DNA from: Spartinivicinus poritis
Lineage (GTDB): Bacteria; Pseudomonadota; Gammaproteobacteria; Pseudomonadales; Zooshikellaceae
NCBI RefSeq assembly: GCF_028858535.1
Contig: NZ_JAPMOU010000002.1
Location: 62,001 to 126,000 of the forward strand
Direction: 5' to 3'
Length of the DNA: 64,000 nucleotides
This document shows positions 1-64,000 of the stretch, one piece after another; within the stretch, counting starts at the first letter, position 1, and every line of letters begins with the position of its first letter. The notes beneath the pieces are model-generated. The model was not told the DNA's origin, did no database searches, and saw nothing but the letters and a program-made list of their open reading frames with translations. The translations under genes and the position numbers were made by a program.

Positions 1-987
1 TATTTTGTTTTCTTTGTAAAGGTTATATAATGCTGTGTCAAACGTTTGCATGCCCTGTGCCTCAGACTTCATCATCACTTCTTTAATCTCATCTACTTTA
101 CCTTGCTTAATTAAATCGCATAGGCGTGGTGTACCTAACAAAATTTCAATTGCAGCACAACGTTTGTTATCAATGGTAGGGACTAACCGTTGTGAAATAA
201 TACCTCGTAAATTTAAAGATAAATCTAAAAAAAGCTGTTTATGACGTTCTTCTGGAAAAAAGTTAATGATTCGATCTAAGGCTTGGTTAGCATTATTTGC
301 ATGTAAAGTGGAAATACATAAATGACCTGTTTCAGCAAAGGTAATAGCCTGTTCCATTTGTTCTTGGGTGCGTATTTCACCAATTAAAATAACATCAGGG
401 GCCTGTCTTAAGGTGTTTTCCAGTGCATCTTCATAGCAGTTAGTGTCAACCCCCACTTCCCGTTGGTTAACGATAGACTGTTTGTGTCGGTGAACAAATT
501 CAACGGGATCTTCAATGGTTATGATATGACCGGCTGAATGACTATTTCGATAATCAATTAAGGCGGCAAGTGATGTTGACTTGCCAGACCCGGTGCCGCC
601 AACGAATAAAATCAGCCCTCGCTTTTGCATAATAAGCTTAGGCAGAATGTTGGGTAGACCTAAGTCCTTATAATGAGGAATTTCTGTTTTAATCGCGCGA
701 ACAACCATCGACACTTGATTTCTTTGTTTAAAGATATTGACTCTAAAGCGACCAATGCCTTGCTCAGCAACCGCGAGGTTCATTTCAGGTTTATGCTCGA
801 AAGCGGTCCGTTGTTCTTCATCCATGATGGTATAGGCAATGTCTTCTACTCTACCGGGAGGTAATGGTCTATCAGTAATCGGCTGTAAGTTCCCATGAAT
901 TTTAGCACTGGGTGGGGCACCGGTTGTTAAGAACAGATCAGAGCCATCCTGTTCAGCAAAATAACGGAGATAATCAAGCCATTCCAT
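1..987 (-). CDS. pilU: Twitching motility ATPase PilU, 3' end cut by window edge
   Basis: This is a PilT/PilU-type hexameric retraction ATPase, a cytoplasmic motor that helps depolymerise type IV pili. The minus-strand frame opens with MEWLDYLRYF and reads through to the window edge, giving 329 codons of a family of about 380 residues. A Walker A motif (FVGGTGSGKST), the Asp-box region (IEDPVEF), Walker B (APDVILIGEIR) and the His-box (TGHLCISTLHANN) are all intact. The N-terminus and the stretch LHANNANQALDRIINFFPE match PilU more closely than PilT as I remember the Pseudomonas proteins. No pilT precedes it within the window: the upstream side holds an unrelated plus-strand gene, so it is probably transcribed alone or with genes beyond the left edge. 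The ATG at 985-987 has only a weak Shine-Dalgarno (AGGTA). The PilU rather than PilT call is likely but not certain. Confidence 0.9.
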   Translation of the reverse strand, partial: MEWLDYLRYFAEQDGSDLFLTTGAPPSAKIHGNLQPITDRPLPPGRVEDIAYTIMDEEQRTAFEHKPEMNLAVAEQGIGRFRVNIFKQRNQVSMVVRAIKTEIPHYKDLGLPNILPKLIMQKRGLILFVGGTGSGKSTSLAALIDYRNSHSAGHIITIEDPVEFVHRHKQSIVNQREVGVDTNCYEDALENTLRQAPDVILIGEIRTQEQMEQAITFAETGHLCISTLHANNANQALDRIINFFPEERHKQLFLDLSLNLRGIISQRLVPTIDNKRCAAIEILLGTPRLCDLIKQGKVDEIKEVMMKSEAQGMQTFDTALYNLYKENKI

Positions 988-1345
988 TGCAAATACCTAG
1001 CTAGTCATTAAAGTGTCATAATTAAAGTACGCTAGTTGAATCCTATGACAGTATAGCAAGTGGTTTTGGGTTTGAATGGGTTTGCGCACCATTGCGATAC
1101 CAGTGATAGCTTAAAATAAATAGGGAACTATTCATTACTGACTTAGTCTGATTTGTCACTAGCAAATAGCATTCGACTCATATAGTATTTATACGAGCCA
1201 ATAAATTGATTCTACTTGAGTGTTTATCATTTTAGAAATTTGCCAGAGGAATAAACGACAGCACGTGGGTTGAGGATGTGGACTGGGAGTAAAGTTCTTT
1301 GAGAATAAGAGTCTGTCTAAGAGAGTGTTATGGAATCATATAGAA
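988..1345. other. Intergenic, promoters for divergent genes
   Basis: AT-rich spacer between the pilU-like gene and a small secreted protein gene read in the opposite direction. It must hold both promoters, but I see no convincing -35/-10 pair, hairpin or repeat. Confidence 0.5.
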
Positions 1346-1750
1346 ATGATTAATAAATTTATAAAACACTTGTTATGTTTAACCTTTCTCTTGGCTGGGC
1401 CTACAGGATTTTCAGCAGCAGAAAATCACATAGGCGTCAGTAACATGCATACGACAAGTAAATGGATAACTAACTTAGCTGCTTTTAATGATAAGGCCTG
1501 TAAAGTCACATCCGAATATAAAATAAAGCTTCACTATATTCATGATCAATCTGTTCATACTTCTCTGGATCATAGTGTAACCGAAGGTGCTAGCGGAGAC
1601 TGCCACTGCTGCTTTGGGAACTGTTCTTCACTAGCTAATTCCTCCAGTAATCACTTGCTATTAACACTACCCACTATTCATTATCCTGCTATAAAACTAG
1701 CTGGGTTAAAGCTATTTATTGATCCTCATTTTCGCCCTCCTATAGTCTAA
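1346..1750 (+). CDS. Small secreted protein with a Cys/His cluster
   Basis: Unrecognised small protein of about 134 residues. An N-terminal signal peptide is clear: MINKFIKHLL, then a hydrophobic core (CLTFLLAGPTG) and a likely cleavage after FSA. The mature part carries a compact metal-ligand-like cluster, DCHCCFGNC, followed by a less polar stretch and a C-terminal FRPPIV. This layout (signal peptide, clustered His/Cys, terminal RPP) resembles short periplasmic proteins of the DUF2946/CopL kind linked to copper. The resemblance is structural and I cannot prove homology. A GTG at 1325 would add seven residues. I chose the ATG because the signal peptide then starts normally, although its Shine-Dalgarno is weak. 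The gene stands alone: the next gene starts 223 bases later with its own ribosome site. Confidence 0.55.
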   Translation: MINKFIKHLLCLTFLLAGPTGFSAAENHIGVSNMHTTSKWITNLAAFNDKACKVTSEYKIKLHYIHDQSVHTSLDHSVTEGASGDCHCCFGNCSSLANSSSNHLLLTLPTIHYPAIKLAGLKLFIDPHFRPPIV

Positions 1751-1973
1751 CTCTAATACGTTGTCAGCATATTTTATTTAAATCATTATAACCAATTAAT
1801 GATTTGAAAAAGCTATAGCTAATGCGGTTAGCATCGGCTCTGTATATTTTACTGCTGACAATTAATCTTCCGAAAAAACATATCCTTTATGCTTAATAGC
1901 GAAAGGAAGAACCTGCTTTTATCAATATTAAATGCAGAGGGTATCTACTGCCTGGCTGCAAAGGAATTTTCAA

Positions 1974-2984
1974 ATGAGCCTTATAGAACAAAAAATGAAA
2001 GTGGTTGACTGTAATGCGTTTAATAGCCTCTTATTTCAAGATTGTAATGAAGGGCTTTTTATATATCGTATTAGTGGTTTGTTTAATGGTGAAATTCATG
2101 AAGTGACAGGTGTTTTGAGCCAGTATAGAAATAAAGGAAAGTCAACCATTTATCCTCATGAAGAGATTGATCATCAGCGGCTGGTTACTCTTCGGCAAGA
2201 AATAATACAACAGCAGGGTATGAGCACTCCTTGTTACTTAGTGACAAATAGTAAGTTTTTTCCTCATTATGCATTATCAAGGTTAATACAATCAAAGCAG
2301 CCAATGGTGACTTTTAAAGATAATGCATTAACTCATTCAGTTTTTTATATTCATGAGTCTATTGATTGTTTAGAGGTCATGTTAGCAATTAATCGTATCG
2401 AACATTTTCTTATTGCTGATGGCCACCACCGTTTTACAGCCTATCAACAAATTAATAGTGGTATTGATAGCATTGTTCCACTCCCGGTATTTATTACACA
2501 TACATCTGAAGCCAAAGTAAGGAGTTTTGACTTGGTATGCCGACTCAATGAGCATTTTGATTGGCAACAACTTATTGATCATTGTAACCAGCTAGGACTG
2601 CAAGTTTGTAATGAAGCACAGGCTGGTTACTTGATCCAATATCAAAATAATAAGTTGGCACTTGCTTTTAATTCGCTGCATGATAGGGAGGGTATTAATC
2701 AATCAAGCTATAATCATAATTTTATATTAGAAAACCTCAGTAGTCTTAATGGAATAGAGGCTATTTTAAGTGAGGCATTCGCATTACAGAATGAAAGCTA
2801 TTTGTCTGATATCAGCCTAAGCTCTCATTACTTATTCATACAAACCCCTTCACCCAGTATTGATTTGATTTACCAAAGTGCCTTACAAGGCCACTTACTT
2901 CCTAAGAAGTCCACATGTTTTCTCTTCAAACCTTATGAGGGGATTATGAGTCATTTACAGCAACTTTTTAAGATGGCTTCTTAG
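1974..2984 (+). CDS. DUF1015 family protein, possible amino-acid kinase
   Basis: Product of 336 residues in the DUF1015 family. The hallmark is ADGHHRFTAY, with the DGHHR box at residues 149-153, preceded by a region like other members (VTGVLSQYRNKGKSTIYPHE). The family has no settled function. Its DGHHR box resembles that of ParB/Srx-fold free serine kinases (archaeal SerK, staphylococcal SbnI), so a kinase making O-phosphoserine is an attractive inference, strengthened because the next gene encodes an SbnA-like enzyme that uses O-phosphoserine. Usual DUF1015 proteins are near 400 residues, and the N-terminal segment here looks short. An ATG at 1932 lies in frame, but the ATG at 1974 has a good ribosome site (AAGGAA, seven bases upstream) and is preferred. 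It is the first gene of a tight operon: the next start lies about 50 bases beyond its stop. Confidence 0.75.
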   Translation: MSLIEQKMKVVDCNAFNSLLFQDCNEGLFIYRISGLFNGEIHEVTGVLSQYRNKGKSTIYPHEEIDHQRLVTLRQEIIQQQGMSTPCYLVTNSKFFPHYALSRLIQSKQPMVTFKDNALTHSVFYIHESIDCLEVMLAINRIEHFLIADGHHRFTAYQQINSGIDSIVPLPVFITHTSEAKVRSFDLVCRLNEHFDWQQLIDHCNQLGLQVCNEAQAGYLIQYQNNKLALAFNSLHDREGINQSSYNHNFILENLSSLNGIEAILSEAFALQNESYLSDISLSSHYLFIQTPSPSIDLIYQSALQGHLLPKKSTCFLFKPYEGIMSHLQQLFKMAS

Positions 2985-3035
2985 TGAGAAGCCATAGTAA
3001 TGCCATTAACCCTATTAAAAAAAGAAGGTAATTGT

Positions 3036-4145
3036 ATGCTTTTATCAAAATCACTTGCTAATGATACTCAATCATTATTATTGCCTAAGCAATATTGTGC
3101 CAATGATTTATACGATGCGATTGGTAAAGTCCCTATTGTTCGGTTAAACCAATTACACACTTTATGTGAAAAACATAAAGTGTATGTGAAGTTAGATTCT
3201 TGTAACCCTTCTGGCAGTATTAAAGATAAGAACGCAGTTTATTTAATAAAACAGGCTGAGCTACAAGGTTTATTAAAACCGGGTGGTACCATCATTGAGT
3301 CAAGTTCAGGAAATTTTGGTTTGGCTTTAGCAAGTATTGGTGCCTCAAAAGGTTATAAAGTCATTATTGTTATTGATGCAAAAACACCACCACCTGTTGT
3401 TAAAATGCTCCGTGCTTATGGCGCTGAGTTAGTTGAGGTACCATTAACACTAGCGGATAGTGCAGGATCAATGCAAAAAGCTAGAATGGCCCATGCACAT
3501 AAGCTTGCTAAAGAAATAGTTAATTCCTTTTATCCTTGTCAACATTTAAATCCAGATAACCCTGCAGCTCATCAGGAATATACTGCCAAGGAAATTGCTG
3601 AAGCTTTTTCAACACCTCCTGATGCTGTTGTGGTTGGAGTGAGTACTGCAGGTCAATTAGCTGGTATTGCCCGCTATTTTAGAGATTACTCGCCAAGTAC
3701 TAAAATTATTTGTGTTGATGTGGCTGGGTCTGCTGTACTAGGCATGCCGCGGCATGCATATAAAATGATTGGTTTAGGGTTATCCTTTGTACCACCCGTA
3801 TTTGAAAGACGTTATTTAGATTACGGATATAATGTGACAGATCAAATCGCATTTTCGATGTGTCATCAGCTGGCCTCTAAAGAAGGCTTATTACTAGGGG
3901 CATCAACTGGTGCGATTGTGAGTGCAGGACTTGCTTATTTACAAGCTCAGTCACGGGCAGTAACGATCGTTTTAATTAATCCCGACCGGGGAGATCGTTA
4001 TTTAGATACTGTTTATGATGTTAAGTGGTTAGAGCAGCATGATCTTGCTTTGTTAAATCGTTGTGAGTTAATGCAAGCAATCAATAACATGCAACCTGTG
4101 GTATTTCCAGAGAAAACCAAAGGAATTGTCAGTGAAAAGCTTTAA
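3036..4145 (+). CDS. SbnA-like PLP-dependent beta-replacement enzyme
   Basis: Fold-type II pyridoxal-phosphate enzyme of 369 residues in the cysteine synthase/SbnA group. The PLP lysine is K63 in GSIKDK. The phosphate- and substrate-binding loop is SSSGNFG near residue 89, and the glycine-rich cofactor loop is GVSTAGQLAG near 201. The C-terminal NPDRGDRYLD box is characteristic of SbnA as I recall it, as is the segment around CVDVAGSAVLG. SbnA joins O-phosphoserine and glutamate to make N-(1-amino-1-carboxyethyl)glutamate, the precursor of 2,3-diaminopropionate. By family resemblance this enzyme probably uses O-phosphoserine or a similar activated serine with an amine or other nucleophile. 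The partner dehydrogenase SbnB is not in the window. The start at 3036 is favoured over 3000 by the AAGAAGG site seven bases upstream. The gene overlaps its downstream neighbour by 14 bases. Confidence 0.85.
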   Translation: MLLSKSLANDTQSLLLPKQYCANDLYDAIGKVPIVRLNQLHTLCEKHKVYVKLDSCNPSGSIKDKNAVYLIKQAELQGLLKPGGTIIESSSGNFGLALASIGASKGYKVIIVIDAKTPPPVVKMLRAYGAELVEVPLTLADSAGSMQKARMAHAHKLAKEIVNSFYPCQHLNPDNPAAHQEYTAKEIAEAFSTPPDAVVVGVSTAGQLAGIARYFRDYSPSTKIICVDVAGSAVLGMPRHAYKMIGLGLSFVPPVFERRYLDYGYNVTDQIAFSMCHQLASKEGLLLGASTGAIVSAGLAYLQAQSRAVTIVLINPDRGDRYLDTVYDVKWLEQHDLALLNRCELMQAINNMQPVVFPEKTKGIVSEKL

Positions 4146-5436
4146 ACAGAAATACTTTCCACTCCTTAAACAGTTTTTGCCTATGTCAGCCAGTGATATG
4201 GTAATGGCATTAGGGGATCCAATAATTGTTTTTGTGTTGGCAAGCTTACCAAATGGCACATTATATTTAGCCGCGTTTGCTTTGGGTAAAGGTGTTGCTG
4301 TCTTTTTTGAAAGTCCAATTATTTCTATTTTACCTACTTCAAACGCTATGGCAGGTCAAGCTAAAACACGACAGTTATTATTGCGCTTTGTACTGTTGCT
4401 AGGTAGTGGGTTAACAGCTGCTATGTTACTAACGGGAAGTTTGATCAATATACCGGCGTTATTTCAAATTAATCAATCAGTTTGGGAGGCTGCTTTATTA
4501 CTTATTTTGTTACTTTGTCCCTGGCCATTAGCTATTGCATTGCGCCGGTTTTGGCAAGGACAGATTATTCGCGCTGGATTTTCTGGGCTTATTGCTAAAG
4601 GCTCATTGTTACGTTGTTTATTGTTAGCTGCTACCGCTTTTATTATGGCGGCAGTGACGGATCGTGGTGAGTGGATAGCAGCGGGAGCATTACTGACAGG
4701 TGTTTTTGGTGAGTTATTATTTATTCGATATCAGGCTATTAAAATCGCTTTGGTTGAAGAGACGCCTAAAAGCTCGTTACCTATCAATTTAAGTGAGATG
4801 GGGCATTATTATTGGCCACTAGCACAATCCATGCTTTCATTATGGGGCGCACGCTTATTGTTACCTTTTTTCATTGCCACAACCGGTGAATTATTTATTG
4901 CTGTGTGGGCGGCAGGCTGGGCATTGGTGATCAGTGTGAGTAATGGGGTAAGGATGGTTCAACAGCTAGTGATTCGTAATATTAATCATATAGCACGAGA
5001 ATCGTTGTGTTATTTTTCCCTTGGAGTAGGGGGCGCATTTAGTTTTATACTGTTTTGTATGGCTGTAACGCCCTGGGGGAAAGCTTTTTGTCGTTATTAT
5101 GGAGGCTCTCAGCTGCTAGGAGATAATATAAGTAACGTCATATTAGCGGCTTGTTTATTACCATTGCTGATGTCATTGCAAAACTATTTACAGGGATTAT
5201 TAATGGTTAAATCCTTAACGAAGGAGATAGGGCGTTCAGCTCTGATAGCAAATGGCCTGATGGTACTGGGTGCCTTATTATTCACTCAACAAGGTTATCC
5301 TCCTTATTGGATAGCATTGATAGTGAGTATGGCTACGACGGTGGAAGTGTGTTTATTAGCCTTCTATTTAAAAAGCAATGAGCAGAGTCAGTCTGGCAAG
5401 CGATTTTTTACACATAAGTCAATCAACCCTTCGTGA
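4132..5436 (+). CDS. Multi-pass membrane exporter, MATE/MOP-like
   Basis: Very hydrophobic protein of about 434 residues with roughly twelve membrane helices and a short basic N-terminus (MKSFKQKYF). The repeat-like organisation and a segment reading FWQGQIIRAG recall the MOP superfamily (MATE exporters, Wzx flippases) and the ANKH-like branch, though I cannot assign a subfamily. The likely start is GTG at 4132, which has AAGGA seven bases before it and lies 14 bases inside the end of the SbnA-like gene (GTGAAAAGCTTTAA), a sign of translational coupling. Co-translation with a PLP biosynthetic enzyme suggests that it exports the product of the two upstream enzymes. That role is inferred from position alone. 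A TTG two codons upstream is an alternative start. Confidence 0.7.
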   Translation: MKSFKQKYFPLLKQFLPMSASDMVMALGDPIIVFVLASLPNGTLYLAAFALGKGVAVFFESPIISILPTSNAMAGQAKTRQLLLRFVLLLGSGLTAAMLLTGSLINIPALFQINQSVWEAALLLILLLCPWPLAIALRRFWQGQIIRAGFSGLIAKGSLLRCLLLAATAFIMAAVTDRGEWIAAGALLTGVFGELLFIRYQAIKIALVEETPKSSLPINLSEMGHYYWPLAQSMLSLWGARLLLPFFIATTGELFIAVWAAGWALVISVSNGVRMVQQLVIRNINHIARESLCYFSLGVGGAFSFILFCMAVTPWGKAFCRYYGGSQLLGDNISNVILAACLLPLLMSLQNYLQGLLMVKSLTKEIGRSALIANGLMVLGALLFTQQGYPPYWIALIVSMATTVEVCLLAFYLKSNEQSQSGKRFFTHKSINPS

Positions 5437-5463
5437 TTTAGAGGTATCTAATCATGCTTATAT

Positions 5464-5750
5464 TTAATAAACTTTTTTAATGCTTAACTCTGAAGCCACG
5501 GCATCTAGTCGTTTAGACCGTTGCTGTAGTTTACAGGTAGGCACTGCAGGAAACAGGTGATGTTCTACATGATCAAACATATTCTACGTTAGAATAGCGT
5601 TAACCTGGTTACGAATGGTTCGTGCGACCAAACCCTGTTCTTCGCAGTGGTGATGAACAGTCCAGACCGCGAAAAAGGAAGTTAAGCACTGGGCTGTTAA
5701 CATTGCCTGTATATGGTGTTTCACATCAATATCCCTGCTACCTGCGTTCA
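5464..5750 (-). pseudogene. Remnant of a fatty-acid desaturase, C-terminal part
   Basis: On the minus strand a frame reads LINMNAGSRDIDV, then TVHHHCEEQGL, then ARTIRNQV, a stop codon (TAG at 5584-5586), and continues NMFDHVEHHLFPAVPT before ending at TAA 5464-5466. HVEHHLFP is the third histidine box of membrane fatty-acid desaturases, and the preceding RTIRN and following PAVPT segments also fit that family. The first two histidine boxes and all N-terminal helices are missing, and the in-frame stop falls just before the box, so this is a relic. It sits in the spacer after the exporter gene and is antisense to the direction of its neighbours. Confidence 0.75.
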
Positions 5751-5855
5751 TGTTGATCAGTTTGGTATCTTGTAATTATAAGTAACCTCAAATCACCTAC
5801 ACTGTCATTACAGTAGTCACAAGAAAAAATAGCATCATCCTCAAGTGATACCAGT

Positions 5856-8800
5856 ATGCCAAAAAGCCGTTTGCACCTGGGAATTCGCGGAAAACTCATT
5901 TCGATTTTCAGCCTGATTAAAGTCCTTCCGTTGTTGTTGCTGGCTTGGATTGCCTGGGATCATAGCGTTAACCTTGGCCATAAGGTGGTTGATGAAAGTC
6001 AGCAAATGGCTGACAGAATGTTACATACAGTGGCCACAGTAGGGGAAGTGACCACAGCTCAGTCAGTGAAAGCGTTGGATGCACAAGCGCAAGCAGCTAT
6101 TGAGCGTTTAACGGTAGACACTGCTGAGCAGGTAGCACAGTTTCTTTATGAGCGAGATAAGGATTTACTTTTTTTAGCTGAGCAGCCCCCCCATCCGGAT
6201 ACCTATCGACAATTTATCACGCATCGAACAGCTGTAGTGACGTTACATCAGCCCTGGCAAATGGATGAAGCGGGAAAACAATGGCAGCCTGTTCGGCCTG
6301 TGAGTATTAAATATCAGCAAATAATCCCTCGTGTAGAGGACAATCGTACCGCCTTTCATTATCGTCCACCGGATCATTTAGGTATTAATGAAAATAGGCC
6401 GCTTTATCGAGAAGTCAGTTTTTTGAATGTAAATGGCCAGCAACAGATTCGTATTTTATCAGACCCAAACCAAGCTGCTCCGTTATTGGATGTGTCTCGT
6501 GCTGAAAATACCTGGTATAAGGCAGAGCACTATTTTGCCAAGCTCAACTCACTGAAAAAAGGTGATATTTATGTCTCGGATGTGATTGGTGCTTATGTGC
6601 CATCACCGATTATTGGTGCTTATACGCGTGCCAAAGCAACACAAAAAGGCATTTCTTTTTTACCAGAAAATGCGGGTTATGCAGGTAAGGAAAACCCAGT
6701 AGGGAAACGATTTGAAGGGATTGTGCGGTGGATAACCCCCGTTTTTCAAGCAGGTAAAAAAATAGGGTATTTATCATTGGCGCTAGATCATACCCATATT
6801 ATGGAATTTACAGATCATCTGGTGCCTACTCAACAGCGCTTTACGCCTATCTCTGATGCCAGCTCAGGAAACTATGCGTTTATGTGGGACTATTTAGGAC
6901 GGAATATTTCCCACCCGCGCGATTATTTTATTGTGGGGTACGATCCAACCACCGGTGAACAGGTACCTAGCTGGTTAGATCAAGTCACCTGGCAGCAATG
7001 GCAGGATAGCGGTTTATCTTTTCAGCAATTTATTACTCAACAACCACCTTATAACGCACAGTCATTAAAGCGCAAGCCTGCTTTAGCACAAGTGGGTAAA
7101 GGTCAAATAGCTTTAGATTGTCGCTATTTACATTTTGCGCCTCAGTGTTCTGGTTGGTGGAATCTTACTGAGGAAGGAGGGGCTGGCTCGTTTGTTATTT
7201 TTTGGAGTGGGCTCTGGAAAATTACGACGGCAGCAGTTATTCCCTATTATACTGGGCGTTATGCAAACAGCGCACGTGGTTTTGGCTTTGTCACTATTGG
7301 CGCTAATGTTGATCAGTTTCATGCAGCGGCTATGTCCACAAAAGATGAAATGACGGGGCTGATTCAACAAGCTAACCAGCAGCTGGAAAATAAGCGTAAC
7401 TCATTAATTGCTGGGATTAACACCACGCTACAGAAAATCACGGTTCAGTTAACGGCTTCAACGGCTGTGATGGTGTTGTTGGTCATTTTAATTGCTATTT
7501 GGATGGCTTCTTATCTCACCAATCGGCTGAAACAAATTATCACTGGAATGAATACCTTTACTTCAGGTGATCTGACCCATCGACTGGCTACAACAACAGA
7601 AGATGAGGTAGGTGAGTTAATTGACACCTTTAATGAACTGGCCAATACCATTGAGCAAAATGTAAAAAGTTTAAATGGTGAAATCCATCAGCGAAAAACC
7701 GCTGAAGCCAAACTGGCACAAGCTAAAAATGAGCTGGAGCACCGGGTTGAAGAGCGTACCATAGAACTCCGTATGAGTAATGAGCAACTGAAAAAAGAAA
7801 ATAAAGAGCGAAAAAAAGCGCAACGACAAATTGAACATTTGGCTCGTTATGATCACTTAACTGGGCTGGCGAATCGGGTGCTGTTTGGTGAGCGTCTAAA
7901 ACAAGCGATACAACTGTCGTCAGTGACTAATGAAGCGTTGGCTTTATTATTTATTGATTTAGATGGCTTTAAAGAAGTGAATGATTCGTTAGGGCATGAA
8001 GTCGGTGATTTATTGCTGAAGCATGTCGCCCGCTGTTTAGAAAGTGCTGTTCGAGAAGGAGACACTGTGGCTCGGCTTGGGGGAGATGAGTTTGCCATTA
8101 TTGCAGGGGGAATTGCCAGCCATGATGTGTTAGTGGATGTGGCTGAGCGGCTATTGAAAAAACTGTTAACCAAAGCCTGTCTTGATGGCCATTGTCTGCG
8201 AGCCGGAGGGAGCATCGGGATTGCCTGTTATCCTGCTGATGCCAAAAATCAGGATAAGTTAATTCATTTTGCTGATATGGCCATGTACCAAGCAAAGCAC
8301 AGTGGAGGGGGGAATTGTTATCGGTTCTTTACTCCAGCCATGCATGAGCGGGTACTTCATCATCAAAAAATTGAGGCAGAGCTGAATCAAGCGATTCAAC
8401 AAAATGAACTCAGGGTGTATTACCAACCCAAAGTGAATTTACAAACAGATGCAATCTTTGGCATGGAAGCACTGGTTCGCTGGCAGCACCCGGAGCGTGG
8501 CTTATTACCCCCTTCGGAGTTTATCGAAATTGCTGAGCATACTGGGCAAATTATTGAGTTGGGGGCTTGGGTATTGGCAGAAGCATGTCGCCAAACCAAC
8601 TACTGGCATCAACAAGGAATTGCAAGCTTGCAGGTGTCAGTGAATGTATCAGGTTATCAAATTGATCAGCGCTTTGTAGAGCATGTTAATGAGGTGTTAG
8701 CCACCACTCAGCTCAATCCACAACAGTTAGAGTTGGAATTAACTGAGTCTATTTTAATGAATGATACCCCTGCAATTAATGTAATTTTAAAACAGTTGAG

Positions 8801-9137
8801 GGATATAGGGGTCGCTATTTCTATTGACGACTTTGGCACAGGTTACTCCTCTTTTGAGCGTATTAGAGCCTTACATTTGGATGTGATTAAAGTAGACAGA
8901 AGTTTTATTAAAGGGCTAGGGTCGCCAGATGATAATGCCATTGTTGATGCAATTATCAGCATGGCAAAAACTTTAAAAGTCAAAATCTTAGCGGAAGGTG
9001 TAGAAACTACAGCGCAGCGTGAGTATTTACAGCAGGCTAATTGTGATGCCGCTCAGGGCTACTTGTTTAGCAAACCACTGTCATCAGCGTCATTTGAGCA
9101 GTTGCTAACTGATCGTAAACGACAGTCGTCATCCTAA
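5856..9137 (+). CDS. Cache-HAMP-GGDEF-EAL cyclic di-GMP protein
   Basis: Large membrane protein of 1093 residues that can both make and degrade cyclic di-GMP. Order of parts: an N-terminal signal anchor (ISIFSLIKVLPLLLLAWIAW), a long periplasmic sensor of about 480 residues with Cache-like features, a second membrane helix near 530-553 (VMVLLVILIAIWMASYL), HAMP at about 555-605, a charged coiled coil, GGDEF and EAL. The GGDEF active site is intact (ARLGGDEF, about residue 742). The EAL signature is also intact (MEALVRW, about 871), as is DDFGTGYSS. Both activities are therefore possible, with the balance probably set by the periplasmic ligand. It is unusually long for its class because of the large sensor. 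The ribosome site before ATG 5856 is weak, but the anchor helix fixes the start closely. It appears monocistronic. Confidence 0.93.
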   Translation: MPKSRLHLGIRGKLISIFSLIKVLPLLLLAWIAWDHSVNLGHKVVDESQQMADRMLHTVATVGEVTTAQSVKALDAQAQAAIERLTVDTAEQVAQFLYERDKDLLFLAEQPPHPDTYRQFITHRTAVVTLHQPWQMDEAGKQWQPVRPVSIKYQQIIPRVEDNRTAFHYRPPDHLGINENRPLYREVSFLNVNGQQQIRILSDPNQAAPLLDVSRAENTWYKAEHYFAKLNSLKKGDIYVSDVIGAYVPSPIIGAYTRAKATQKGISFLPENAGYAGKENPVGKRFEGIVRWITPVFQAGKKIGYLSLALDHTHIMEFTDHLVPTQQRFTPISDASSGNYAFMWDYLGRNISHPRDYFIVGYDPTTGEQVPSWLDQVTWQQWQDSGLSFQQFITQQPPYNAQSLKRKPALAQVGKGQIALDCRYLHFAPQCSGWWNLTEEGGAGSFVIFWSGLWKITTAAVIPYYTGRYANSARGFGFVTIGANVDQFHAAAMSTKDEMTGLIQQANQQLENKRNSLIAGINTTLQKITVQLTASTAVMVLLVILIAIWMASYLTNRLKQIITGMNTFTSGDLTHRLATTTEDEVGELIDTFNELANTIEQNVKSLNGEIHQRKTAEAKLAQAKNELEHRVEERTIELRMSNEQLKKENKERKKAQRQIEHLARYDHLTGLANRVLFGERLKQAIQLSSVTNEALALLFIDLDGFKEVNDSLGHEVGDLLLKHVARCLESAVREGDTVARLGGDEFAIIAGGIASHDVLVDVAERLLKKLLTKACLDGHCLRAGGSIGIACYPADAKNQDKLIHFADMAMYQAKHSGGGNCYRFFTPAMHERVLHHQKIEAELNQAIQQNELRVYYQPKVNLQTDAIFGMEALVRWQHPERGLLPPSEFIEIAEHTGQIIELGAWVLAEACRQTNYWHQQGIASLQVSVNVSGYQIDQRFVEHVNEVLATTQLNPQQLELELTESILMNDTPAINVILKQLRDIGVAISIDDFGTGYSSFERIRALHLDVIKVDRSFIKGLGSPDDNAIVDAIISMAKTLKVKILAEGVETTAQREYLQQANCDAAQGYLFSKPLSSASFEQLLTDRKRQSSS

Positions 9138-9259
9138 TTCAGCAAATCAAGGTGAGAGGTGTTTTCTTGTACAGGCTTGAGTGCTAGCCTGACAGATCTG
9201 CTTATGTTTTAGGTTATCGCCTTGTTACAAACAGGGGCGCGCTGTTTAGAGGGCTTCTC

Positions 9260-11149
9260 ATGCAAGTAGAACAACTGGAAATCGTTAATTTTTTGGCTAA
9301 GCATCCACCATTTGATGAGCTACCGAGTGAGGCGCTTAAGCAGCTGGCTCAACAAACGGAAATTGCCTATTACCGGGCGGGCACTGACATTCTGGTTTAT
9401 GGTGACTCGATCCAGGATTTATTTGTTATTCGCAGTGGTGCAGTGGAAATTTATCGGCGTACTGGAGAGCTATATAACCGTTTGGCAGAGGGGGATGTGT
9501 TCGGCCAGATGGGGTTGATGATGAATCGTCGAGTTCGCTTTCCTGCCAAAGCCCTCGAAGATACCTTGGTTTATTGCATCCCTGCTGAGCAGTTCAGTGA
9601 ATATAACGACCGCTTTGAAACCTTTGCTGATTTTTTTGAAGCAGAGGGCGGTGAGCTATTGCGTCGTACTCTGTCCAGCCAGGCAGATAACAATGATCTG
9701 ACTACAGTAAAAATAAAATCGCTGCTAACCCGCGAAGCGGTGACTGCCCCTCGGCAAACCTCTGTTCGTGAAGCAGCATTGACCATGACGGAAGAGGGGG
9801 TGTCATCGTTATTAATTACCGATCCAGAAATGACGGTTAATGAAGATGAAGACAGTGGCCAGCTAATTGGAATTATTACCGATCGGGATTTACGCGAGCG
9901 AGTATTGGCGGCTGATATTTCCCGTGATACCCCGGTGGGAGACGTAATGACCACTGATGTAGCAGTGATTGATGACAATGCTTATGTGTTTGAAGCCATG
10001 CTGGCGATGCTGCGAGGTAATGTCCATCACCTGCCAGTGATGCGCCGCCATCATCCCATTGGAGTTGTGGCAATGTCTGATATTGTGCGTCATGAATCCC
10101 AAAGCAGTCTGTTATTAGTGCGGGGGATTTTCGCCCAGCAAACCGTGGATGACCTGAAAAGCTACGCTCAGCAGCTACCTGCGGTATTTGTAAGAATGGT
10201 CAATGAAGATGCTAACTCACATATGATTGGTAGTGCCATGGCTTGGATTGGTCGTAGTTTTAAACAGCGGCTACTGGAGCTTGCGGAAGAAAAGTTAGGG
10301 CCACCCCCAGTGCCTTATTGTTTTTTGGCACTGGGCTCAATGGCTCGTGATGAACAGCTGATAGTGACTGACCAGGATAATGCGATCATTCTGGATAATG
10401 GCTATGACCTTGAACAGCACAATGGTTATTTTGAGCAGCTGGCTAACTTTGTCTGTGATGGGTTGGCAGCGTGTGGCTATGCTTACTGCAGTGGCGAAAT
10501 CATGGCATCTAATCCTCAATGGCGAATGACCTTAAGCCAGTGGAAAGAGCAGTTTGCCAACTGGATTGAAAACCCTGTCCCTGAAGCGCTGTTACACAGC
10601 TCGATTTTTTTTGATTTAGATGGGGTATGGGGAAAAACTAGCTGGGCCAAGCAGTTACAAACCTTTATTGCCAGGAAATCTCGCCAGAATCAGAAATTTC
10701 TTGCCTGCCTGGCGCGGAATGCGCTGAATCGAACACCCCCCTTAGGTTTTTTTAAAGGCTTTGTGATGGAACAGGATGGTCAGCATAAAAAGTCAATTAA
10801 CCTAAAGCGCCGAGGCACTGCACCCTTATCAGATGTGATCCGTGTTCATGCTCTGGCAGTCGGCTCCCGAGCGCAAAATTCGTTTGAGCGGCTTGAGGAT
10901 ATTATTGAGGCCAGTATTCTCCCCCCTGGAAAAGGTCAGGATTTAAGCGATGCGTTGGAGTATATCGCTATGGTGCGGATTCGCCACCAAGCCGCGGATA
11001 TTGAGCGAGGGGATGAGCCAGATAACAATATTGAGCCAGAAATGTTATCTACCTTTGAGCGACGTAATCTTAAAGAGGCCTTTCAGGTGCTGGATAAGGC
11101 CCAAAGCTTTTTGAAGTATCGCTATCATGCATCGAAAGCATTGAGGTAG
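9260..11149 (+). CDS. cNMP-binding/CBS/DUF294 nucleotidyltransferase
   Basis: Cytoplasmic protein of 629 residues with four parts: a cyclic-nucleotide-binding fold (about 15-140, with ELYNRLAEGDVFGQMGLM), a CBS pair (about 150-280, with GIITDRDLRERV and MTTDVAVI), a DUF294 nucleotidyltransferase resembling the GlnD catalytic domain (GSMARDEQLIVTDQDNAI near 358, with the G-S...D-Q-D metal site), and the DUF294 C-terminal domain. Family members are thought to modify a partner protein or nucleotide in response to adenylate ligands, but no target is established. The following DnaQ-like exonuclease begins 12 bases after its stop, so the two are co-transcribed. In many gammaproteobacteria this pair lies next to DUF4212 and an SSS symporter. 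Here those are about 12 kb away. Confidence 0.9.
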   Translation: MQVEQLEIVNFLAKHPPFDELPSEALKQLAQQTEIAYYRAGTDILVYGDSIQDLFVIRSGAVEIYRRTGELYNRLAEGDVFGQMGLMMNRRVRFPAKALEDTLVYCIPAEQFSEYNDRFETFADFFEAEGGELLRRTLSSQADNNDLTTVKIKSLLTREAVTAPRQTSVREAALTMTEEGVSSLLITDPEMTVNEDEDSGQLIGIITDRDLRERVLAADISRDTPVGDVMTTDVAVIDDNAYVFEAMLAMLRGNVHHLPVMRRHHPIGVVAMSDIVRHESQSSLLLVRGIFAQQTVDDLKSYAQQLPAVFVRMVNEDANSHMIGSAMAWIGRSFKQRLLELAEEKLGPPPVPYCFLALGSMARDEQLIVTDQDNAIILDNGYDLEQHNGYFEQLANFVCDGLAACGYAYCSGEIMASNPQWRMTLSQWKEQFANWIENPVPEALLHSSIFFDLDGVWGKTSWAKQLQTFIARKSRQNQKFLACLARNALNRTPPLGFFKGFVMEQDGQHKKSINLKRRGTAPLSDVIRVHALAVGSRAQNSFERLEDIIEASILPPGKGQDLSDALEYIAMVRIRHQAADIERGDEPDNNIEPEMLSTFERRNLKEAFQVLDKAQSFLKYRYHASKALR

Positions 11150-11161
11150 AGGGGGTGTTGA

Positions 11162-11863
11162 GTGGCTGATTTAACATCTGCTTGGCAGGAGCGATACGCT
11201 CAGCTACAGGCCAGCAGTCAGGATGAGCGGTTGCAGCGTTTTTATGCGGCAGGCATGGTTGCTGGTAATACACCCATCAATAGTGTGCCACTGGTGGCGT
11301 TGGACTTTGAAACCACCGGGTTGGATGCTGAGCAGGATGATATTGTTAGTATTGGGCTGGTACCTTTCACCTTGCAGCGGATTTTTTGTCGGGATGCTGC
11401 TGAATGGATTGTTAAACCGGTGCAGCCTTTGGCAGAAGAGTCTGTCATTATCCATGGTATCACTCATTCTGAAGTTAACTCTGCACCTGACTTACAGCAT
11501 TTTCTTGAGCAAGTACTGTTGGCATTGGCTGGTAAAGTCGTGGTGGTGCACTATCGACAGATAGAGTGTAATTTTTTTTCTAAAGCCCTGTTACGACGTA
11601 TTGGGGAAAGCATCCAGTTTCCTGTCATTGATACATTAGAATTGGAGCAGCGAGCACTAAGGGCGCGGCAAGGGTTAGTGGGGCGTTTGTTACAAAAACC
11701 AATGGGCTCTGTAAGGTTGGCTGACTGTCGGAAACGCTATTCTTTACCTTACTATCATCCTCACCATGCTATGACTGATGCTTTAGCAACGGCGGAGTTA
11801 CTGCAAGCACAAGTAGCGCATCATTATCGATCTGATACACCAGTAGCGCAGCTTTGGAATTAG
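11162..11863 (+). CDS. DnaQ-like 3'-5' exonuclease (DEDDh)
   Basis: Product of 233 residues with the exonuclease fold of the DnaQ/RNase T superfamily. The first acidic motif is LDFETTGLD (about residue 48), the middle one lies around HYRQIECNF, and the last is HHAMTDALATAEL, giving the DEDDh active-site set. The N-terminal 40 residues (ending AAGMVAGNTPINSVP) look like those of the exonucleases linked to DUF294 proteins. The start is GTG at 11162, preceded by a strong AGAGGGGGT ribosome site. A downstream ATG would remove the conserved N-terminal helix. The substrate (DNA, RNA or a signalling nucleotide) cannot be read from sequence. It is the second gene of a two-gene operon and is closed by a strong terminator. 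Confidence 0.9.
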   Translation: MADLTSAWQERYAQLQASSQDERLQRFYAAGMVAGNTPINSVPLVALDFETTGLDAEQDDIVSIGLVPFTLQRIFCRDAAEWIVKPVQPLAEESVIIHGITHSEVNSAPDLQHFLEQVLLALAGKVVVVHYRQIECNFFSKALLRRIGESIQFPVIDTLELEQRALRARQGLVGRLLQKPMGSVRLADCRKRYSLPYYHPHHAMTDALATAELLQAQVAHHYRSDTPVAQLWN

Positions 11864-11882
11864 TTTGAATAGAGACAGAGGC

Positions 11883-11923
11883 CATCACTAAAAAAACCGG
11901 CATTTGCCGGTTTTTTTAGTGAT
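11883..11923. terminator. Bidirectional rho-independent terminator
   Basis: A near-perfect inverted repeat of about 19 bases per arm (CATCACTAAAAAAACCGGCA and its complement) with a tiny loop. The A-run on one side and T-run on the other allow it to end transcription of both converging genes, the exonuclease and the BCCT transporter. Confidence 0.95.
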
Positions 11924-11935
11924 GGATGATAAGCG

Positions 11936-13507
11936 TTAATGCTTTTCTGTTCGCAACCCGATGACTAAGCTGACGCACATCAACAGTAATACAATAGTGA
12001 ACGGTAAGCCGGTAGATATGGCCCCTGCCTGTAAGGCCTGAATGGCTTCTGTACCACCAATCCAGAGCAAGGCAGCAGCGATTGCCCCTTCAATAGAAGC
12101 CCAGAAAACTCGCTGAGGCACGGGGGCATCAATTTTTCCGCCTGCCGTGATGCTATCAATTACCAATGAGCCTGAGTCGGAGGAGGTAATAAAAAACACT
12201 AGCACCAATATAATAGCTGTTACTGAAAGTAGCGTACCCATGGGCAATTGCTCAAACATTTGGAACATGGCTAGCGGTACTTCAGTCAAACCTTTTTCGC
12301 CTAGTGCACCGACACCTGCCATCACTTGGTCAAGAGCAATACCACCGTACACCGACATCCAAAGTACTGTAACAGCTGTTGGTACGAGTAATACCGCTGC
12401 AATAAACTCACGAATGGTACGACCTTTTGATACACGAGCAATAAACATCCCTACAAATGGTGACCAGGAAATCCACCAAGCCCAATAGAACACAGTCCAA
12501 CCTTGGAACCAGGCTTCATCTTCACGTCCGTGGGGGTTACTCAGAGGAATAATATTTTTCAGGTAAGCAGCAATGGTGGTTGGGATATTTCCCATGGCAA
12601 CAGCAAGCGCTAAAAAAGTCACCAAGATCAATAGAGCAAAAGCAATCACCATATTGATGTTACTGAGTAGCTTAACCCCGCCTTCAATACCACGCATAAC
12701 AGAGAGAATCGCTAGTGCGGTAACTACGGCAATCACTATAATTTGCATGCCAATACCGCCATCGATACCAAATACATGGTTGATACCACTGGCGGCTTGC
12801 TGGGCACCTAAGCCCAGTGATGTTGCTAAGCCAAACAAGGTGGCCAGTACCGCCAGTATATCAATGATGTGACCTGGCCAGCCCCAGGCTCGGTCACCCA
12901 ATAGCGGATAAAAAATTGAACGAATAGAAAGGGGTAAGCCTTTATTGTAGGCAAAGAAGGCGAGCGACAAGGCAACAACACCATAAATAGCCCAGGGGTG
13001 TAAGCCCCAGTGATACATGGTGGCACCCATTGCGAGCTCAGCTGCTTCAGGGGTGTTAGCTTCGACACCAAGCGGAGTCTTATACCAGCCTGTGTAGTAC
13101 GCGACTGGTTCTGCAACACTCCAGAACATCAGGCCAATACCCATTCCTGCAGCAAACAGCATGGCTAGCCAGGACAGAGTCGAGTATTGAGGCTTGGCAT
13201 TGGCGCCACCTATTCGGATTTTGCCATAAGGTGATAAAAGTAAGATCAGGCAGAAAATAACAAAAATATTGCCAGACCAGATAAAGAGAGCGTCAAAGGT
13301 TCCTATAATATCCCACTTTAGCCCATCCAATGCTGACTTGGCGGTGGCTGGTTCTACGAGTAATACTGCAACCAGGAATATCAGAATCAACCCTGCACTG
13401 ATACCAAAAACCGGGTTGTGGACATCAAATCCCCACTTCTGGACATTATCCTGACCAACGGTGTAGTCAGTATTTTCTATACTATATTTATCGTGATGTT
13501 TTTCCAT
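11936..13507 (-). CDS. BCCT-family betaine/choline/carnitine transporter
   Basis: Inner-membrane secondary transporter of 523 residues with twelve predicted helices. BCCT signatures are clear: GMGIGLMFWSVAEPVAYY, the aromatic box WTVFYWAWWISWSPFVGMF, and FITSSDSGSLVIDS near the end. The family takes up quaternary ammonium compounds such as glycine betaine, usually driven by sodium, and commonly serves osmoprotection in marine bacteria. The exact substrate cannot be told from sequence. The N-terminal hydrophilic tail (MEKHHDKYSIENTDYTVGQ) and the short C-terminal tail lack the long regulatory extension of BetP. A GGAG lies just upstream of the ATG. It is monocistronic, with a long spacer on its upstream side. 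Confidence 0.93.
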   Translation of the reverse strand: MEKHHDKYSIENTDYTVGQDNVQKWGFDVHNPVFGISAGLILIFLVAVLLVEPATAKSALDGLKWDIIGTFDALFIWSGNIFVIFCLILLLSPYGKIRIGGANAKPQYSTLSWLAMLFAAGMGIGLMFWSVAEPVAYYTGWYKTPLGVEANTPEAAELAMGATMYHWGLHPWAIYGVVALSLAFFAYNKGLPLSIRSIFYPLLGDRAWGWPGHIIDILAVLATLFGLATSLGLGAQQAASGINHVFGIDGGIGMQIIVIAVVTALAILSVMRGIEGGVKLLSNINMVIAFALLILVTFLALAVAMGNIPTTIAAYLKNIIPLSNPHGREDEAWFQGWTVFYWAWWISWSPFVGMFIARVSKGRTIREFIAAVLLVPTAVTVLWMSVYGGIALDQVMAGVGALGEKGLTEVPLAMFQMFEQLPMGTLLSVTAIILVLVFFITSSDSGSLVIDSITAGGKIDAPVPQRVFWASIEGAIAAALLWIGGTEAIQALQAGAISTGLPFTIVLLLMCVSLVIGLRTEKH

Positions 13508-14333
13508 ACAGCTCCCCGATTTGAGTATAAACCTTTATAACTCTAACATTTTGAACTCAAAGAATAAAATCCTGCAATTCTTACCTATTTAGCATATGCT
13601 GGAAAATATTCGTTGTATGCCATGTTAAGTCGAGGCTGTCGCATTATTATTTTAGTGGCAAATACAGTGTTTTGGTGGTAGTAAGGCAAAAAACGATGTG
13701 ACATACGCGTAAACCTGCTTGGTGCATTTTTTAATCACCCCCAGCGACGCCGGATGAATAACGTATTTATTAAGCCTTGTCATTGTACACATTGAAATTC
13801 CATTTAATGTAGTTTTGCCTTGCTTTTCACTATGCATTGCTAAATGCGACATTCTCTTTTCTTTTTTTGCTTTTACTTTTGTTTATTAATAGTAAGCATT
13901 ATTAGCATTAAACACTATAGGTGTTGCTTAATACTATGAAAACCTATTATCCATAGAATCCTACTAATGTGCCAGGCTTTATTAAATAATGTTATTCACT
14001 TTGAGACGTGAGAGGAACATTTATAATTGATTTGTTGTTGATGGGGGTTATTGATGAAGGGTATTTTCAGAAGTTAATTAGGAACAGCATTTTAAGCTTT
14101 TAAATAAACTAAGCCTTCAAAAAAACTATACGCCTGAAACGTTACATGAATTGTCCAGATTAAGATTAAATTTGTTGTTAAGAAATAAACTCTCTAAGTA
14201 TGTCTATGCTTAGACAAACAAGGCTTCAGCTGGGCCAAGCTTCACTCGGTATTCTCTGGAAAATACCGGCGAGAACAGCACTGAGTGGTTATACTTGCTA
14301 TACATATGACGTTATCAGACAGGAATTTTTCCA
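13508..14333. other. Long intergenic spacer, possibly with gene debris
   Basis: Over 800 bases separate the divergent transporter and binding-protein genes. It is AT-rich. On the plus strand, short frames ending at 14211-14213 (TPETLHELSRLRLNLLLRNK, then LSKYVYA) and a short frame beginning at ATG 14041 lie in different phases, which may be a frameshifted relic, but I recognise no family. The 66-codon minus frame at 13652-13852 has no features of a gene. Confidence 0.4.
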
Positions 14334-15203
14334 ATGAGATGTATACTTCCGGCGTTCCTGCTATGTCTGTTATCTGTACAGTCGATGGCAGCTACCACAT
14401 TTACTTACAGGGCTCCAGAAAGTGGTAAAGATGCACGATATAACTATGATACATCTGTACTGGAGTTGGCACTGAAAAAAACCCGTGAAGCATATGGTGA
14501 TTATGTTCTAAAACCTAGTCCAGTAATGAACTTTGCGAGGGCGATTCGTTCGGCAGAGCAAAATCAGTATGAAAACTTCTTTTTCAAACAGTCATACGAT
14601 AGCGCCTTGGAACAAAAAGAACTTGTTTATGTTCCCTTTCCGATTGACCTTGGAATAGTGGGGTATCGAGTCTGCTTTCTCTCTAAAAAAATAAAAGAAA
14701 GGGTAGCGAGTGCAAAGTCTTTTGCTGAGTTAAGCCAATTTACTCATGGCCAGGGGGTCGGTTGGGCAGATACCAGAATTCTTGAAAATAGCGGCATGAA
14801 AGTGACCAGTGTGCATAATTATGAGAGTCTGTTTCACTTGGTTGCTGCTAATCGGTTTGATCTTTTTTGTCGCGGAGCCAATGAATTATATGAAGAATAT
14901 AATGCATACAAACATATTAAGAATCTTTCTTATGATACTTCTATGTCGATTGCTTATCCGCTGCCGCGTTTTTTTTATACCCATAAATCAAATACAGCTG
15001 CCATTGAGCGTGTCTATAAAGGACTTAGGATGGCCTATAAAGATGGTTCTTTAAAATTGCTTTGGTTAAAGTCCTATAAACAAAGTATTGATTTCGTTGA
15101 ACTGAGTAAACGACAAATTTACTGGATTGAAAACCCTAACTTAAAAGGGTTGGAATCAGATGAATATCGTCAGTATTTTTATGATCCATTTAAGGAAAAC
15201 TAA
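14334..15203 (+). CDS. Periplasmic substrate-binding protein, orphan, beside GGDEF-EAL
   Basis: Secreted protein of 289 residues with a classic signal peptide (MRCILPAFLLCLLSVQSMAA). The mature part has the layout of family-3-type solute-binding proteins: a first lobe with FARAIRSAEQ, then YVPFPIDLGIVGYRVCF, a second lobe around SVHNYESLFHLVAANRFDLFC, and a C-terminal helix pair. No ABC permease or ATPase gene is nearby. A membrane GGDEF-EAL gene starts 49 bases after its stop, so the two are probably co-transcribed and the binding protein may feed a ligand signal to that protein. This role is inferred from position. An AGGAA site lies about eight bases before the ATG. Confidence 0.8.
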   Translation: MRCILPAFLLCLLSVQSMAATTFTYRAPESGKDARYNYDTSVLELALKKTREAYGDYVLKPSPVMNFARAIRSAEQNQYENFFFKQSYDSALEQKELVYVPFPIDLGIVGYRVCFLSKKIKERVASAKSFAELSQFTHGQGVGWADTRILENSGMKVTSVHNYESLFHLVAANRFDLFCRGANELYEEYNAYKHIKNLSYDTSMSIAYPLPRFFYTHKSNTAAIERVYKGLRMAYKDGSLKLLWLKSYKQSIDFVELSKRQIYWIENPNLKGLESDEYRQYFYDPFKEN

Positions 15204-15252
15204 TGGTTAGATAGGGATATTAAGTCAGCCAGTTATTAAGTCAGATAATATT

Positions 15253-17325
15253 ATGTTGGCATCTAAGCATAAAAGCACTCATCGGTCGTTAGCAAAAAGT
15301 ACGTTAACTCACATATTATTGATAAGTTCAATAATTACTCTGGTTATTGTTTGCACACAAATTTACTCTGACTATCACGCTGATTTGAGCGTAATTGATG
15401 AACGATTGAATAATATAGAAAGAAGTTATTTAACTCCCATTGCCAAACAAGCATGGGATTATAATTTTGAAGCCCTTTCCGTCACCATTGATGGCATTGG
15501 TAAATTGCCAGATGTGGCATCTGTTAGCTTTGTTAATATTGAAAATAAAGCATTTGTTACAAATAAACGGGAAGATATAAAGTACCCTCGTGAACGAGTT
15601 TATCCCGTTAATTATATGGCCGGTGATCGTCCTGTCAAGGTTGGTCAGTTAACAGTAGTGGTCGAGTTAGCTAATGTGTATGAACGGCTAATTGATAAGT
15701 CTATCCTTATTGCTTTTTCTCAAGCAATAAAAACCTTTTTAGTGTCTGTGTTTATTTTGTATTTTATTTATAGATTAATAGTATCGAGAATAAATAAAGC
15801 AAAAGACTTTGCTGATGCTTTTTCATTAGATAACCTTGATACGGATGAAGAACCTGAATTTGATAGTAAAGACATCAAAAGTAATGATGAGCTGTCTCAA
15901 TTACTTAGAGCGATGGAAAAGATGAAAAAGCAGCTCAAGGAAGAAATAATGAAAAGAGAAAGAGATCAGCAAAAGCTATTTGAGCAAGCTAATTATGACT
16001 CGCTAACCAGGCTGGTTAATCGAAAATGTGCCTTCGATCGGTTGGAACTGCTATTAATACATGCTAAACGATATGATCAAGCGTTAGCTGTTATCTATTT
16101 AGACATAGACCACTTTAAGGATATCAATGACTCACTCGGCCATGATGCGGGTGATGAGCTACTGAAGGTATCAGCAGAACGCCTACGCAATACAGTGAGA
16201 AAAGGTGATATTGCCTGTCGATTAGGGGGGGATGAGTTTCTGCTGATTTTAACAAATTTAAATACACCGAATTCAGTCGAAATTGTTATTGAAAAGCTAG
16301 AAAACAGTTTTTCTAAATCGATGCACATATTAAAACACAACCTTTATGTGACACTCAGTATTGGTATTTCTATTTTTCCAGCTGATGGAGAAACGATGGG
16401 GCAGCTTATAAAGAATGCGGATACTGCTTTGTACAGTGCAAAAAAAGCAGGAAGAAATTGCCACCGGTATTTTGAGCCACAAATGAACAAGTGGGCTGAA
16501 AAACGCTTGGAAATTAGCTCCAGATTACGTAAAGCAATATCTGAAAATGAGTTTACCATTTATTGCCAACCGTTATTAAACATTAAAACCGGAAAAGTGG
16601 TGGGGGCTGAGGCACTTATCAGATGGTTTAATAAGGAAGATGGAGTAACCCCCCCTGATAACTTTATACCCTTATCGGAGGAAAATGGTCTTATTGTAGC
16701 GATTGGTGATCAAGTAGCAGAGTTAGTGCTTGCTACAGCGGTTAAATGGGAAATGACCTGGGGTAACTCATTTCGAATGGCAATCAATGTCTCTGCTCGG
16801 GAATTACGAGAGGCTAACTTTGTAGACCGTATTTCCAAGCAAATAAAAAAATATAATATTAGAAAGTCATCAATTGAAATAGAAGTAACAGAGCGTTTGC
16901 TACTGGATAAAAGCGATAAATCGGTAGAAAACTTATTAAAATTATCATCGTTTGGTATTAGACTGTCATTGGATGATTTCGGCACAGGCTACTCATCTTT
17001 AAGCTATTTACAAAAATACCCGTTTAGTACGTTAAAGCTGGATCGCTCTTTTTTGAAGAAAGTACCTCATGACAGAAAAAGTGCAGCACTCTCATCGGCT
17101 ATTATTCATTTGGCACATAGTTTAGGGTTTGAGGTAATAGCGGAAGGTGTTGAAACAGAAGAACAGTATCGATTTCTTGAGCGGGAAGGGTGTGATATTG
17201 TTCAAGGTTTTTTTATTGCAAAACCGATGAGTATCCAGGATTTTGAGCATTGGATGGATCAGTGCAATGGTACCGTTGGCTTTGATGTTGACACCCTTCA
17301 GCCGGCTAAACAGATCAATGTGTAA
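15253..17325 (+). CDS. Membrane GGDEF-EAL protein with periplasmic sensor
   Basis: Protein of 690 residues. Two membrane helices (about 20-40, HILLISSIITLVIVC; and about 160-178, TFLVSVFILYFIYRLI) flank a periplasmic sensor of about 120 residues of a type I cannot name; it contains the segment AWDYNFEALSVTIDGIGKLP. A charged linker or coiled coil leads to GGDEF (CRLGGDEF, about 325) and EAL (AEALIRWF, about 452, with DDFGTGYSS). Both catalytic signatures are intact, so it may be bifunctional. The gene follows the orphan binding protein closely, and the small sensor could dock the ligand-loaded binding protein. The ribosome site is weak, which suggests dependence on translation of the upstream gene. 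Confidence 0.92.
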   Translation: MLASKHKSTHRSLAKSTLTHILLISSIITLVIVCTQIYSDYHADLSVIDERLNNIERSYLTPIAKQAWDYNFEALSVTIDGIGKLPDVASVSFVNIENKAFVTNKREDIKYPRERVYPVNYMAGDRPVKVGQLTVVVELANVYERLIDKSILIAFSQAIKTFLVSVFILYFIYRLIVSRINKAKDFADAFSLDNLDTDEEPEFDSKDIKSNDELSQLLRAMEKMKKQLKEEIMKRERDQQKLFEQANYDSLTRLVNRKCAFDRLELLLIHAKRYDQALAVIYLDIDHFKDINDSLGHDAGDELLKVSAERLRNTVRKGDIACRLGGDEFLLILTNLNTPNSVEIVIEKLENSFSKSMHILKHNLYVTLSIGISIFPADGETMGQLIKNADTALYSAKKAGRNCHRYFEPQMNKWAEKRLEISSRLRKAISENEFTIYCQPLLNIKTGKVVGAEALIRWFNKEDGVTPPDNFIPLSEENGLIVAIGDQVAELVLATAVKWEMTWGNSFRMAINVSARELREANFVDRISKQIKKYNIRKSSIEIEVTERLLLDKSDKSVENLLKLSSFGIRLSLDDFGTGYSSLSYLQKYPFSTLKLDRSFLKKVPHDRKSAALSSAIIHLAHSLGFEVIAEGVETEEQYRFLEREGCDIVQGFFIAKPMSIQDFEHWMDQCNGTVGFDVDTLQPAKQINV

Positions 17326-17397
17326 ACTAACGCTTTACAGCAAAGCAAAACAGTTGCACACTAAACAGATACATACTGCTAAACAGGAGGAGGTGAC

Positions 17398-17475
17398 ATG
17401 ATGGTTATGAGTTTGATTACTGATATTGTGTTAACAAGGAAAAACACTATTGCGCTAGGGGATTGGTCTTTATAG
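17398..17475 (+). CDS. Candidate 25-residue small protein with perfect ribosome site
   Basis: A tiny frame MMVMSLITDIVLT followed by RKNTIALGDWSL. Its two tandem ATG codons follow AGGAGGAGGTGA, one of the best Shine-Dalgarno matches in the window. The first half is hydrophobic and the second polar, as in a small membrane-associated peptide or leader. It lies in the spacer between the GGDEF-EAL gene and rsgA. No homologue is recognised. It could be a real small gene, a leader, or chance. Confidence 0.35.
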   Translation: MMVMSLITDIVLTRKNTIALGDWSL

Positions 17476-17695
17476 TTTGTAGATGAATACTGTTTAAACT
17501 GACGGTAAGCAAGCAGTAATAATACTTTTCTGTCCCCTTTCTTTACTACTTGTATAGTTCTTTAGGCATATAGCTCTTATACGAGTACTTCGCTATTCTG
17601 GTGTTTTTCCTGTTCAAAAACGGCTTCTTAATTTCGTGGCATTGTATGCTGTTAATGCATCGATGCAGTGTTTTTTTGCGACAGGAGAAAGTGTC

Positions 17696-18778
17696 GTGCA
17701 ATTGGACAGATTACGTCGTTTTGGTTGGAAATCATTCTTCATGCAGCAGTTATCGCTGGTAGAGTGGGATAATTTTATTCCCGCTCGAATATCCAATATT
17801 CAACGTGACCGTATTTTCGTTGAAACTGAGCGGGGCAAACAGCTGTTGCGAGTAGGCAAGCAGGACTGCCCAATGAGTGCCTGGTTAGCGGTTGGTGACT
17901 GGGTTATTGCTGAAGAAAAAGAGGATTGTCTTTGGCTAACGCGCTTGTTAGACAGGAGTAGTTTATTACGTCGACAGGCTGCAGGGCAACAAACCAGGGA
18001 ACAGTTATTAGCGGCGAATGTTGACACCATGTTGTTAGTGACTTCGCTTAATCAAGACTATAACCTGCATCGTTTACAGCGATATATTATGGTTGCGCAT
18101 GATGCAGGGCTTGAGCCAGTGGCTGTGTTTACCAAGGCAGACTTAGTTGACAACCCTGAAAACTGGGTGGCTGATGTTGGCCATGAATTGAAGCTAAATG
18201 CTGTGGCAGTGAATGGCCTGGATTCGCAAGACGTGAGTAGTAAATTGGCTCCTTGGTTAGTACCTGGTGAAACATTGGTATTAATAGGTTCTTCAGGAGT
18301 TGGTAAATCCACCCTGATTAATGCAACTTTAGGTCAACAGGTGCTTGATACTGGGGGCATTCGTGAGAATGATGCTAAAGGACGTCATACAACAACAGGT
18401 CGATATCTACTGCATACTGAAACTGGTGTGAATATTATTGATACGCCTGGAATGCGGGAAGTTCAATTATGGTTAGAGGAAGGACAGTTAGCCGAAGTGT
18501 TTGACGATATTTTACAACTGGCTGATCAGTGTTATTTCAGAAATTGTCAGCATGGAGAAGAACCAGGATGTAAAATACAGTCTGCGCTTGAGACTGGCCT
18601 GCTAAGTCTTGATCGTTGGCAGCATTATTTGAAATTACAAAAGGAGGAAGCGCATCATTTAAGACAAGCGCAGGGTATTGCAGCACAGCGGCAGTATGTT
18701 AAGACGTTTGCAAAAATGGTGAAATCCAGCCAAACAGAAAAGCAGCAGTTTAAAAATGGAAAAGTGAAGGTGCGTTAA
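17696..18778 (+). CDS. rsgA: Ribosome small-subunit biogenesis GTPase RsgA
   Basis: Circularly permuted GTPase of 360 residues that checks late maturation of the 30S subunit. An N-terminal OB-fold (ARISNIQRDRIFVE) is followed by the permuted G-domain: G4 as TKAD (about 146), then G1 GSSGVGKST (about 198), G2 within GRHTTT, and G3 DTPGMRE (about 249). A zinc site follows (CYFRNCQHGEEPGC, about 279) and a helical C-terminus. All family motifs are present. The first ATG in frame is too far inside, so the start is GTG at 17696, with AGGAG eight bases upstream. Longer frames reaching 17636 lack a ribosome site. It stands alone; its usual neighbours orn and psd are not in the window. Confidence 0.93.
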   Translation: MQLDRLRRFGWKSFFMQQLSLVEWDNFIPARISNIQRDRIFVETERGKQLLRVGKQDCPMSAWLAVGDWVIAEEKEDCLWLTRLLDRSSLLRRQAAGQQTREQLLAANVDTMLLVTSLNQDYNLHRLQRYIMVAHDAGLEPVAVFTKADLVDNPENWVADVGHELKLNAVAVNGLDSQDVSSKLAPWLVPGETLVLIGSSGVGKSTLINATLGQQVLDTGGIRENDAKGRHTTTGRYLLHTETGVNIIDTPGMREVQLWLEEGQLAEVFDDILQLADQCYFRNCQHGEEPGCKIQSALETGLLSLDRWQHYLKLQKEEAHHLRQAQGIAAQRQYVKTFAKMVKSSQTEKQQFKNGKVKVR

Positions 18779-18797
18779 AAAGTAGGGTATGAAACCA

Positions 18798-18846
18798 CCA
18801 GTATTCCTCTACCAATTAGAGATGCCCTAAAGCTGAGGAATACTGG
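18798..18846. terminator. Inverted repeat after rsgA
   Basis: Perfect 12-base arms CCAGTATTCCTC and GAGGAATACTGG enclose a 25-base loop that itself can pair (CTCT/AGAG). It starts 20 bases after the rsgA stop. There is no T-run, so it may end transcription only weakly or stabilise the mRNA 3' end. Confidence 0.5.
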
Positions 18847-18854
18847 CTGTGTTG

Positions 18855-18980
18855 TTAGCTGGTAGGTGATCCTTGGGCAATCCAGCGAGCAATTAACTCG
18901 CTTTCTGTTTTGGTCATTCCGATTTTATTCATAAAAGGCATGTCAGTAGCATCGTTTTCTAGTTTTTACTATTTTCCCTT
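18855..18980 (-). pseudogene. Possible C-terminal relic of a cytochrome c-type protein
   Basis: The minus-strand frame, open from an upstream stop, reads ENDATDMPFMNKIGMTKTE, then SELIARWIAQGSP and stop. The pattern MPF, then a helix ending in ARWIAQGSP, is that of the C-terminal helix of class I cytochrome c domains. No CxxCH or start codon is associated. The match is short, so this is tentative. Confidence 0.35.
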
Positions 18981-19429
18981 TATTTTAATGACTTTCTTGT
19001 GTCTATTTTATGGTGGCATTTTACAGCTACATTTGAGGGTTATCAATAAAATACCACAACCTTGCACAAGCTTTCATGCAACCTTCCATAGTGTTTCGGC
19101 AATATAATGCTTTATTGTGGTGCTAATCAAGCTTGATTTTGAAGGTTTAATGACAGGCACTTATATTTGATATTTAAATGCGCGGGTTTCTGCTGGTTAT
19201 GTTGTAAATAACTATGTACAACGCTTTAATTTTCAATCATTAGTTAAATATAAAATTCCATTGAATGGGAATGAGGCAAAGTATAAGGAACTCGTCTATG
19301 GTAATAGTGGCTTTATTGAAACTAAAAATAAGTAGTGTCTTTGTAATGTCAAAAAACCACAATTATTAAATGACAGCAGGGGTTGGATTTTCCAGCCTCT
19401 GTTAAGCTTGATGCTTGGAAAATAATAAC
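18981..19429. other. Spacer with an unassigned frame fragment
   Basis: A plus-strand frame of 55 codons at 19171-19335 (AGYVVNNYVQRFNFQSL and onward to ETKNK and stop) has no start codon and no recognised family, so it may be the tail of a lost gene. The rest is AT-rich with no hairpin or promoter that I can support. Confidence 0.35.
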
Positions 19430-21553
19430 ATGCTCATACGTCACTTGCTATTACCTCTAGGGAGGTTTATTAAGGGAAAGCTACATCTTGCTAGTAAAAT
19501 GATAGTGGTAGTCGCTGTTACTATGGTGGTAGCATTAATTATTGGAAAAACTTATCAGCACTGGGATGATGATCCTGAGCGGGGAGCCGTTGCTGTTGGT
19601 AATGGCGCATTTGGTGAAAATTATACAACACCTACTTACCTTGAGCAGGGGTGGTCAGAAGCAGATAGCCTGTGGTTTTATAATACGACTCAAGGCTCAG
19701 GCTTATTGCCTTATGATTTCTTTTTAAAGTTAGAGCAGGTTGACTCACCGGCATTATTTCGTGATACCAGTAATATTGATAAGTTTCGTTATTTACCACA
19801 AAAATCTACCTTTTTTAACCCAGACGGACTGCCTGTTGGTTTTGTTAAAGATACTTATCAAGGCCACGACTATATGGGATTTACGTGCGCTGCTTGCCAT
19901 ACGGGTCAGGTGAATTATCAGGGTAAGGCCATTCGGATTGATGGCGGCCCTGCAATGGCTGATATGGTGGGGTTTCTTACTGCACTGCAAAAAGCAATGG
20001 AAGCAACGTTGGATGATCCGAATAAATTTGAACGCTTTGCCAGCAATGTCATTGACCTGAATAATAATTACACTAATAGACAACAGGTTAAGCAAGACTT
20101 ACACAGGTGGAACGACAATATTCAACTATATAATGTTTTAAATTATAGCCATGTTAAGTATGGTTATGCTCGGTTAGATGCTTTTGGACGAATTTATAAC
20201 CGGGTGTTACAGCATGTACAGAATAAATCCCAGGTTAGGGATGTACTAACCCTGTTAAAACGGCCTTCTCATCGGCAATTTCTGACCAAAGAAGAAATAG
20301 ATAAAGTATTAGATGGCATTAACGAAACCATTATTGATGATGAACAGTTTGCAACCATTATTCGTCGACTAGCGTCAAAAGAACCGGGTTATCCTGCTTT
20401 GAGTTTCAGAGATTTGTTGCGTGTACGTAATGCACTTTTTAATGAGCCAAATGCACCAGTGAGTTATCCTTTTTTATGGGATATTCCCCAGTCTGATTTT
20501 GTTCAATGGAATGGTTTGGCAAGTAATGTGGGGTTAGGTCCATTAGGCCGTAATGCTGGTGAAGTAATAGGGGTTTTTGGGATTTTAGACTGGCAGGAAA
20601 AAGAGCCTAGTTTTAGTTTGGCTGCGTGGCTTTCTGGGCAAAGTAATAAAAAGAAACAAGTCGAATTTAACTCATCCATTGATTTAACCAACTTGAAACG
20701 ATTAGAAAACCAGTTAAGAAGTTTGCAATCTCCTAAGTGGCCAGAACCTATATTCGGCAAGCTTGATCCACAAAAAGTGGAAAAAGGACGGTTGATTTAT
20801 GCTCAGTATTGTCAAAGTTGCCATGAAATCATTGATCGAGCTGCCTGGGATCGCTTAATGGTGGCTAAAATGTCCAGTATTGATTTGGTTGGTACTGACA
20901 TCGCGATGGCGAGTAACAGTGTTAATTATGTTGGCAATGCGGGTAATTTTAAACATATCTATCAGGGTACAGATGTCGGGGATGTGATCGTTGCCCAAAC
21001 GGCACCTGTTGTGCAAATTCTAACAGCCGTCACCACGGGTGTGGTTGCAACACCAGACCCAGATAAGATTTTCTTGCGGCGCTGGCTAGACTGGCTATAT
21101 ACACTGGGTATGTCATTTTTTGATAATACTATAAAAGCGAGTGTTAAAGCAGGTAACTATCAGCCAGATACAACAGCGAAACCTTATCAGTCACTATTAT
21201 CGTATAAAGCGCGCTCATTGAATGGTATTTGGGCAACAGCCCCTTATTTACATAATGGCTCGGTTCCTAGCCTGTATGATTTATTATTACCAAAAAAACA
21301 ACAGGGTGACCCTGAAGATGGGAAATATCGACCCGATACTTTCATGGTAGGTAGTCGAGAGTTTGACCCGAAAAAAGTCGGCTTTAAATACACTGGATAT
21401 CCAGGCACTGAGTTTAAAACGTTTATAGCAGGAAACAATAATAGTGGTCATGAATATGCGGCTGGGAGAACTCCTCAGATGGATGGAACGGAATTACCTC
21501 CATTAACTGAGGAACAACGGTGGCAGCTAGTCGAATATCTTAAGAGCTTATAA
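19430..21553 (+). CDS. RoxA-like dihaem c-type cytochrome, probable dioxygenase-type
   Basis: Exported protein of 707 residues with an N-terminal membrane segment (IVVVAVTMVVALIIG). Two haem-attachment motifs are present, CAACH at 153-157 and CQSCH at 461-465. The C-terminal part contains LNGIWATAPYLHNGSVPSL and FMVGSREFDP, with KVGF following. This arrangement and length fit the RoxA/RoxB group, distant relatives of bacterial dihaem peroxidases. Characterised members cleave polyisoprene or act on unsaturated fatty acids with oxygen. The substrate here is unknown. A TTG at 19415 is an alternative start, but the ATG at 19430 has GGA eleven bases before it. The stop lies four bases from the end of a converging, broken P450 gene. 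Confidence 0.82.
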   Translation: MLIRHLLLPLGRFIKGKLHLASKMIVVVAVTMVVALIIGKTYQHWDDDPERGAVAVGNGAFGENYTTPTYLEQGWSEADSLWFYNTTQGSGLLPYDFFLKLEQVDSPALFRDTSNIDKFRYLPQKSTFFNPDGLPVGFVKDTYQGHDYMGFTCAACHTGQVNYQGKAIRIDGGPAMADMVGFLTALQKAMEATLDDPNKFERFASNVIDLNNNYTNRQQVKQDLHRWNDNIQLYNVLNYSHVKYGYARLDAFGRIYNRVLQHVQNKSQVRDVLTLLKRPSHRQFLTKEEIDKVLDGINETIIDDEQFATIIRRLASKEPGYPALSFRDLLRVRNALFNEPNAPVSYPFLWDIPQSDFVQWNGLASNVGLGPLGRNAGEVIGVFGILDWQEKEPSFSLAAWLSGQSNKKKQVEFNSSIDLTNLKRLENQLRSLQSPKWPEPIFGKLDPQKVEKGRLIYAQYCQSCHEIIDRAAWDRLMVAKMSSIDLVGTDIAMASNSVNYVGNAGNFKHIYQGTDVGDVIVAQTAPVVQILTAVTTGVVATPDPDKIFLRRWLDWLYTLGMSFFDNTIKASVKAGNYQPDTTAKPYQSLLSYKARSLNGIWATAPYLHNGSVPSLYDLLLPKKQQGDPEDGKYRPDTFMVGSREFDPKKVGFKYTGYPGTEFKTFIAGNNNSGHEYAAGRTPQMDGTELPPLTEEQRWQLVEYLKSL

Positions 21554-21556
21554 AGG

Positions 21557-23091
21557 TTATATCGCTTGTAATGGGCAAGTCAACATCCCCCGTAAACCTA
21601 AGTTGGGTTGCCATGCAGGAGTCGTATCTACCAGTTGCCAATGGTGTAGCCTTTTCTTTAGCAGTGAAAAGGCGATCTTAGCTTCAAGTCGTGATAAGGC
21701 GGCGCCAGGACAAAGGTGGATTCCATGCCCAAAGGCAATATGGGCATTGTCTGATCGAGTAATAGTAAACTGGTTAGGATGCTGAAAAATAGCGGGATCG
21801 CGATTGGCTGCACTGAGTATGAGTAAAATGCGATGGTTCGCTCTAATTTGAATATCTCCTAGCGTGATGGGTTGAGTTGATACTCGACCAATTCGTTGAA
21901 AAGGGCTTTCAAAACGTAAACACTCTTCAACAGCAGTGCTTAAATGATTATCCAGTTTATCAAGCTGTTCTGGGTGCTGCTTTAGTGTCAACCAGCCATT
22001 ACCAATTAAGTTCGTTGTGGTTTCATGTCCTCCAAATACCAATAATATAGCATTGGCGATAAGGCTAGCATCATCAAGTGTGCTTTGTGACTGTTGAACT
22101 TCTATTAATTTACTCATGAAATTATCGGCTGGATGATGCCGGTAGTAGTGCAATAAGTGACTAAAATTTGAATATCTCCTAGCGTGATGGGTTGAGTTGA
22201 TACTCGACCAATTCGTTGAAAAGGGCTTTCAAAACGTAAACACTCTTCAACAGCAGTGCTTAAATGATTATCCAGTTTATCAAGCTGTTCTGGGTGCTGC
22301 TTTAGTGTCAACCAGCCATTACCAATTAAGTTCGTTGTGGTTTCATGTCCTCCAAATACCAATAATATAGCATTGGCGATAAGGCTAGCATCATCAAGTG
22401 TGCTTTGTGACTGTTGAACTTCTATTAATTTACTCATGAAATTATCGGCTGGATGATGCCGGTAGTAGTGCAATAAGTGACTAAAATAATCATTCATCGC
22501 AAGCACTGTATCGGAAGCTTTTGCCACAATATTTATCTTGGTACTATCACTTAAGAATAAGGCAAGGTCATCAGACCAGGCTTTAATTTTATCAATATCA
22601 GTAACGGGTACGCCTAATAGCTTTGAAATAATGATTGCCGGTAATGGGTAAGCAAAGTCTTTGATCAGATCACACTGTTTTTTTTCAATAAATAAGTCAA
22701 TTAATTGATTAGCAACGGTCTCGATGGTTGTCGTCATTTCATTCATGACTTTATTGGATAATGAACGAACCATTAGTTTGCGTATAGGTGTGTGTTGAGG
22801 GGGATCATTAAAGATGGCCATTAATGAAAAAGATCGGGTTAAGGGTGATATCTGTGCCTGCTCTTCAGCTGATAAGTTGGCAACTAAGGCCGCTGACCGG
22901 TCAGACGAAGCATGAGGGTGTTTAAATAGTGTTTTAATATCCTTATGTTGAAAAACATAATAAAACCCATATTTAGGGCATTGATAAATAGGTTGAGTTG
23001 CGAGTAGTTCTTGATACGTTGGATAAGGGTTACAGATAAAATCATAAGAGTGCAAATCAAACTTTCTTTGCTCATAGCATTGAGTGGCCAT
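21557..23091 (-). pseudogene. Cytochrome P450 disrupted by internal tandem duplication
   Basis: A soluble bacterial P450 whose reading frame is split. The 5' frame (from ATG 23091 to a stop at 22114-22116) has the I-helix FGGHETTTN and the K-helix EECLRFESP. The 3' frame (21557-22153) repeats both and adds the haem-cysteine loop FGHGIHLCPGAALS. The break is a 320-base tandem duplication, and 320 is not a multiple of three. Removing one copy restores a single frame of 404 codons, the normal length. As it stands the long N-terminal product lacks the haem cysteine and should be inactive. Before disruption it would have hydroxylated a small lipophilic substrate with ferredoxin support; no ferredoxin gene is nearby. 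A good site, AAAAGGAG, precedes the ATG. The gene diverges from the DUF4212/symporter pair. Confidence 0.9.
21845..22484. repeat. 320-bp perfect-looking tandem duplication inside P450
   Basis: Positions 21845-22164 and 22165-22484 are the same by eye, beginning AATTTGAATATCTCCTAGCG. The junction shows short microhomology (AAAT). The duplicated segment spans the I-helix through the K-helix region of the P450. Confidence 0.93.
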
Positions 23092-23239
23092 TTAGTTATT
23101 GACTCCTTTTAATTTACATTGCGACTCTATACCTTAGCAAGGTTACCAGGCATTATGATATATAGTCTGCTTGAAATAGCTTTATATTAAAAATAATGAG
23201 TGATAACTAACTGTATTTGGTGGCTAAGGAGATAAAATA

Positions 23240-23506
23240 ATGGCCTTTGAAAATAAAGAAAAAGCCAAGGCATACTGGAAAGAGAATATTCACTTAATGC
23301 TGATATTGTTGACGGTATGGTTTGGGGTGTCTTTTGGTTGCGGTATTTTATTTGTAGAGGCGTTGAACGCGATTCAAATAGGTGGATTTAAATTGGGCTT
23401 TTGGTTTTCTCAGCAGGGAGCAATCTACGTCTTCATTGGGTTAATTTTTGTTTATGTAGGAAAAATGAACAAACTTGATCGTAAATATAATGTACAAGAA
23501 GACTAG
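23240..23506 (+). CDS. DUF4212 small membrane subunit of a symporter
   Basis: Protein of 88 residues with two membrane helices ([20 protein letters not shown] and [15 protein letters not shown]) and charged ends. DUF4212 proteins are almost always encoded immediately before a sodium/solute symporter and are thought to be its small subunit, comparable to the small partner of bicomponent sodium carriers. The following symporter gene starts two bases after the stop here. A strong AAGGAG precedes the ATG. Confidence 0.9.
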
Positions 23507-23508
23507 AG

Positions 23509-25254
23509 ATGGCTATGGATATTCAAACGCTAACCTTTTTGTTTGTGGGTATTTCCTTTGCACTTTATATTGGCATTGCCATTTGGGCCAAGGCTGGATC
23601 AACAAGTGATTTTTATATTGCTGGCGGGGGTGTTCATCCTGTTGCAAATGGAATGGCTACTGCAGCTGATTGGATGTCAGCCGCTTCATTTATTTCGATG
23701 GCAGGGCTTATTTCGTTTATGGGGTATGATGGTACGGTTTATTTAATGGGGTGGACGGGGGGATATGTACTGCTAGCTTTGTGTTTAGCACCTTACTTAC
23801 GCAAATTCAGTAAATTTACTGTTCCCGACTTTATTGGTGACCGTTACTATTCTCAAGCAGCACGAACAGTGGCTGTTATCTGTGCAATATTTATTTCCTT
23901 TACCTATATTGCAGGCCAAATGCGTGGGGTAGGTGTTGTATTTTCTCGCTTTTTAGAAGTCGATATTGTCAGTGGTGTGTTTATTGGTATGGCTGTGGTA
24001 TTTTTCTATGCTATTTTAGGCGGCATGAAAGGTATTACCTATACACAAGTGGCCCAATATTGTGTGCTGATATTTGCTTATCTGGTGCCTGCTGTATTTA
24101 TATCGATTTTAATGACGAATAATCCTATTCCTCAACTGGGTTTTGGTGGTATGTTGGCTGACGGCTCTGGTGTTTATTTACTCGATAAGCTCGATGGGTT
24201 GTCTATGGAACTTGGATTCTCAGAATATACCCAGGGTAATAAAAGCATGATTGATGTGTTTTTTATTACCGCTGCACTCATGGTCGGTACGGCTGGCTTA
24301 CCACATGTTATTGTTCGCTTTTTTACGGTACCTAAAGTACGTGATGCGAGAAAATCTGCCGGCTGGGCGTTATTATTTATCGCTCTTTTGTATACCACTG
24401 CACCTGCTGTTGCGACCTTTGCCAGAGTGAATATGATTAGTACCATTAATGGGCCTGATGGGCAGGGTACTTTATACGAAGATTCCCCAAGCTGGGTTGA
24501 AAATTGGCAGCAAACTGGTTTAATCACTTGGACCGATAAGAATGCAGATGGTCGTATGTTCTACTCAGGTGACGAACGTAATGAAATGTCAATTGACCGT
24601 GATATTATGGTTCTGGCGAATCCTGAAATTGCTAATTTACCTGCGTGGGTCATTGCACTAGTAGCCGCGGGTGCAATAGCAGCAGCACTATCCACATCAG
24701 CAGGTTTGTTATTGGTGATATCGACATCAGTTTCCCATGATTTATTGAAAAGAAATTTAATGCCAGGGATTAGTGATAAACAAGAATTGCGCTACGCAAG
24801 GATAGCGGCTGCTATAGCTATAGGAATTGCTGGTTATTTAGGTATTAATCCCCCTGGCTTTGTTGCTCAAGTTGTTGCGTTTGCTTTTGGGTTAGCTGCT
24901 TCCTCTTTTTTCCCAGCGATTGTTATGGGAATCTTTTTTAAGAAGATGAATAAAGAAGGTGCTATCTGTGGTATGTTGACAGGGGTAATATTTACGGCAG
25001 TTTACATTGTTTATTTTAAGTTTTTAAACCCTGCAGCGAATACGGCTGACCATTGGTTATTGGGTATTTCACCTGAAGGAATAGGCACCCTAGGGATGTT
25101 ACTGAACTTTTCAGTGGCTTTAATCGTTAATCGACTGACTCACGATTCGCCAAAATATGTTCAAGATATGGTTGAAAGTATTCGTTTTCCTAAGGCGGTT
25201 AGCCCAGCTATTTCATCAAATCACAGAGAAAATCCATATAGTCCAGGGATATAA
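23509..25254 (+). CDS. Sodium:solute symporter (SSS family, VC_2705-like)
   Basis: Inner-membrane symporter of 581 residues with about 13 helices. Typical SSS features are [21 protein letters not shown] early on, [13 protein letters not shown] in the middle and the sodium-site region [13 protein letters not shown]. The subfamily linked to DUF4212 resembles the acetate permease ActP and is thought to carry small organic acids. A periplasmic insertion ([13 protein letters not shown] to MSIDRDIM) is normal for this subfamily. It is co-translated with DUF4212. Its substrate cannot be read from sequence, although acetate or another short carboxylate is the best guess. Confidence 0.9.
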
Positions 25255-25350
25255 GGGCTTTTAGCAATTTTATTTGTGATCGTTACAATAATAAAAAAAT
25301 AAATGGCTGGTTAAAACAGCCTTACTATAAAAAAGGAAAGGAATTGCCTG

Positions 25351-26355
25351 ATGATAAACACTGGCTTTTTAACAATGATATCCGTTGTTTTAACATTTAC
25401 CAACACAGCCTATGTATCAGCCTCTAAGCGATATAATGAGCCGATTAAACCTATACCAATTGATAAGGAGTATGACAAACAGAAAGTTGAGTTAGGGAAG
25501 AAATTGTTTTTTGATCCAAGGCTTTCGAAGTCGGGCTGGTTGAGTTGCAATTCATGCCATAATTTAGCGATGGGAGGTGATGATAACTTACCTAGTTCCA
25601 TTGGTCATCAATGGCAGCTTGGCCCAATTAATTCGCCCACGGTACTGAATGCTAAATTCAACCTTGCTCAGTTTTGGGATGGACGAGCAAAAGACTTACA
25701 AGAACAGGCGGCTGGCCCTATTGCTAACCCTGGTGAGATGGCTTCTAGTCATCAATTGGCGGTAGCAACATTACAGTCTATCCCAAATTATCGGAGCCTA
25801 TTTGAGCAAGCTTATGGTGTAACAAAAATAACCATTAATGAAGTAACGGATGCCATTGCTAAATTTGAAGAAACCCTGGTTACGCCTGATTCTCGTTTTG
25901 ATAAGTGGTTATTGGGTAATGAAAAAGCAATAACCCAGCTGGAAAAAGAAGGGTATGAGCTATTTAAAGCAAAAGGGTGTGTCAGTTGCCATAATGGCGT
26001 TGGGGTGGGAGGAAATACCTATCAGAAATTTGGTCTAGTCAAAACGTATCCGAAGGATGTAGAGAATTTAGGAAGATATAATGTTACAAAAAAAGAAGCA
26101 GATAAATATGTTTTTAAAGTGCCATTACTAAGAAATATCGAGTTAACAGCCCCTTATTTTCATGATGGTAGTGTCTGGAGTTTACATGAAGCAGTAAATG
26201 TGATGGCTGAATACCAGTTAGGCGTAAAACTATCAACGCCTGAAACAGAAAAAATAGTGGCTTTTTTGAAAACCTTAACGGGCAAACAACCGCGAATAAC
26301 CTATCCCGTATTGCCGCCAGAAAGTCCTGAAACCCCCAAACCCAATAGAAGTTAA
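25351..26355 (+). CDS. Dihaem cytochrome c peroxidase (CcpA type)
   Basis: Periplasmic enzyme of 334 residues that reduces hydrogen peroxide with electrons from small cytochromes. A signal peptide (ending NTAYVSA) is followed by haem motifs CNSCH (66-70) and CVSCH (210-214). The segment FKVPLLRNIELTAPYFHDGS and the later VMAEYQLG are typical of true peroxidases, and the Met in the latter fits the axial ligand of the high-potential haem. This differs from the MauG-like protein at 35886, where that Met is absent. It starts about 96 bases after the symporter with its own strong AAGGAAAGGA site, and ends directly at a copy of the intergenic repeat, whose hairpin may act as its terminator. Confidence 0.92.
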   Translation: MINTGFLTMISVVLTFTNTAYVSASKRYNEPIKPIPIDKEYDKQKVELGKKLFFDPRLSKSGWLSCNSCHNLAMGGDDNLPSSIGHQWQLGPINSPTVLNAKFNLAQFWDGRAKDLQEQAAGPIANPGEMASSHQLAVATLQSIPNYRSLFEQAYGVTKITINEVTDAIAKFEETLVTPDSRFDKWLLGNEKAITQLEKEGYELFKAKGCVSCHNGVGVGGNTYQKFGLVKTYPKDVENLGRYNVTKKEADKYVFKVPLLRNIELTAPYFHDGSVWSLHEAVNVMAEYQLGVKLSTPETEKIVAFLKTLTGKQPRITYPVLPPESPETPKPNRS

Positions 26356-26357
26356 AT

Positions 26358-26421
26358 ATATAAATTAAAGTCGCTACCGCAAGTCTCACAGCAGTAGACT
26401 TGCCCCCATGAGCCTATAAAT
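26358..26421. repeat. Intergenic repeat core, inverted copy
   Basis: 64 bases nearly identical to the centre of the repeats at 32226-32404 and 34739-34927, in reverse orientation. It contains the hairpin GCAAGTCT/AGACTTGC with a nine-base loop and begins three bases after the peroxidase stop codon. The outer arms of the longer copies are missing. Confidence 0.9.
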
Positions 26422-26898
26422 GAGTAGCTGGCCTTTTGTTTATAAGCTGGCTGTCGTTTTTATTTTTTATTTTAGTTAATTCTTTAATTCGTTATAATAT
26501 CTTTGTTGGTCAGTATTACGTTTTGGTTGTATTGGCGCTGTAGTTTTTATAGGTAAACTAAGAAAATAATGCAGTAAAAATGAAGAATAAAATTATCTAA
26601 TATTTGCCTTTTAGGAAGACTTCTTTTCAAGGTAATAACTAAAAACTAATGTCTAAAAGCTATTTAATTTGACGATCGCACTTTGGTTTATCAACTGAAA
26701 GTCTTTTTTTGTCGTATTCTTGATTTAAAGCGTTGAAGAATGTTTGTCTAAAACCAAATAGGGCATTTCACCACTACAAAATTAGAACAGTTATTGGATA
26801 GTGTGGCTAGGCGCTTCAAATGAATAGCCTCTAATCATGGTTCGCCAGGTAGTGGTTTCAGGATGATTTCTATTCTGCATAAAAGAAGAAAGGCCGTC
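26422..26898. other. AT-rich spacer before the hybrid kinase
   Basis: No frame, repeat or RNA recognised. It presumably carries the promoter of the kinase operon. Confidence 0.5.
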
Positions 26899-29800
26899 AT
26901 GAAAAAAGGAATTTGCTCATCAATACTTAACTCGGTGGTCACTCGACTAACATTTCCAAATGGTTATCGCAGTAACGTTGTAGCACTTATCATACTGCTC
27001 TCGATGTTGGGGGGGACACTTTGGGGTTGGTATGCTTCTCGTCAGCAAGTCATGTTTAATGCTGCAGAACGCTTTGAGTTTAAAGTCATTGAGGCTGAAT
27101 TTGCCATTCGCCAGCGTTTATATGCTTATGAGCAGATATTGCTTGGTGGTCTAGGTTTGTTTGCTGCCAGTAAGCTCGTTGAGCGACATGAATGGCGCAG
27201 CTATGTCGAAACATTGCAGATTAATCGACATTATCCTGGTATTCGAGGCGTGGGGTTTGCGCAGGTGATTTCTCCTGATCAGCTTGAAGTCCATACCCAA
27301 GCGATTCGAGCCGAAGGTTTTCCCAATTACCAAGTACATCCTGTGGGACTGCGGGAAACCTATACTGCTATTGTGTTTCTTGAGCCCTTTGACTGGCGGA
27401 ATCAACGGGCATTTGGTTATGACATGTTTTCAGAGTCGACACGTCGTGCAGCGATGATACGGGCCCGAGATAGTGGTCAACCGGCGGTATCAGGAAGAGT
27501 AACGCTGGTGCAGGAAACCAACCAAGGCGTTCAACATGGTTTTTTAATGTACTTACCACTCTATCAACCTGGCAGTACCCCTCAGACCATTGCTGAACGG
27601 CAGGTAGCATTGCTTGGTTATGTTTATGCCCCATTTCGTATGAATGACCTGATCGAAGGTACGTTAGGTCACGAGAAGCTGCCCAATATTCGTCTGCAAA
27701 TCTATGATAATGGGCAGTTAACACCGGACAAGTTAATGTACGACAGCGTGAAGGCGGAGCAAATAACATCAACGACAGCTCCTTTATTCGAGGTTAACCG
27801 ACCTTTTGATTTTAATGGACGGCGGTGGTTGCTGCACTTTAGCTCACTACCTGTATTTGAGGGGAATATTAACAACCAGGAGTCTACTTTGGTGCTATTA
27901 AGTGGCACGTTGCTTAGCTTGTTATTTACTGCTGTGTTCTGGTTTTTGTCGCTAAACCGTCAGCGCGCAATCGCGTTGGCTGAAGCTAACCGTGGCTTGC
28001 ACACAGAAATTGCTGAGCGTACCCGTTTACAAGCCAGCTTGGTTGAGGCTAAAGAGGCTGCTGAAAAGGCAAATCAGGCGAAAAGTGAATTTTTAACCAA
28101 TGTTAGCCATGAGTTACGCACGCCACTGACATTGATTCTGGCGCCACTACAACAGTTAACAGATCATAAGCACCCCGTCACTGATTGGGCTATGCAAATT
28201 AGACGCATCCGACGCAATGCCTTGCGGCTACTCAACCGGGTCAATGATGTCCTTGATTTTTCCAAAGCAGAGGCAGGCAAATTTGAGTTACGACTGGAAG
28301 AGGTAGACCTTACCAAATTCATTCAAACCCTGGTGCAAGATGCGTTAGCGGCAGCCAACGATAAAGGCTGCACATTGACCTGGCAGCTGGATCCAGCAAT
28401 AGACCATGCTTATATCGATCAGAGACACTTTGAAAAAATTGTTTTGAATTATGTCAGTAACGCGCTGAAGTTTACCCCAACAGGAGGCTATATACAGATT
28501 AAGACAAAACGACTGGATGACGCTCGCTTTGAATTTAGTGTGTCAGATTCCGGTATTGGCATTCCCAAAAATCAACAATCCTTATTGTTTCAGCGTTTTC
28601 AACAATTAGATAACTCCTCAACACGTCATCATAGTGGGACTGGCATTGGCCTGGCCTTAGTTAAACAATTAGCGGAATTAATGGGAGGAGAGGTTGGTGT
28701 TATCAGCGATGTTGGCCAAGGGGCAACATTCTATGTGCGCCTGCCGCTTGGTAATAAACAACACGCTCCTATCATCAACCATGAGCCTTCGGAGGCGCAT
28801 CATGAATGGGATACTATGCTGCGTCAGGTACGTTTTCAGGAAGATGGTGACGTTTCACATAACCATGATACATCAGGTGTAGCGGCTACCGACCAATCGG
28901 TAACGATTCTGGTAACAGACGACAATAGAGACATGCGCACCTATATCGCTGAGCTGCTGGCGGGTCTTTATCAGGTAGTGACCGCTGCGGATGGATTAGA
29001 GGCTTGGGCTTTATTGGAGCGAAAGGCTGTTAACCTAGTGGTATCAGATGTCATGATGCCCAATTTAGATGGGTTTGGTCTCACTGCCCGAATCAAACAG
29101 TCTCCCCAGTTAGCTCACCTTCCCGTCATTCTTGTAACAGCCCGTGGGGGTGACCAGGCCTCAGCTGATGGATTAGACGCTGGGGCTGATGACTACATTG
29201 CCAAGCCTTTCTCTCCAGAAGAGTTACTGGCCCGCGTTAAGGCGGCATTGCGGATGGCTGATGTCCAACGTTCGCTACGTCAGGCAGAGCGCAATGCTGG
29301 GATTGCTATGATAGCAACGACTTTGCTTCATAACCTGGGAAACGTGCTCAATGGGATTACTGTATCTGCTTCAATTATTGCTGATAAGCTGTGCCAGTTG
29401 CATTTAGGTAATTTGCATGAAGTGGCAAAGCTACTTGAAAACGACAGACAACATTTGTCCTCTAAGGCTGAAAAGTTACCTGAGTATTTAACTCAGCTTG
29501 CAAGTCATATTGAGATTCAACAAGCAGCTATCCTGCAAGAGCTAGATAACTTAAAAAATACGACTAATCATGCAGTGCAAACCGTCAACCGACATTATGA
29601 TTTTGATATTAACAGCACCCGCCTTATGATTGAAAATGTAGCTGTCGAAAGCCTGCTAGAAGGGGCTTTAGCGTTAGCAAAAAATGCCCATGACTTGAGT
29701 AAGATTAAAATACAGCACCATTATTATTATCAGGGCGCTGTATGTGTCGATCGAAATCTAATGTTACAAATATTAATCAACCTTTTAATCAATGCGCACC

Positions 29801-30141
29801 AAGCTATCTTAGAACAAGAGCCTCAAGCCCCTTGTATTCAGATTCGCTCCTCGCAGAAGGGAGAGCAGGTTTATTTAAGTATTACTGATAATGGTATCGG
29901 GATTGATCCCAAACACCTGAACCAGGTGTTTGATCAGGGCTTTACAACCAAGTTTAGCGGTCGGGGGGTGGGCTTGCATACAAGCGCTATCTGGGCCAGG
30001 CAAATGGGGTGTGAACTCATTGCTGAAAGTGATGGTCTTGGCCATGGCGCAACTTTTACTCTAGTTTATCCTTGGCATGCCAATCAAGCCGCTCAGGATA
30101 CTAGCTTTCAAGAAGCGATCTCGCATAAAGCTAAAGGATAA
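26899..30141 (+). CDS. CHASE-domain hybrid histidine kinase with two kinase modules
   Basis: Protein of 1080 residues. Order: membrane helix (VVALIILLSMLGGTLWGWYA), periplasmic CHASE sensor (about 70-300), second membrane helix (about 331-353), coiled coil, HisKA with phospho-accepting H404 (NVSHELRTP), HATPase (NALKFTP, DSGIGIP, GTGIGLAL), receiver with D717 (SDVMMPNLDGF) and KPFSPEEL. A second dimerisation helix follows with H811 in LLHNLGNVLNG and a second HATPase (NLLINAHQAIL, DNGIGID, GRGVGLHTSAIWA). The second module is of the LHNxGN type, so this is a kinase-receiver-kinase fusion. ATG 26899 has AGAAAGG close upstream; ATG 26863 lacks one. It is 27 bases before its REC-GGDEF-EAL partner, a likely phosphorelay to cyclic di-GMP. 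Confidence 0.92.
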   Translation: MKKGICSSILNSVVTRLTFPNGYRSNVVALIILLSMLGGTLWGWYASRQQVMFNAAERFEFKVIEAEFAIRQRLYAYEQILLGGLGLFAASKLVERHEWRSYVETLQINRHYPGIRGVGFAQVISPDQLEVHTQAIRAEGFPNYQVHPVGLRETYTAIVFLEPFDWRNQRAFGYDMFSESTRRAAMIRARDSGQPAVSGRVTLVQETNQGVQHGFLMYLPLYQPGSTPQTIAERQVALLGYVYAPFRMNDLIEGTLGHEKLPNIRLQIYDNGQLTPDKLMYDSVKAEQITSTTAPLFEVNRPFDFNGRRWLLHFSSLPVFEGNINNQESTLVLLSGTLLSLLFTAVFWFLSLNRQRAIALAEANRGLHTEIAERTRLQASLVEAKEAAEKANQAKSEFLTNVSHELRTPLTLILAPLQQLTDHKHPVTDWAMQIRRIRRNALRLLNRVNDVLDFSKAEAGKFELRLEEVDLTKFIQTLVQDALAAANDKGCTLTWQLDPAIDHAYIDQRHFEKIVLNYVSNALKFTPTGGYIQIKTKRLDDARFEFSVSDSGIGIPKNQQSLLFQRFQQLDNSSTRHHSGTGIGLALVKQLAELMGGEVGVISDVGQGATFYVRLPLGNKQHAPIINHEPSEAHHEWDTMLRQVRFQEDGDVSHNHDTSGVAATDQSVTILVTDDNRDMRTYIAELLAGLYQVVTAADGLEAWALLERKAVNLVVSDVMMPNLDGFGLTARIKQSPQLAHLPVILVTARGGDQASADGLDAGADDYIAKPFSPEELLARVKAALRMADVQRSLRQAERNAGIAMIATTLLHNLGNVLNGITVSASIIADKLCQLHLGNLHEVAKLLENDRQHLSSKAEKLPEYLTQLASHIEIQQAAILQELDNLKNTTNHAVQTVNRHYDFDINSTRLMIENVAVESLLEGALALAKNAHDLSKIKIQHHYYYQGAVCVDRNLMLQILINLLINAHQAILEQEPQAPCIQIRSSQKGEQVYLSITDNGIGIDPKHLNQVFDQGFTTKFSGRGVGLHTSAIWARQMGCELIAESDGLGHGATFTLVYPWHANQAAQDTSFQEAISHKAKG

Positions 30142-30168
30142 TAGGTTACCGCTGGAGGATGCAATCGC

Positions 30169-32091
30169 ATGGAAGAGCTGATGAGAGAAGAACCAGCAAT
30201 CTTGGTCGTTGATGACAATCCCCAGGTATTGGATAGTTATCGAAAAATTTTAACTACCCCAACTGATAAAAGTACAGCAGCGCTTAATGCATTGGAGCAG
30301 TCCTTGTTTGGTAAAAGTGCACAAGCAAGTCATAGTGATTCGCAGCAGTTTATTGTGGAGTTTGCTAGTAGTGGTCAGGCAGGTTGTGAAAAAGTAAAAC
30401 AGTTGTTACATGATAATTTACGTGTTGCTGTGGCTTTTGTTGATATGCGAATGCCAGGCAAGATGGATGGTTTACAAACCATTGAAACCTTATGGCTGAT
30501 CGACCCTAATATTCAAGTAGTTATTTGTAGTGCCTATGCTGATAACTCATGGGAAGACATTTCAGCGAGGATTGGTCAGACTGACCAGTTATTGATTTTA
30601 CGTAAGCCATTTGAGCGCATTGAAATTTTGCAAATAGCCAGTGCGCTATTAAACAAATGGAATTTATTACATGAGCGGGAAAGTCAGCTTACTCAATTAG
30701 AGCATTGTATTGCTGAACGTACCCAGCATTTACAGAAAGCATTACAAGAGCGTGAACGATTTGAGCACCAACTTCAGCATAAGGTAACCCATGATGACTT
30801 GACTGACTTGCCAAATCGCACCCTGTTATTAGACCGTCTGAATCAAGCATTAACTAAAGCTAAGCGTTATCATACTCGGTTAATGGTGTGCTTTATTGAC
30901 CTTGATCGCTTCAAGTATATCAATGATCACTTTGGCCATGATGTGGGTGACCAGCTACTGTGCACGATAGCGGAAAGGATGACTGCTATTGTGCGTAAAT
31001 CAGATACCCTGGCACGAATAGGGGGGGATGAGTTTGTTCTGGTTATTTCCGACTATGATCGAACTGAAACGGCAATGCATGGCCTTCAGCGACTCATTGG
31101 TTGTATTTCTAAGCCACTACAAGTAGCAGGTACTGAAGTTGAAGTGACCTGTAGTATTGGTTGTAGCACCTACCCAGAAGATGGCGATGATGTTACCTCC
31201 TTACTGAAGTTTGCTGATGCTGCAATGTATAGTGCTAAAGCACATGGATGCAACATCATTCAACTGTATAACGCCTCACTACGAGCAAATATTGAAGAGC
31301 GCATTCGTATCGAAACTGAACTGCGACAAGCCATTAAACGTAATCAATTACAACTGTATTACCAACCTCAAGTGGATTTGCATCGGGGGTGTGTTACCGG
31401 CGTTGAGGCTTTACTTCGCTGGCAGCATCCAGAGCTTGGTACCATTTTGCCTAACCGTTTTATTCCTATTGCTGAGGATACCGGGTTAATCAGGCAAGTC
31501 ACTGAGTGGGTTTTACAAGAAGCATGTAAGCAAGGTAAAACCTGGCAAGAGTCAGGCATTGAAATGCTGCAAATTGCTGTGAATATTTCTGCAAAGCAAA
31601 TCAACGATGTTGCTTTCCCTTCACTGGTCTCTCGGTGCTTGTCTGCCACTGGCTTTGACCCAGAACGATTAGAGCTTGAAATAACAGAAAGCTCCGCAAT
31701 GGAGAACCCTGATTTTACGATTCCACTGATGCACTTACTCAAAGCGCTTGGTGTAAAACTATCTATTGATGACTTTGGTACGGGCTACTCCAATATGTAT
31801 TATTTAAAAAGTTTTCCTGTCGATAAACTTAAATTAGATGGCTCATTTGTTCAGGAGGTGACTACAGATAAGTGTAGCCATGCAATTGTCAGTGCTATTA
31901 TCACTATGGGGCAGGCACTGGGTTTATCAGTTATTGCTGAAATGACTGAAACCGAAGACCAGGTTGTGACTCTTGCGGAACAAGGTTGCGACCTGGTACA
32001 GGGGTTTTATTTTAGTAAACCGTTAACCGCTTTGGAGTGTGAAAAATTGCTTTGGAAGGGGGCAGTGGCTTTACCCAAAGCATTGCAATAA
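30169..32091 (+). CDS. Response regulator with GGDEF and EAL outputs
   Basis: Cytoplasmic protein of 640 residues: receiver (about 10-140; acidic pocket VVDDN, acceptor Asp in AFVDMRMPG near 92, and LRKPF), a coiled-coil linker, GGDEF (ARIGGDEF, about 285) and EAL (VEALLRW, about 413; DDFGTGYSN). The receiver contains an insertion between its first helix and second strand (roughly residues 28-60), longer than usual. Both catalytic signatures look intact. Position right after the hybrid kinase makes it the obvious phosphoryl target, coupling a CHASE-sensed ligand to cyclic di-GMP turnover. A GGAGG lies about ten bases before the ATG, and a second ATG four codons later is possible. Confidence 0.93.
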   Translation: MEELMREEPAILVVDDNPQVLDSYRKILTTPTDKSTAALNALEQSLFGKSAQASHSDSQQFIVEFASSGQAGCEKVKQLLHDNLRVAVAFVDMRMPGKMDGLQTIETLWLIDPNIQVVICSAYADNSWEDISARIGQTDQLLILRKPFERIEILQIASALLNKWNLLHERESQLTQLEHCIAERTQHLQKALQERERFEHQLQHKVTHDDLTDLPNRTLLLDRLNQALTKAKRYHTRLMVCFIDLDRFKYINDHFGHDVGDQLLCTIAERMTAIVRKSDTLARIGGDEFVLVISDYDRTETAMHGLQRLIGCISKPLQVAGTEVEVTCSIGCSTYPEDGDDVTSLLKFADAAMYSAKAHGCNIIQLYNASLRANIEERIRIETELRQAIKRNQLQLYYQPQVDLHRGCVTGVEALLRWQHPELGTILPNRFIPIAEDTGLIRQVTEWVLQEACKQGKTWQESGIEMLQIAVNISAKQINDVAFPSLVSRCLSATGFDPERLELEITESSAMENPDFTIPLMHLLKALGVKLSIDDFGTGYSNMYYLKSFPVDKLKLDGSFVQEVTTDKCSHAIVSAIITMGQALGLSVIAEMTETEDQVVTLAEQGCDLVQGFYFSKPLTALECEKLLWKGAVALPKALQ

Positions 32092-32865
32092 AAAATGAAC
32101 AGGTTAGATAAGATAAATTTTAAGGATCACCCATAAACAATTATTAGTGTCCTACCACAGCCAATTCATACATTATCAATTTATAAAAAACATACAAGCA
32201 ACATGAAAAGCCTGTTAGTATTTTTTAATGATTTCTAGGTTTTATTATCTTTATTCCTCGCCCCAATCACTTATTATTTATAGGCTCATGGGGGCAAGTC
32301 TACTGCTGTGAGACTTGCGGTAGCGACTTTAATTTATATAAAAAGTGCTACTGGAACTCGTCACTCGATGGCCGCACCTAAAAACCATTCGTATTGGGTA
32401 TACATCTCTTAAAATGTAAAAATAATAAGAAAGTCTCAGATGATGGTCAGATCATCCAGTCACCTTAAACGGTAAATAAAATATGCTTTATATACCTTAT
32501 ACGAGAGTGTAAGCCGTTAACTGTATTAGGTTTTGTTAATGTATAATGCAATATTAGTTTAAATAATATAACTTCTTTTTGTTACATAACATTTGCGATG
32601 GTTGCTGAAAGGGTAATTGACAAATGTTATGAGGACTTTCATATTTTACTTTGCTAGTATCATATATTGTTAGTCCCTTTTGATTTATCCAAATAACGGG
32701 TGGGACTGTTTTTTTAAAGTGGCTGTGTTTTTTAAAAGTAGCTATAAGTGACGATGGAAGGTCATTGCTAGTGCAGTAGGGGAAATTATCTCTTAGTCTA
32801 TTTGAAAACGCTAATTTACAAAAGTATTTTGCAGTGTGTATATTATGGCGACAAGGAGAGTTGCA
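32092..32865. other. Spacer holding one long repeat copy
   Basis: Apart from the repeat at 32226-32404 this is AT-rich DNA without a supported gene. The promoter for the LVIVD protein is presumably in the last 300 bases. Confidence 0.5.
32226..32404. repeat. Long copy of the hairpin-bearing intergenic repeat
   Basis: About 180 bases shared in direct orientation with 34739-34927, including the core hairpin GCAAGTCT/AGACTTGC. Its right end, read backwards, TATACCCAATACGAATGG, resembles the terminal arms of the other copy. It looks like a non-autonomous mobile element or REP-like unit. Confidence 0.8.
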
Positions 32866-34731
32866 ATGAAAAGGACGAGGTATATCGGTAGGTATGCATT
32901 ACTGATGGCGGGACTAAGTTTTCCTTTGCTTAGTTTTGGCCATAGTGCAATGTTTCCAGATGGATTTAAATTCGACGATAGCAATGAAGGAGAAAAAACC
33001 CAGCTATTGCTAGATCAAGCAACAACTCGCTGTGTTGATGGTAGCGCCAGTGGATACCCCTGTAAAAATATAGATTTACATGCCTTTTTAGCTAAAGAAA
33101 ATATGGGCGGTGGCACTGCCAATTTAAATGATATATGGGGTTATACTGACCCGGTAACGGGTGCTGAAATTGCGATTGTGGGGAGAACCAATGGTACCTC
33201 ATTTGTGGATATTACCGACCCTGTAAATCCTGTTTTTCTTGGCTTTTTACCTTCCCATGATAATGGTTCAGACTCTTGGCGTGATGTTAAAACCTACAAT
33301 GATCATGCTTTTATTGTTGCGGATGGCAGTGGCAATAAGACCCATGGTTTACAAGTATTTGATCTAAGTACCTTACGGTACCTACCTTCACCAGGCCAAA
33401 CCCTTAAAGAAACAGCGCATTTAGGTGGCTTTGGTAATGCGCATAATATTGCCATTAATGAAGATACCGGTTACGCCTATATCGTTGGCAGTAATCAGTG
33501 TAGTGGTGGCTTATATATGGTTAATATTTCTAACCCGGTTAAACCGCGCTATGCGGGTTGTTTTTCCGCAGATGGCTATACCCATGATACTCAGTGTGTG
33601 ATTTATAAGGGGCAGGATGCACGCTACTTTGGTCGAGAAATTTGTGTTGGTTACAATGAAGATACCATTACCATTGTGGATGTAACCAATAAATCCAACC
33701 CTAAACAATTGTCTAGAACCCCTTATCAAGGCGCTCAATATACTCATCAGGGCTGGTTTCTGAATGATAGTCATAATATCTTAATAATGAACGATGAGTT
33801 AGATGAGAAGCGTGATGGCATTAATACCACTTCCTATATATACGACGTAAGTGTTTTAGATAATCCAGTGGAGATAGGTCGTTATGTGGGGCCCACCTCG
33901 GCTATCGATCATAATCTGTATACATACAATAACTATGTATTTGAAACCAATTATCGGGCAGGTTTACGTATTCTCAGCGCTAAAGATATTGCGGCGGGTA
34001 AACTGGCTGAGGTGGCTTATTTTGATACTATCCCTGGCTCAAATAGCGCGCAGTTTTCTGGCACCTGGAGTAATTATATTTATTTTGCCAGTGGCAATAT
34101 TATCATGAGTGATATTGGTTATGGCCTATTTGTAGTTAAACCTGACTGGGATGCCATCAGTAATCCTGATCCAACGGTAGAGTATTGTGAGGCGAGCAGT
34201 AATAATGCCAGTGATGAATGGGTTAGCTCAGTAAAAATGGGTAATTTTACTAATGGCTCTGCCGCTAAACGTTACTCTGACTTTACGGCCAAGGTGATTA
34301 ATCTTGCCAAAGGGAAAACTAATATTCAGTTAAAACCCGCATTTAGTGGCATAAAATATAATGAGTATTGGAAAATCTGGGTTGATTTAAATAAAGATGG
34401 TGATTTTGAAGACGGTGGAGAAGAGGTATTTAGTTCTAATTATGCAACGTCATCAACTGTCAATGGACACTTGGCGATTCCTGCAAGTGCCTCTCTGGGT
34501 AAGACACGGCTACGGGTGGTGATGCGTTATAATGCAATTCCTGATGCTTGTGGCACGTTTAATTATGGTGAAGTAGAAGATTATACTGTGAATATCACCG
34601 CAGATATGGCATTGGCTAACAATATAAGCGGCACTGTCACAAGCGAAAAAAATGAACAGGAGATCAATGTAATTGCACAACAGTTGCAAGAACAGTATTT
34701 TGCTAACCTTGGAATGCCCAATAAACGGTAA
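32866..34731 (+). CDS. Secreted LVIVD propeller protein with GEVED domain
   Basis: Exported protein of 621 residues. After a signal peptide (ALLMAGLSFPLLSFGHSA) comes a choice-of-anchor-B type region with repeated LVIVD-like strands (VDITDPVNPVFLG, VNISNPVKPRYAG, VDVTNKSNPKQLS), expected to fold as a beta-propeller. This is followed by a GEVED domain (DLNKDGDFEDGGEEVF, then NYGEVEDYTV). Function is not established; the family is thought to be surface-bound. The C-terminus has no sorting signal that I can recognise. A long frame upstream begins at 32836, but the ATG at 32866 follows AAGGAG at a good distance and starts the signal peptide. It is followed, across a repeat element, by a FixH-like and a MauG-like gene. 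Confidence 0.85.
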   Translation: MKRTRYIGRYALLMAGLSFPLLSFGHSAMFPDGFKFDDSNEGEKTQLLLDQATTRCVDGSASGYPCKNIDLHAFLAKENMGGGTANLNDIWGYTDPVTGAEIAIVGRTNGTSFVDITDPVNPVFLGFLPSHDNGSDSWRDVKTYNDHAFIVADGSGNKTHGLQVFDLSTLRYLPSPGQTLKETAHLGGFGNAHNIAINEDTGYAYIVGSNQCSGGLYMVNISNPVKPRYAGCFSADGYTHDTQCVIYKGQDARYFGREICVGYNEDTITIVDVTNKSNPKQLSRTPYQGAQYTHQGWFLNDSHNILIMNDELDEKRDGINTTSYIYDVSVLDNPVEIGRYVGPTSAIDHNLYTYNNYVFETNYRAGLRILSAKDIAAGKLAEVAYFDTIPGSNSAQFSGTWSNYIYFASGNIIMSDIGYGLFVVKPDWDAISNPDPTVEYCEASSNNASDEWVSSVKMGNFTNGSAAKRYSDFTAKVINLAKGKTNIQLKPAFSGIKYNEYWKIWVDLNKDGDFEDGGEEVFSSNYATSSTVNGHLAIPASASLGKTRLRVVMRYNAIPDACGTFNYGEVEDYTVNITADMALANNISGTVTSEKNEQEINVIAQQLQEQYFANLGMPNKR

Positions 34732-34738
34732 AATTCGT

Positions 34739-34927
34739 TATACTCTTCGCGAATGATTTTTAGGGTTTGTTGTCGTCGCGCTTCACCCCAATCACCTATT
34801 ATTTATAGGCTCATGGGGGCAAGTCTACTGCTGTGAGACTTGCGGTAGCTACTTTAATTTATACAAAAAGTGCTACTGGAACTCGTTGCTCGACGGCCGT
34901 CCCTAAAAACCCTACGCTTTGAGTATA
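34739..34927. mobile_element. MITE-like intergenic element
   Basis: 189 bases bounded by imperfect inverted arms of about 27 bases: left TATACTCTTCGCGAATGA, then TTTTTAGGG; right, read backwards, TATACTCAAAGCGTAGGG, then TTTTTAGGG. By eye about 21 of 27 positions agree. The interior has the GCAAGTCT/AGACTTGC hairpin and no coding frame. The TA ends would suit an element mobilised by an IS630/mariner-type transposase, which is not in the window. It lies between the LVIVD gene and the FixH-like gene. Confidence 0.7.
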
Positions 34928-34945
34928 CTCTCTAGAACAGGTGAT

Positions 34946-35899
34946 ATGGATAAAAAAATAATAAAGAAGATATCCAACTTTAATAAATCAGCGGTTTTAA
35001 TGGTCAGTTATAGCTTGCTTTGCTTTAGTATTGAAGGCAGAGCAAGTGATCTGATAAAAAACAGTGAAATTATCAAGATAGCGAACGAGTTAATCATCGA
35101 TGCGAGAAAGCAAGAACTGGCATCTATGCAGATTATTAGTCGCGCGAATCAAATACGTAAACAGGTGAATAGCCTAAGAGCAACGGCCCGAACATTAACC
35201 GAAAAAACGATTAAACAACAGTTGACGACAGCAGCAGATACCCTGGCAGAACAAATTGCCCTATGGCAGCAGCAGGGCGCTGATAACCGCCAAAAAAGTA
35301 GTGACTATTTTACTTATGGTCGACAATTATTAACCAAAGCATTCAAGGAGCAGTGGCAAGCCAAGATTAAACTGGATGGTGAAATAGCCTTAATGCCAGC
35401 AACCCAGCCGTTAATAGCCCATAATACACAAATCCGCAGTGTTCACCCAAGTATGCCAAAAACTATGCAGGATACTGGTTCGCCTGCAAGTGGAATGACG
35501 CTTTCGGTACCCTCGTTGAGTGCTCAGTCAATACCTACCCCATTGGATACAGATAGTTTTCAACTTTCCAGAGATATTAATTTTTTTTCTCATGTGGAGC
35601 CGGTAGCTGATACCAGCCAACAGCAGCCGATGGTGCCGTTAAATCAGATTCATCAATGGCGTTTAATGTTGTCAGATTTAACTGCACAGCCCATTTCAGG
35701 GAAAAACATTAATGTACGTGGTCATATGCCAGGCCATGTTCATGGCTTACCCACCCAACCCAAAGTGACCAAGGAAGTTGAGCCAGGGGTTTATCTGGTT
35801 GAAGGGATGAAGTTTCAAATGATTGGCTGGTGGGTAATTGAGTTTGATATCCCTCATCAAGGGGGAGTGGATACGATTAAATTTAATGTGGTTTTGTAA
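34946..35899 (+). CDS. Secreted helical protein with FixH/YtkA-like C-terminal domain
   Basis: Protein of 317 residues. A signal peptide or anchor (SAVLMVSYSLLCFSIEGRAS) leads into a long helical, Gln- and Lys-rich segment (about 30-140), a Pro/Ser/Thr-rich linker, and a C-terminal domain with HMPGHVHGLPTQP, then GVYLVEGMKFQMIGWWVIEF. That pattern (a His-rich GHxHGLPT turn followed by GMxFxMxGxW) is typical of YtkA/FixH-like domains, which in other contexts accompany metal or haem enzymes. Its role here is unknown. A frame opens at TTG 34919 within the MITE end, but ATG 34946 is the natural start. The MauG-like gene overlaps its last 14 bases, so the two are translationally coupled and probably act together. 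Confidence 0.72.
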   Translation: MDKKIIKKISNFNKSAVLMVSYSLLCFSIEGRASDLIKNSEIIKIANELIIDARKQELASMQIISRANQIRKQVNSLRATARTLTEKTIKQQLTTAADTLAEQIALWQQQGADNRQKSSDYFTYGRQLLTKAFKEQWQAKIKLDGEIALMPATQPLIAHNTQIRSVHPSMPKTMQDTGSPASGMTLSVPSLSAQSIPTPLDTDSFQLSRDINFFSHVEPVADTSQQQPMVPLNQIHQWRLMLSDLTAQPISGKNINVRGHMPGHVHGLPTQPKVTKEVEPGVYLVEGMKFQMIGWWVIEFDIPHQGGVDTIKFNVVL

Positions 35900-37211
35900 C
35901 ACCCTCATAAGTCAGTGGCTGTATAAGCTATCGTTCATTAGTGCATTGATATTGTGGATATCGGCCTGGCCAGCACAGGCAAATAACTCACCCTATTATT
36001 TTACTGATGATGATATTCAATTCTTAGCTCAATTTCGCTTGGCTAGCCTACCGCCATTGCCGGATTCAAAAGATAACCAGTATGCAGATTCCATTGCAGC
36101 AGCGGAGTTGGGTAAACAGATTTTTTTTGATAAACGTTTTAGTGCTAATCAGGAAGTTGCCTGTGCTAGCTGTCATGATCCCAGCCAATATTTCACTGAT
36201 GGTTTAGTAACCTCTAAGGGGATTGCTGCAACACGACGGAATGCGCCTTCCATTCTGGGGGCTGCTTATAGTCCCTGGCAATTTTGGGATGGGCGTAAGG
36301 ATAGCCTTTGGTCTCAGGCATTGGCTCCATTAGAGTCTGATGTTGAACATGGCCTGAGCCGATTAGAGGTAGTTCAGTTATTGATGTGTTTTTATCAAAA
36401 AAGCTACCAGGGTGTCACTGGCAATAAAGTCAATGCTAATTATCTGTTTGAGTTAAAAGGGCCTGCCAGTCCTATTGGCAGTGAAACAGCTAAAGCGAAT
36501 TGGCAACAACTGACGAGTGATGAGCAAATATTAGTCAATAAAGTTTTTTCAGATGTGGGTAAATTATTGATGGCTTATCAACGTCAACTTCAGCCATTAC
36601 CCAGTCGATTTGATCGATTTGTGGCACAACTGCAGCAAGATCCAACTAATATTAGTCAACTCAAAGCCCAGTTAAAGGAAGGGGAGGTCGGTGGGCTCAG
36701 ATTATTTATGGGTAAAGCCAATTGTGCTAGCTGCCATAATGGTCCGTTATTTACAAATTATGAGTTTCATAATATTGGTGCCCCTGAGCCTGATGTTGCT
36801 CAAGTGGATATGGGCCGTTATCAAGGAGTAGGGGATTTATTACAAGATGAGTTTACTTGTTTATCTGAATGGAGTGATGCAAATAAACAATATTGTCAGG
36901 AAATGTTGTATTTAAAAAAACAAGGCCAAGAGTTAGTGGGGGCTTTTAAAACACCTTCACTACGGAATATAGCGGCAACAGCCCCTTATATGCAAAGTGG
37001 CCAATTTAATACCCTGGAAGAAGTATTGGCCCATTACAATAAACCTGTTCCTCCCTATTATGATCGTAACCAACACCCATTTCGGCCTCACTTTGATATT
37101 TTACCTTTAGGCTTAAACCCAGAGGAAATACAACAAATCAAGCAGTTTTTGACAGCATTGACTGGTGATTTAGGCAAGGCCGACCAGTGGTGGCAAACGC
37201 CTAAACAATGA
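35886..37211 (+). CDS. MauG-like dihaem enzyme
   Basis: Periplasmic protein of 441 residues with a signal peptide (LSFISALILWISAWPAQA) and two haem motifs, CASCH at 93-97 and CASCHNGPLFT from 280. It belongs to the dihaem peroxidase/MauG family. Near the C-terminus FKTPSLRNIAATAPYMQSG is followed by VLAHYNKP (Tyr384), where true peroxidases have the ligand Met in VMAEYQLG. MauG has a tyrosine as axial ligand in this region, so the enzyme may be of the MauG type, which uses high-valent iron to modify a partner protein. It is also longer than CcpA, with an insertion around 185-235. The start, ATG 35886, overlaps the FixH-like gene by 14 bases (ATGTGGTTTTGTAA). Confidence 0.85.
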   Translation: MWFCNTLISQWLYKLSFISALILWISAWPAQANNSPYYFTDDDIQFLAQFRLASLPPLPDSKDNQYADSIAAAELGKQIFFDKRFSANQEVACASCHDPSQYFTDGLVTSKGIAATRRNAPSILGAAYSPWQFWDGRKDSLWSQALAPLESDVEHGLSRLEVVQLLMCFYQKSYQGVTGNKVNANYLFELKGPASPIGSETAKANWQQLTSDEQILVNKVFSDVGKLLMAYQRQLQPLPSRFDRFVAQLQQDPTNISQLKAQLKEGEVGGLRLFMGKANCASCHNGPLFTNYEFHNIGAPEPDVAQVDMGRYQGVGDLLQDEFTCLSEWSDANKQYCQEMLYLKKQGQELVGAFKTPSLRNIAATAPYMQSGQFNTLEEVLAHYNKPVPPYYDRNQHPFRPHFDILPLGLNPEEIQQIKQFLTALTGDLGKADQWWQTPKQ

Positions 37212-37247
37212 ACAGGGTATACAACCATTTAATCTTATATTATCAAA

Positions 37248-37275
37248 TTAGACCATCCTAACATTAAGCTATAAT
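37248..37275 (+). repeat. Direct repeat, copy 1
   Basis: TTAGACCATCCTAACATTAA followed by GCTATAAT. A nearly identical sequence lies at 38413-38441, and the two flank the binding-protein gene at 37472-38308 and the relic at 37323-37445. Confidence 0.85.
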
Positions 37276-37322
37276 GTCTATAAATATCCTCAAGTCAGAT
37301 GATAAAATGCCATTGTTAGTGT

Positions 37323-37445
37323 GGCTTACCCAGTACATATTTTGCTTTCAGCAATACAACCCCTGATAGCATTGTTAACCTAACCAAGAAGCACTTTAAG
37401 GAGTGTAAAGACTCTGGTGAAATTAAATTATTAGCAAATATATAG
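37323..37445 (+). pseudogene. C-terminal relic of a binding-protein gene
   Basis: A plus-strand frame with no start codon reads YFAFSNTTPDSIVNL, TKKHFKECKDSGEIKLL and stop. The phrase FAFSNTTPD followed by a charged helix and a DSGEI turn is the usual C-terminus of family-3 solute-binding proteins. It is antisense to the intact binding-protein gene beside it and is probably what remains of a fourth paralogue. Confidence 0.6.
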
Positions 37446-37471
37446 AATAATAAGAAAAGGGTGTGTGTTTT

Positions 37472-38308
37472 TTAGTCTAAATTTTTAGGTGAAACCTCTT
37501 TTAAAGAATTCCAGTATTGATTCACAAGGTCATTAAGCTCTCCTGAACGTTTGATTTTTTCCAGAACTGTATTAAAACGGTTTAAAAAATCTTGCTTATA
37601 ATAATAGGCACCTTTGTCTTGGTTTGTGAAACCAAGGTGACCTTGCTCTTTAGAAATAACTGTACCTTCTTCCATAGCAGTAACAGCTGTTTTCCATTTT
37701 GACTGTTTAATTAAATTGTGCCATGACAGTAAAACTGCTTGGCGATCATTCATATAGCAATCAGTTTCTTTTGCAATAAGCATTTTGGTTAAATTGATAT
37801 GATTATTTTTGTATTCTCTAACTACGATGCTCCCATTTTTAACCAGTTTCCAAAAACGAAGCCCACCTATTTGAAAACCGTGGTTATTACCAATAGTTAA
37901 CCCAACATAATCATCAGGCCATTTAGGGCGGGGCTTAACTAATATATCATTTCGGCAAAATACGGAGGTCACTTCATCTAACATTGGTTTTGACACAGGC
38001 CAGATATAGGGGCGAACATCTCTTTTTAGATAAGGTGGATATAAAGCAAACGCTTTTCCTTCTTTCAATAACTTTAAACCTCGTTTCCATGGTATGGGTA
38101 GTAGGTTCACTTGATAGTGTGGCATATCCTTGATGACTCGCATGACTATCTTGGTGTAAGCACCTGTTAGAGACCCATTTTCTACAAAGCTATAAGGGTA
38201 GTAGTTATCATCCGCCAGAATAGTAACTTGAATAGGGGTTGCTGATGCAACTTTTACACTGAATAAAATAAGAGCATATACAAATAATATTCGGTAGCAA
38301 CTATTCAC
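37472..38308 (-). CDS. Orphan periplasmic substrate-binding protein
   Basis: Secreted protein of 278 residues, family-3-type solute-binding fold. Signal peptide YRILFVYALILFSVKVASA; first-lobe start VTILADDNYYPYSFVENGSL; then GAYTKIVMRVIKDMPHYQVN; PIPWKRGLKLLKEGKAFALYPPYLKRD; and a C-terminal FNTVLEKIKRSGELNDLVNQYW. It is closely related to the protein at 42369-43172 (shared PWKRGLK and FALYPPYL). No transport genes are nearby, so its partner is unknown; sensing or scavenging with a distant permease are both possible. The start is GTG with a weak ribosome site. A terminator-like hairpin at 38521-38563 serves the gene upstream of it on this strand, not this gene. Confidence 0.82.
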   Translation of the reverse strand: MNSCYRILFVYALILFSVKVASATPIQVTILADDNYYPYSFVENGSLTGAYTKIVMRVIKDMPHYQVNLLPIPWKRGLKLLKEGKAFALYPPYLKRDVRPYIWPVSKPMLDEVTSVFCRNDILVKPRPKWPDDYVGLTIGNNHGFQIGGLRFWKLVKNGSIVVREYKNNHINLTKMLIAKETDCYMNDRQAVLLSWHNLIKQSKWKTAVTAMEEGTVISKEQGHLGFTNQDKGAYYYKQDFLNRFNTVLEKIKRSGELNDLVNQYWNSLKEVSPKNLD

Positions 38309-38412
38309 TTATACGTACAGCCGTTTGCAAATAAATATTTAGGGCTTGCTGTTGTTTAGCATAGCTCACTATATAAAACTCAATGCAAACCTTCTTGCTC
38401 ATAGACTGGTAT

Positions 38413-38441
38413 TTAGACCATCCTAACAATAAAGCTATAAT
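38413..38441 (+). repeat. Direct repeat, copy 2
   Basis: TTAGACCATCCTAACAATAA followed by AGCTATAAT, differing from the copy at 37248 by one inserted base and a substitution. It lies upstream of the binding-protein start codon at 38308. Confidence 0.85.
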
Positions 38442-38520
38442 ATTCAAATACAATGCTACTTTATCAGTAAAAATGCTTTCATGGTTTACATTTCAAGCAT
38501 ATAAGTGAGTCAAAGAAGTT

Positions 38521-38563
38521 AAAACAAAAAAAGCGGCTAGCTGTTGGTTATACAGCTAGCCGC
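38521..38563 (-). terminator. Rho-independent terminator of the M23 peptidase gene
   Basis: Perfect 12-base stem GCGGCTAGCTGT/ACAGCTAGCCGC with a seven-base loop. On the minus strand it is followed by a T-rich tract. It lies 35 bases past the peptidase stop. Confidence 0.93.
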
Positions 38564-38597
38564 GTGTAGTACTAGTTAAGAAAAGAAGGGTTATGTG

Positions 38598-41090
38598 TTA
38601 TTTTTTCTCTAACTTAACACTATCAATATAGAAATCCACCTTAGGTTCTGGGCCAATTATATAAATATCAGCTGATTTAATGGTACCTTTGGGCTTTAGT
38701 GTAAACTCAGCAGCTAAGTCATACCATTTGTTGCCTTTAGGCAATTTCATGGAATCAATTCGCTGCCAGTGATAGCCGTCATCATCAACATAAAACAGTT
38801 GAACATCCAGCATCTGGTTTGATTTTGCGGCTTCACCTAAGCTGGCGGCTAAAGACAGTTGATAGGTTTGATCAACTTCCAGCTTATCTTTTACGGGTAG
38901 GGAAAGCCCGGCATACCAGTGATTCCGTTCAGTAGATTTAACACTCCATTGACCCTGGTGACTCATCTTATTGGTATGTTCAAGCTTGCCCATTTTAAAA
39001 GAAGCTTTCCAGCCTTGCAGGTCATTTTCAAAACCATGATCGAAGATCACATTGTCATCAGGTTTGGGATCAGGACCTGGTTTGTCATTAACAGGTACAA
39101 CTTTTACTTCATCAATTAGTAGAGTCTTATCGGCTTTAGGTCCAAACAAGACAATATAAGCAGCTGTGACTTTACCAAGGGCATTGACTTTAAATTGCTT
39201 TTTCAGCTCCTTCACATTTTCGTCTACTTGGTTAATTGCTAAATATTGGTAGTAATAAGCACCCAATTCATTTTTCAATAATAGGGTGGCCATTGCTAAG
39301 TCTTTTTTCGCTCCCTTGGGTAGTTTGACTTTAGCGGTAAACTGATACGCTTTGTTTTCCTCTAATGGCTTAGCGAGTTTTTGCAGTACACCATCATAAT
39401 ACTGCTTCCGCTCGGTGACTTGCAGCCAATTGTCCTGGCCACAATCCCGCTGCATTTTTTCGATAGCATGCTTGATATCTTTAGTGTAAAAGCGCTTCCA
39501 GGGTTTTAGATCATTAAAATCTGGTTCTCTGATCAAATTGTCTTTAACTAAGTCAGGCTTTTTACATATTGGATCGGGTTTTGGGTCCGGCTTAGGATCG
39601 GGTTTTGGATCCGGCTTAGGATCAGGTTTTGGGTCCGGCTTAGGGTCAGGTTTTGGATCCGGCTTAGGATCGGGTTTTGGATCCGGCTTAGGATCAGGTT
39701 TTGGATCCGGCTTAGGATCGGGTTTTGGGTCCGGCTTAGGGTCAGGTTTTGGATCCGGCTTAGGATCGGGTTTTGGATCCGGCTTATTATCTACTCCATG
39801 GTTGTAAATACGCCCAGAGCAGTGTTTGTCACCGTTTCGTGTGAACCAGAAATAACTACAATGGTCGTCGTAACTATGCCGGCCCGTATTGACAGCATAA
39901 CCAGATAACTTCACTTTATTTAGGTGGATGTAACGACCATTTCTTTTCAAACTGAAATGTTGGTGGGGGCCGGTAGACATGCCGCCTTGGCAAAGGGCCT
40001 GGCTTTTGTTATTAGCGTAATTGGATAGCCGCTGATTCTGCTTAACTTGCTGGCCAGTTTTTACTTGAGGGTTACTTAAATGGTAATAGGTGGTTGACCA
40101 GCCATTTTCATGAATAACTTCAATATTACAGGATGAATGTACTTTGACTGTACCTGCAGCAGAAGATACCACCCATATATTTGAAGTGTTAGAGCCCCAA
40201 CGCCCACCATTATTTAAATCTAAGGAAGATTGTGGGTATTTACCTTGGCCAGTCGTGACATGACTGCCACCTATCCACCAGTTTTCGCCAACAGGGAAGG
40301 GCAGCTGGAGCATATTGTCAGGTGGAGCCGCGTCATAATAGCTAGAGTAATAGCTTTCACTGGTGCTGGCTTGCGTGTGCTTTTTTTTTGGGAATAATTG
40401 ATAATAGGTCTGATAAAAATCATCTAGATTTTTATCAGTGTCAGCTAATTGACTTGTTGTATAAGCAGAAGGTTGTTGACTATTTGCTTGATTATTTTTA
40501 GATAATAATTTGCCTATCGTTAAACTAGCTTCAAATAATGACTGGTTTTTAGTTTGATCATTATATGACGATTGGTCGATATTTTGCTCTATATTCGCTG
40601 ACGCTTTTGCTTGTTTTATCGCTTGATCAATAAATTGATAATGATCACGGGCAAGTTGCTCAGCAATATCTTTTACTTGATTAGAAAAGCCAATTTTTTT
40701 AGATAGTTCACCAAAAGGCTTGCGTAGTAATACTTTTGAATCAGGTGGGGTATTAATAATACCGGTTTGGTGCTCTATTAATGCAATTAATATTTTGGGG
40801 TTGATACTTGAATAGCCACTCCAGTGAGATATAGCTTCAGCAAATTTTTTTAAGTGAGGCGCATGCTGATTGATATATTCATAAACATCAAACGCTAACA
40901 TCTCATCGGGTGTATAAATAAGATGATTTTCTTCGAACGGTGTGGTTTGAGCTGCTATAGCACTATCTGTATCACTATTACTGGCAAAAACAGGGTAACT
41001 TGATAATACGCTGCCAGTTAAGCATAGTGCGCTTAATGAGAGAATGCGCTTTGATAGCGTGTTGAGCGTGAACTTTGATTTATTTTTCAT
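38598..41090 (-). CDS. LasA-like M23 metallopeptidase with PDPK linker and two C-terminal modules
   Basis: Secreted protein of 830 residues. Signal peptide 1-37 (ending SSYPVFAS); an N-terminal propeptide-like region to about 250; an M23 peptidase at about 265-430 with zinc ligands in GGSH (about 278), SLDLNNGG (about 291) and GPHQHF (about 378); a linker of repeated PDPK at about 435-506; then two related beta-sandwich modules (about 510-665 and 690-830) like carbohydrate-binding domains, each ending in a LLIDEVK or FYIDSVK strand. M23/LasA enzymes cut glycine-rich peptide cross-links or elastin, so the target is probably peptidoglycan or protein of other cells. The C-terminal modules are closely matched by the edge-cut protein at 63162-64000. 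A terminator follows the gene. Confidence 0.9.
39575..39787 (-). repeat. 24-bp minisatellite coding the PDPK linker
   Basis: About nine tandem copies of a 24-base unit (read on the plus strand as GGTTTTGGATCCGGCTTAGG plus four bases), with single-base variants (GGATCC/GGGTCC, GATC/GGTC). Each unit encodes two PDPK tetrapeptides, and unit changes keep the frame. Confidence 0.95.
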
Positions 41091-41552
41091 GATAACTAAA
41101 ACACTTAATTATACTGAGTACAGTAAGGAAGGCTGACAAACTCATTTATAAGAACCTATTAAAAAATATGCATGAAGGGTAGAGTATGACCCATAAATAA
41201 GTTTGTACTGTTTTATAAGCCTGGTATGGGAGGGGATTCTGTCATTAAATAAGCAGGCTTTGTGTGTAATCTTTCAAACCAAACAAAACAAAGAAGGTAA
41301 TACAAATCCTTTTTTTTAAAACTGGGTTTTTAGTAAGATAAATTTTTAGTAGTTATGCAATAACAATGTAAATTAATTGATTTTTATCTAGAAATTGGTT
41401 TGTTGCCATATTACAAACTAGCTGAATGAACAGTCGTTTATCAATACTGTGTAAGACTTAGCCTGCCTCGGCTCCTAAACTGTTGTTGGCATCCGCCTGT
41501 TAGGCTTGAGCTTGGGTTTTATACATAAGTAATCCTTGTGTTATTAGTAGTC
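41091..41552. other. Spacer between peptidase and binding-protein genes
   Basis: AT-rich; no supported gene, repeat or terminator. The last 100 bases (41450-41540) are relatively GC-rich but give no recognisable frame. Confidence 0.45.
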
Positions 41553-42338
41553 TTAGTAATAATACTCCAGATAAGCATTATTTATGATCTCTTCAGCTTC
41601 TTTACTTTTCACTAAAGAGCCGAGAAAGGCGGTAAAATCGTGGCGAATTTTTTTGCATGGATATGAATTTGAGAAGGCATAATGGATATTCATTTTGCCC
41701 AGTGAATAGTCAGAGAGCTTAATACTTTGTAGATCAGGTTGATTGTTAAGTAGGCCAAAATAGGTTTTGTCTGCAATCAAGTAGCGGAAAATACCTTTTT
41801 TTAGGCGCCTAAAGTAAGTATTGATATCACCGTAACGGTAGTTAAAATGATGGGCAGGTATATTCGTTAACTCAATTTGGTTAATATCTAAGTTAATTGC
41901 ACTGACCTTATAAAAAGAATCTTTTAGGAATTGATCAAGTGAAAGTACATTTGTGTTAAGCGCATAAATGCCGATATCTGATTTATAGTAGCTTGGCTCA
42001 ACCAGGGACAATAACTTAGGAGCATTAATATTAGAAATAGGTATCAGGTTGGCTTGCTCGCTTTTAATGGATTTAATCACTTTAAAGTAAGAATGTTGTA
42101 CGATAAAGTTAACCTGAATAGACATTGCGCTAAAGAACTGTGCTGCAATTTTAATGGCAGCACCTTTATAACCATTTCCAGACTTCCAATAAAGGGGAGG
42201 GTATTCATTGTAGAGTAAGATATTGACTTTTTTACAATCTGTCTTTTCAGCAGCGGTCGCTTCGACAGATAAAACCCTAATTCCAATAAATATTAATAAC
42301 CAAGCCAAAATAAAGTAACTACAATGGATGTATTTCAT
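41553..42338 (-). CDS. Orphan periplasmic substrate-binding protein
   Basis: Secreted protein of 261 residues with a signal peptide (FILAWLLIFIGIRVLSVEATA). After CKKVNILLYNEYPPLYWKSG come the typical family-3 two-lobe elements (AAIKIAAQFFSAMSIQVNF; KGIFRYLIADKTYFGLLN; IHYAFSNSYPC). It is more distant from its neighbours at 42369 and 37472 than they are from each other. It is the second gene of a pair, starting 30 bases after the stop of the upstream binding-protein gene, with AAGGGTGG before the ATG. No permease or ATPase is near. Ligand unknown. Confidence 0.78.
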   Translation of the reverse strand: MKYIHCSYFILAWLLIFIGIRVLSVEATAAEKTDCKKVNILLYNEYPPLYWKSGNGYKGAAIKIAAQFFSAMSIQVNFIVQHSYFKVIKSIKSEQANLIPISNINAPKLLSLVEPSYYKSDIGIYALNTNVLSLDQFLKDSFYKVSAINLDINQIELTNIPAHHFNYRYGDINTYFRRLKKGIFRYLIADKTYFGLLNNQPDLQSIKLSDYSLGKMNIHYAFSNSYPCKKIRHDFTAFLGSLVKSKEAEEIINNAYLEYYY

Positions 42339-42368
42339 ATAAAGCCACCCTTGTAAATATAATCTTTA

Positions 42369-43172
42369 TTAATTGGCTTGAGTGCCAGCATAACGTTCAA
42401 CAATGTTATTAATTCGACCTGATGATTTCATTTTTTTTAAAATGATATCAAGCTGCATAACAAAGTCATCTTTAAATGGGAAACGTCCACCCCCTTGATT
42501 AGTGTAACCTACATGGCCCCATTCAGCACTAATTACTACGCCTTCGACGATGCGGCCGTGTTCAGCAGGTTTGTACTCGCCATTCTTTTCCATTTGCTTA
42601 AGTTCCCAGAAAATCGATAGTTTATCATTGGCATAGCAAGGAATACGGTTTTTAGCGACTTTAAGTAAGTTGAGCCTGGTACCACCTGCGCTTTCTACTT
42701 TAATCTTATCGCTAGCAACCAAGCGCCAAAAATCAACACTGAAAGTTTCAAACCCACTATTTCTGCCAATGGTTAAGCCTATATAATCATAGGGCCAGTC
42801 AGCGCGAGGGCCATTTGAAAATACTTCTTCTCGACAAACCACTACTAACTGCTCAGCTAAGATAGGAACAGAGTAGGGGCCAATAAAAGGCCGGGCTTTT
42901 TTTCTTAAATAGGGTGGATACAGTGCGAAGCCCACCCCCTGTTCAAGAAACTTTAGCCCCCGTTTCCATGGGGTTGGTCGAATTTGCACTTTATAGTCTG
43001 ACATTTCTTTAAAAGCTTCTTTTAAAATATCAGTATAAATGCCTTTCATTTTTCCTTCATGAAAATAAGAATAGGGAGGGTATGAGTCATCGGCAAAGAC
43101 AGTCACAGGTTGTTCTGCGTGGGCGCTAGCGGCAGCGATGACTGCCCAACACCAAGCGATAACCCTTTTCAT
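42369..43172 (-). CDS. Orphan periplasmic substrate-binding protein
   Basis: Secreted protein of 267 residues, signal peptide ending ASAHAEQ. The mature start VTVFADDSYPPYSYFHEGKM, the segment RPTPWKRGLKFLEQGVGFAL, LYPPYLRKKARPF, and the C-terminal LDIILKKMKSSGRINNIVERY closely parallel the protein at 37472-38308, so the two are recent paralogues. It leads a two-gene unit with the binding protein at 41553-42338 and is divergent from the flagellin gene. As with its relatives there is no transporter nearby. Confidence 0.82.
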   Translation of the reverse strand: MKRVIAWCWAVIAAASAHAEQPVTVFADDSYPPYSYFHEGKMKGIYTDILKEAFKEMSDYKVQIRPTPWKRGLKFLEQGVGFALYPPYLRKKARPFIGPYSVPILAEQLVVVCREEVFSNGPRADWPYDYIGLTIGRNSGFETFSVDFWRLVASDKIKVESAGGTRLNLLKVAKNRIPCYANDKLSIFWELKQMEKNGEYKPAEHGRIVEGVVISAEWGHVGYTNQGGGRFPFKDDFVMQLDIILKKMKSSGRINNIVERYAGTQAN

Positions 43173-43412
43173 TGTATATCTCTCAATACAGCATTGGTTT
43201 ATCTATAGAGACTTGCTTTGTAAGCTTTAGCATTCAAAATAGCAAAAATGTGTCAGAACGAAAGGCGTTTAAATAGCAATAAAAACAATTTTTTGCCAGT
43301 GTAAGTAGCATGGGCAAGCCGGCAACAATCATGTTAACTGCTACAATGTTATGTAAATCTGATGTCGGTAGTAAGAACAGTTAACGGCAAGTTTGAAATA
43401 ATATTAAATATT

Positions 43413-43444
43413 TAAAAAGGGTTTTTTAAAATAATCTCCGATAT
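43413..43444 (+). promoter_or_regulatory. Possible sigma-28 type flagellin promoter
   Basis: TCCGATAT at 43437-43444 matches six of eight positions of the sigma-28 -10 box GCCGATAA. TAAA and GTTT elements occur upstream but with imperfect spacing. It lies about 50 bases before the flagellin ATG. Weak support. Confidence 0.3.
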
Positions 43445-43494
43445 AAATGATATTAGTTATTGCTTAATCTGATAGAGATAGAGTTAGTGACTTT

Positions 43495-45561
43495 ATGCCA
43501 CAAATCATCAATACCAATGTTACTGCTCTGATTGCACAACGTACGTTGAATACCACTCAGCAAGCGGAAGATAATGCATTATCAAGGCTAGCGTCAGGAT
43601 TACGCGTCAATAGTACGAAAGATGATGCAGCAGGCTTTGCTATCTCAATTCGGTTTGACTCACATATTAGAGGATCTGCTATTGCCATTCGTAATGCTAA
43701 TGATGGTATATCACTAGCACAAACAGCAGAAGGTGCTTTTACCTCAGTCATTAATAATTTACAGCGAATTAGGGAACTCGCATTACAGTCGGCTAATAAC
43801 AGTAATACAGAAGTAGATAGAGTCGCTCTCAATGAAGAAATACTTCAATTGATAGATGAAATTCAATCGGTCGCAGAAAATACCAACTTTAATAGCAAAA
43901 AATTGTTGGATGGCTCATTGACCAATACGTTATTTCAGACTGGAGGCAACCTAGGTGAAGTAATCCCTCTCTCCATTGCGAAAGTAACGACAGATAGCTT
44001 GGGTAGTGCTTTAGCTGATGGTATTTCATCAACACGTCCTGGGTCGTTAACAACACTTGCTAATGGAGACTTAGTCATTAACCAAGTTCCTATCGCAGCC
44101 CCAACAGGGATTGATGATAATGCTTCAACCCATGAAAATGAGCGAAGTGCCATTGCCATTGCAGCGGCTATCAATCAATCTACAGGTTTAACTGAGGTAA
44201 CAGCCAGAGCCAACCCAAATGTAGTTGGTTATTCGGGTTTTTTAGCCGCCACTAATGCGACAGTAAATGGTGCAATTGTTATTAACAATATATCCATCAA
44301 TGTATCAACCAATGTCAATTTAGATGCAGATGTTAATCGTGAATCTGTTGTTTCAACCATTAATAATGCCACTGGCCAAACAGGTGTCCGTGCTATTAAC
44401 ACTGGTAGTATCAGTACCGGGATTACCTTGATTGCAGATGACGGGCGTAATATTCGATACGACGATAATGGCTCTGGCTTATCGGCAGCAGTAGCCATTG
44501 CAGCCGCTGCTACCCAAACCTATGTAGGTAGTTATACGTTAGTAGCTAAAAACCAACAGCCAATTAGCATTGATTTTGGACGATCAGATATCGGTCGTTT
44601 TACAGGCTTAGCGTTTGGTACTTATAGTGGTGGTAATAGTGGAGTGGTAGGAAGGCGAGTAAGCACCTCTGCGCTTAGTACAGGAGACTTGGTGATTAAT
44701 GGAGTAGCAGTAGGGCCTTCATTAACCGGTTTTGATACGGCTTCTTCCATTAATAACAGTGGTTCAGCTATTGCCAAAGCAGTTGCTATCAATTTAATTA
44801 AAGAGCAAACGGGGGTTACCGCCACAGCGTTACCAACGGTCGTCTATGCTCGTTCGGTGAATCCAGGTAATGATCGTAGTGAGTCAGTTGAGATTAATGG
44901 CGTAACCATTGGCCTTGTTTTTGCGGCGGCAGACTCAGAAAGCCAAATCATTGATAAAGTAGTGACTGCTGTCAATAGGAAGTCCGGTCAAACGGGTGTA
45001 TCAGCTGCCGTATTTGGTGATTCTTTTCGTTTAATAGCTCCAGATGGTCGCAATGTTAATTTGGCAAATGAAACAGCCAATGCGACTGATGCTGGCTTTA
45101 ATGTGCCTTCTATTGGTGCTAATACGGGTGCTTCAATTCAGTTGCTATCAGCTGGAAAAATTGAAATTAGCACTAACAATCCATTTTTATCCATTGATCG
45201 AGTTGGTTTTAGAGTCGGTACTTATGGGAACCTGGAGCAAGGGCAGTTATTGCAAAATATTGATGTGACTAGCGTTGAAGGGGCTAATTTAGCAATTAAG
45301 GCCGTTGATAATGCGATTGAGCAAATAGCGTTTCAACAATCAAAACTAGGGGCGATTCAGAACCGTTTTTTATCAGCCATCAATAACTTGCAAATTAATA
45401 ACGAAAACCTTACATCAGCAAAATCGCGCATTGTTGATGCGGACTTTGCTGCTGAAACAGCTGCTTTTTCCCGTGCTCAGGTACTTCAGCAGGCGGGTAT
45501 CTCAGTATTAGCCCAAGCGAACGCCAAACCTCAACAAGTATTAGCACTATTGCAGATTTAA
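43495..45561 (+). CDS. Large flagellin with hook-IN type insertions
   Basis: Flagellar filament subunit of 688 residues, against 280-500 for most flagellins. The N-terminal D0/D1 region is canonical (MPQIINTNVTALIAQRTLN, then LSSGLR-like RLASGLRVNSTKDDAAGFAI). So is the C-terminus (NNLQINNENLTSAKSRIVDAD, then FSRAQVLQQAGISVLAQAN). The extra length in the middle (about 165-570) contains at least four units resembling the flagellin hook-IN motif, for example GDLVINGVAVG followed by a helix and QTGVTA. These project outward from the filament. No other flagellar gene is within the window, so it may be an accessory filament gene. The ribosome site (GATAGAG) is mediocre. Confidence 0.92.
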   Translation: MPQIINTNVTALIAQRTLNTTQQAEDNALSRLASGLRVNSTKDDAAGFAISIRFDSHIRGSAIAIRNANDGISLAQTAEGAFTSVINNLQRIRELALQSANNSNTEVDRVALNEEILQLIDEIQSVAENTNFNSKKLLDGSLTNTLFQTGGNLGEVIPLSIAKVTTDSLGSALADGISSTRPGSLTTLANGDLVINQVPIAAPTGIDDNASTHENERSAIAIAAAINQSTGLTEVTARANPNVVGYSGFLAATNATVNGAIVINNISINVSTNVNLDADVNRESVVSTINNATGQTGVRAINTGSISTGITLIADDGRNIRYDDNGSGLSAAVAIAAAATQTYVGSYTLVAKNQQPISIDFGRSDIGRFTGLAFGTYSGGNSGVVGRRVSTSALSTGDLVINGVAVGPSLTGFDTASSINNSGSAIAKAVAINLIKEQTGVTATALPTVVYARSVNPGNDRSESVEINGVTIGLVFAAADSESQIIDKVVTAVNRKSGQTGVSAAVFGDSFRLIAPDGRNVNLANETANATDAGFNVPSIGANTGASIQLLSAGKIEISTNNPFLSIDRVGFRVGTYGNLEQGQLLQNIDVTSVEGANLAIKAVDNAIEQIAFQQSKLGAIQNRFLSAINNLQINNENLTSAKSRIVDADFAAETAAFSRAQVLQQAGISVLAQANAKPQQVLALLQI

Positions 45562-45577
45562 TTAAGTAATAAATTAG

Positions 45578-46078
45578 TTAATTTGTTTGTAATTCTAATG
45601 AAATTTCAGCGCCATCTATAGCGTCATTCAGTTTGGAGCTTTCTTTATCGACTAATAAACCACCAGAAATAACTTTTTTCTCTTTGCTGCCATCATCTTC
45701 AAATAGATCTGGCAAAACATTGGATCTTGCTAGGGGCGGCTGCTTAATTGTGTCATCAGTCAGCATGGTTTGATCAACTTTAAGGACAAGCGGCTTTCTT
45801 GCAGCGGTTTCATTAACTGACGGGCTTGCCAGAGTATTTTTTGGGTTGCTTGTTACTGATGAGTTGGGCTTTGCTAGGGTTCGTTGAACAGCATCTGATG
45901 GTAGCGTCGATTTAGTTGCTGTCGCCGTGACAGTGGTTACTTTTTTAGTCGTTGTTTGAGTTGCCTGATGACCAGAGTCACAGCCAATTAGCATTGTGGT
46001 TGAAAGGGCCATAGCCAAACTGGCTGCTTTGAGTTTGTAGCTTGTCAATGTGGTTGTCCTGACCATTGATTTATACAT
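45578..46078 (-). CDS. Putative lipoprotein of unknown function
   Basis: Protein of 166 residues. After a basic N-terminus (MVRTTTLTSYKLKAA) comes a hydrophobic segment and a lipobox TMLIGC, predicting lipid attachment at the cysteine. The remainder is rich in Thr, Ser and Lys with no recognised domain (TVTATATKSTLPSD; later LVLKVDQTMLTDD). The start may be ATG 46078 or the internal ATG four codons later; neither has a strong ribosome site. It converges on the flagellin gene with a 16-base gap. Its low complexity suggests a flexible envelope protein. Confidence 0.6.
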   Translation of the reverse strand: MYKSMVRTTTLTSYKLKAASLAMALSTTMLIGCDSGHQATQTTTKKVTTVTATATKSTLPSDAVQRTLAKPNSSVTSNPKNTLASPSVNETAARKPLVLKVDQTMLTDDTIKQPPLARSNVLPDLFEDDGSKEKKVISGGLLVDKESSKLNDAIDGAEISLELQTN

Positions 46079-46451
46079 AAGTTATAGTACAACCAAATAA
46101 AATGAGACGCGAGTAGTTATTATGCTTTAAGAAAGAGAAAGCTGACAGCAGGGCTTGGTAATCACTTAGTTTTAGGGCTGTTGGATGATAGTTCAGATAG
46201 TCTTAATTTAACATAATATACATTATGCGAAGTTAACCATTCCAAAGTGTAGGCGGTTCCGCCTGTAGCTTGACTACCCGGTTAATCTTCACCAACAAAT
46301 CAACATAGCTATCAATCAAATTCGCCTAATTGAACGAGAAGGATCAAAGTAATACCCTCTTCTCCCTCGTGCATGCTCTTTCAGTTGGAACATGCACGTC
46401 CGACAATTGCAGTCTAATAAAGATAAAAGGTGCAATCGTCGGGCACCTTGA
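46079..46451. other. Spacer with possible protein-coding relic
   Basis: On the minus strand two frames abut at about 46320: MFQLKEHARGRRGYYFDPSR in one phase and IDSYVDLLVKINRVVKLQAE (then PPTLWNG and stop at 46233) in the other. This looks like one frameshifted C-terminal gene relic, perhaps of a transposase, but I do not recognise the family. The spacer also separates the lipoprotein and alkylsulfatase genes. Confidence 0.35.
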
Positions 46452-48479
46452 TTAACAGCCTGCCACAAATGGAGGAATTAGTTGGCGTCGACGTTTTGCA
46501 TCACCTCGACGATCTTTGGGTTCGGCACCGGTCCACGCCAAGCTTGCATCCGGTCTTGGGGTAACAATGGGAAAGTCACGTGACCCTTCATCAAGCAGAG
46601 CAAAGAATAAAAAGAGTATTTCTTCATCACCATCAACTTTCACTTTGCCAGCTGAAATGGCTTCTTCCACACTTATAACACCATTAGTGATGTTTTTTAG
46701 CACCTCCAGGGTCAGCGTGGCCGCTACACGCTCTTCAGATAGTGGCACCTTTTGTTTATCAGAGTAACTCAGTGCACCATTACTGACTCTCATGAGGAAT
46801 GTTTCTTTGGTATCAATGAAATTCCATTCAATGAGTAGATTTTGCTTCTCAGCTCTTGGACCATTAAGTTGTACACCCAAAGTATCAAATACCATCGGTG
46901 CTGTCATAGCATCAATAATATCGGCAGAACCACCACCTGGGTTAAGGGGAGGAATACCTTCACGTAATTCCAGAGCAGCCATGAGATAACAGTTTCGCCA
47001 GGTGCCCGCTTCTGCTTGATACCCTAACTGTTCAAAGACATCCGCCTGCATTTGTTTTGCATCACTATTATCTGGCTGCGCGTATACTAGCTTGCCTAAT
47101 AGTTCTGCTGCCCAGCGGTAATCTCCATTGTTGTAAGCACTGGTTGCTTCTTCCAACAGAATATCCGCACCAATAAGAGCAACATATTTTTCAGCACTTT
47201 CTTTTGGTGGCAACGCATGTAAATTGCTAGGGTTTCCATCAAACCAGCCTAAATAACGGTCATATACAGCTTTTGTATTATGATTAACTGTCCCATAATA
47301 GCCACGGCATGCCCAGTTCTGTTGAAGGCTGGGAGGCATTTCAAATACTTCAGCGATCTCTGCACCAGTATACCCTTTGTTAAGCATCCGTAATGTTTGA
47401 TCGTTTAAGTAGCGGTACATATCCCGTTGACTGCTTAAAAACTCCTTCACCTTTTCATTACCCCAAATAGGCCAATGATGTGATGCAAACATAACATCAG
47501 CATCACCAAACATATCGAGGACTTCATTAAGGTACTTGGACCATTGCAGTGCATCGCGAACCATAGCACCCCGTAAAGTCTGAATGTTATGCATATTCAT
47601 GCTGGCATTTTCAGAAGCACAGAAGGCTTTGAGGTCAGGAAAATAAAAGTCAAACTCTGCAGGTGCCTCTGCACCTGGTGTCATATGGAATTCTACCTTA
47701 AGACCTGCAAGCTCCAATATTTGGTGATTTTTGTGCACCGTATGGGTTGGTGGAAGCAGCGAAACTGTGCCTGTCGATTGTGCTTTACCCAGCCCACAAT
47801 CAACATGTCCTTTGTCATCGGGCTCCAGATAGGCGCCATACATGTACATACTTCGTCTGGCCATTGCCATACCGGCATAAATATTCTCACTGGCAGCATG
47901 TTCCAGAAAACCTGCTGGAGCAACAATTTTCACATCGCCATTGTTATAACTAGATTCATCTACAACACCACGCACCCCACCAAAATGATCAATATGACTA
48001 TGGGTATAAATAACCGCTCGTACAGGTGCCTCGGCCAACTCAGGTTTATTTTCTCGATAAAGTTGTAAGCCTGCTTGAGCACACTCACAGGAAATCATCG
48101 GGTCAATGATAATGAGCCCATCAGGCCCCTCAACAATAGTCATGTTTGACATATCGAAACCACGAAGCTGATAGATTCCTGGCATTACTTCGAATAAACC
48201 AGTGATATTATTGAGTCTGGTTTGCCGCCAAAGACTAGGATTCACTGTATCCGGTGGAGAGGAGCCAACCGTTTGATTGATATAAGGGCGAAGTGTCCAG
48301 ACGATTCGTCGATCATGATCTCCACTGTCGCCGCTAGCAATGGTAAGGTTTGGCCAAGTAGCCATTTGACCTCGATAGGCATTATCGAATGACTCCGTGT
48401 CAGAAAAATTTAATGCTTCTGCCATTAACTGGTTGGCATCTATAGTATGTTGAGTGGCGTCCTTACGCGATGTATTCAA
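46452..48479 (-). CDS. Linear primary alkylsulfatase, metallo-beta-lactamase fold
   Basis: Enzyme of 675 residues of the SdsA1/YjcS type, which releases sulfate from alkyl sulfates such as SDS to give a fatty alcohol. The zinc-binding motif THSHIDHFGGVRG lies at about 160-170. Later elements include MHNIQTLRGAMVRDALQWS, FASHHWPIWG and a C-terminal SCP2-like domain with VNGAL-like IRVSNGALSY. The family is often secreted or periplasmic, but no signal peptide is visible from the assigned start. The start codon is TTG (48477-48479), with GAGGG six bases before it. An internal ATG 18 codons later is possible. It is transcribed alone. The fatty alcohol product could enter the beta-oxidation genes found further on. 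Confidence 0.9.
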   Translation of the reverse strand: MNTSRKDATQHTIDANQLMAEALNFSDTESFDNAYRGQMATWPNLTIASGDSGDHDRRIVWTLRPYINQTVGSSPPDTVNPSLWRQTRLNNITGLFEVMPGIYQLRGFDMSNMTIVEGPDGLIIIDPMISCECAQAGLQLYRENKPELAEAPVRAVIYTHSHIDHFGGVRGVVDESSYNNGDVKIVAPAGFLEHAASENIYAGMAMARRSMYMYGAYLEPDDKGHVDCGLGKAQSTGTVSLLPPTHTVHKNHQILELAGLKVEFHMTPGAEAPAEFDFYFPDLKAFCASENASMNMHNIQTLRGAMVRDALQWSKYLNEVLDMFGDADVMFASHHWPIWGNEKVKEFLSSQRDMYRYLNDQTLRMLNKGYTGAEIAEVFEMPPSLQQNWACRGYYGTVNHNTKAVYDRYLGWFDGNPSNLHALPPKESAEKYVALIGADILLEEATSAYNNGDYRWAAELLGKLVYAQPDNSDAKQMQADVFEQLGYQAEAGTWRNCYLMAALELREGIPPLNPGGGSADIIDAMTAPMVFDTLGVQLNGPRAEKQNLLIEWNFIDTKETFLMRVSNGALSYSDKQKVPLSEERVAATLTLEVLKNITNGVISVEEAISAGKVKVDGDEEILFLFFALLDEGSRDFPIVTPRPDASLAWTGAEPKDRRGDAKRRRQLIPPFVAGC

Positions 48480-48889
48480 TGGTTTCCCTCACCTGTCTTA
48501 TGGTTGTTTTATCCTTTCGGAAGATAAGAGAAAATAGTTAAGCCCTTAAGTCAAATAATTGCATTAAAAATTACTAAAATTCATATGATTAAGAAAACAA
48601 TAACGCTTGAACGCATCCAGGTTAAACAGTATTTGATAAATTAAATACCACCCCATAAAAAATATTTTCGAAGAATCTGAAAATATAAAAACAGCCCAGT
48701 TATTATATTGATTAAGTTATTATTTCACTATCCTTACTGTATATCGATATTATTGAATTCTGTATTAACCTTTTACGTCACTCCACTTATTTCTAATAAG
48801 ATTTCTTCGACTTACAGCGTCTAACCAGCTAGGCTTAAACTCGCGACTCATATATATACATCGCAACCTGAATAGGAAGGTATGCCCAA
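48480..48889. other. Spacer between divergent alkylsulfatase and TerC genes
   Basis: AT-rich, with no frame or hairpin of note. I looked for a manganese (yybP-ykoY) riboswitch core before the TerC gene and did not see one. Confidence 0.45.
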
Positions 48890-49984
48890 ATGGAACATTT
48901 TGGTTTTCCCATCGAGACAATAGTTATCCTCTTTACTGTTGTTTTTGTTTCTGTATCGATGGATTTATTTAGTCATCGTAATAAGGAAGAAGTTACTTTC
49001 AAGGATGCGGCTGGTTGGTCGATATTTTGGATTGCATTAGCAATTGCGTTTTATTACTACTTAAAAGTGCGCTTTAACCCTGAATACGCCAGTTTATTTA
49101 TGGCTGGTTACGCTTTGGAAAAGGCACTTAGTATCGACAATATGATGGTATTTGTGGCGATTTTCTCTAGCTTTGGAATTAAAGGCATTGCCCAGCACCG
49201 TATTTTGTATTACGGGATTGCTGGTGCACTTATTTTTAGAGCGATATTTGTAGCGGCGGGAACGACTCTGTTTGGTATTGCTTCTTGGGTAGAACTGCTA
49301 TTTGCGTTGATAGTTGCTTGGTCTGGATGGGCGCTTTGGCATGGCAGTGGTGATGATGATGACATTGATGATTATTCCCAGCATTGGAGTGTTAACCTCA
49401 CTAAAAAATATATGCCAGTGTTGCCGCGCCTGGTAGGAAAAGCATTTTTTGTTCGGCGTGAGCAAGTTGAACAAATGAAACGAGAAGACCCTAGCCTCAC
49501 GTTTAGCGATACAGCAAGACATGGTGCCTGGTTTGCGACACCAATGTTTCTATGCCTGATTTGTATTGAGGTGTCTGATATTGTCTTTAGCTTCGATTCA
49601 GTGCCTGCAATCATTGCGGTAACGCGGGAACCCTTACTGGTATATGCTGCGGTTATATTTGCTATTTTAGGCTTGCGTAACTTGTATTTTCTGCTAGCGG
49701 TCGCAGCAAAGTATCTCTGCCACTTAGAGCGAGCAGTAGCATTTGTGCTGGTGTTTATTGCGATTAAGCTAGGGGCTTCAGCAGTGGAGAAAACCTTTGG
49801 TATAGAAACGTTTCATATTCCTCATGATGTCAGTCTGTATGTGGTACTTGGACTTATTTTGGCAGGTGTGATTGCGAGTATATTGTTTCCTGTCGCTGAA
49901 TCTGGATCGTCTGACATTAAGGAACAACCGGCTTCGGCACAAGCGCGCGCTGATGATGAGCCCCCTCCTTCCTCTTCGTCATAA
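48890..49984 (+). CDS. TerC/Alx-family membrane protein
   Basis: Inner-membrane protein of 364 residues with about nine helices. Family signature: ALEKALSIDNMMVFVAIFSSF, with the conserved acidic residues, and CLICIEVSDIVFSFDSVPAI. TerC/Alx proteins are implicated in manganese export and in tellurite or alkali stress. This one is closest in layout to Alx. It ends in a hydrophilic Ser/Pro-rich tail (DDEPPPSSSS). An AGGAAGG lies nine bases before the ATG. A manganese-handling role is likely by family but not shown here. It stands alone. Confidence 0.9.
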   Translation: MEHFGFPIETIVILFTVVFVSVSMDLFSHRNKEEVTFKDAAGWSIFWIALAIAFYYYLKVRFNPEYASLFMAGYALEKALSIDNMMVFVAIFSSFGIKGIAQHRILYYGIAGALIFRAIFVAAGTTLFGIASWVELLFALIVAWSGWALWHGSGDDDDIDDYSQHWSVNLTKKYMPVLPRLVGKAFFVRREQVEQMKREDPSLTFSDTARHGAWFATPMFLCLICIEVSDIVFSFDSVPAIIAVTREPLLVYAAVIFAILGLRNLYFLLAVAAKYLCHLERAVAFVLVFIAIKLGASAVEKTFGIETFHIPHDVSLYVVLGLILAGVIASILFPVAESGSSDIKEQPASAQARADDEPPPSSSS

Positions 49985-50135
49985 GGTGCTAGCTATACCC
50001 ATCGTGAAATTTGGAGCACTTAAAATGATTCGTGATGGGTAGTCAATTGCTGATTGGCTATTTCTGACCTAGGCTAAAATTAGTGAGTTTCGTTTTTTTT
50101 AAGTCAATTGTTATTTAGTTATTAAAGATATATTC

Positions 50136-51812
50136 ATGAAACCAAAGCAGTCAGTATTAGGCCAACTCTTAGTTTCTATTGATGATTCTTTAATCATTTG
50201 TGATGCTAAATCCTGTATTCACTCTGCCAGCCGTGCATTTTGCAAGCAATGTGGTACAAGTGAACAAGCCATTATTGACCATCCATTATCACAGTTTATT
50301 TCGCAGTCAGAGTTAGAAAATAATATTGACCCTTTGAAGCAAGTCTTTAAAAACAACGCTTCCTGGAGCGGTCGACTCTTAGTAGGAACCAGTGGTCACC
50401 GGGTACCCAAGTCGGTAGAGATTTCTCCTATTTTTACTAATAAGCATCAACCCAAATTGTGGTTGTTAAAAATTATTTCCGATGATCAATATACGACAAC
50501 TACTAAAGGGAATAACAAAACCAATATTGATGAGCTCACTGGGCTACCGAATCAGGTCCTACTAAAAGACCGGATTCAACAAAGTATGATCAATGCAAAA
50601 CGAGCGGGTAAATCGGTTGCTGTATTACTGTTTTCAATCGATCGTTTCTCCGATATAAAAGCAGGTTTTGGTCAACGGTTTAGTGATGAACTTATTTGCC
50701 AAGTCACTGGTCGCCTGCATAACTGTATCCGTAAAAGTGACACGATTGCCCGATTAATGGAAGATACATTTGCCTTTGTTTTACAAGTTACCGCTTCAGA
50801 TGATAGCTCAATTGTTTCACGAAAATTACTGCACTCAACAGAGGCTGCTTTTGCTATTGACCAACAAACGGTGCATATTCGCGCCTCTGTTGGTATCAGC
50901 TTGTACCCAAGTGATAGCGAAACCCCGGAAGGCTTGATTGAGCTGGCATTTAGTGCACTGAATCATGCCAGGCAAGAGGGGGGAAATTGTTACGACTATT
51001 TTTCTACCGAGATGAATCGTCGAGCGAAAGCGCGTATTGAAATGGAAGCCCGTTTACGCCATGGTATCGCAAAAAATGAGTTTCAACTGTTTTACCAGCC
51101 GAAAGTCCGAGCGGATGATGGGCGTATCGTTGGCATGGAAGGCTTAATTCGCTGGTTTGAAAATGGAACCGCTATGGTGTCGCCTGGTGAGTTTATTCCC
51201 GTTGCAGAAGAAACAGGGCTGATTGAGCCAATAGGCATGTGGGTGTTAGAGGAAGCCTGCAGACAAAATAAACAGTGGCAACAGCAAGGTTTAGGGCCAG
51301 TTAAGTTTTCAATTAATGTATCTGGTCGGCAATTGAATAACCCTGACTTTGTTCAGCATGTACAAGATGTGATTAACCGTGTTCATATAAACCCAGAGTT
51401 TTTAGAACTGGAAATTACTGAAAGCATGTTGGCGCATAATATTGAGCAAACCATTAATAAATTACAGAAGATTCGAGAACTTGGGTGCTATTTATCAATT
51501 GATGACTTTGGCACAGGGTATTCCAGTTTAAGTTATCTTACACGTTATCCGATCACTGCCTTAAAAATTGATCGTGCGTTTATTCATGATATTGAAGTGA
51601 ATGAAAATACTGCCGAAGTAGCCAAAGCCATTATCGGTTTATCTCAAGGACTTAACCTAGAAGTCATTGCAGAAGGTGCGGAGAATGTTCATCACATTGA
51701 TTTCTTACGTGCTCATCATTGTGATGCCGTCCAAGGTTTTTACTACAGTCGGCCACTCCCCGCTAATGAATTTGAGTCTCTATTAAAAACAGGCTACATA
51801 AAAGTAGCTTGA
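50136..51812 (+). CDS. PAS-GGDEF-EAL protein with degenerate GGDEF
   Basis: Cytoplasmic protein of 558 residues. The first 125 residues look like a PAS domain (DDSLIICDAKSCIHSASRAF). The GGDEF domain has lost its active site (ARLMEDTFAF in place of ARLGGDEF, about 208), so no cyclase activity is expected, though GTP binding may persist. The EAL domain has EGL in MEGLIRWF (about 335), keeps the metal-binding glutamate, and has ITES and DDFGTGYSSLSYL, so phosphodiesterase activity is plausible. The likely net role is cyclic di-GMP breakdown under PAS control. The start has a poor ribosome site. It converges on the chitinase gene with a two-base gap. Confidence 0.9.
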   Translation: MKPKQSVLGQLLVSIDDSLIICDAKSCIHSASRAFCKQCGTSEQAIIDHPLSQFISQSELENNIDPLKQVFKNNASWSGRLLVGTSGHRVPKSVEISPIFTNKHQPKLWLLKIISDDQYTTTTKGNNKTNIDELTGLPNQVLLKDRIQQSMINAKRAGKSVAVLLFSIDRFSDIKAGFGQRFSDELICQVTGRLHNCIRKSDTIARLMEDTFAFVLQVTASDDSSIVSRKLLHSTEAAFAIDQQTVHIRASVGISLYPSDSETPEGLIELAFSALNHARQEGGNCYDYFSTEMNRRAKARIEMEARLRHGIAKNEFQLFYQPKVRADDGRIVGMEGLIRWFENGTAMVSPGEFIPVAEETGLIEPIGMWVLEEACRQNKQWQQQGLGPVKFSINVSGRQLNNPDFVQHVQDVINRVHINPEFLELEITESMLAHNIEQTINKLQKIRELGCYLSIDDFGTGYSSLSYLTRYPITALKIDRAFIHDIEVNENTAEVAKAIIGLSQGLNLEVIAEGAENVHHIDFLRAHHCDAVQGFYYSRPLPANEFESLLKTGYIKVA

Positions 51813-51814
51813 TG

Positions 51815-53056
51815 TTAGTTGTCAGGATCTATAATCACATCCTTAAAATGATGCACCACACAATTAATATAATCCCCTGGTTTTAAGGCCGTATATGGGG
51901 TTTGATAATTAACGAGTTTACACGCATAGCTTTTTCCTGTGGGAGTATTGGGATCCCAACGCCAGTCTTGTTCCCAATAAATTGCAAGCGCACCACTACC
52001 TTGGTTATCAAATCGTTGCATATTGGCACAGCCTAACACTTCACTATCAGCAATTGACAGATTTAAGTACTGAGTAAAATGCTTATAATAACTGATTCTG
52101 TTTAATGACTGTTTATGTTCTTGCGCTGCCCCACACTCTACCCCACCATTGATAATGTGGGTGGTGACACCAAAGCCAGGTAATAACCCTTTGGCCTGAT
52201 CATGTTGATTAGGTTGCCAGGTGCCTTCTACCACATGTAGCATACTGGGCTTAGGTGGCTGTGGGTACACAAAGAAAAATACCGCACTGGCCAGATTTAA
52301 CCAAGTATCAGCTACTTTTTCTGGATGGTCTAGCAATGTGCGAATAGTACCAAACATCGCATCAGAAAATGGGCCATAATTGTAGTTATAACTCAATTGT
52401 TTTGCACCACGGCCAAAATAACTCTTAAATGCACCATCGTTAAATTTACCACAAGGCCAGGTTTGACCCTGCCAGGTATCCGGATTACATTCGCTGTTAT
52501 ACCCTCCCCGCATGGTTTCATTCCAACCCATTTCCCTTACCCAAAATAATCCCTGACGCCATTCTGGAACGTCTTCATAGGGATTATGTCCACCAGTTTC
52601 CTGAGTAAAGTGGGCAAACATAGTGGCTAATGATTTACGGCAAATGCCATTAGCATCACGTTTATCTGAATAATCCCCACAAAAAGCTGGAAATTTTCCG
52701 ATCGCTTTTAAAAAGTTGTTATAGGTATAAACTGGGTTTCGCTTTGGAAATAAAAATGCCCAGTTTTCATTGCTAATAATAGATTCAACTCTTTTTACAT
52801 TAGTAGGATTTGTTTTACGCTTAGGGGCAATATTCTCAACAGTTTGGTTATCTAACGTACTAATTGAATACTTAACCTGCCGCATAAGTTCAGAGTTAGT
52901 GAGTTTCGCTTCTGTCTTTTTAAGCTGGCTTAGTGGTATGGTATAAGACTGGTTATATGGAAATCTCCCCTGTTGATCAAGTCCTGTAGGTGCACTGACT
53001 GCTAATGATGAACTCAGTGGAATACAATATAAGGAAAATAAGAGGCGAGTTTTCAT
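51815..53056 (-). CDS. Secreted GH19-family chitinase
   Basis: Exported enzyme of 413 residues that hydrolyses chitin. A signal peptide (LLFSLYCIPLSSSLAVSA) leads to an N-terminal region of about 85 residues of unknown type and then a GH19 catalytic domain with MFAHFTQETGGHNPY (catalytic Glu about 153), LFWVREMGW, FGRGAKQLSYNYNYGPFS and VTTHIINGGVECG. These are the hallmarks of the family. No separate chitin-binding module is obvious. The ATG at 53056 follows AAGGAG at six bases; the ATG two codons earlier abuts the Shine-Dalgarno and is unlikely. It suits a marine organism using crustacean or planktonic chitin, or attacking fungi. Confidence 0.93.
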   Translation of the reverse strand: MKTRLLFSLYCIPLSSSLAVSAPTGLDQQGRFPYNQSYTIPLSQLKKTEAKLTNSELMRQVKYSISTLDNQTVENIAPKRKTNPTNVKRVESIISNENWAFLFPKRNPVYTYNNFLKAIGKFPAFCGDYSDKRDANGICRKSLATMFAHFTQETGGHNPYEDVPEWRQGLFWVREMGWNETMRGGYNSECNPDTWQGQTWPCGKFNDGAFKSYFGRGAKQLSYNYNYGPFSDAMFGTIRTLLDHPEKVADTWLNLASAVFFFVYPQPPKPSMLHVVEGTWQPNQHDQAKGLLPGFGVTTHIINGGVECGAAQEHKQSLNRISYYKHFTQYLNLSIADSEVLGCANMQRFDNQGSGALAIYWEQDWRWDPNTPTGKSYACKLVNYQTPYTALKPGDYINCVVHHFKDVIIDPDN

Positions 53057-53166
53057 TATCATCTCCTTATGATAACGTTAATTCATTATGCTCTTTTGTA
53101 TTGGTTGTCGTGAAAGCTGGCTTGTAAATGGGTGTTGTTTGGTTTGATGGTGAGCAACCTTTGTAA

Positions 53167-53187
53167 TACCTCTAATTAGTAGAGGTA
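53167..53187. repeat. Small hairpin with AGAGGTACCC-type motif
   Basis: TACCTCTA-ATTAG-TAGAGGTA is a perfect eight-base stem. The sequence that continues (ACCCTTAAA) resembles segments at 18806-18830 and 56498-56525. It is located upstream of the chitinase gene. Confidence 0.5.
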
Positions 53188-53343
53188 CCCTTAAATTAAC
53201 TGTAGCAGCTAATATTTATCGGCTAACAAAATAGGTGCGAATAAATTAAATGAGTAAATAAACTAAAGTAATAGGTGAGCGCCTGGCAATAAGATCCCTT
53301 TTTAATAGCAAGGCGCATGAGTTGAGTTGTAAAAGGTGGCTAC

Positions 53344-53559
53344 TTAACAGGGCTCACAAATAACGTAGCCTGTTTCTGGGTCGACATTTTTAACTAGCCA
53401 TTTTTCGTGGATAGAATCAGTGATGGAAGCAACATTACTACTACCATTGTTAGCTTGTCTGGCAGGAATAACATCACCTATTGTAGGTAATTGAGTAAAG
53501 CTATAAGGGATACACACATCCTTTTGGTCAAGCATTAAATAAACGGTTGCTTTTACCAT
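53344..53559 (-). CDS. Small protein of unknown function
   Basis: Protein of 71 residues beginning MVKATVYLMLDQKD and ending VCEPC-like (YVICEPC). It is mostly polar with alternating beta-like stretches (KWLVKNVDPETGYVICEP), a pattern seen in small single-domain proteins. It is not recognised. The ATG at 53559 has AGGA eight bases upstream, whereas an earlier ATG at 53574 has none. It lies between the chitinase and an opposite-strand small gene and appears to stand alone. Confidence 0.5.
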   Translation of the reverse strand: MVKATVYLMLDQKDVCIPYSFTQLPTIGDVIPARQANNGSSNVASITDSIHEKWLVKNVDPETGYVICEPC

Positions 53560-53738
53560 ATAAGTAATCCTCATTAACTGCTGTCACACACGTTTATTAT
53601 AATACCTTTCCGTTAAGGATTTCTCTTACAGTTTTTTGACGTAAAAGCGCAATATAAATTAAATCACTAACAAAACTCGCGAATAGACTATGATAAAAGG
53701 AAATAGAAAACCAATAGTATCAAATGAGGTTTTTTAAC

Positions 53739-53960
53739 ATGTTCTTAAAAGAAAAAAATAATGGTCACCTGGTTGAAATTTTGAGCTTAACTGAGCTATT
53801 TGATTTATATCAACAAGAAGTGGTTGGCCGATATCACTATGGCGAAGAAATTCAAGACCCAGAAAAATTCAGTAAGCAAAATTTAATTTTTCAATCAGGT
53901 GAACCCCTCCCCCGTTGTTGGATTGATCCTCATTATAGAGAAGCCGAGTTAAAACGATAG
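53739..53960 (+). CDS. Small conserved-looking protein
   Basis: Protein of 73 residues. The C-terminal half, GRYHYGEEIQDPEKFSKQNL and GEPLPRCWIDPHYR, has the look of a conserved gammaproteobacterial family I have seen annotated loosely as acetyltransferase, which I would not rely on. No signal or membrane helix. ATG 53739 has AGGT nine bases before it; the ATG at 53724 is possible. The gene converges on the CoA-transferase gene with an eight-base gap. Confidence 0.6.
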   Translation: MFLKEKNNGHLVEILSLTELFDLYQQEVVGRYHYGEEIQDPEKFSKQNLIFQSGEPLPRCWIDPHYREAELKR

Positions 53961-53968
53961 AAGAAAAG

Positions 53969-55129
53969 TTACTCATGGGTGGGTGAGTTGAGTCGATCAG
54001 TTAGCCACTGGTTATCTGCCCCCAGTGTACGGCCAATATGTTGATAATGGGCTTTAGCATTAGAAAACTTAATAGGACAAGCTATTTGACGTTGTTTACC
54101 TTGATCAGCACCAACGTCGACAATCATTTGTCGAGATACAAAATGTGGATGCTCACAAGCTTCAGCGTAGGTTAACACCGGATCAATACAGATATCGGCT
54201 GCCGCAAATCGCTGCTGCCAATAAGCTAAATCCTCCGTTAGAAATAATCCAGTCAACATTGCTTTCACTTGCTGTTGGGCGGCAGGTTGAGGGTTACTGG
54301 CAAGACTCATTAATTCTGGCTTGTCAATAAGCTGGCAAAAGGATTGTAAGAATTTAGGTTCTAAACAACCTAATGCTAAAAATCGTCCATCACGGGTTTG
54401 GTAATAGTCATAAAAACTTCCACCATTAAGCACTTGTTGCTCAGGTTTAGGTTCAATACCTGCGCCTAAAAAGCCTGAGCCGGCTAAAGCATTCAAGGCA
54501 AAAGCACAGTCGGCCATACTGATATCAATGTGTTGGCCCAACCCTGTGGTTTGTCGCGCCACTACTGCGGCCAAAATACCAATTATGCTATGTAATGAGC
54601 CTCCTGCAACATCTGCAATTTGCACACTAGCTGGTGTTGGTGGTTGATCTTTACGGCGAGAAGCGTCGGCAATGCCGGCCAGTGCTAAATAGTTAATGTC
54701 ATGCCCTGCCCTTTGCTGATAAGGACTGGATTGACCATAACCTGTAATAGAGCAATAAATCAGTTGTGGGTTAACCATTGTTAATTGCTCATAATCAAGC
54801 CCTAACCGGGCCATGACACCTGGTCGAAACTGTTCAATTAAAATATCGTAATCCATAATTAATTGCTTAATTGTTTTAATGGCATCAGGTAGTTTTAAAT
54901 CTAAGGTAACTGATTTTTTATTGCGATTAATATAGGCATGTAAAGCAGATACCTCTCCAGTAAAAGGAGGCATTATTCGTGCTAAATCTGGCCGGTCTGG
55001 CGATTCGATATGCAGTACTTCTGCCCCTAAATCAGCAAGTAACATGGATCCATAGGGGCCGGGTAATAAAGTCGAAAAATCCAATATTTTCAATGATTGT
55101 AGTGGTAAAATAGGAGCGGTTTCGGGCAT
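53969..55129 (-). CDS. CaiB/BaiF CoA transferase or alpha-methylacyl-CoA racemase
   Basis: Cytoplasmic enzyme of 386 residues of the class III CoA-transferase family. Family landmarks are ILDFSTLLPGPYGSMLLADLG, VEHIESP-like LHIESPDRPDLARI, INRNKKSVTLDLK and EQFRPGVMARLGLDY. The segment GHDINYLALAG near residue 144 is typical of alpha-methylacyl-CoA racemases, whose catalytic His lies in it. Either racemisation of 2-methyl-branched acyl-CoA or CoA transfer is possible, with the racemase favoured. ATG 55129 has GGAAGGAA at a good distance; an ATG at 55162 lacks a site. The beta-oxidation operon downstream on the same strand, beyond an opposing esterase gene, could share its substrates. Confidence 0.85.
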   Translation of the reverse strand: MPETAPILPLQSLKILDFSTLLPGPYGSMLLADLGAEVLHIESPDRPDLARIMPPFTGEVSALHAYINRNKKSVTLDLKLPDAIKTIKQLIMDYDILIEQFRPGVMARLGLDYEQLTMVNPQLIYCSITGYGQSSPYQQRAGHDINYLALAGIADASRRKDQPPTPASVQIADVAGGSLHSIIGILAAVVARQTTGLGQHIDISMADCAFALNALAGSGFLGAGIEPKPEQQVLNGGSFYDYYQTRDGRFLALGCLEPKFLQSFCQLIDKPELMSLASNPQPAAQQQVKAMLTGLFLTEDLAYWQQRFAAADICIDPVLTYAEACEHPHFVSRQMIVDVGADQGKQRQIACPIKFSNAKAHYQHIGRTLGADNQWLTDRLNSPTHE

Positions 55130-55345
55130 GTCAGTTATTCCTTCCGGATTATTGGATAACAACTCAAGTTATCCAATAATAGCTTTCCATGTCAGTAGTT
55201 TAAGCCATTTAAGACCATCACTTGTTATTATTCATACGTACTGAATATCTTTAGTTTCCTAAAAAGATTGGTTCTTGTAAATAGACGGTTATTGTCTTAG
55301 AGTTTCGAGTGTTAACGTAAACATTTATCAAGGTAGTGAAAAATA

Positions 55346-56410
55346 ATGATAAGAGCCATTGTATTTTTTTTAGGAATATTTCCGCTAGTTGCTTTTGCTG
55401 GAAAACAAGTAAATATTCACCAAATAATCAGTTTTGGTGATAGTTTATCAGATGCGAATAATAAGCACCTGATTAGTTTATATATGAACCAGTCATCAAA
55501 CAATTTAATTAGTGTTCGGGCTCTGCCACCCAATGTGAGTGGGCGTTTTAGTAATGGATTTACCTGGGTTGATCAGTTACATATAAGCTTTTGGCGGCAA
55601 CCCTCTGTTCCTGCATTGAAAGCTATTAATTCAACAATGGTGATCGAGAAGGCTGGAGAAAATCAATCTTTTCAATTACAGGTTAACCCTTTAACTGGCA
55701 GTAATTGGTCAGTGGGGGGAGCTATGACGGGGGATGGCTATTTAGCAGATGAAACAGTTGCAGATGGTTCAACGGTTATATCAGGCACAAAAGTCCTGCC
55801 CAATGTTGGTCAACAGATAAGTGACTACTTGGCGCAGCATAAACAGTTTACACCAACCGATTTGGTTCTTATTCAAGGCGGTACCAACAACTTGTGGTTT
55901 ACTTTGTTTGCTAACCAAGGTGATACGGGTACCTCAACAGCACTCAAGCTGGTTGAGCATATAAAACAGTTGCAACAGCATGGTGCTCAGCATATTTTAG
56001 TGATGAATATCCCTCCATTATATCTTGGTGCTTGGTTAAGCCCGTTCCATGATCAGGCCAAAGATTTTGTTGATGAATTTAACCAAACGTTAGCAAATGA
56101 GCTAGGCCAACTAATACAACCGCAGTCATCCACTAATATTTATTTAATGGATGCCGATGCCTTCCTCGCTAAGGTGGTTAAACAAATTCAAACTAAAGGC
56201 GAGTATTATCACCACCCAACGGCTACTCGTTTGAGTAATGTGAATGACTCAGCTTGGAATTGGGTATCAAACGAAGTGGTAGACAAACCTAACCAGTATA
56301 TTTTTTGGGATGGTTTACATCCAACAGCAGCTGTACATCGTCTGCTTGCTTATCACGCAGAACAGTTATTGGAACAACATGGAATCATTCCAGCAGGTAT
56401 CGCAAAATAG
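55346..56410 (+). CDS. Secreted GDSL/SGNH esterase or phospholipase
   Basis: Exported hydrolase of 354 residues. The signal peptide (IVFFLGIFPLVAFA) is followed by block I IISFGDSLSD (Ser about 32), block III as QGGTNNLWF, and block V DGLHPTAAVH (Asp and His about 322 and 325). These form the SGNH catalytic set of secreted lipases, lecithinases and haemolysin-like phospholipases. The substrate could be phospholipid or another ester. AAGGTAGTG precedes the ATG. A short hairpin follows the stop. The gene is surrounded by opposite-strand lipid-metabolism genes. Confidence 0.88.
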   Translation: MIRAIVFFLGIFPLVAFAGKQVNIHQIISFGDSLSDANNKHLISLYMNQSSNNLISVRALPPNVSGRFSNGFTWVDQLHISFWRQPSVPALKAINSTMVIEKAGENQSFQLQVNPLTGSNWSVGGAMTGDGYLADETVADGSTVISGTKVLPNVGQQISDYLAQHKQFTPTDLVLIQGGTNNLWFTLFANQGDTGTSTALKLVEHIKQLQQHGAQHILVMNIPPLYLGAWLSPFHDQAKDFVDEFNQTLANELGQLIQPQSSTNIYLMDADAFLAKVVKQIQTKGEYYHHPTATRLSNVNDSAWNWVSNEVVDKPNQYIFWDGLHPTAAVHRLLAYHAEQLLEQHGIIPAGIAK

Positions 56411-56433
56411 CTTATCTTATGTGCTGTAAAGAC

Positions 56434-56457
56434 TGAAGAACCTTTAATGGTTCTTCA
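56434..56457. terminator. Hairpin after the esterase gene
   Basis: Perfect nine-base stem TGAAGAACC/GGTTCTTCA with a six-base loop, 24 bases past the stop. No T-run follows, so termination is only probable. Confidence 0.5.
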
Positions 56458-56539
56458 TGACGGGATCTTGCACTGTGTTGGCTTGCGCAGAGGCCATAAA
56501 CAATTAGTAGAGGTGCCCTAAACTGCTTCAACCCTTTCA

Positions 56540-58678
56540 TTAAAAAAAGAAATTTCCAGTTTTATAGGTATCTAATAATAGTGCTGGTGGTTGGAATCGC
56601 TCCCCGTATTTTTCTGCCAATTCTGTTGCTCTATTAATCAATGCCTGAAGCCCATAATAATTTATATACTGCAGTACTCCACCAGTCCAAACAGGGAAGC
56701 CAAGACCAAATAAAGAACCAATATTGGCATCGGCCACACTTTCAAGCACACTTTCTTCTAGACAACGAAGTGACTCGATTGACTGGATAAACAATAGTCT
56801 TTCTGCAATATCTGCCTTAGCAACAGTGGTTGTGTTTGGAAATAGTTGGACTAAGTTTGGCCATAACTGTTTCTTCCCCTGTTGTGGATAATCATAAAAG
56901 CCCTTCCCCGCTGCTCGACCTTTTCGATCATACTCAATGAGTAGTTTATCGAGCACGTCATAGCCTGTTGCAGGGGTAAACGGGATGCCTGCTTGTTCAC
57001 AGTCAGCTTTTTCCTGATCACGAATACGGGCTATTAAACGTAAACTAACCTCATCAATTACTGCTAATGGTCCTACGGGCATGCCTGCTTTAACCGCTTC
57101 TCTTTCAAGCAACGCAGGCGCAACCCCTTCTTGGAGTAATGCAAGTCCTTCTAAACAATAGCGACCAAATACCCGGGAGGTAAAAAAACCACGGCTATCA
57201 TTAACAACAATGGGGGTTTTGCGAAGTTGCTTAACAAAATCAAATGCTTTGGCTAAAGTCGTTTCACTGGTTTGCTTGCCTCGAATAATTTCGACTAATG
57301 GCATTTTGTCAACTGGCGAGAAAAAGTGTAACCCGATAAATTGCTGTTGTTGTTTGATTACTTGAGCAAGTCCAGTGATTGGTAGTGTTGATGTATTAGA
57401 AGCAATCACGGCTGTTGTTGCTAATTGCTGAGCGGCTGCTTGAGTGACCTGAGCTTTTAACTGTCGATCTTCAAATACTGCTTCAATGACTAAGTCACAA
57501 CCGTGAAAATCCGTGTTAACAGTTGTACACTGAATTTTTTCAAGAATGTTTGCTGCAACCTCAGCGCTTAATCGCCCTTGTTGTACCTGCTTTTTCAATA
57601 GTCGACGACTGTAGTCTTTACCCTGTTCTGCTTTATCAATGGAGATATCTTTTAATACGACAGGAATACCTGCTTTGGCGGTCACATAAGCAATACCAGC
57701 CCCCATCATACCTGCACCAATAATACCGACCTTTTCAGTCTTCGTGGTTGCAATTGACTGAGGGCGAGACTGACCACTATTGATGTGATTCAACTGATGC
57801 CATAAAGCTGTGATCATGTTTTTAGCCACTGACCCTGTAGCTAAAGAGACAAAATGGCGACTTTCAATATCGTAAGCAGTATCAAAATCTACTTGAGCAC
57901 CTTCTACCGCGGCACAGAGAATTTTTTCTGGTGCGGGCAAGCAGCCTTTGGTTTTTGCTATTAACATTGCGGGTGCAATCATGAGCTTTTGGGCCAACTG
58001 CGGTGAGCTGGGAATACCCCCTGGTATTTTATAGCCTGGTTTATCCCAAGGTTGAGTTGCTTCAGGGTTAGCTTTTATCCAGGACTTAGCTTGATTGACG
58101 AGTGCTACTGGTGAGTCGGCTAGTTCATGAATGACCCCTATTTGTTGACCTTGCTGCGGATTAAATTTTTTTCCTTGTTGGATATAAGGCAGAGCAGCTT
58201 CAATACCTAAAAGTCTTACCATTCTGGTAATACCACCTGCGGCGGGTAATAACCCCAACGTGACCTCTGGCAACCCTAGTTGGATACTGGGTTGGTTAAG
58301 GCATATTCGATAATGGGCGCTTAGTGCCAGCTCAAATCCCCCTCCCAGGGCAGCACCATTAATAGCTGCTACCACAGGTTTTCCTAGGGTTTCCAGCTGT
58401 CGCAGCGGCTGTTTGATATCATTAACCATCTGATAAAAAGTACTGGCCGCTACCTGCTCACTCAGTTCGTTAAGATCTCCTCCTGCGCAAAAGGTCTCTT
58501 TGGCTGAGGTAATAATGATACCTGCAATATTATCAAGATTATTTTCCAATCGAATAATTGTATTTTTCATTGCCTCTCGATAGGCAGCATTCATTGTATT
58601 AGTGGCTTGACCAGGTATATCAAGAGTAAGGGTAACTATCTTATCTGCATCCTGTTGGTAGTGAATAACATGATTCAT
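56540..58678 (-). CDS. fadJ: FadJ-type multifunctional beta-oxidation protein
   Basis: Protein of 712 residues with an N-terminal enoyl-CoA hydratase/isomerase domain (CAGGDLNEL; GGGFELALSAHYR; LGLPEVTLGLLPAAGG) and a C-terminal 3-hydroxyacyl-CoA dehydrogenase (GIIGAGMMGAGIAYV, HFFSPVDKMPLVEIIRG, FFTSRVFGRY), followed by two helical dehydrogenase C-terminal domains. It hydrates enoyl-CoA and oxidises the 3-hydroxy product in fatty-acid degradation. Length and order fit FadJ and the Pseudomonas homologue paired with a thiolase gene. The start lies seven bases after the thiolase stop, so the two are one operon. The FadJ rather than FadB label rests on overall resemblance. Confidence 0.9.
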   Translation of the reverse strand: MNHVIHYQQDADKIVTLTLDIPGQATNTMNAAYREAMKNTIIRLENNLDNIAGIIITSAKETFCAGGDLNELSEQVAASTFYQMVNDIKQPLRQLETLGKPVVAAINGAALGGGFELALSAHYRICLNQPSIQLGLPEVTLGLLPAAGGITRMVRLLGIEAALPYIQQGKKFNPQQGQQIGVIHELADSPVALVNQAKSWIKANPEATQPWDKPGYKIPGGIPSSPQLAQKLMIAPAMLIAKTKGCLPAPEKILCAAVEGAQVDFDTAYDIESRHFVSLATGSVAKNMITALWHQLNHINSGQSRPQSIATTKTEKVGIIGAGMMGAGIAYVTAKAGIPVVLKDISIDKAEQGKDYSRRLLKKQVQQGRLSAEVAANILEKIQCTTVNTDFHGCDLVIEAVFEDRQLKAQVTQAAAQQLATTAVIASNTSTLPITGLAQVIKQQQQFIGLHFFSPVDKMPLVEIIRGKQTSETTLAKAFDFVKQLRKTPIVVNDSRGFFTSRVFGRYCLEGLALLQEGVAPALLEREAVKAGMPVGPLAVIDEVSLRLIARIRDQEKADCEQAGIPFTPATGYDVLDKLLIEYDRKGRAAGKGFYDYPQQGKKQLWPNLVQLFPNTTTVAKADIAERLLFIQSIESLRCLEESVLESVADANIGSLFGLGFPVWTGGVLQYINYYGLQALINRATELAEKYGERFQPPALLLDTYKTGNFFF

Positions 58679-58685
58679 ATAGTAA

Positions 58686-59900
58686 CTACCCCTGTACTCT
58701 TTCTATTACTGTTGCTATTCCCATTCCACCACCCACACACAATGTGATAACACCATAACGCAACTGTCGGCGTTCTAACTCATCAAGCAAGGTACCTAAT
58801 AGCATCGCCCCTGTCGCACCTAATGGGTGCCCCATAGCAATGGCTCCACCATTAACATTAATTTTTTCCAAGGGTATCGCTAGATCCTGGGCAAACTTTA
58901 AAACCACCGCAGCAAAGGCTTCATTCACTTCAAATAAATCAATGTCAGCAATCGATAAACCCGCTTTGGCAAGGGCTTTTTGAGTGGCAGGGGCAGGTCC
59001 AGTTAACATTAAGGTAGGGTCGGTGCTGGTAACAGCGGTTGAAACAATACGACCTCTTGGGGGTAAACCAATTTGATTTGCAATGGCTTCGCTTCCTATC
59101 AATACGACAGCTGCACCATCCACAATACCCGAAGCACTACCAGCGGTGTGTAGATGATGAATTCTTTCAAGTTGGGAATAAACATTCAAAGCCACTTCAT
59201 CAAAGCCCAGCTCGCCAAGTTGGGCAAACGCAGGCTTTAGTCCTGCTAATACATCAAGTGTTGTATCTGGTTTAATATGTTCATCTTTTTCCAGCAGCAG
59301 TAAACCATTTTGATCAGTGACAGGAATAACCGATTGATGAAAATAACCTTGCTCCCACGCGTAGATTGCTTTTTGTTGGGAGCTGACAGCATATTCGTCA
59401 AGCTGGGTACGACTAAATCCTTCCAATGAGGCAATCAGGTCAGCACTGATCCCCTGGGGAACAAATGCCGTATGAATATTGGTTTCTGGATCCAGTGCCC
59501 AAGCGCCACCATCAGACCCCATGGGTACCCGAGACATAGACTCTACACCACCACAAACCACTAATTGCTCCCAACCAGAAGCCACTTTCATCGCTGCCAT
59601 ATTGACTGCTTCCAACCCAGAGGCACAAAACCGGTTAATTTGTACACCTGCAACGGAAATATCCCAGTCAGCCAGGCTGGTTGCTGTTTTTGCAATATTG
59701 CCTCCTTGGTCACCAATGGGAGTGACACAACCTAAAACCACATCATCAACCTGAGCGGTATCTAAATGATGCCGCTGTTGTAGTGCTGACAGTAGATTGC
59801 TAACTAATCGTACGGGCTTAACAGAATATAAAGCACCACTGGGCTTACCTTTGCCCCGAGGCGTGCGAATGGCATCGAAAATATAAGCCTGTTGTGTCAT
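58686..59900 (-). CDS. Acetyl-CoA acyltransferase (thiolase)
   Basis: Enzyme of 404 residues that carries out the thiolytic step of beta-oxidation or its reverse. Catalytic elements: nucleophile Cys in [13 protein letters not shown] (about 91), the His in [15 protein letters not shown], and the second Cys in [12 protein letters not shown]-terminal [18 protein letters not shown] is typical of the FadA/FadI-like group paired with FadJ. It is the first gene of the operon with fadJ. A good AGAAGGATC site precedes the ATG. Chain-length preference is not visible. Confidence 0.92.
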
Positions 59901-60102
59901 AAGATCCTTCTAGCGGTTGTGTAATTATTACCCTTTATTCTGTGGGCATTATTGTTTATTTTTAACACATAATAATGAACGGTAACTGGTGTATACTAAT
60001 CACAAATGTAAGAGTAAAAGGATATAATACTGAAGTAAAAGACTAAACTTTGACTTATCGGGCGAGGTTGTTATTCGCGGGGGTTGTATTTAAAAGCTGT
60101 AG

Positions 60103-60234
60103 AAAACATATCAAGTTCAAGACAGTAGCTATAAAAAATTACTGACTAAATATGGATTTGACACGCTGATTATAGCACCAGGGCGAGTAGAACAGTCTTT
60201 TGCACCACCCGCCCGACAAGTTAATATCGATTAA
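60103..60234 (+). pseudogene. Unassigned 3' gene relic
   Basis: A frame without start codon reads YQVQDSSYKKLLTKYGF, DTLIIAPGRVEQSF, APPARQVNID and stop. It is well ordered and protein-like but not recognised. It overlaps the end of the converging hydrolase gene by 14 bases. The remainder of 59901-60220 shows nothing else. Confidence 0.3.
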
Positions 60235-61096
60235 ACCACTCAACAATTTTAGATGGCGACTCCTCAAACCAGCTATGCCCTTTTGTTAGTTTAATCCATT
60301 GCTCCGTCTCAATTCCTTGATGAGTTAAACGGCGGTAATAACGTTTCATGGTCCATAGCGGTACTGTTATATCCAACTGTCCATGAAGAAATAAAGTCGG
60401 TGGATGATCAATCGGTAAATTCAGGGGAACATGACAAACAGGGCCAAGGCAGGTGGCGTACGAAGCTGATTGAATGGCTAAGGCACGAAATTCACCCGGA
60501 AATGACACTGCCATCCGACTAGTGTTGTATCCCCCACTGGAAATTCCGGTAGCAAATTGGCGTTGATCATCTAATGGCCCAAACAAACCTTGTTTAATGC
60601 TGGTTAATAACCGATTGATAAATTGATAGTCAGTCGATAAGTAATAAGGGGTCGCATTGGCTAATAGATTCGTTTGCCAGGCTAAGTTGATAGCGGCTCT
60701 GGGAGCAAGCACTGCATAGCCCGCTTCTAATAGCTGCTTGATTAACACAGCCTCATTAAAGCCACCAAATGGATCGTCTTTTAAACGGCGAAATTCCACT
60801 GGAAAAAAGCTCCCCTGGTAAATGATCACCACTGGCCAGCCTTGGGCAGGTGGCTCCCCTATTGGCAGTTGATATTTTACTTCTCGCTTAATACCTGCAT
60901 TAGCTTCAATATACAGCGAGTGGTAACTACAACTCACTGCCCTGACCTCGTTTAAAACGGAATAGTCAAAATCGCAGCGGCGGGTAAGATTATTATTTTC
61001 AGTATAAGCCATTGAGTTAGCCAACACTCTGTTCTCTAGCAATAAGAACACTAAGCATAACGCAGCTAAAAAAGTCACTTTTTGTTTGAGGTGCAT
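60221..61096 (-). CDS. Secreted alpha/beta hydrolase, PHB-depolymerase-like
   Basis: Exported protein of 291 residues. Signal peptide VTFLAALCLVFLLLENRVLA; oxyanion region PVVIIYQGSFFP; nucleophile elbow GISSGGYNTSRMA (Ser about 188); acid and His regions LFLHGQLDITVPLW and KGHSWFEESP. The layout is like the LpqC/polyhydroxybutyrate-depolymerase-type esterases. The N-terminal 60 residues contain paired cysteines (RRCDFDY; AVSCSYHS) that may form a disulfide. The substrate is unknown. AAAAGGAT precedes the ATG. It appears to stand alone. Confidence 0.8.
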   Translation of the reverse strand: MHLKQKVTFLAALCLVFLLLENRVLANSMAYTENNNLTRRCDFDYSVLNEVRAVSCSYHSLYIEANAGIKREVKYQLPIGEPPAQGWPVVIIYQGSFFPVEFRRLKDDPFGGFNEAVLIKQLLEAGYAVLAPRAAINLAWQTNLLANATPYYLSTDYQFINRLLTSIKQGLFGPLDDQRQFATGISSGGYNTSRMAVSFPGEFRALAIQSASYATCLGPVCHVPLNLPIDHPPTLFLHGQLDITVPLWTMKRYYRRLTHQGIETEQWIKLTKGHSWFEESPSKIVEWFNRY

Positions 61097-61245
61097 GGTT
61101 ATCCTTTTCCTTTTATTAATTTTTTTAATCGGATACTTCCTAAAACGCTATTATTTTCTTTATCCCAAAGAAAATGTTAGCCAAAAACCTCAAAATATCG
61201 ATTAGTTACAATGGGTACGAATAAATAGTCGTTACATTTTTTTAC

Positions 61246-62085
61246 TTACCTGTTTGGCCATGCTTTTAGTTTGACACTGCCTTTAAATAGCAGGTTTACA
61301 TTCCCCATCAGCTCTATATCGGGTACAACAAGGGCTCCATTTGAGAAATACAACTGTATTGCTCGACTGCTTCCACTTTCTTGGATAACTGGCTGAGATT
61401 TAAGGCTTATATTCTGGATTTGGAAATAACTTGCTCTTTCCTTCGCTTCACACCAACGATGGCCTTGAGGTAATCCGGTATCAGCACACCATTGGTCAAT
61501 ACTTTGTTTTACACAATTGTTTTTAATTATTGTTGGCTGTATTTGGTTATCCGAGAAACGGTAACGTACCAAAATTTGTCGTTGCTTTGAGCCAGAGTAA
61601 AGACTGTAGTGACGGCCAAACTGGTTCATACCAACCTCGATAAGTTGCTCTAATATATTGTCGACATTAGTCTTAATTGGAAACTCTAGTTCCATACGCT
61701 GCATGACATGGAACAGTTTATCCTTTTCATTACAGTTTGGTTGCTTACACTTCCGTTGCTCAACTGAGCGTAAGCGTTCAAGAGGAAGATATTTACCTTT
61801 TTGTTTTTCTACCATAACCTGCACATCATTAATAATCGTGTCTAGTTGCTTGCTTGCATCAACAATATTAAAGCTATGAGTACTTATACCGCCGACAATC
61901 AAAGCTTTATCAGGGTTTAAATTTACTTTACAGGTGCCATGTATATAAAGCTTATGGCTAGGATAGATATATTCGATAGGACTACGGCTGACACTACTTA
62001 CCAAGTCGCGAGCCATACTGGTTTGTCCCAAGTGTAAGCTGGCAAGCAGTGATAATAAAATGAGCTGAACAGGCATCTTATTCAT
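61246..62085 (-). CDS. Secreted SIMPL-domain-like protein
   Basis: Protein of 279 residues. Signal peptide LILLSLLASLHLGQTSMA. The mature part has HGTCKVNLNPDKALIVGGIS, then a helix around DASKQLDTIINDVQVMVEKQ and a later strand set, which matches the general order of SIMPL (DUF541) domains, a widespread envelope family of unclear function. It departs from the family by several cysteines (RKCKQPNC; NNCVKQ; QWCADTG; RWCEAKE) that could form disulfides, and by a C-terminal strand-rich segment (VPDIELMGNVNLLFKGSVKL). Ribosome site weak; an ATG three codons in is possible. No operon partner. Confidence 0.6.
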   Translation of the reverse strand: MNKMPVQLILLSLLASLHLGQTSMARDLVSSVSRSPIEYIYPSHKLYIHGTCKVNLNPDKALIVGGISTHSFNIVDASKQLDTIINDVQVMVEKQKGKYLPLERLRSVEQRKCKQPNCNEKDKLFHVMQRMELEFPIKTNVDNILEQLIEVGMNQFGRHYSLYSGSKQRQILVRYRFSDNQIQPTIIKNNCVKQSIDQWCADTGLPQGHRWCEAKERASYFQIQNISLKSQPVIQESGSSRAIQLYFSNGALVVPDIELMGNVNLLFKGSVKLKAWPNR

Positions 62086-62580
62086 AAACTAGTAACCTAC
62101 GATAAAATAATGGATAGTGAACTAGGTGAAGAATAGACTCTGGTCAACTAATGTTATAGCCAAAGCAAAGGGTGAAAAATGATCAAATTTGATGTTGTAT
62201 TTTTATGACATTTTATCATGCTAACCATGACAAATGCTAAAAGACAAACCTTCAACTCACAACAACTAATGTACTTGGCTTCTGCATAATCAGAAATTAC
62301 GCCTGTACTTCCTGGTCTACATTAAAACTCTAAAATAGCTTGCATTGATATAATTTTTAGCAGCTGGTTTGTTAATTGATATTTAATTTAGATTATTCAT
62401 TACTGTGTAAAGTAGCAACTCGAAATTAGTAAGCTTGGTCTTTAACAATAAAACACCGAAGTTTCACTAGCTGTGTATTAATTTTGCTTCATAGTATTTA
62501 TTAGTCTCGTATAATTGGGTTACATTAAATATAAAGTACCTTTATAAATAATGAATTAAATAATACATGGCAGGTAACAC
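62086..62580. other. Spacer before the holin-like gene
   Basis: Strongly AT-rich. A short dyad (ATGACATTTTATCATGCTAACC and nearby) is the only structure noted, and no gene or RNA is supported. Confidence 0.4.
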
Positions 62581-63042
62581 ATGAGTTGGTTTAGCCAGTT
62601 TTTTACAAATAATATCACGAGCATTCTCTCTTCTATTACCAACACCGTTGATCAGTTTCACTTAAGTAAGGAGGAAAAACACCAGTTTCAATTAGCAATG
62701 GAAAAAATAATCCAGGATAAGTTTTCTGAAACTGAAAAAACGATTCGACAAGAGTTGTCTTCCAGAGAAAAAATATTAGTCGCCGAGCTAAACCAGGGAG
62801 ATACCTATACCAAACGGGCTCGGCCTACAGTTGTTTATTTTGGATTGTTGATGATTGGGTGTAATTATTTGATTGTTCCATTAGCAACTCAGCTACTGGG
62901 CATACAAATGCAAACAATAACATTACCAACAGAGTTTTGGGTGGCGTGGGGAGGTGTCGTAAGTACTTGGAGTGTAGGCAGGAGCTTTGAAAAAGGTAGG
63001 GTCAGTAACAAGTTTTCGCAAGCAGCTGCGGGTAAACAATAA
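62581..63042 (+). CDS. 3TM-type holin-like protein
   Basis: Protein of 153 residues. A soluble helical N-terminal part (SKEEKHQFQLAMEKIIQDKF; QELSSREKILVAELNQG) with RARPTVVYFGLLMIGCNYLI, a second hydrophobic segment (ITLPTEFWVAWGGVVSTWSVG) and a basic tail (RSFEKGRVSNK). The order AELNQGDxYTKRARP followed by the helices is characteristic of the 'holin of 3TMs' family known from prophages and gene-transfer agents. No lysis or phage structural gene is nearby, so it may be a domesticated holin. In some bacteria holin-like proteins release chitinases and other enzymes. CAGGTAACAC precedes the ATG. A strong terminator follows. Confidence 0.7.
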   Translation: MSWFSQFFTNNITSILSSITNTVDQFHLSKEEKHQFQLAMEKIIQDKFSETEKTIRQELSSREKILVAELNQGDTYTKRARPTVVYFGLLMIGCNYLIVPLATQLLGIQMQTITLPTEFWVAWGGVVSTWSVGRSFEKGRVSNKFSQAAAGKQ

Positions 63043-63089
63043 TCGCTTTTGGATTTATAGTGAGCTCTTTACTAATCAGCGTAGTAATG

Positions 63090-63125
63090 AAAAACCCCTG
63101 CAGTTGAGAAATTGCAGGGGTTTTC
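63090..63125. terminator. Bidirectional rho-independent terminator
   Basis: Stem AAAACCCCTGCA/TGCAGGGGTTTT with a short loop and A/T runs on both sides. It lies between the convergent holin-like and secreted-module genes and can serve both. Confidence 0.94.
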
Positions 63126-63161
63126 TTTAGGCTTTATAGTAGATAGGTTTTACCTGCTAAG

Positions 63162-64000
63162 CTATTTCTTTTTATCTAGTTTGATATTATCCAGATAAAA
63201 ATCATTGCCAGGTTCTGGACCAAAGATATAAAGTTGAGCAAACTTTACGTTGCCTTTGGCTTGGTAGTTAAACTCACCACTAATTGACATCCATTGTTTA
63301 TTGGCAGGCACTGTTTCTGTTTTTATCCGTTTCCAGTGATAACCCTCGTCATCCACATAAAACAGTTGCATATCAATATATTGTGGTTTGCTAACTTTAT
63401 CGGCTAAGCGGGCATCAAAGCTAAACTGATAATTTTTACCGCTTTCCACCAGCCCTTTTACATCTAATGCTGGGCCAGAGTACCAATGATCACGCCCCAT
63501 GGCCATTAGACTATATTTGCCGTCTTTCGCCATTTTATTGGTGCGTTCGACTTTATCAATACCAAAGAATGGTATCCAGCCGTGGTTGTCTCCTTCGAAG
63601 CTATGATCAATTAATGGACCAAGATCTGGTTTTTCGCCAGCTTTTCGTAAGATCACTTCATCTGCATAGAAAGCAGCATTCTTTTCTGGACCAAAGATTA
63701 ATAACTGCACTTTGCGAATTTTACCAAAATGGTCAATTTTAAATTGGCCTGTTACCGTTGACATTTCATTATTAGTAATCGAGCTATGGGCTACATACTG
63801 ATAATGAACGCCTAAGTCATCGGTAATTTGTAGGGCAATACGCGCGTTATCCCGCTTTTGCTCTTTAGTCGCCAGTTGCATTTTAGCGCTGACTTCAAGC
63901 TCAGTGTTTTTGAGGTCAGATATATTAATCACTTTATTCGTGATATCTTGCGCCACCCCATCATAATAGGCCATTCGATTAGTGACTTTTAAAATATTAT
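63162..64000 (-). CDS. Secreted-module protein homologous to the M23 peptidase C-terminus, 5' end cut
   Basis: The minus-strand frame is open to the window edge (NILKVTNRMAYYDGVAQDI at the edge). It shows two beta-sandwich modules like those at the C-terminus of the M23 peptidase at 38598-41090: the pairs TNRMAYYDGV and [23 protein letters not shown] and [23 protein letters not shown] and [14 protein letters not shown], and the terminal FYLDNIKLDKKK and [11 protein letters not shown] correspond along the whole length. The internal ATG at 63974 is not the real start because homology continues upstream. The missing N-terminal part may be another hydrolase. The modules probably bind polysaccharide or the cell surface. 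Confidence 0.88.
   Translation of the reverse strand, partial: NILKVTNRMAYYDGVAQDITNKVINISDLKNTELEVSAKMQLATKEQKRDNARIALQITDDLGVHYQYVAHSSITNNEMSTVTGQFKIDHFGKIRKVQLLIFGPEKNAAFYADEVILRKAGEKPDLGPLIDHSFEGDNHGWIPFFGIDKVERTNKMAKDGKYSLMAMGRDHWYSGPALDVKGLVESGKNYQFSFDARLADKVSKPQYIDMQLFYVDDEGYHWKRIKTETVPANKQWMSISGEFNYQAKGNVKFAQLYIFGPEPGNDFYLDNIKLDKKK

Follow-up and report, generated by a model that had tools for sequence, protein, structure and literature searches.

Among the closest described counterparts of the locus reported here is the SbnA/SbnB/SbnI arm of staphyloferrin B biosynthesis in Staphylococcus aureus. A further point of reference is the EDDS zincophore of Amycolatopsis, a secreted aminopolycarboxylate whose building blocks, assembled under metal control, derive from serine and from an acidic amino acid. 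For SbnA, the residues that select O-phosphoserine are Arg132, Tyr152 and Ser185 (PMC12414870). In archaea, SerK is well established as a kinase acting on free serine (PMC5120207). Both SerK and SbnI have the ParB fold according to a survey of that fold, which also names a 'DU1015' fusion among its selected proteins (PMC12704722). Among membrane proteins, ANKH of humans is an exporter of citrate and ATP (PMC7371198).

Gene organization and conservation

We analysed a 64,000-nucleotide stretch (the window) of the 6.8 Mb genome of Spartinivicinus poritis. Three intact, closely packed open reading frames on the + strand encode a DUF1015 protein (positions 1974-2984), an SbnA-like PLP enzyme (3036-4145) and a multi-spanning membrane protein that is a candidate exporter (4132-5436, starting at a GTG); the stop codon of the PLP gene ends at 4145, so that it and the membrane gene overlap by 14 bases. 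This layout had been proposed in a sequence-only reading of the DNA and was confirmed for all three genes. Comparison with homologues sets the DUF1015 start at the ATG at 1974 rather than that at 1932 and backs the PLP enzyme start at 3036. The boundary that the same reading gave the operon did not stand, since a fourth conserved gene lies directly upstream of DUF1015 (1346-1750, + strand), encoding a small Cys/His-rich protein of 134 aa with a hydrophobic N-terminus. Promoter and terminator scans at the operon did no better than shuffled sequence, and upstream of the module we found no metal box and no shared regulatory palindrome.

Three further Zooshikellaceae genomes keep the gene order, which makes the arrangement more than chance. 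Two genomes of the family carry loci assigned in a named collection to Zooshikella ganghwensis and Z. harenae. The complete four-gene set (small protein, DUF1015, PLP enzyme and exporter) is found again in a second genome of the genus, and it is also present in Zooshikella at a different chromosomal site, where genes recognized by eye as xseA-like and guaB/guaA-like precede it, so the set appears to travel or stay together as a unit. The gene for the small protein is found as a single copy in 5/5 family genomes, always directly before DUF1015. The genome G035, of the same genus, retains DUF1015 (75% identity) and the gene for the small protein at the same site. In place of the other two genes it has one for another SbnA-like PLP enzyme, which is 37% identical and has Arg/Tyr/Ser intact, and one for a Gate-domain membrane protein. 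One kinase candidate combined with two interchangeable pairs of synthase and membrane protein fits, we infer, a pathway with a shared precursor.

The small protein may serve as a metal-binding partner. It scored 21.4 bits (E 3e-4) against NF033807, the metal-binding CopL family, under the cut-off of 40; its homologues gave no match to that family, and a search of the plasmid collection for the protein found none.

The DUF1015 protein as a candidate serine kinase

The DUF1015 protein matches PF06245 with 39 bits, above the gathering cut-off of 25.8, and has the HE, ADGHHR and C-terminal KST motifs that are present both in canonical DUF1015 proteins and in a DUF1015 protein encoded with SbnA and SbnB. 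Its likeness to SerK is marginal: 14.7 bits over 28 residues against a cut-off of 380, and about 27 residues in the DGHHR segment only, with E values of 0.013 and 0.72. A role of DUF1015 in supplying O-phosphoserine is best supported by genome G421. There, SbnA and SbnB genes (392 and 371 bits) are immediately followed by a DUF1015 gene (120 bits), in the place where an SbnI-like serine kinase would be expected. This supports the putative kinase assignment, which the sequence-only reading had also made and which thereby gains independent backing. Predicted structures of the DUF1015 protein (pLDDT 50) and of the exporter (pLDDT 40) were too poor for a structure search.

The PLP enzyme belongs to a clade of its own

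The PLP enzyme matches PF00291 with 229 bits. Its best family model is TIGR03945 (SbnA), at 300 bits, which misses the curated cut-off of 350; its clade relatives score 269-307 bits against the same model. Cysteine synthase models gave 232-236 bits, below the SbnA score, and the CysK and CysM models gave 232 and 178 bits, neither of which reaches its cut-off (351 and 394). The nearest solved structure is that of SbnA. In a maximum-likelihood tree the enzyme falls into a 13-member clade, itself supported at 100/100 within a tree whose deeper branching is unsettled, which takes in enzymes of Zooshikellaceae, Vibrio europaeus, cyanobacterial plasmids and the genome G539. The clade stands apart from SbnA proper and from the window genome's own CysK and CysM. 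It has a private Gln-His motif, and this motif and the SSGNFG loop of the PLP enzyme are unlike CysK. At the positions that select O-phosphoserine in SbnA, Arg132 is kept in 13/13 members and Ser185 in 12/13, while Tyr152 is invariably replaced by His, a change that could alter the substrate; the window genome's CysK has R/F/G at these three positions.

Two assignments were considered and rejected: an ordinary cysteine synthase, given the separate clade, the higher SbnA score and the missed CysK and CysM cut-offs, and a genuine SbnA, given a score of 300 bits against 350, the separate clade and the lack of SbnB. By sequence the enzyme is a member of a sister clade, neither SbnA nor CysK. The sequence-only reading had named a grouping with ordinary cysteine synthases as a refuting outcome, and the tree does not show one; the resemblance to SbnA that it had noted holds, and identity with SbnA does not, given the sister clade and the His in place of Tyr152.

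SbnB and siderophore genes

In the stretches examined around the loci of the Gln-His clade, no SbnB-like open reading frame was found at any locus. The sequence-only reading had named SbnB in all homologous operons as a further refuting outcome, and these operons do not include it. The three SbnA genes that score above the cut-off, in G421, G465 and G942, all have SbnB next door (3/3). The absence of SbnB that had been claimed for the window locus was confirmed there and extends to the window genome, whose only ornithine-cyclodeaminase-family gene lies on another contig and is PRK06823-like.

The earlier statement that no siderophore uptake gene lies beside the operon is in part an effect of the edge of the window. 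Beyond that edge, some 7-19 kb upstream of the module, is a catechol-siderophore-like cluster with EntC/E/B/A-like genes, an Fe ABC transporter and a TonB receptor (named by eye). Because this cluster is close by and on the same contig, we considered whether the module feeds it a building block, either ACEGA or diaminopropionate. We regard this as highly improbable: unrelated genes separate the cluster from the module, the Zooshikella module lies at another site, where the catechol cluster was not found within about 7 kb, the genome has no SbnB and its only ornithine-cyclodeaminase-family gene is the PRK06823-like one on another contig, and exporting a precursor would be wasteful. Dependence of the module on the upstream cluster was rejected.

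The candidate exporter and its plasmid relatives

The exporter of the window alone has no Pfam or NCBIfam match. In its family, however, four of ten members match PF07260 (ANKH; best E 2e-11), and distant relatives in other genomes also match ANKH. We assign the protein to the ANKH superfamily as a candidate transporter, a membership shown through the family members. A sequence search of the PDB with exporter profiles found nothing. When an exporter profile was run over two draws of about 700 genomes from the class and phylum, the window genome was the sole match, which indicates a rare and patchy family; it is rare in Proteobacteria.

In the plasmid collection the exporter was found in 12 records, and the PLP gene adjoins it in 12/12. 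These represent nine distinct plasmids carrying the pair, one from Vibrio and eight from cyanobacteria (hosts Oscillatoria, Leptolyngbya, Tolypothrix/Microchaete, Anabaena, Nostoc and Scytonema). Identities for the two proteins are 63% and 49% for the Vibrio europaeus plasmid, and 56-60% and 31-37% for the cyanobacterial plasmids, and the plasmid PLP copies are annotated 'cysteine synthase'. The DUF1015 model gave 0 matches over the nine plasmids, and no DUF1015 was found in the plasmid collection or in viral contigs. The three genes had been read as one complete pathway; they do form a conserved unit, which is not indivisible. An indivisible unit of all three genes was rejected; plasmid pairs occur without DUF1015, and G035 swaps two of the genes. 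The conserved core is the PLP enzyme and exporter pair, and DUF1015 and the Cys/His-rich protein are lineage-specific, optional partners.

Most of the cyanobacterial copies lie in heavy-metal-resistance islands. The pair on six Nostocales plasmids stands opposite a divergently transcribed two-component system of RppAB type, and near various of these copies are metal P-type ATPases, DUF305, cation efflux genes and genes annotated as phytochelatin synthase or nickel-resistance protein. The Oscillatoria pair has a divergent gene for a heavy-metal regulator of MerR type next to it; 12/23 of its flanking genes are metal-related, whereas two control stretches elsewhere on that plasmid gave 0/74 and one on the Nostoc C052 plasmid gave 0/51 (all counted by hand, from product names). 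On the Leptolyngbya plasmid, metal genes start about 8 kb downstream of the pair, and a ferrichrome-type receptor lies about 5 kb from it. The Nostocales copies are close relatives sharing one block, which reduces the independent contexts in cyanobacteria to about three. No metal genes were found within 15 kb of the Vibrio copy, and no metal-resistance island lies beside the module in the window or in Zooshikella. Taken together, the surroundings of the related genes speak for chelation of metals or resistance to them rather than for a siderophore precursor.

Proposed function and alternatives

The reading we prefer, tentatively and with a confidence that stops a little short of even, is a pathway from serine through O-phosphoserine to an amino-acid adduct, with ANKH-like export of a metal-binding aminopolycarboxylate that would more likely serve protection than uptake. 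DUF1015 would phosphorylate free serine to O-phospho-L-serine, which SerC can supply elsewhere. By analogy with SbnA, the PLP enzyme would eliminate the phosphate, leaving an aminoacrylate intermediate to which an amine is then added. This amine is most likely an acidic amino acid, for instance glutamate or aspartate, and the result would be an N-(2-amino-2-carboxyethyl) amino acid resembling ACEGA. With no SbnB to cleave this product into diaminopropionate, the aminopolycarboxylate would be the end product; the ANKH-like transporter would export it, and it would bind a transition metal outside the inner membrane.

In favour of this reading, the enzyme scores best as SbnA, has SbnA as its nearest solved structure and keeps two of the three O-phosphoserine residues. 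Further support comes from the lack of SbnB at the clade loci set against its presence beside three genuine SbnA genes, from the adjacency of the pair in every plasmid record, from the ANKH-superfamily membership of the exporter, from the DUF1015 gene after SbnA and SbnB in G421, and from the retention of DUF1015 in G035 while the synthase and membrane genes are exchanged. The metal context in Nostocales, Oscillatoria and Leptolyngbya plasmids also supports it, and favours protection from excess metal over iron uptake. Against the reading stand the Vibrio copy, the window and Zooshikella, all without a metal island alongside, the small number of independent cyanobacterial contexts, the sub-threshold metal match of the small protein, the lack of a metal box upstream, the Tyr152 to His change and the marginal SerK similarity of DUF1015. 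Of the sequence-only reading, the synthase with exporter and the conserved unit stand, and the likely purpose shifts to metal chelation.

A comparison outside the clade comes from genome G460, where an SbnA-like gene (331 bits) lacking SbnB, with the Arg and Ser kept and Cys at the Tyr position, overlaps a gene for a CntE-family staphylopine-type metallophore exporter (248 bits, passing the cut-off of 235), followed by a TonB siderophore-type receptor. The contig begins just before the PLP gene, and more enzymes may lie beyond it. Judged from these genes, the arrangement suggests that secreted metal chelators can be built with an SbnA-like step in the absence of SbnB. It would also suit a product secreted as a metallophore for scarce metal and retrieved through a receptor encoded elsewhere, as would the ferrichrome-type receptor near the Leptolyngbya pair. 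Such uptake seems unlikely to us, as no clade locus has an adjacent receptor, the cyanobacterial copies sit beside RppAB or MerR regulators with efflux systems as neighbours, and the G460 enzyme is not in the clade and stands at the start of its contig. Similarly unlikely is a repurposed cysteine synthase paired with an exporter that releases cysteine or another thiol for metal complexing or redox buffering. A thiol ligand would suit the metal islands too, and the enzyme shares the fold family of cysteine synthases, scores 232-236 bits against their models and is annotated as one on the plasmids; yet it lies outside its own genome's CysK and CysM in a fully supported clade, keeps the SbnA-type Arg and Ser, differs from CysK in the Gln-His motif and SSGNFG loop, and has no adjacent sulfur genes.

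SbnA-like chemistry can yield many beta-substituted alanines, and the product might be a beta-amino alanine acting as an antimetabolite, signal or allelochemical, apart from metals. Cyanobacteria are known to contain such non-protein amino acids (PMC9414260, which discusses BMAA and cites SbnA), and the Vibrio copy is not in a metal island. We think this quite improbable, given the metal context of the cyanobacterial copies and given that ANKH relatives export polycarboxylates, not neutral amino acids. Beyond the preferred pathway, the pair may be a mobile, cross-phylum two-gene metal-resistance module, in which an SbnB-less SbnA-like enzyme and an ANKH-type exporter make and release an ACEGA-like detoxifying chelator, with DUF1015 recruited as a serine kinase in some lineages; this generalization is possible and, in our judgement, doubtful.

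A literature search, with most subscription journals outside its reach, found no described system with these parts and no paper on the gene pair, in agreement with the sequence-only reading, which knew of none with just these three; DUF1015 was named in only two of the papers within reach. If the proposed pathway is correct, DUF1015, a family with no assigned function, would gain a testable enzymatic role, the SbnA reaction could be an end in itself, and bacterial relatives of the human ANKH transporter would have a substrate hypothesis. Bacterial metal resistance would also gain a secreted-chelator route that pathway searches based on SbnB or NRPS miss.

Comparison with known systems

The window module resembles the staphyloferrin B arm of S. 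aureus in having an SbnA-related PLP enzyme with Arg132 and Ser185 kept and, in the same operon, a putative serine kinase of ParB/SerK-like kind. It differs in lacking SbnB and NIS synthetases, in an exporter of another family, in an enzyme of a separate clade with His for Tyr152, and in a kinase candidate that is DUF1015 and not SbnI. DUF1015 shares with SerK, the archaeal ADP-dependent free serine kinase, the DGHHR motif, and a DUF1015 gene occurs in an SbnA-SbnB operon; in the window protein the likeness is confined to about 27 residues and the kinase role is predicted. With ANKH, the citrate and ATP exporter, the likeness is the superfamily match in four of ten exporter-family members, whereas the window protein itself has no significant match and the bacterial substrate is only predicted.

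Staphylopine-type export through CntE offers a parallel in that one short operon provides both synthesis and export of a small chelator of amino-acid type, as proposed for the window, and in G460 an SbnA-like enzyme does adjoin a CntE-family exporter. The window exporter, in contrast, is ANKH-like and not MFS, has no receptor beside it, and is accompanied by neither a nicotianamine-synthase-like nor an opine dehydrogenase gene. The EDDS zincophore of Amycolatopsis, compared by description only, is metal-controlled, and no Zur box was seen in the window; as a secreted aminopolycarboxylate it is like the product we propose.

Related loci on the window contig and in other genomes

In G035, a genome of the same genus, the pair of PLP enzyme and candidate exporter is missing from the module site, where a different SbnA-like enzyme takes its place together with a membrane protein that has a Gate domain (PF07670) (L030 5290-7168). 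In the window, a fatty-acid-desaturase-like gene remnant, read by eye from its HVEHHLFPAVPTCKL motif, lies downstream of the module on the minus strand (5460-5772); it has a stop codon in frame, and no intact ORF for a desaturase-like protein was found at these positions on that strand. Upstream of the window, the same contig carries a catechol-siderophore-like cluster (L035 11406-17000 and L002 256-6174) comprising, as named by eye, EntC/E/B-like genes, an Fe ABC transporter, a TonB receptor and an EntA-like dehydrogenase.

The small genome of G539 (2.0 Mb) encodes a solitary PLP enzyme of the Gln-His clade (L052 7824-8918), which is without the module's exporter and has Gly at the position of the O-phosphoserine-selecting Ser185 of SbnA. 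G421 has an SbnA-SbnB-DUF1015 operon (L075 4621-7618); genes downstream were named by eye as FMN-dependent alpha-hydroxy-acid-dehydrogenase-like, aminotransferase-like and a second PLP enzyme. In G460 (L053 620-5093), SbnB is absent beside an SbnA-like gene that is overlapped by a CntE-family metallophore exporter gene, with a TonB siderophore receptor next, and this locus is possibly a short metallophore operon.
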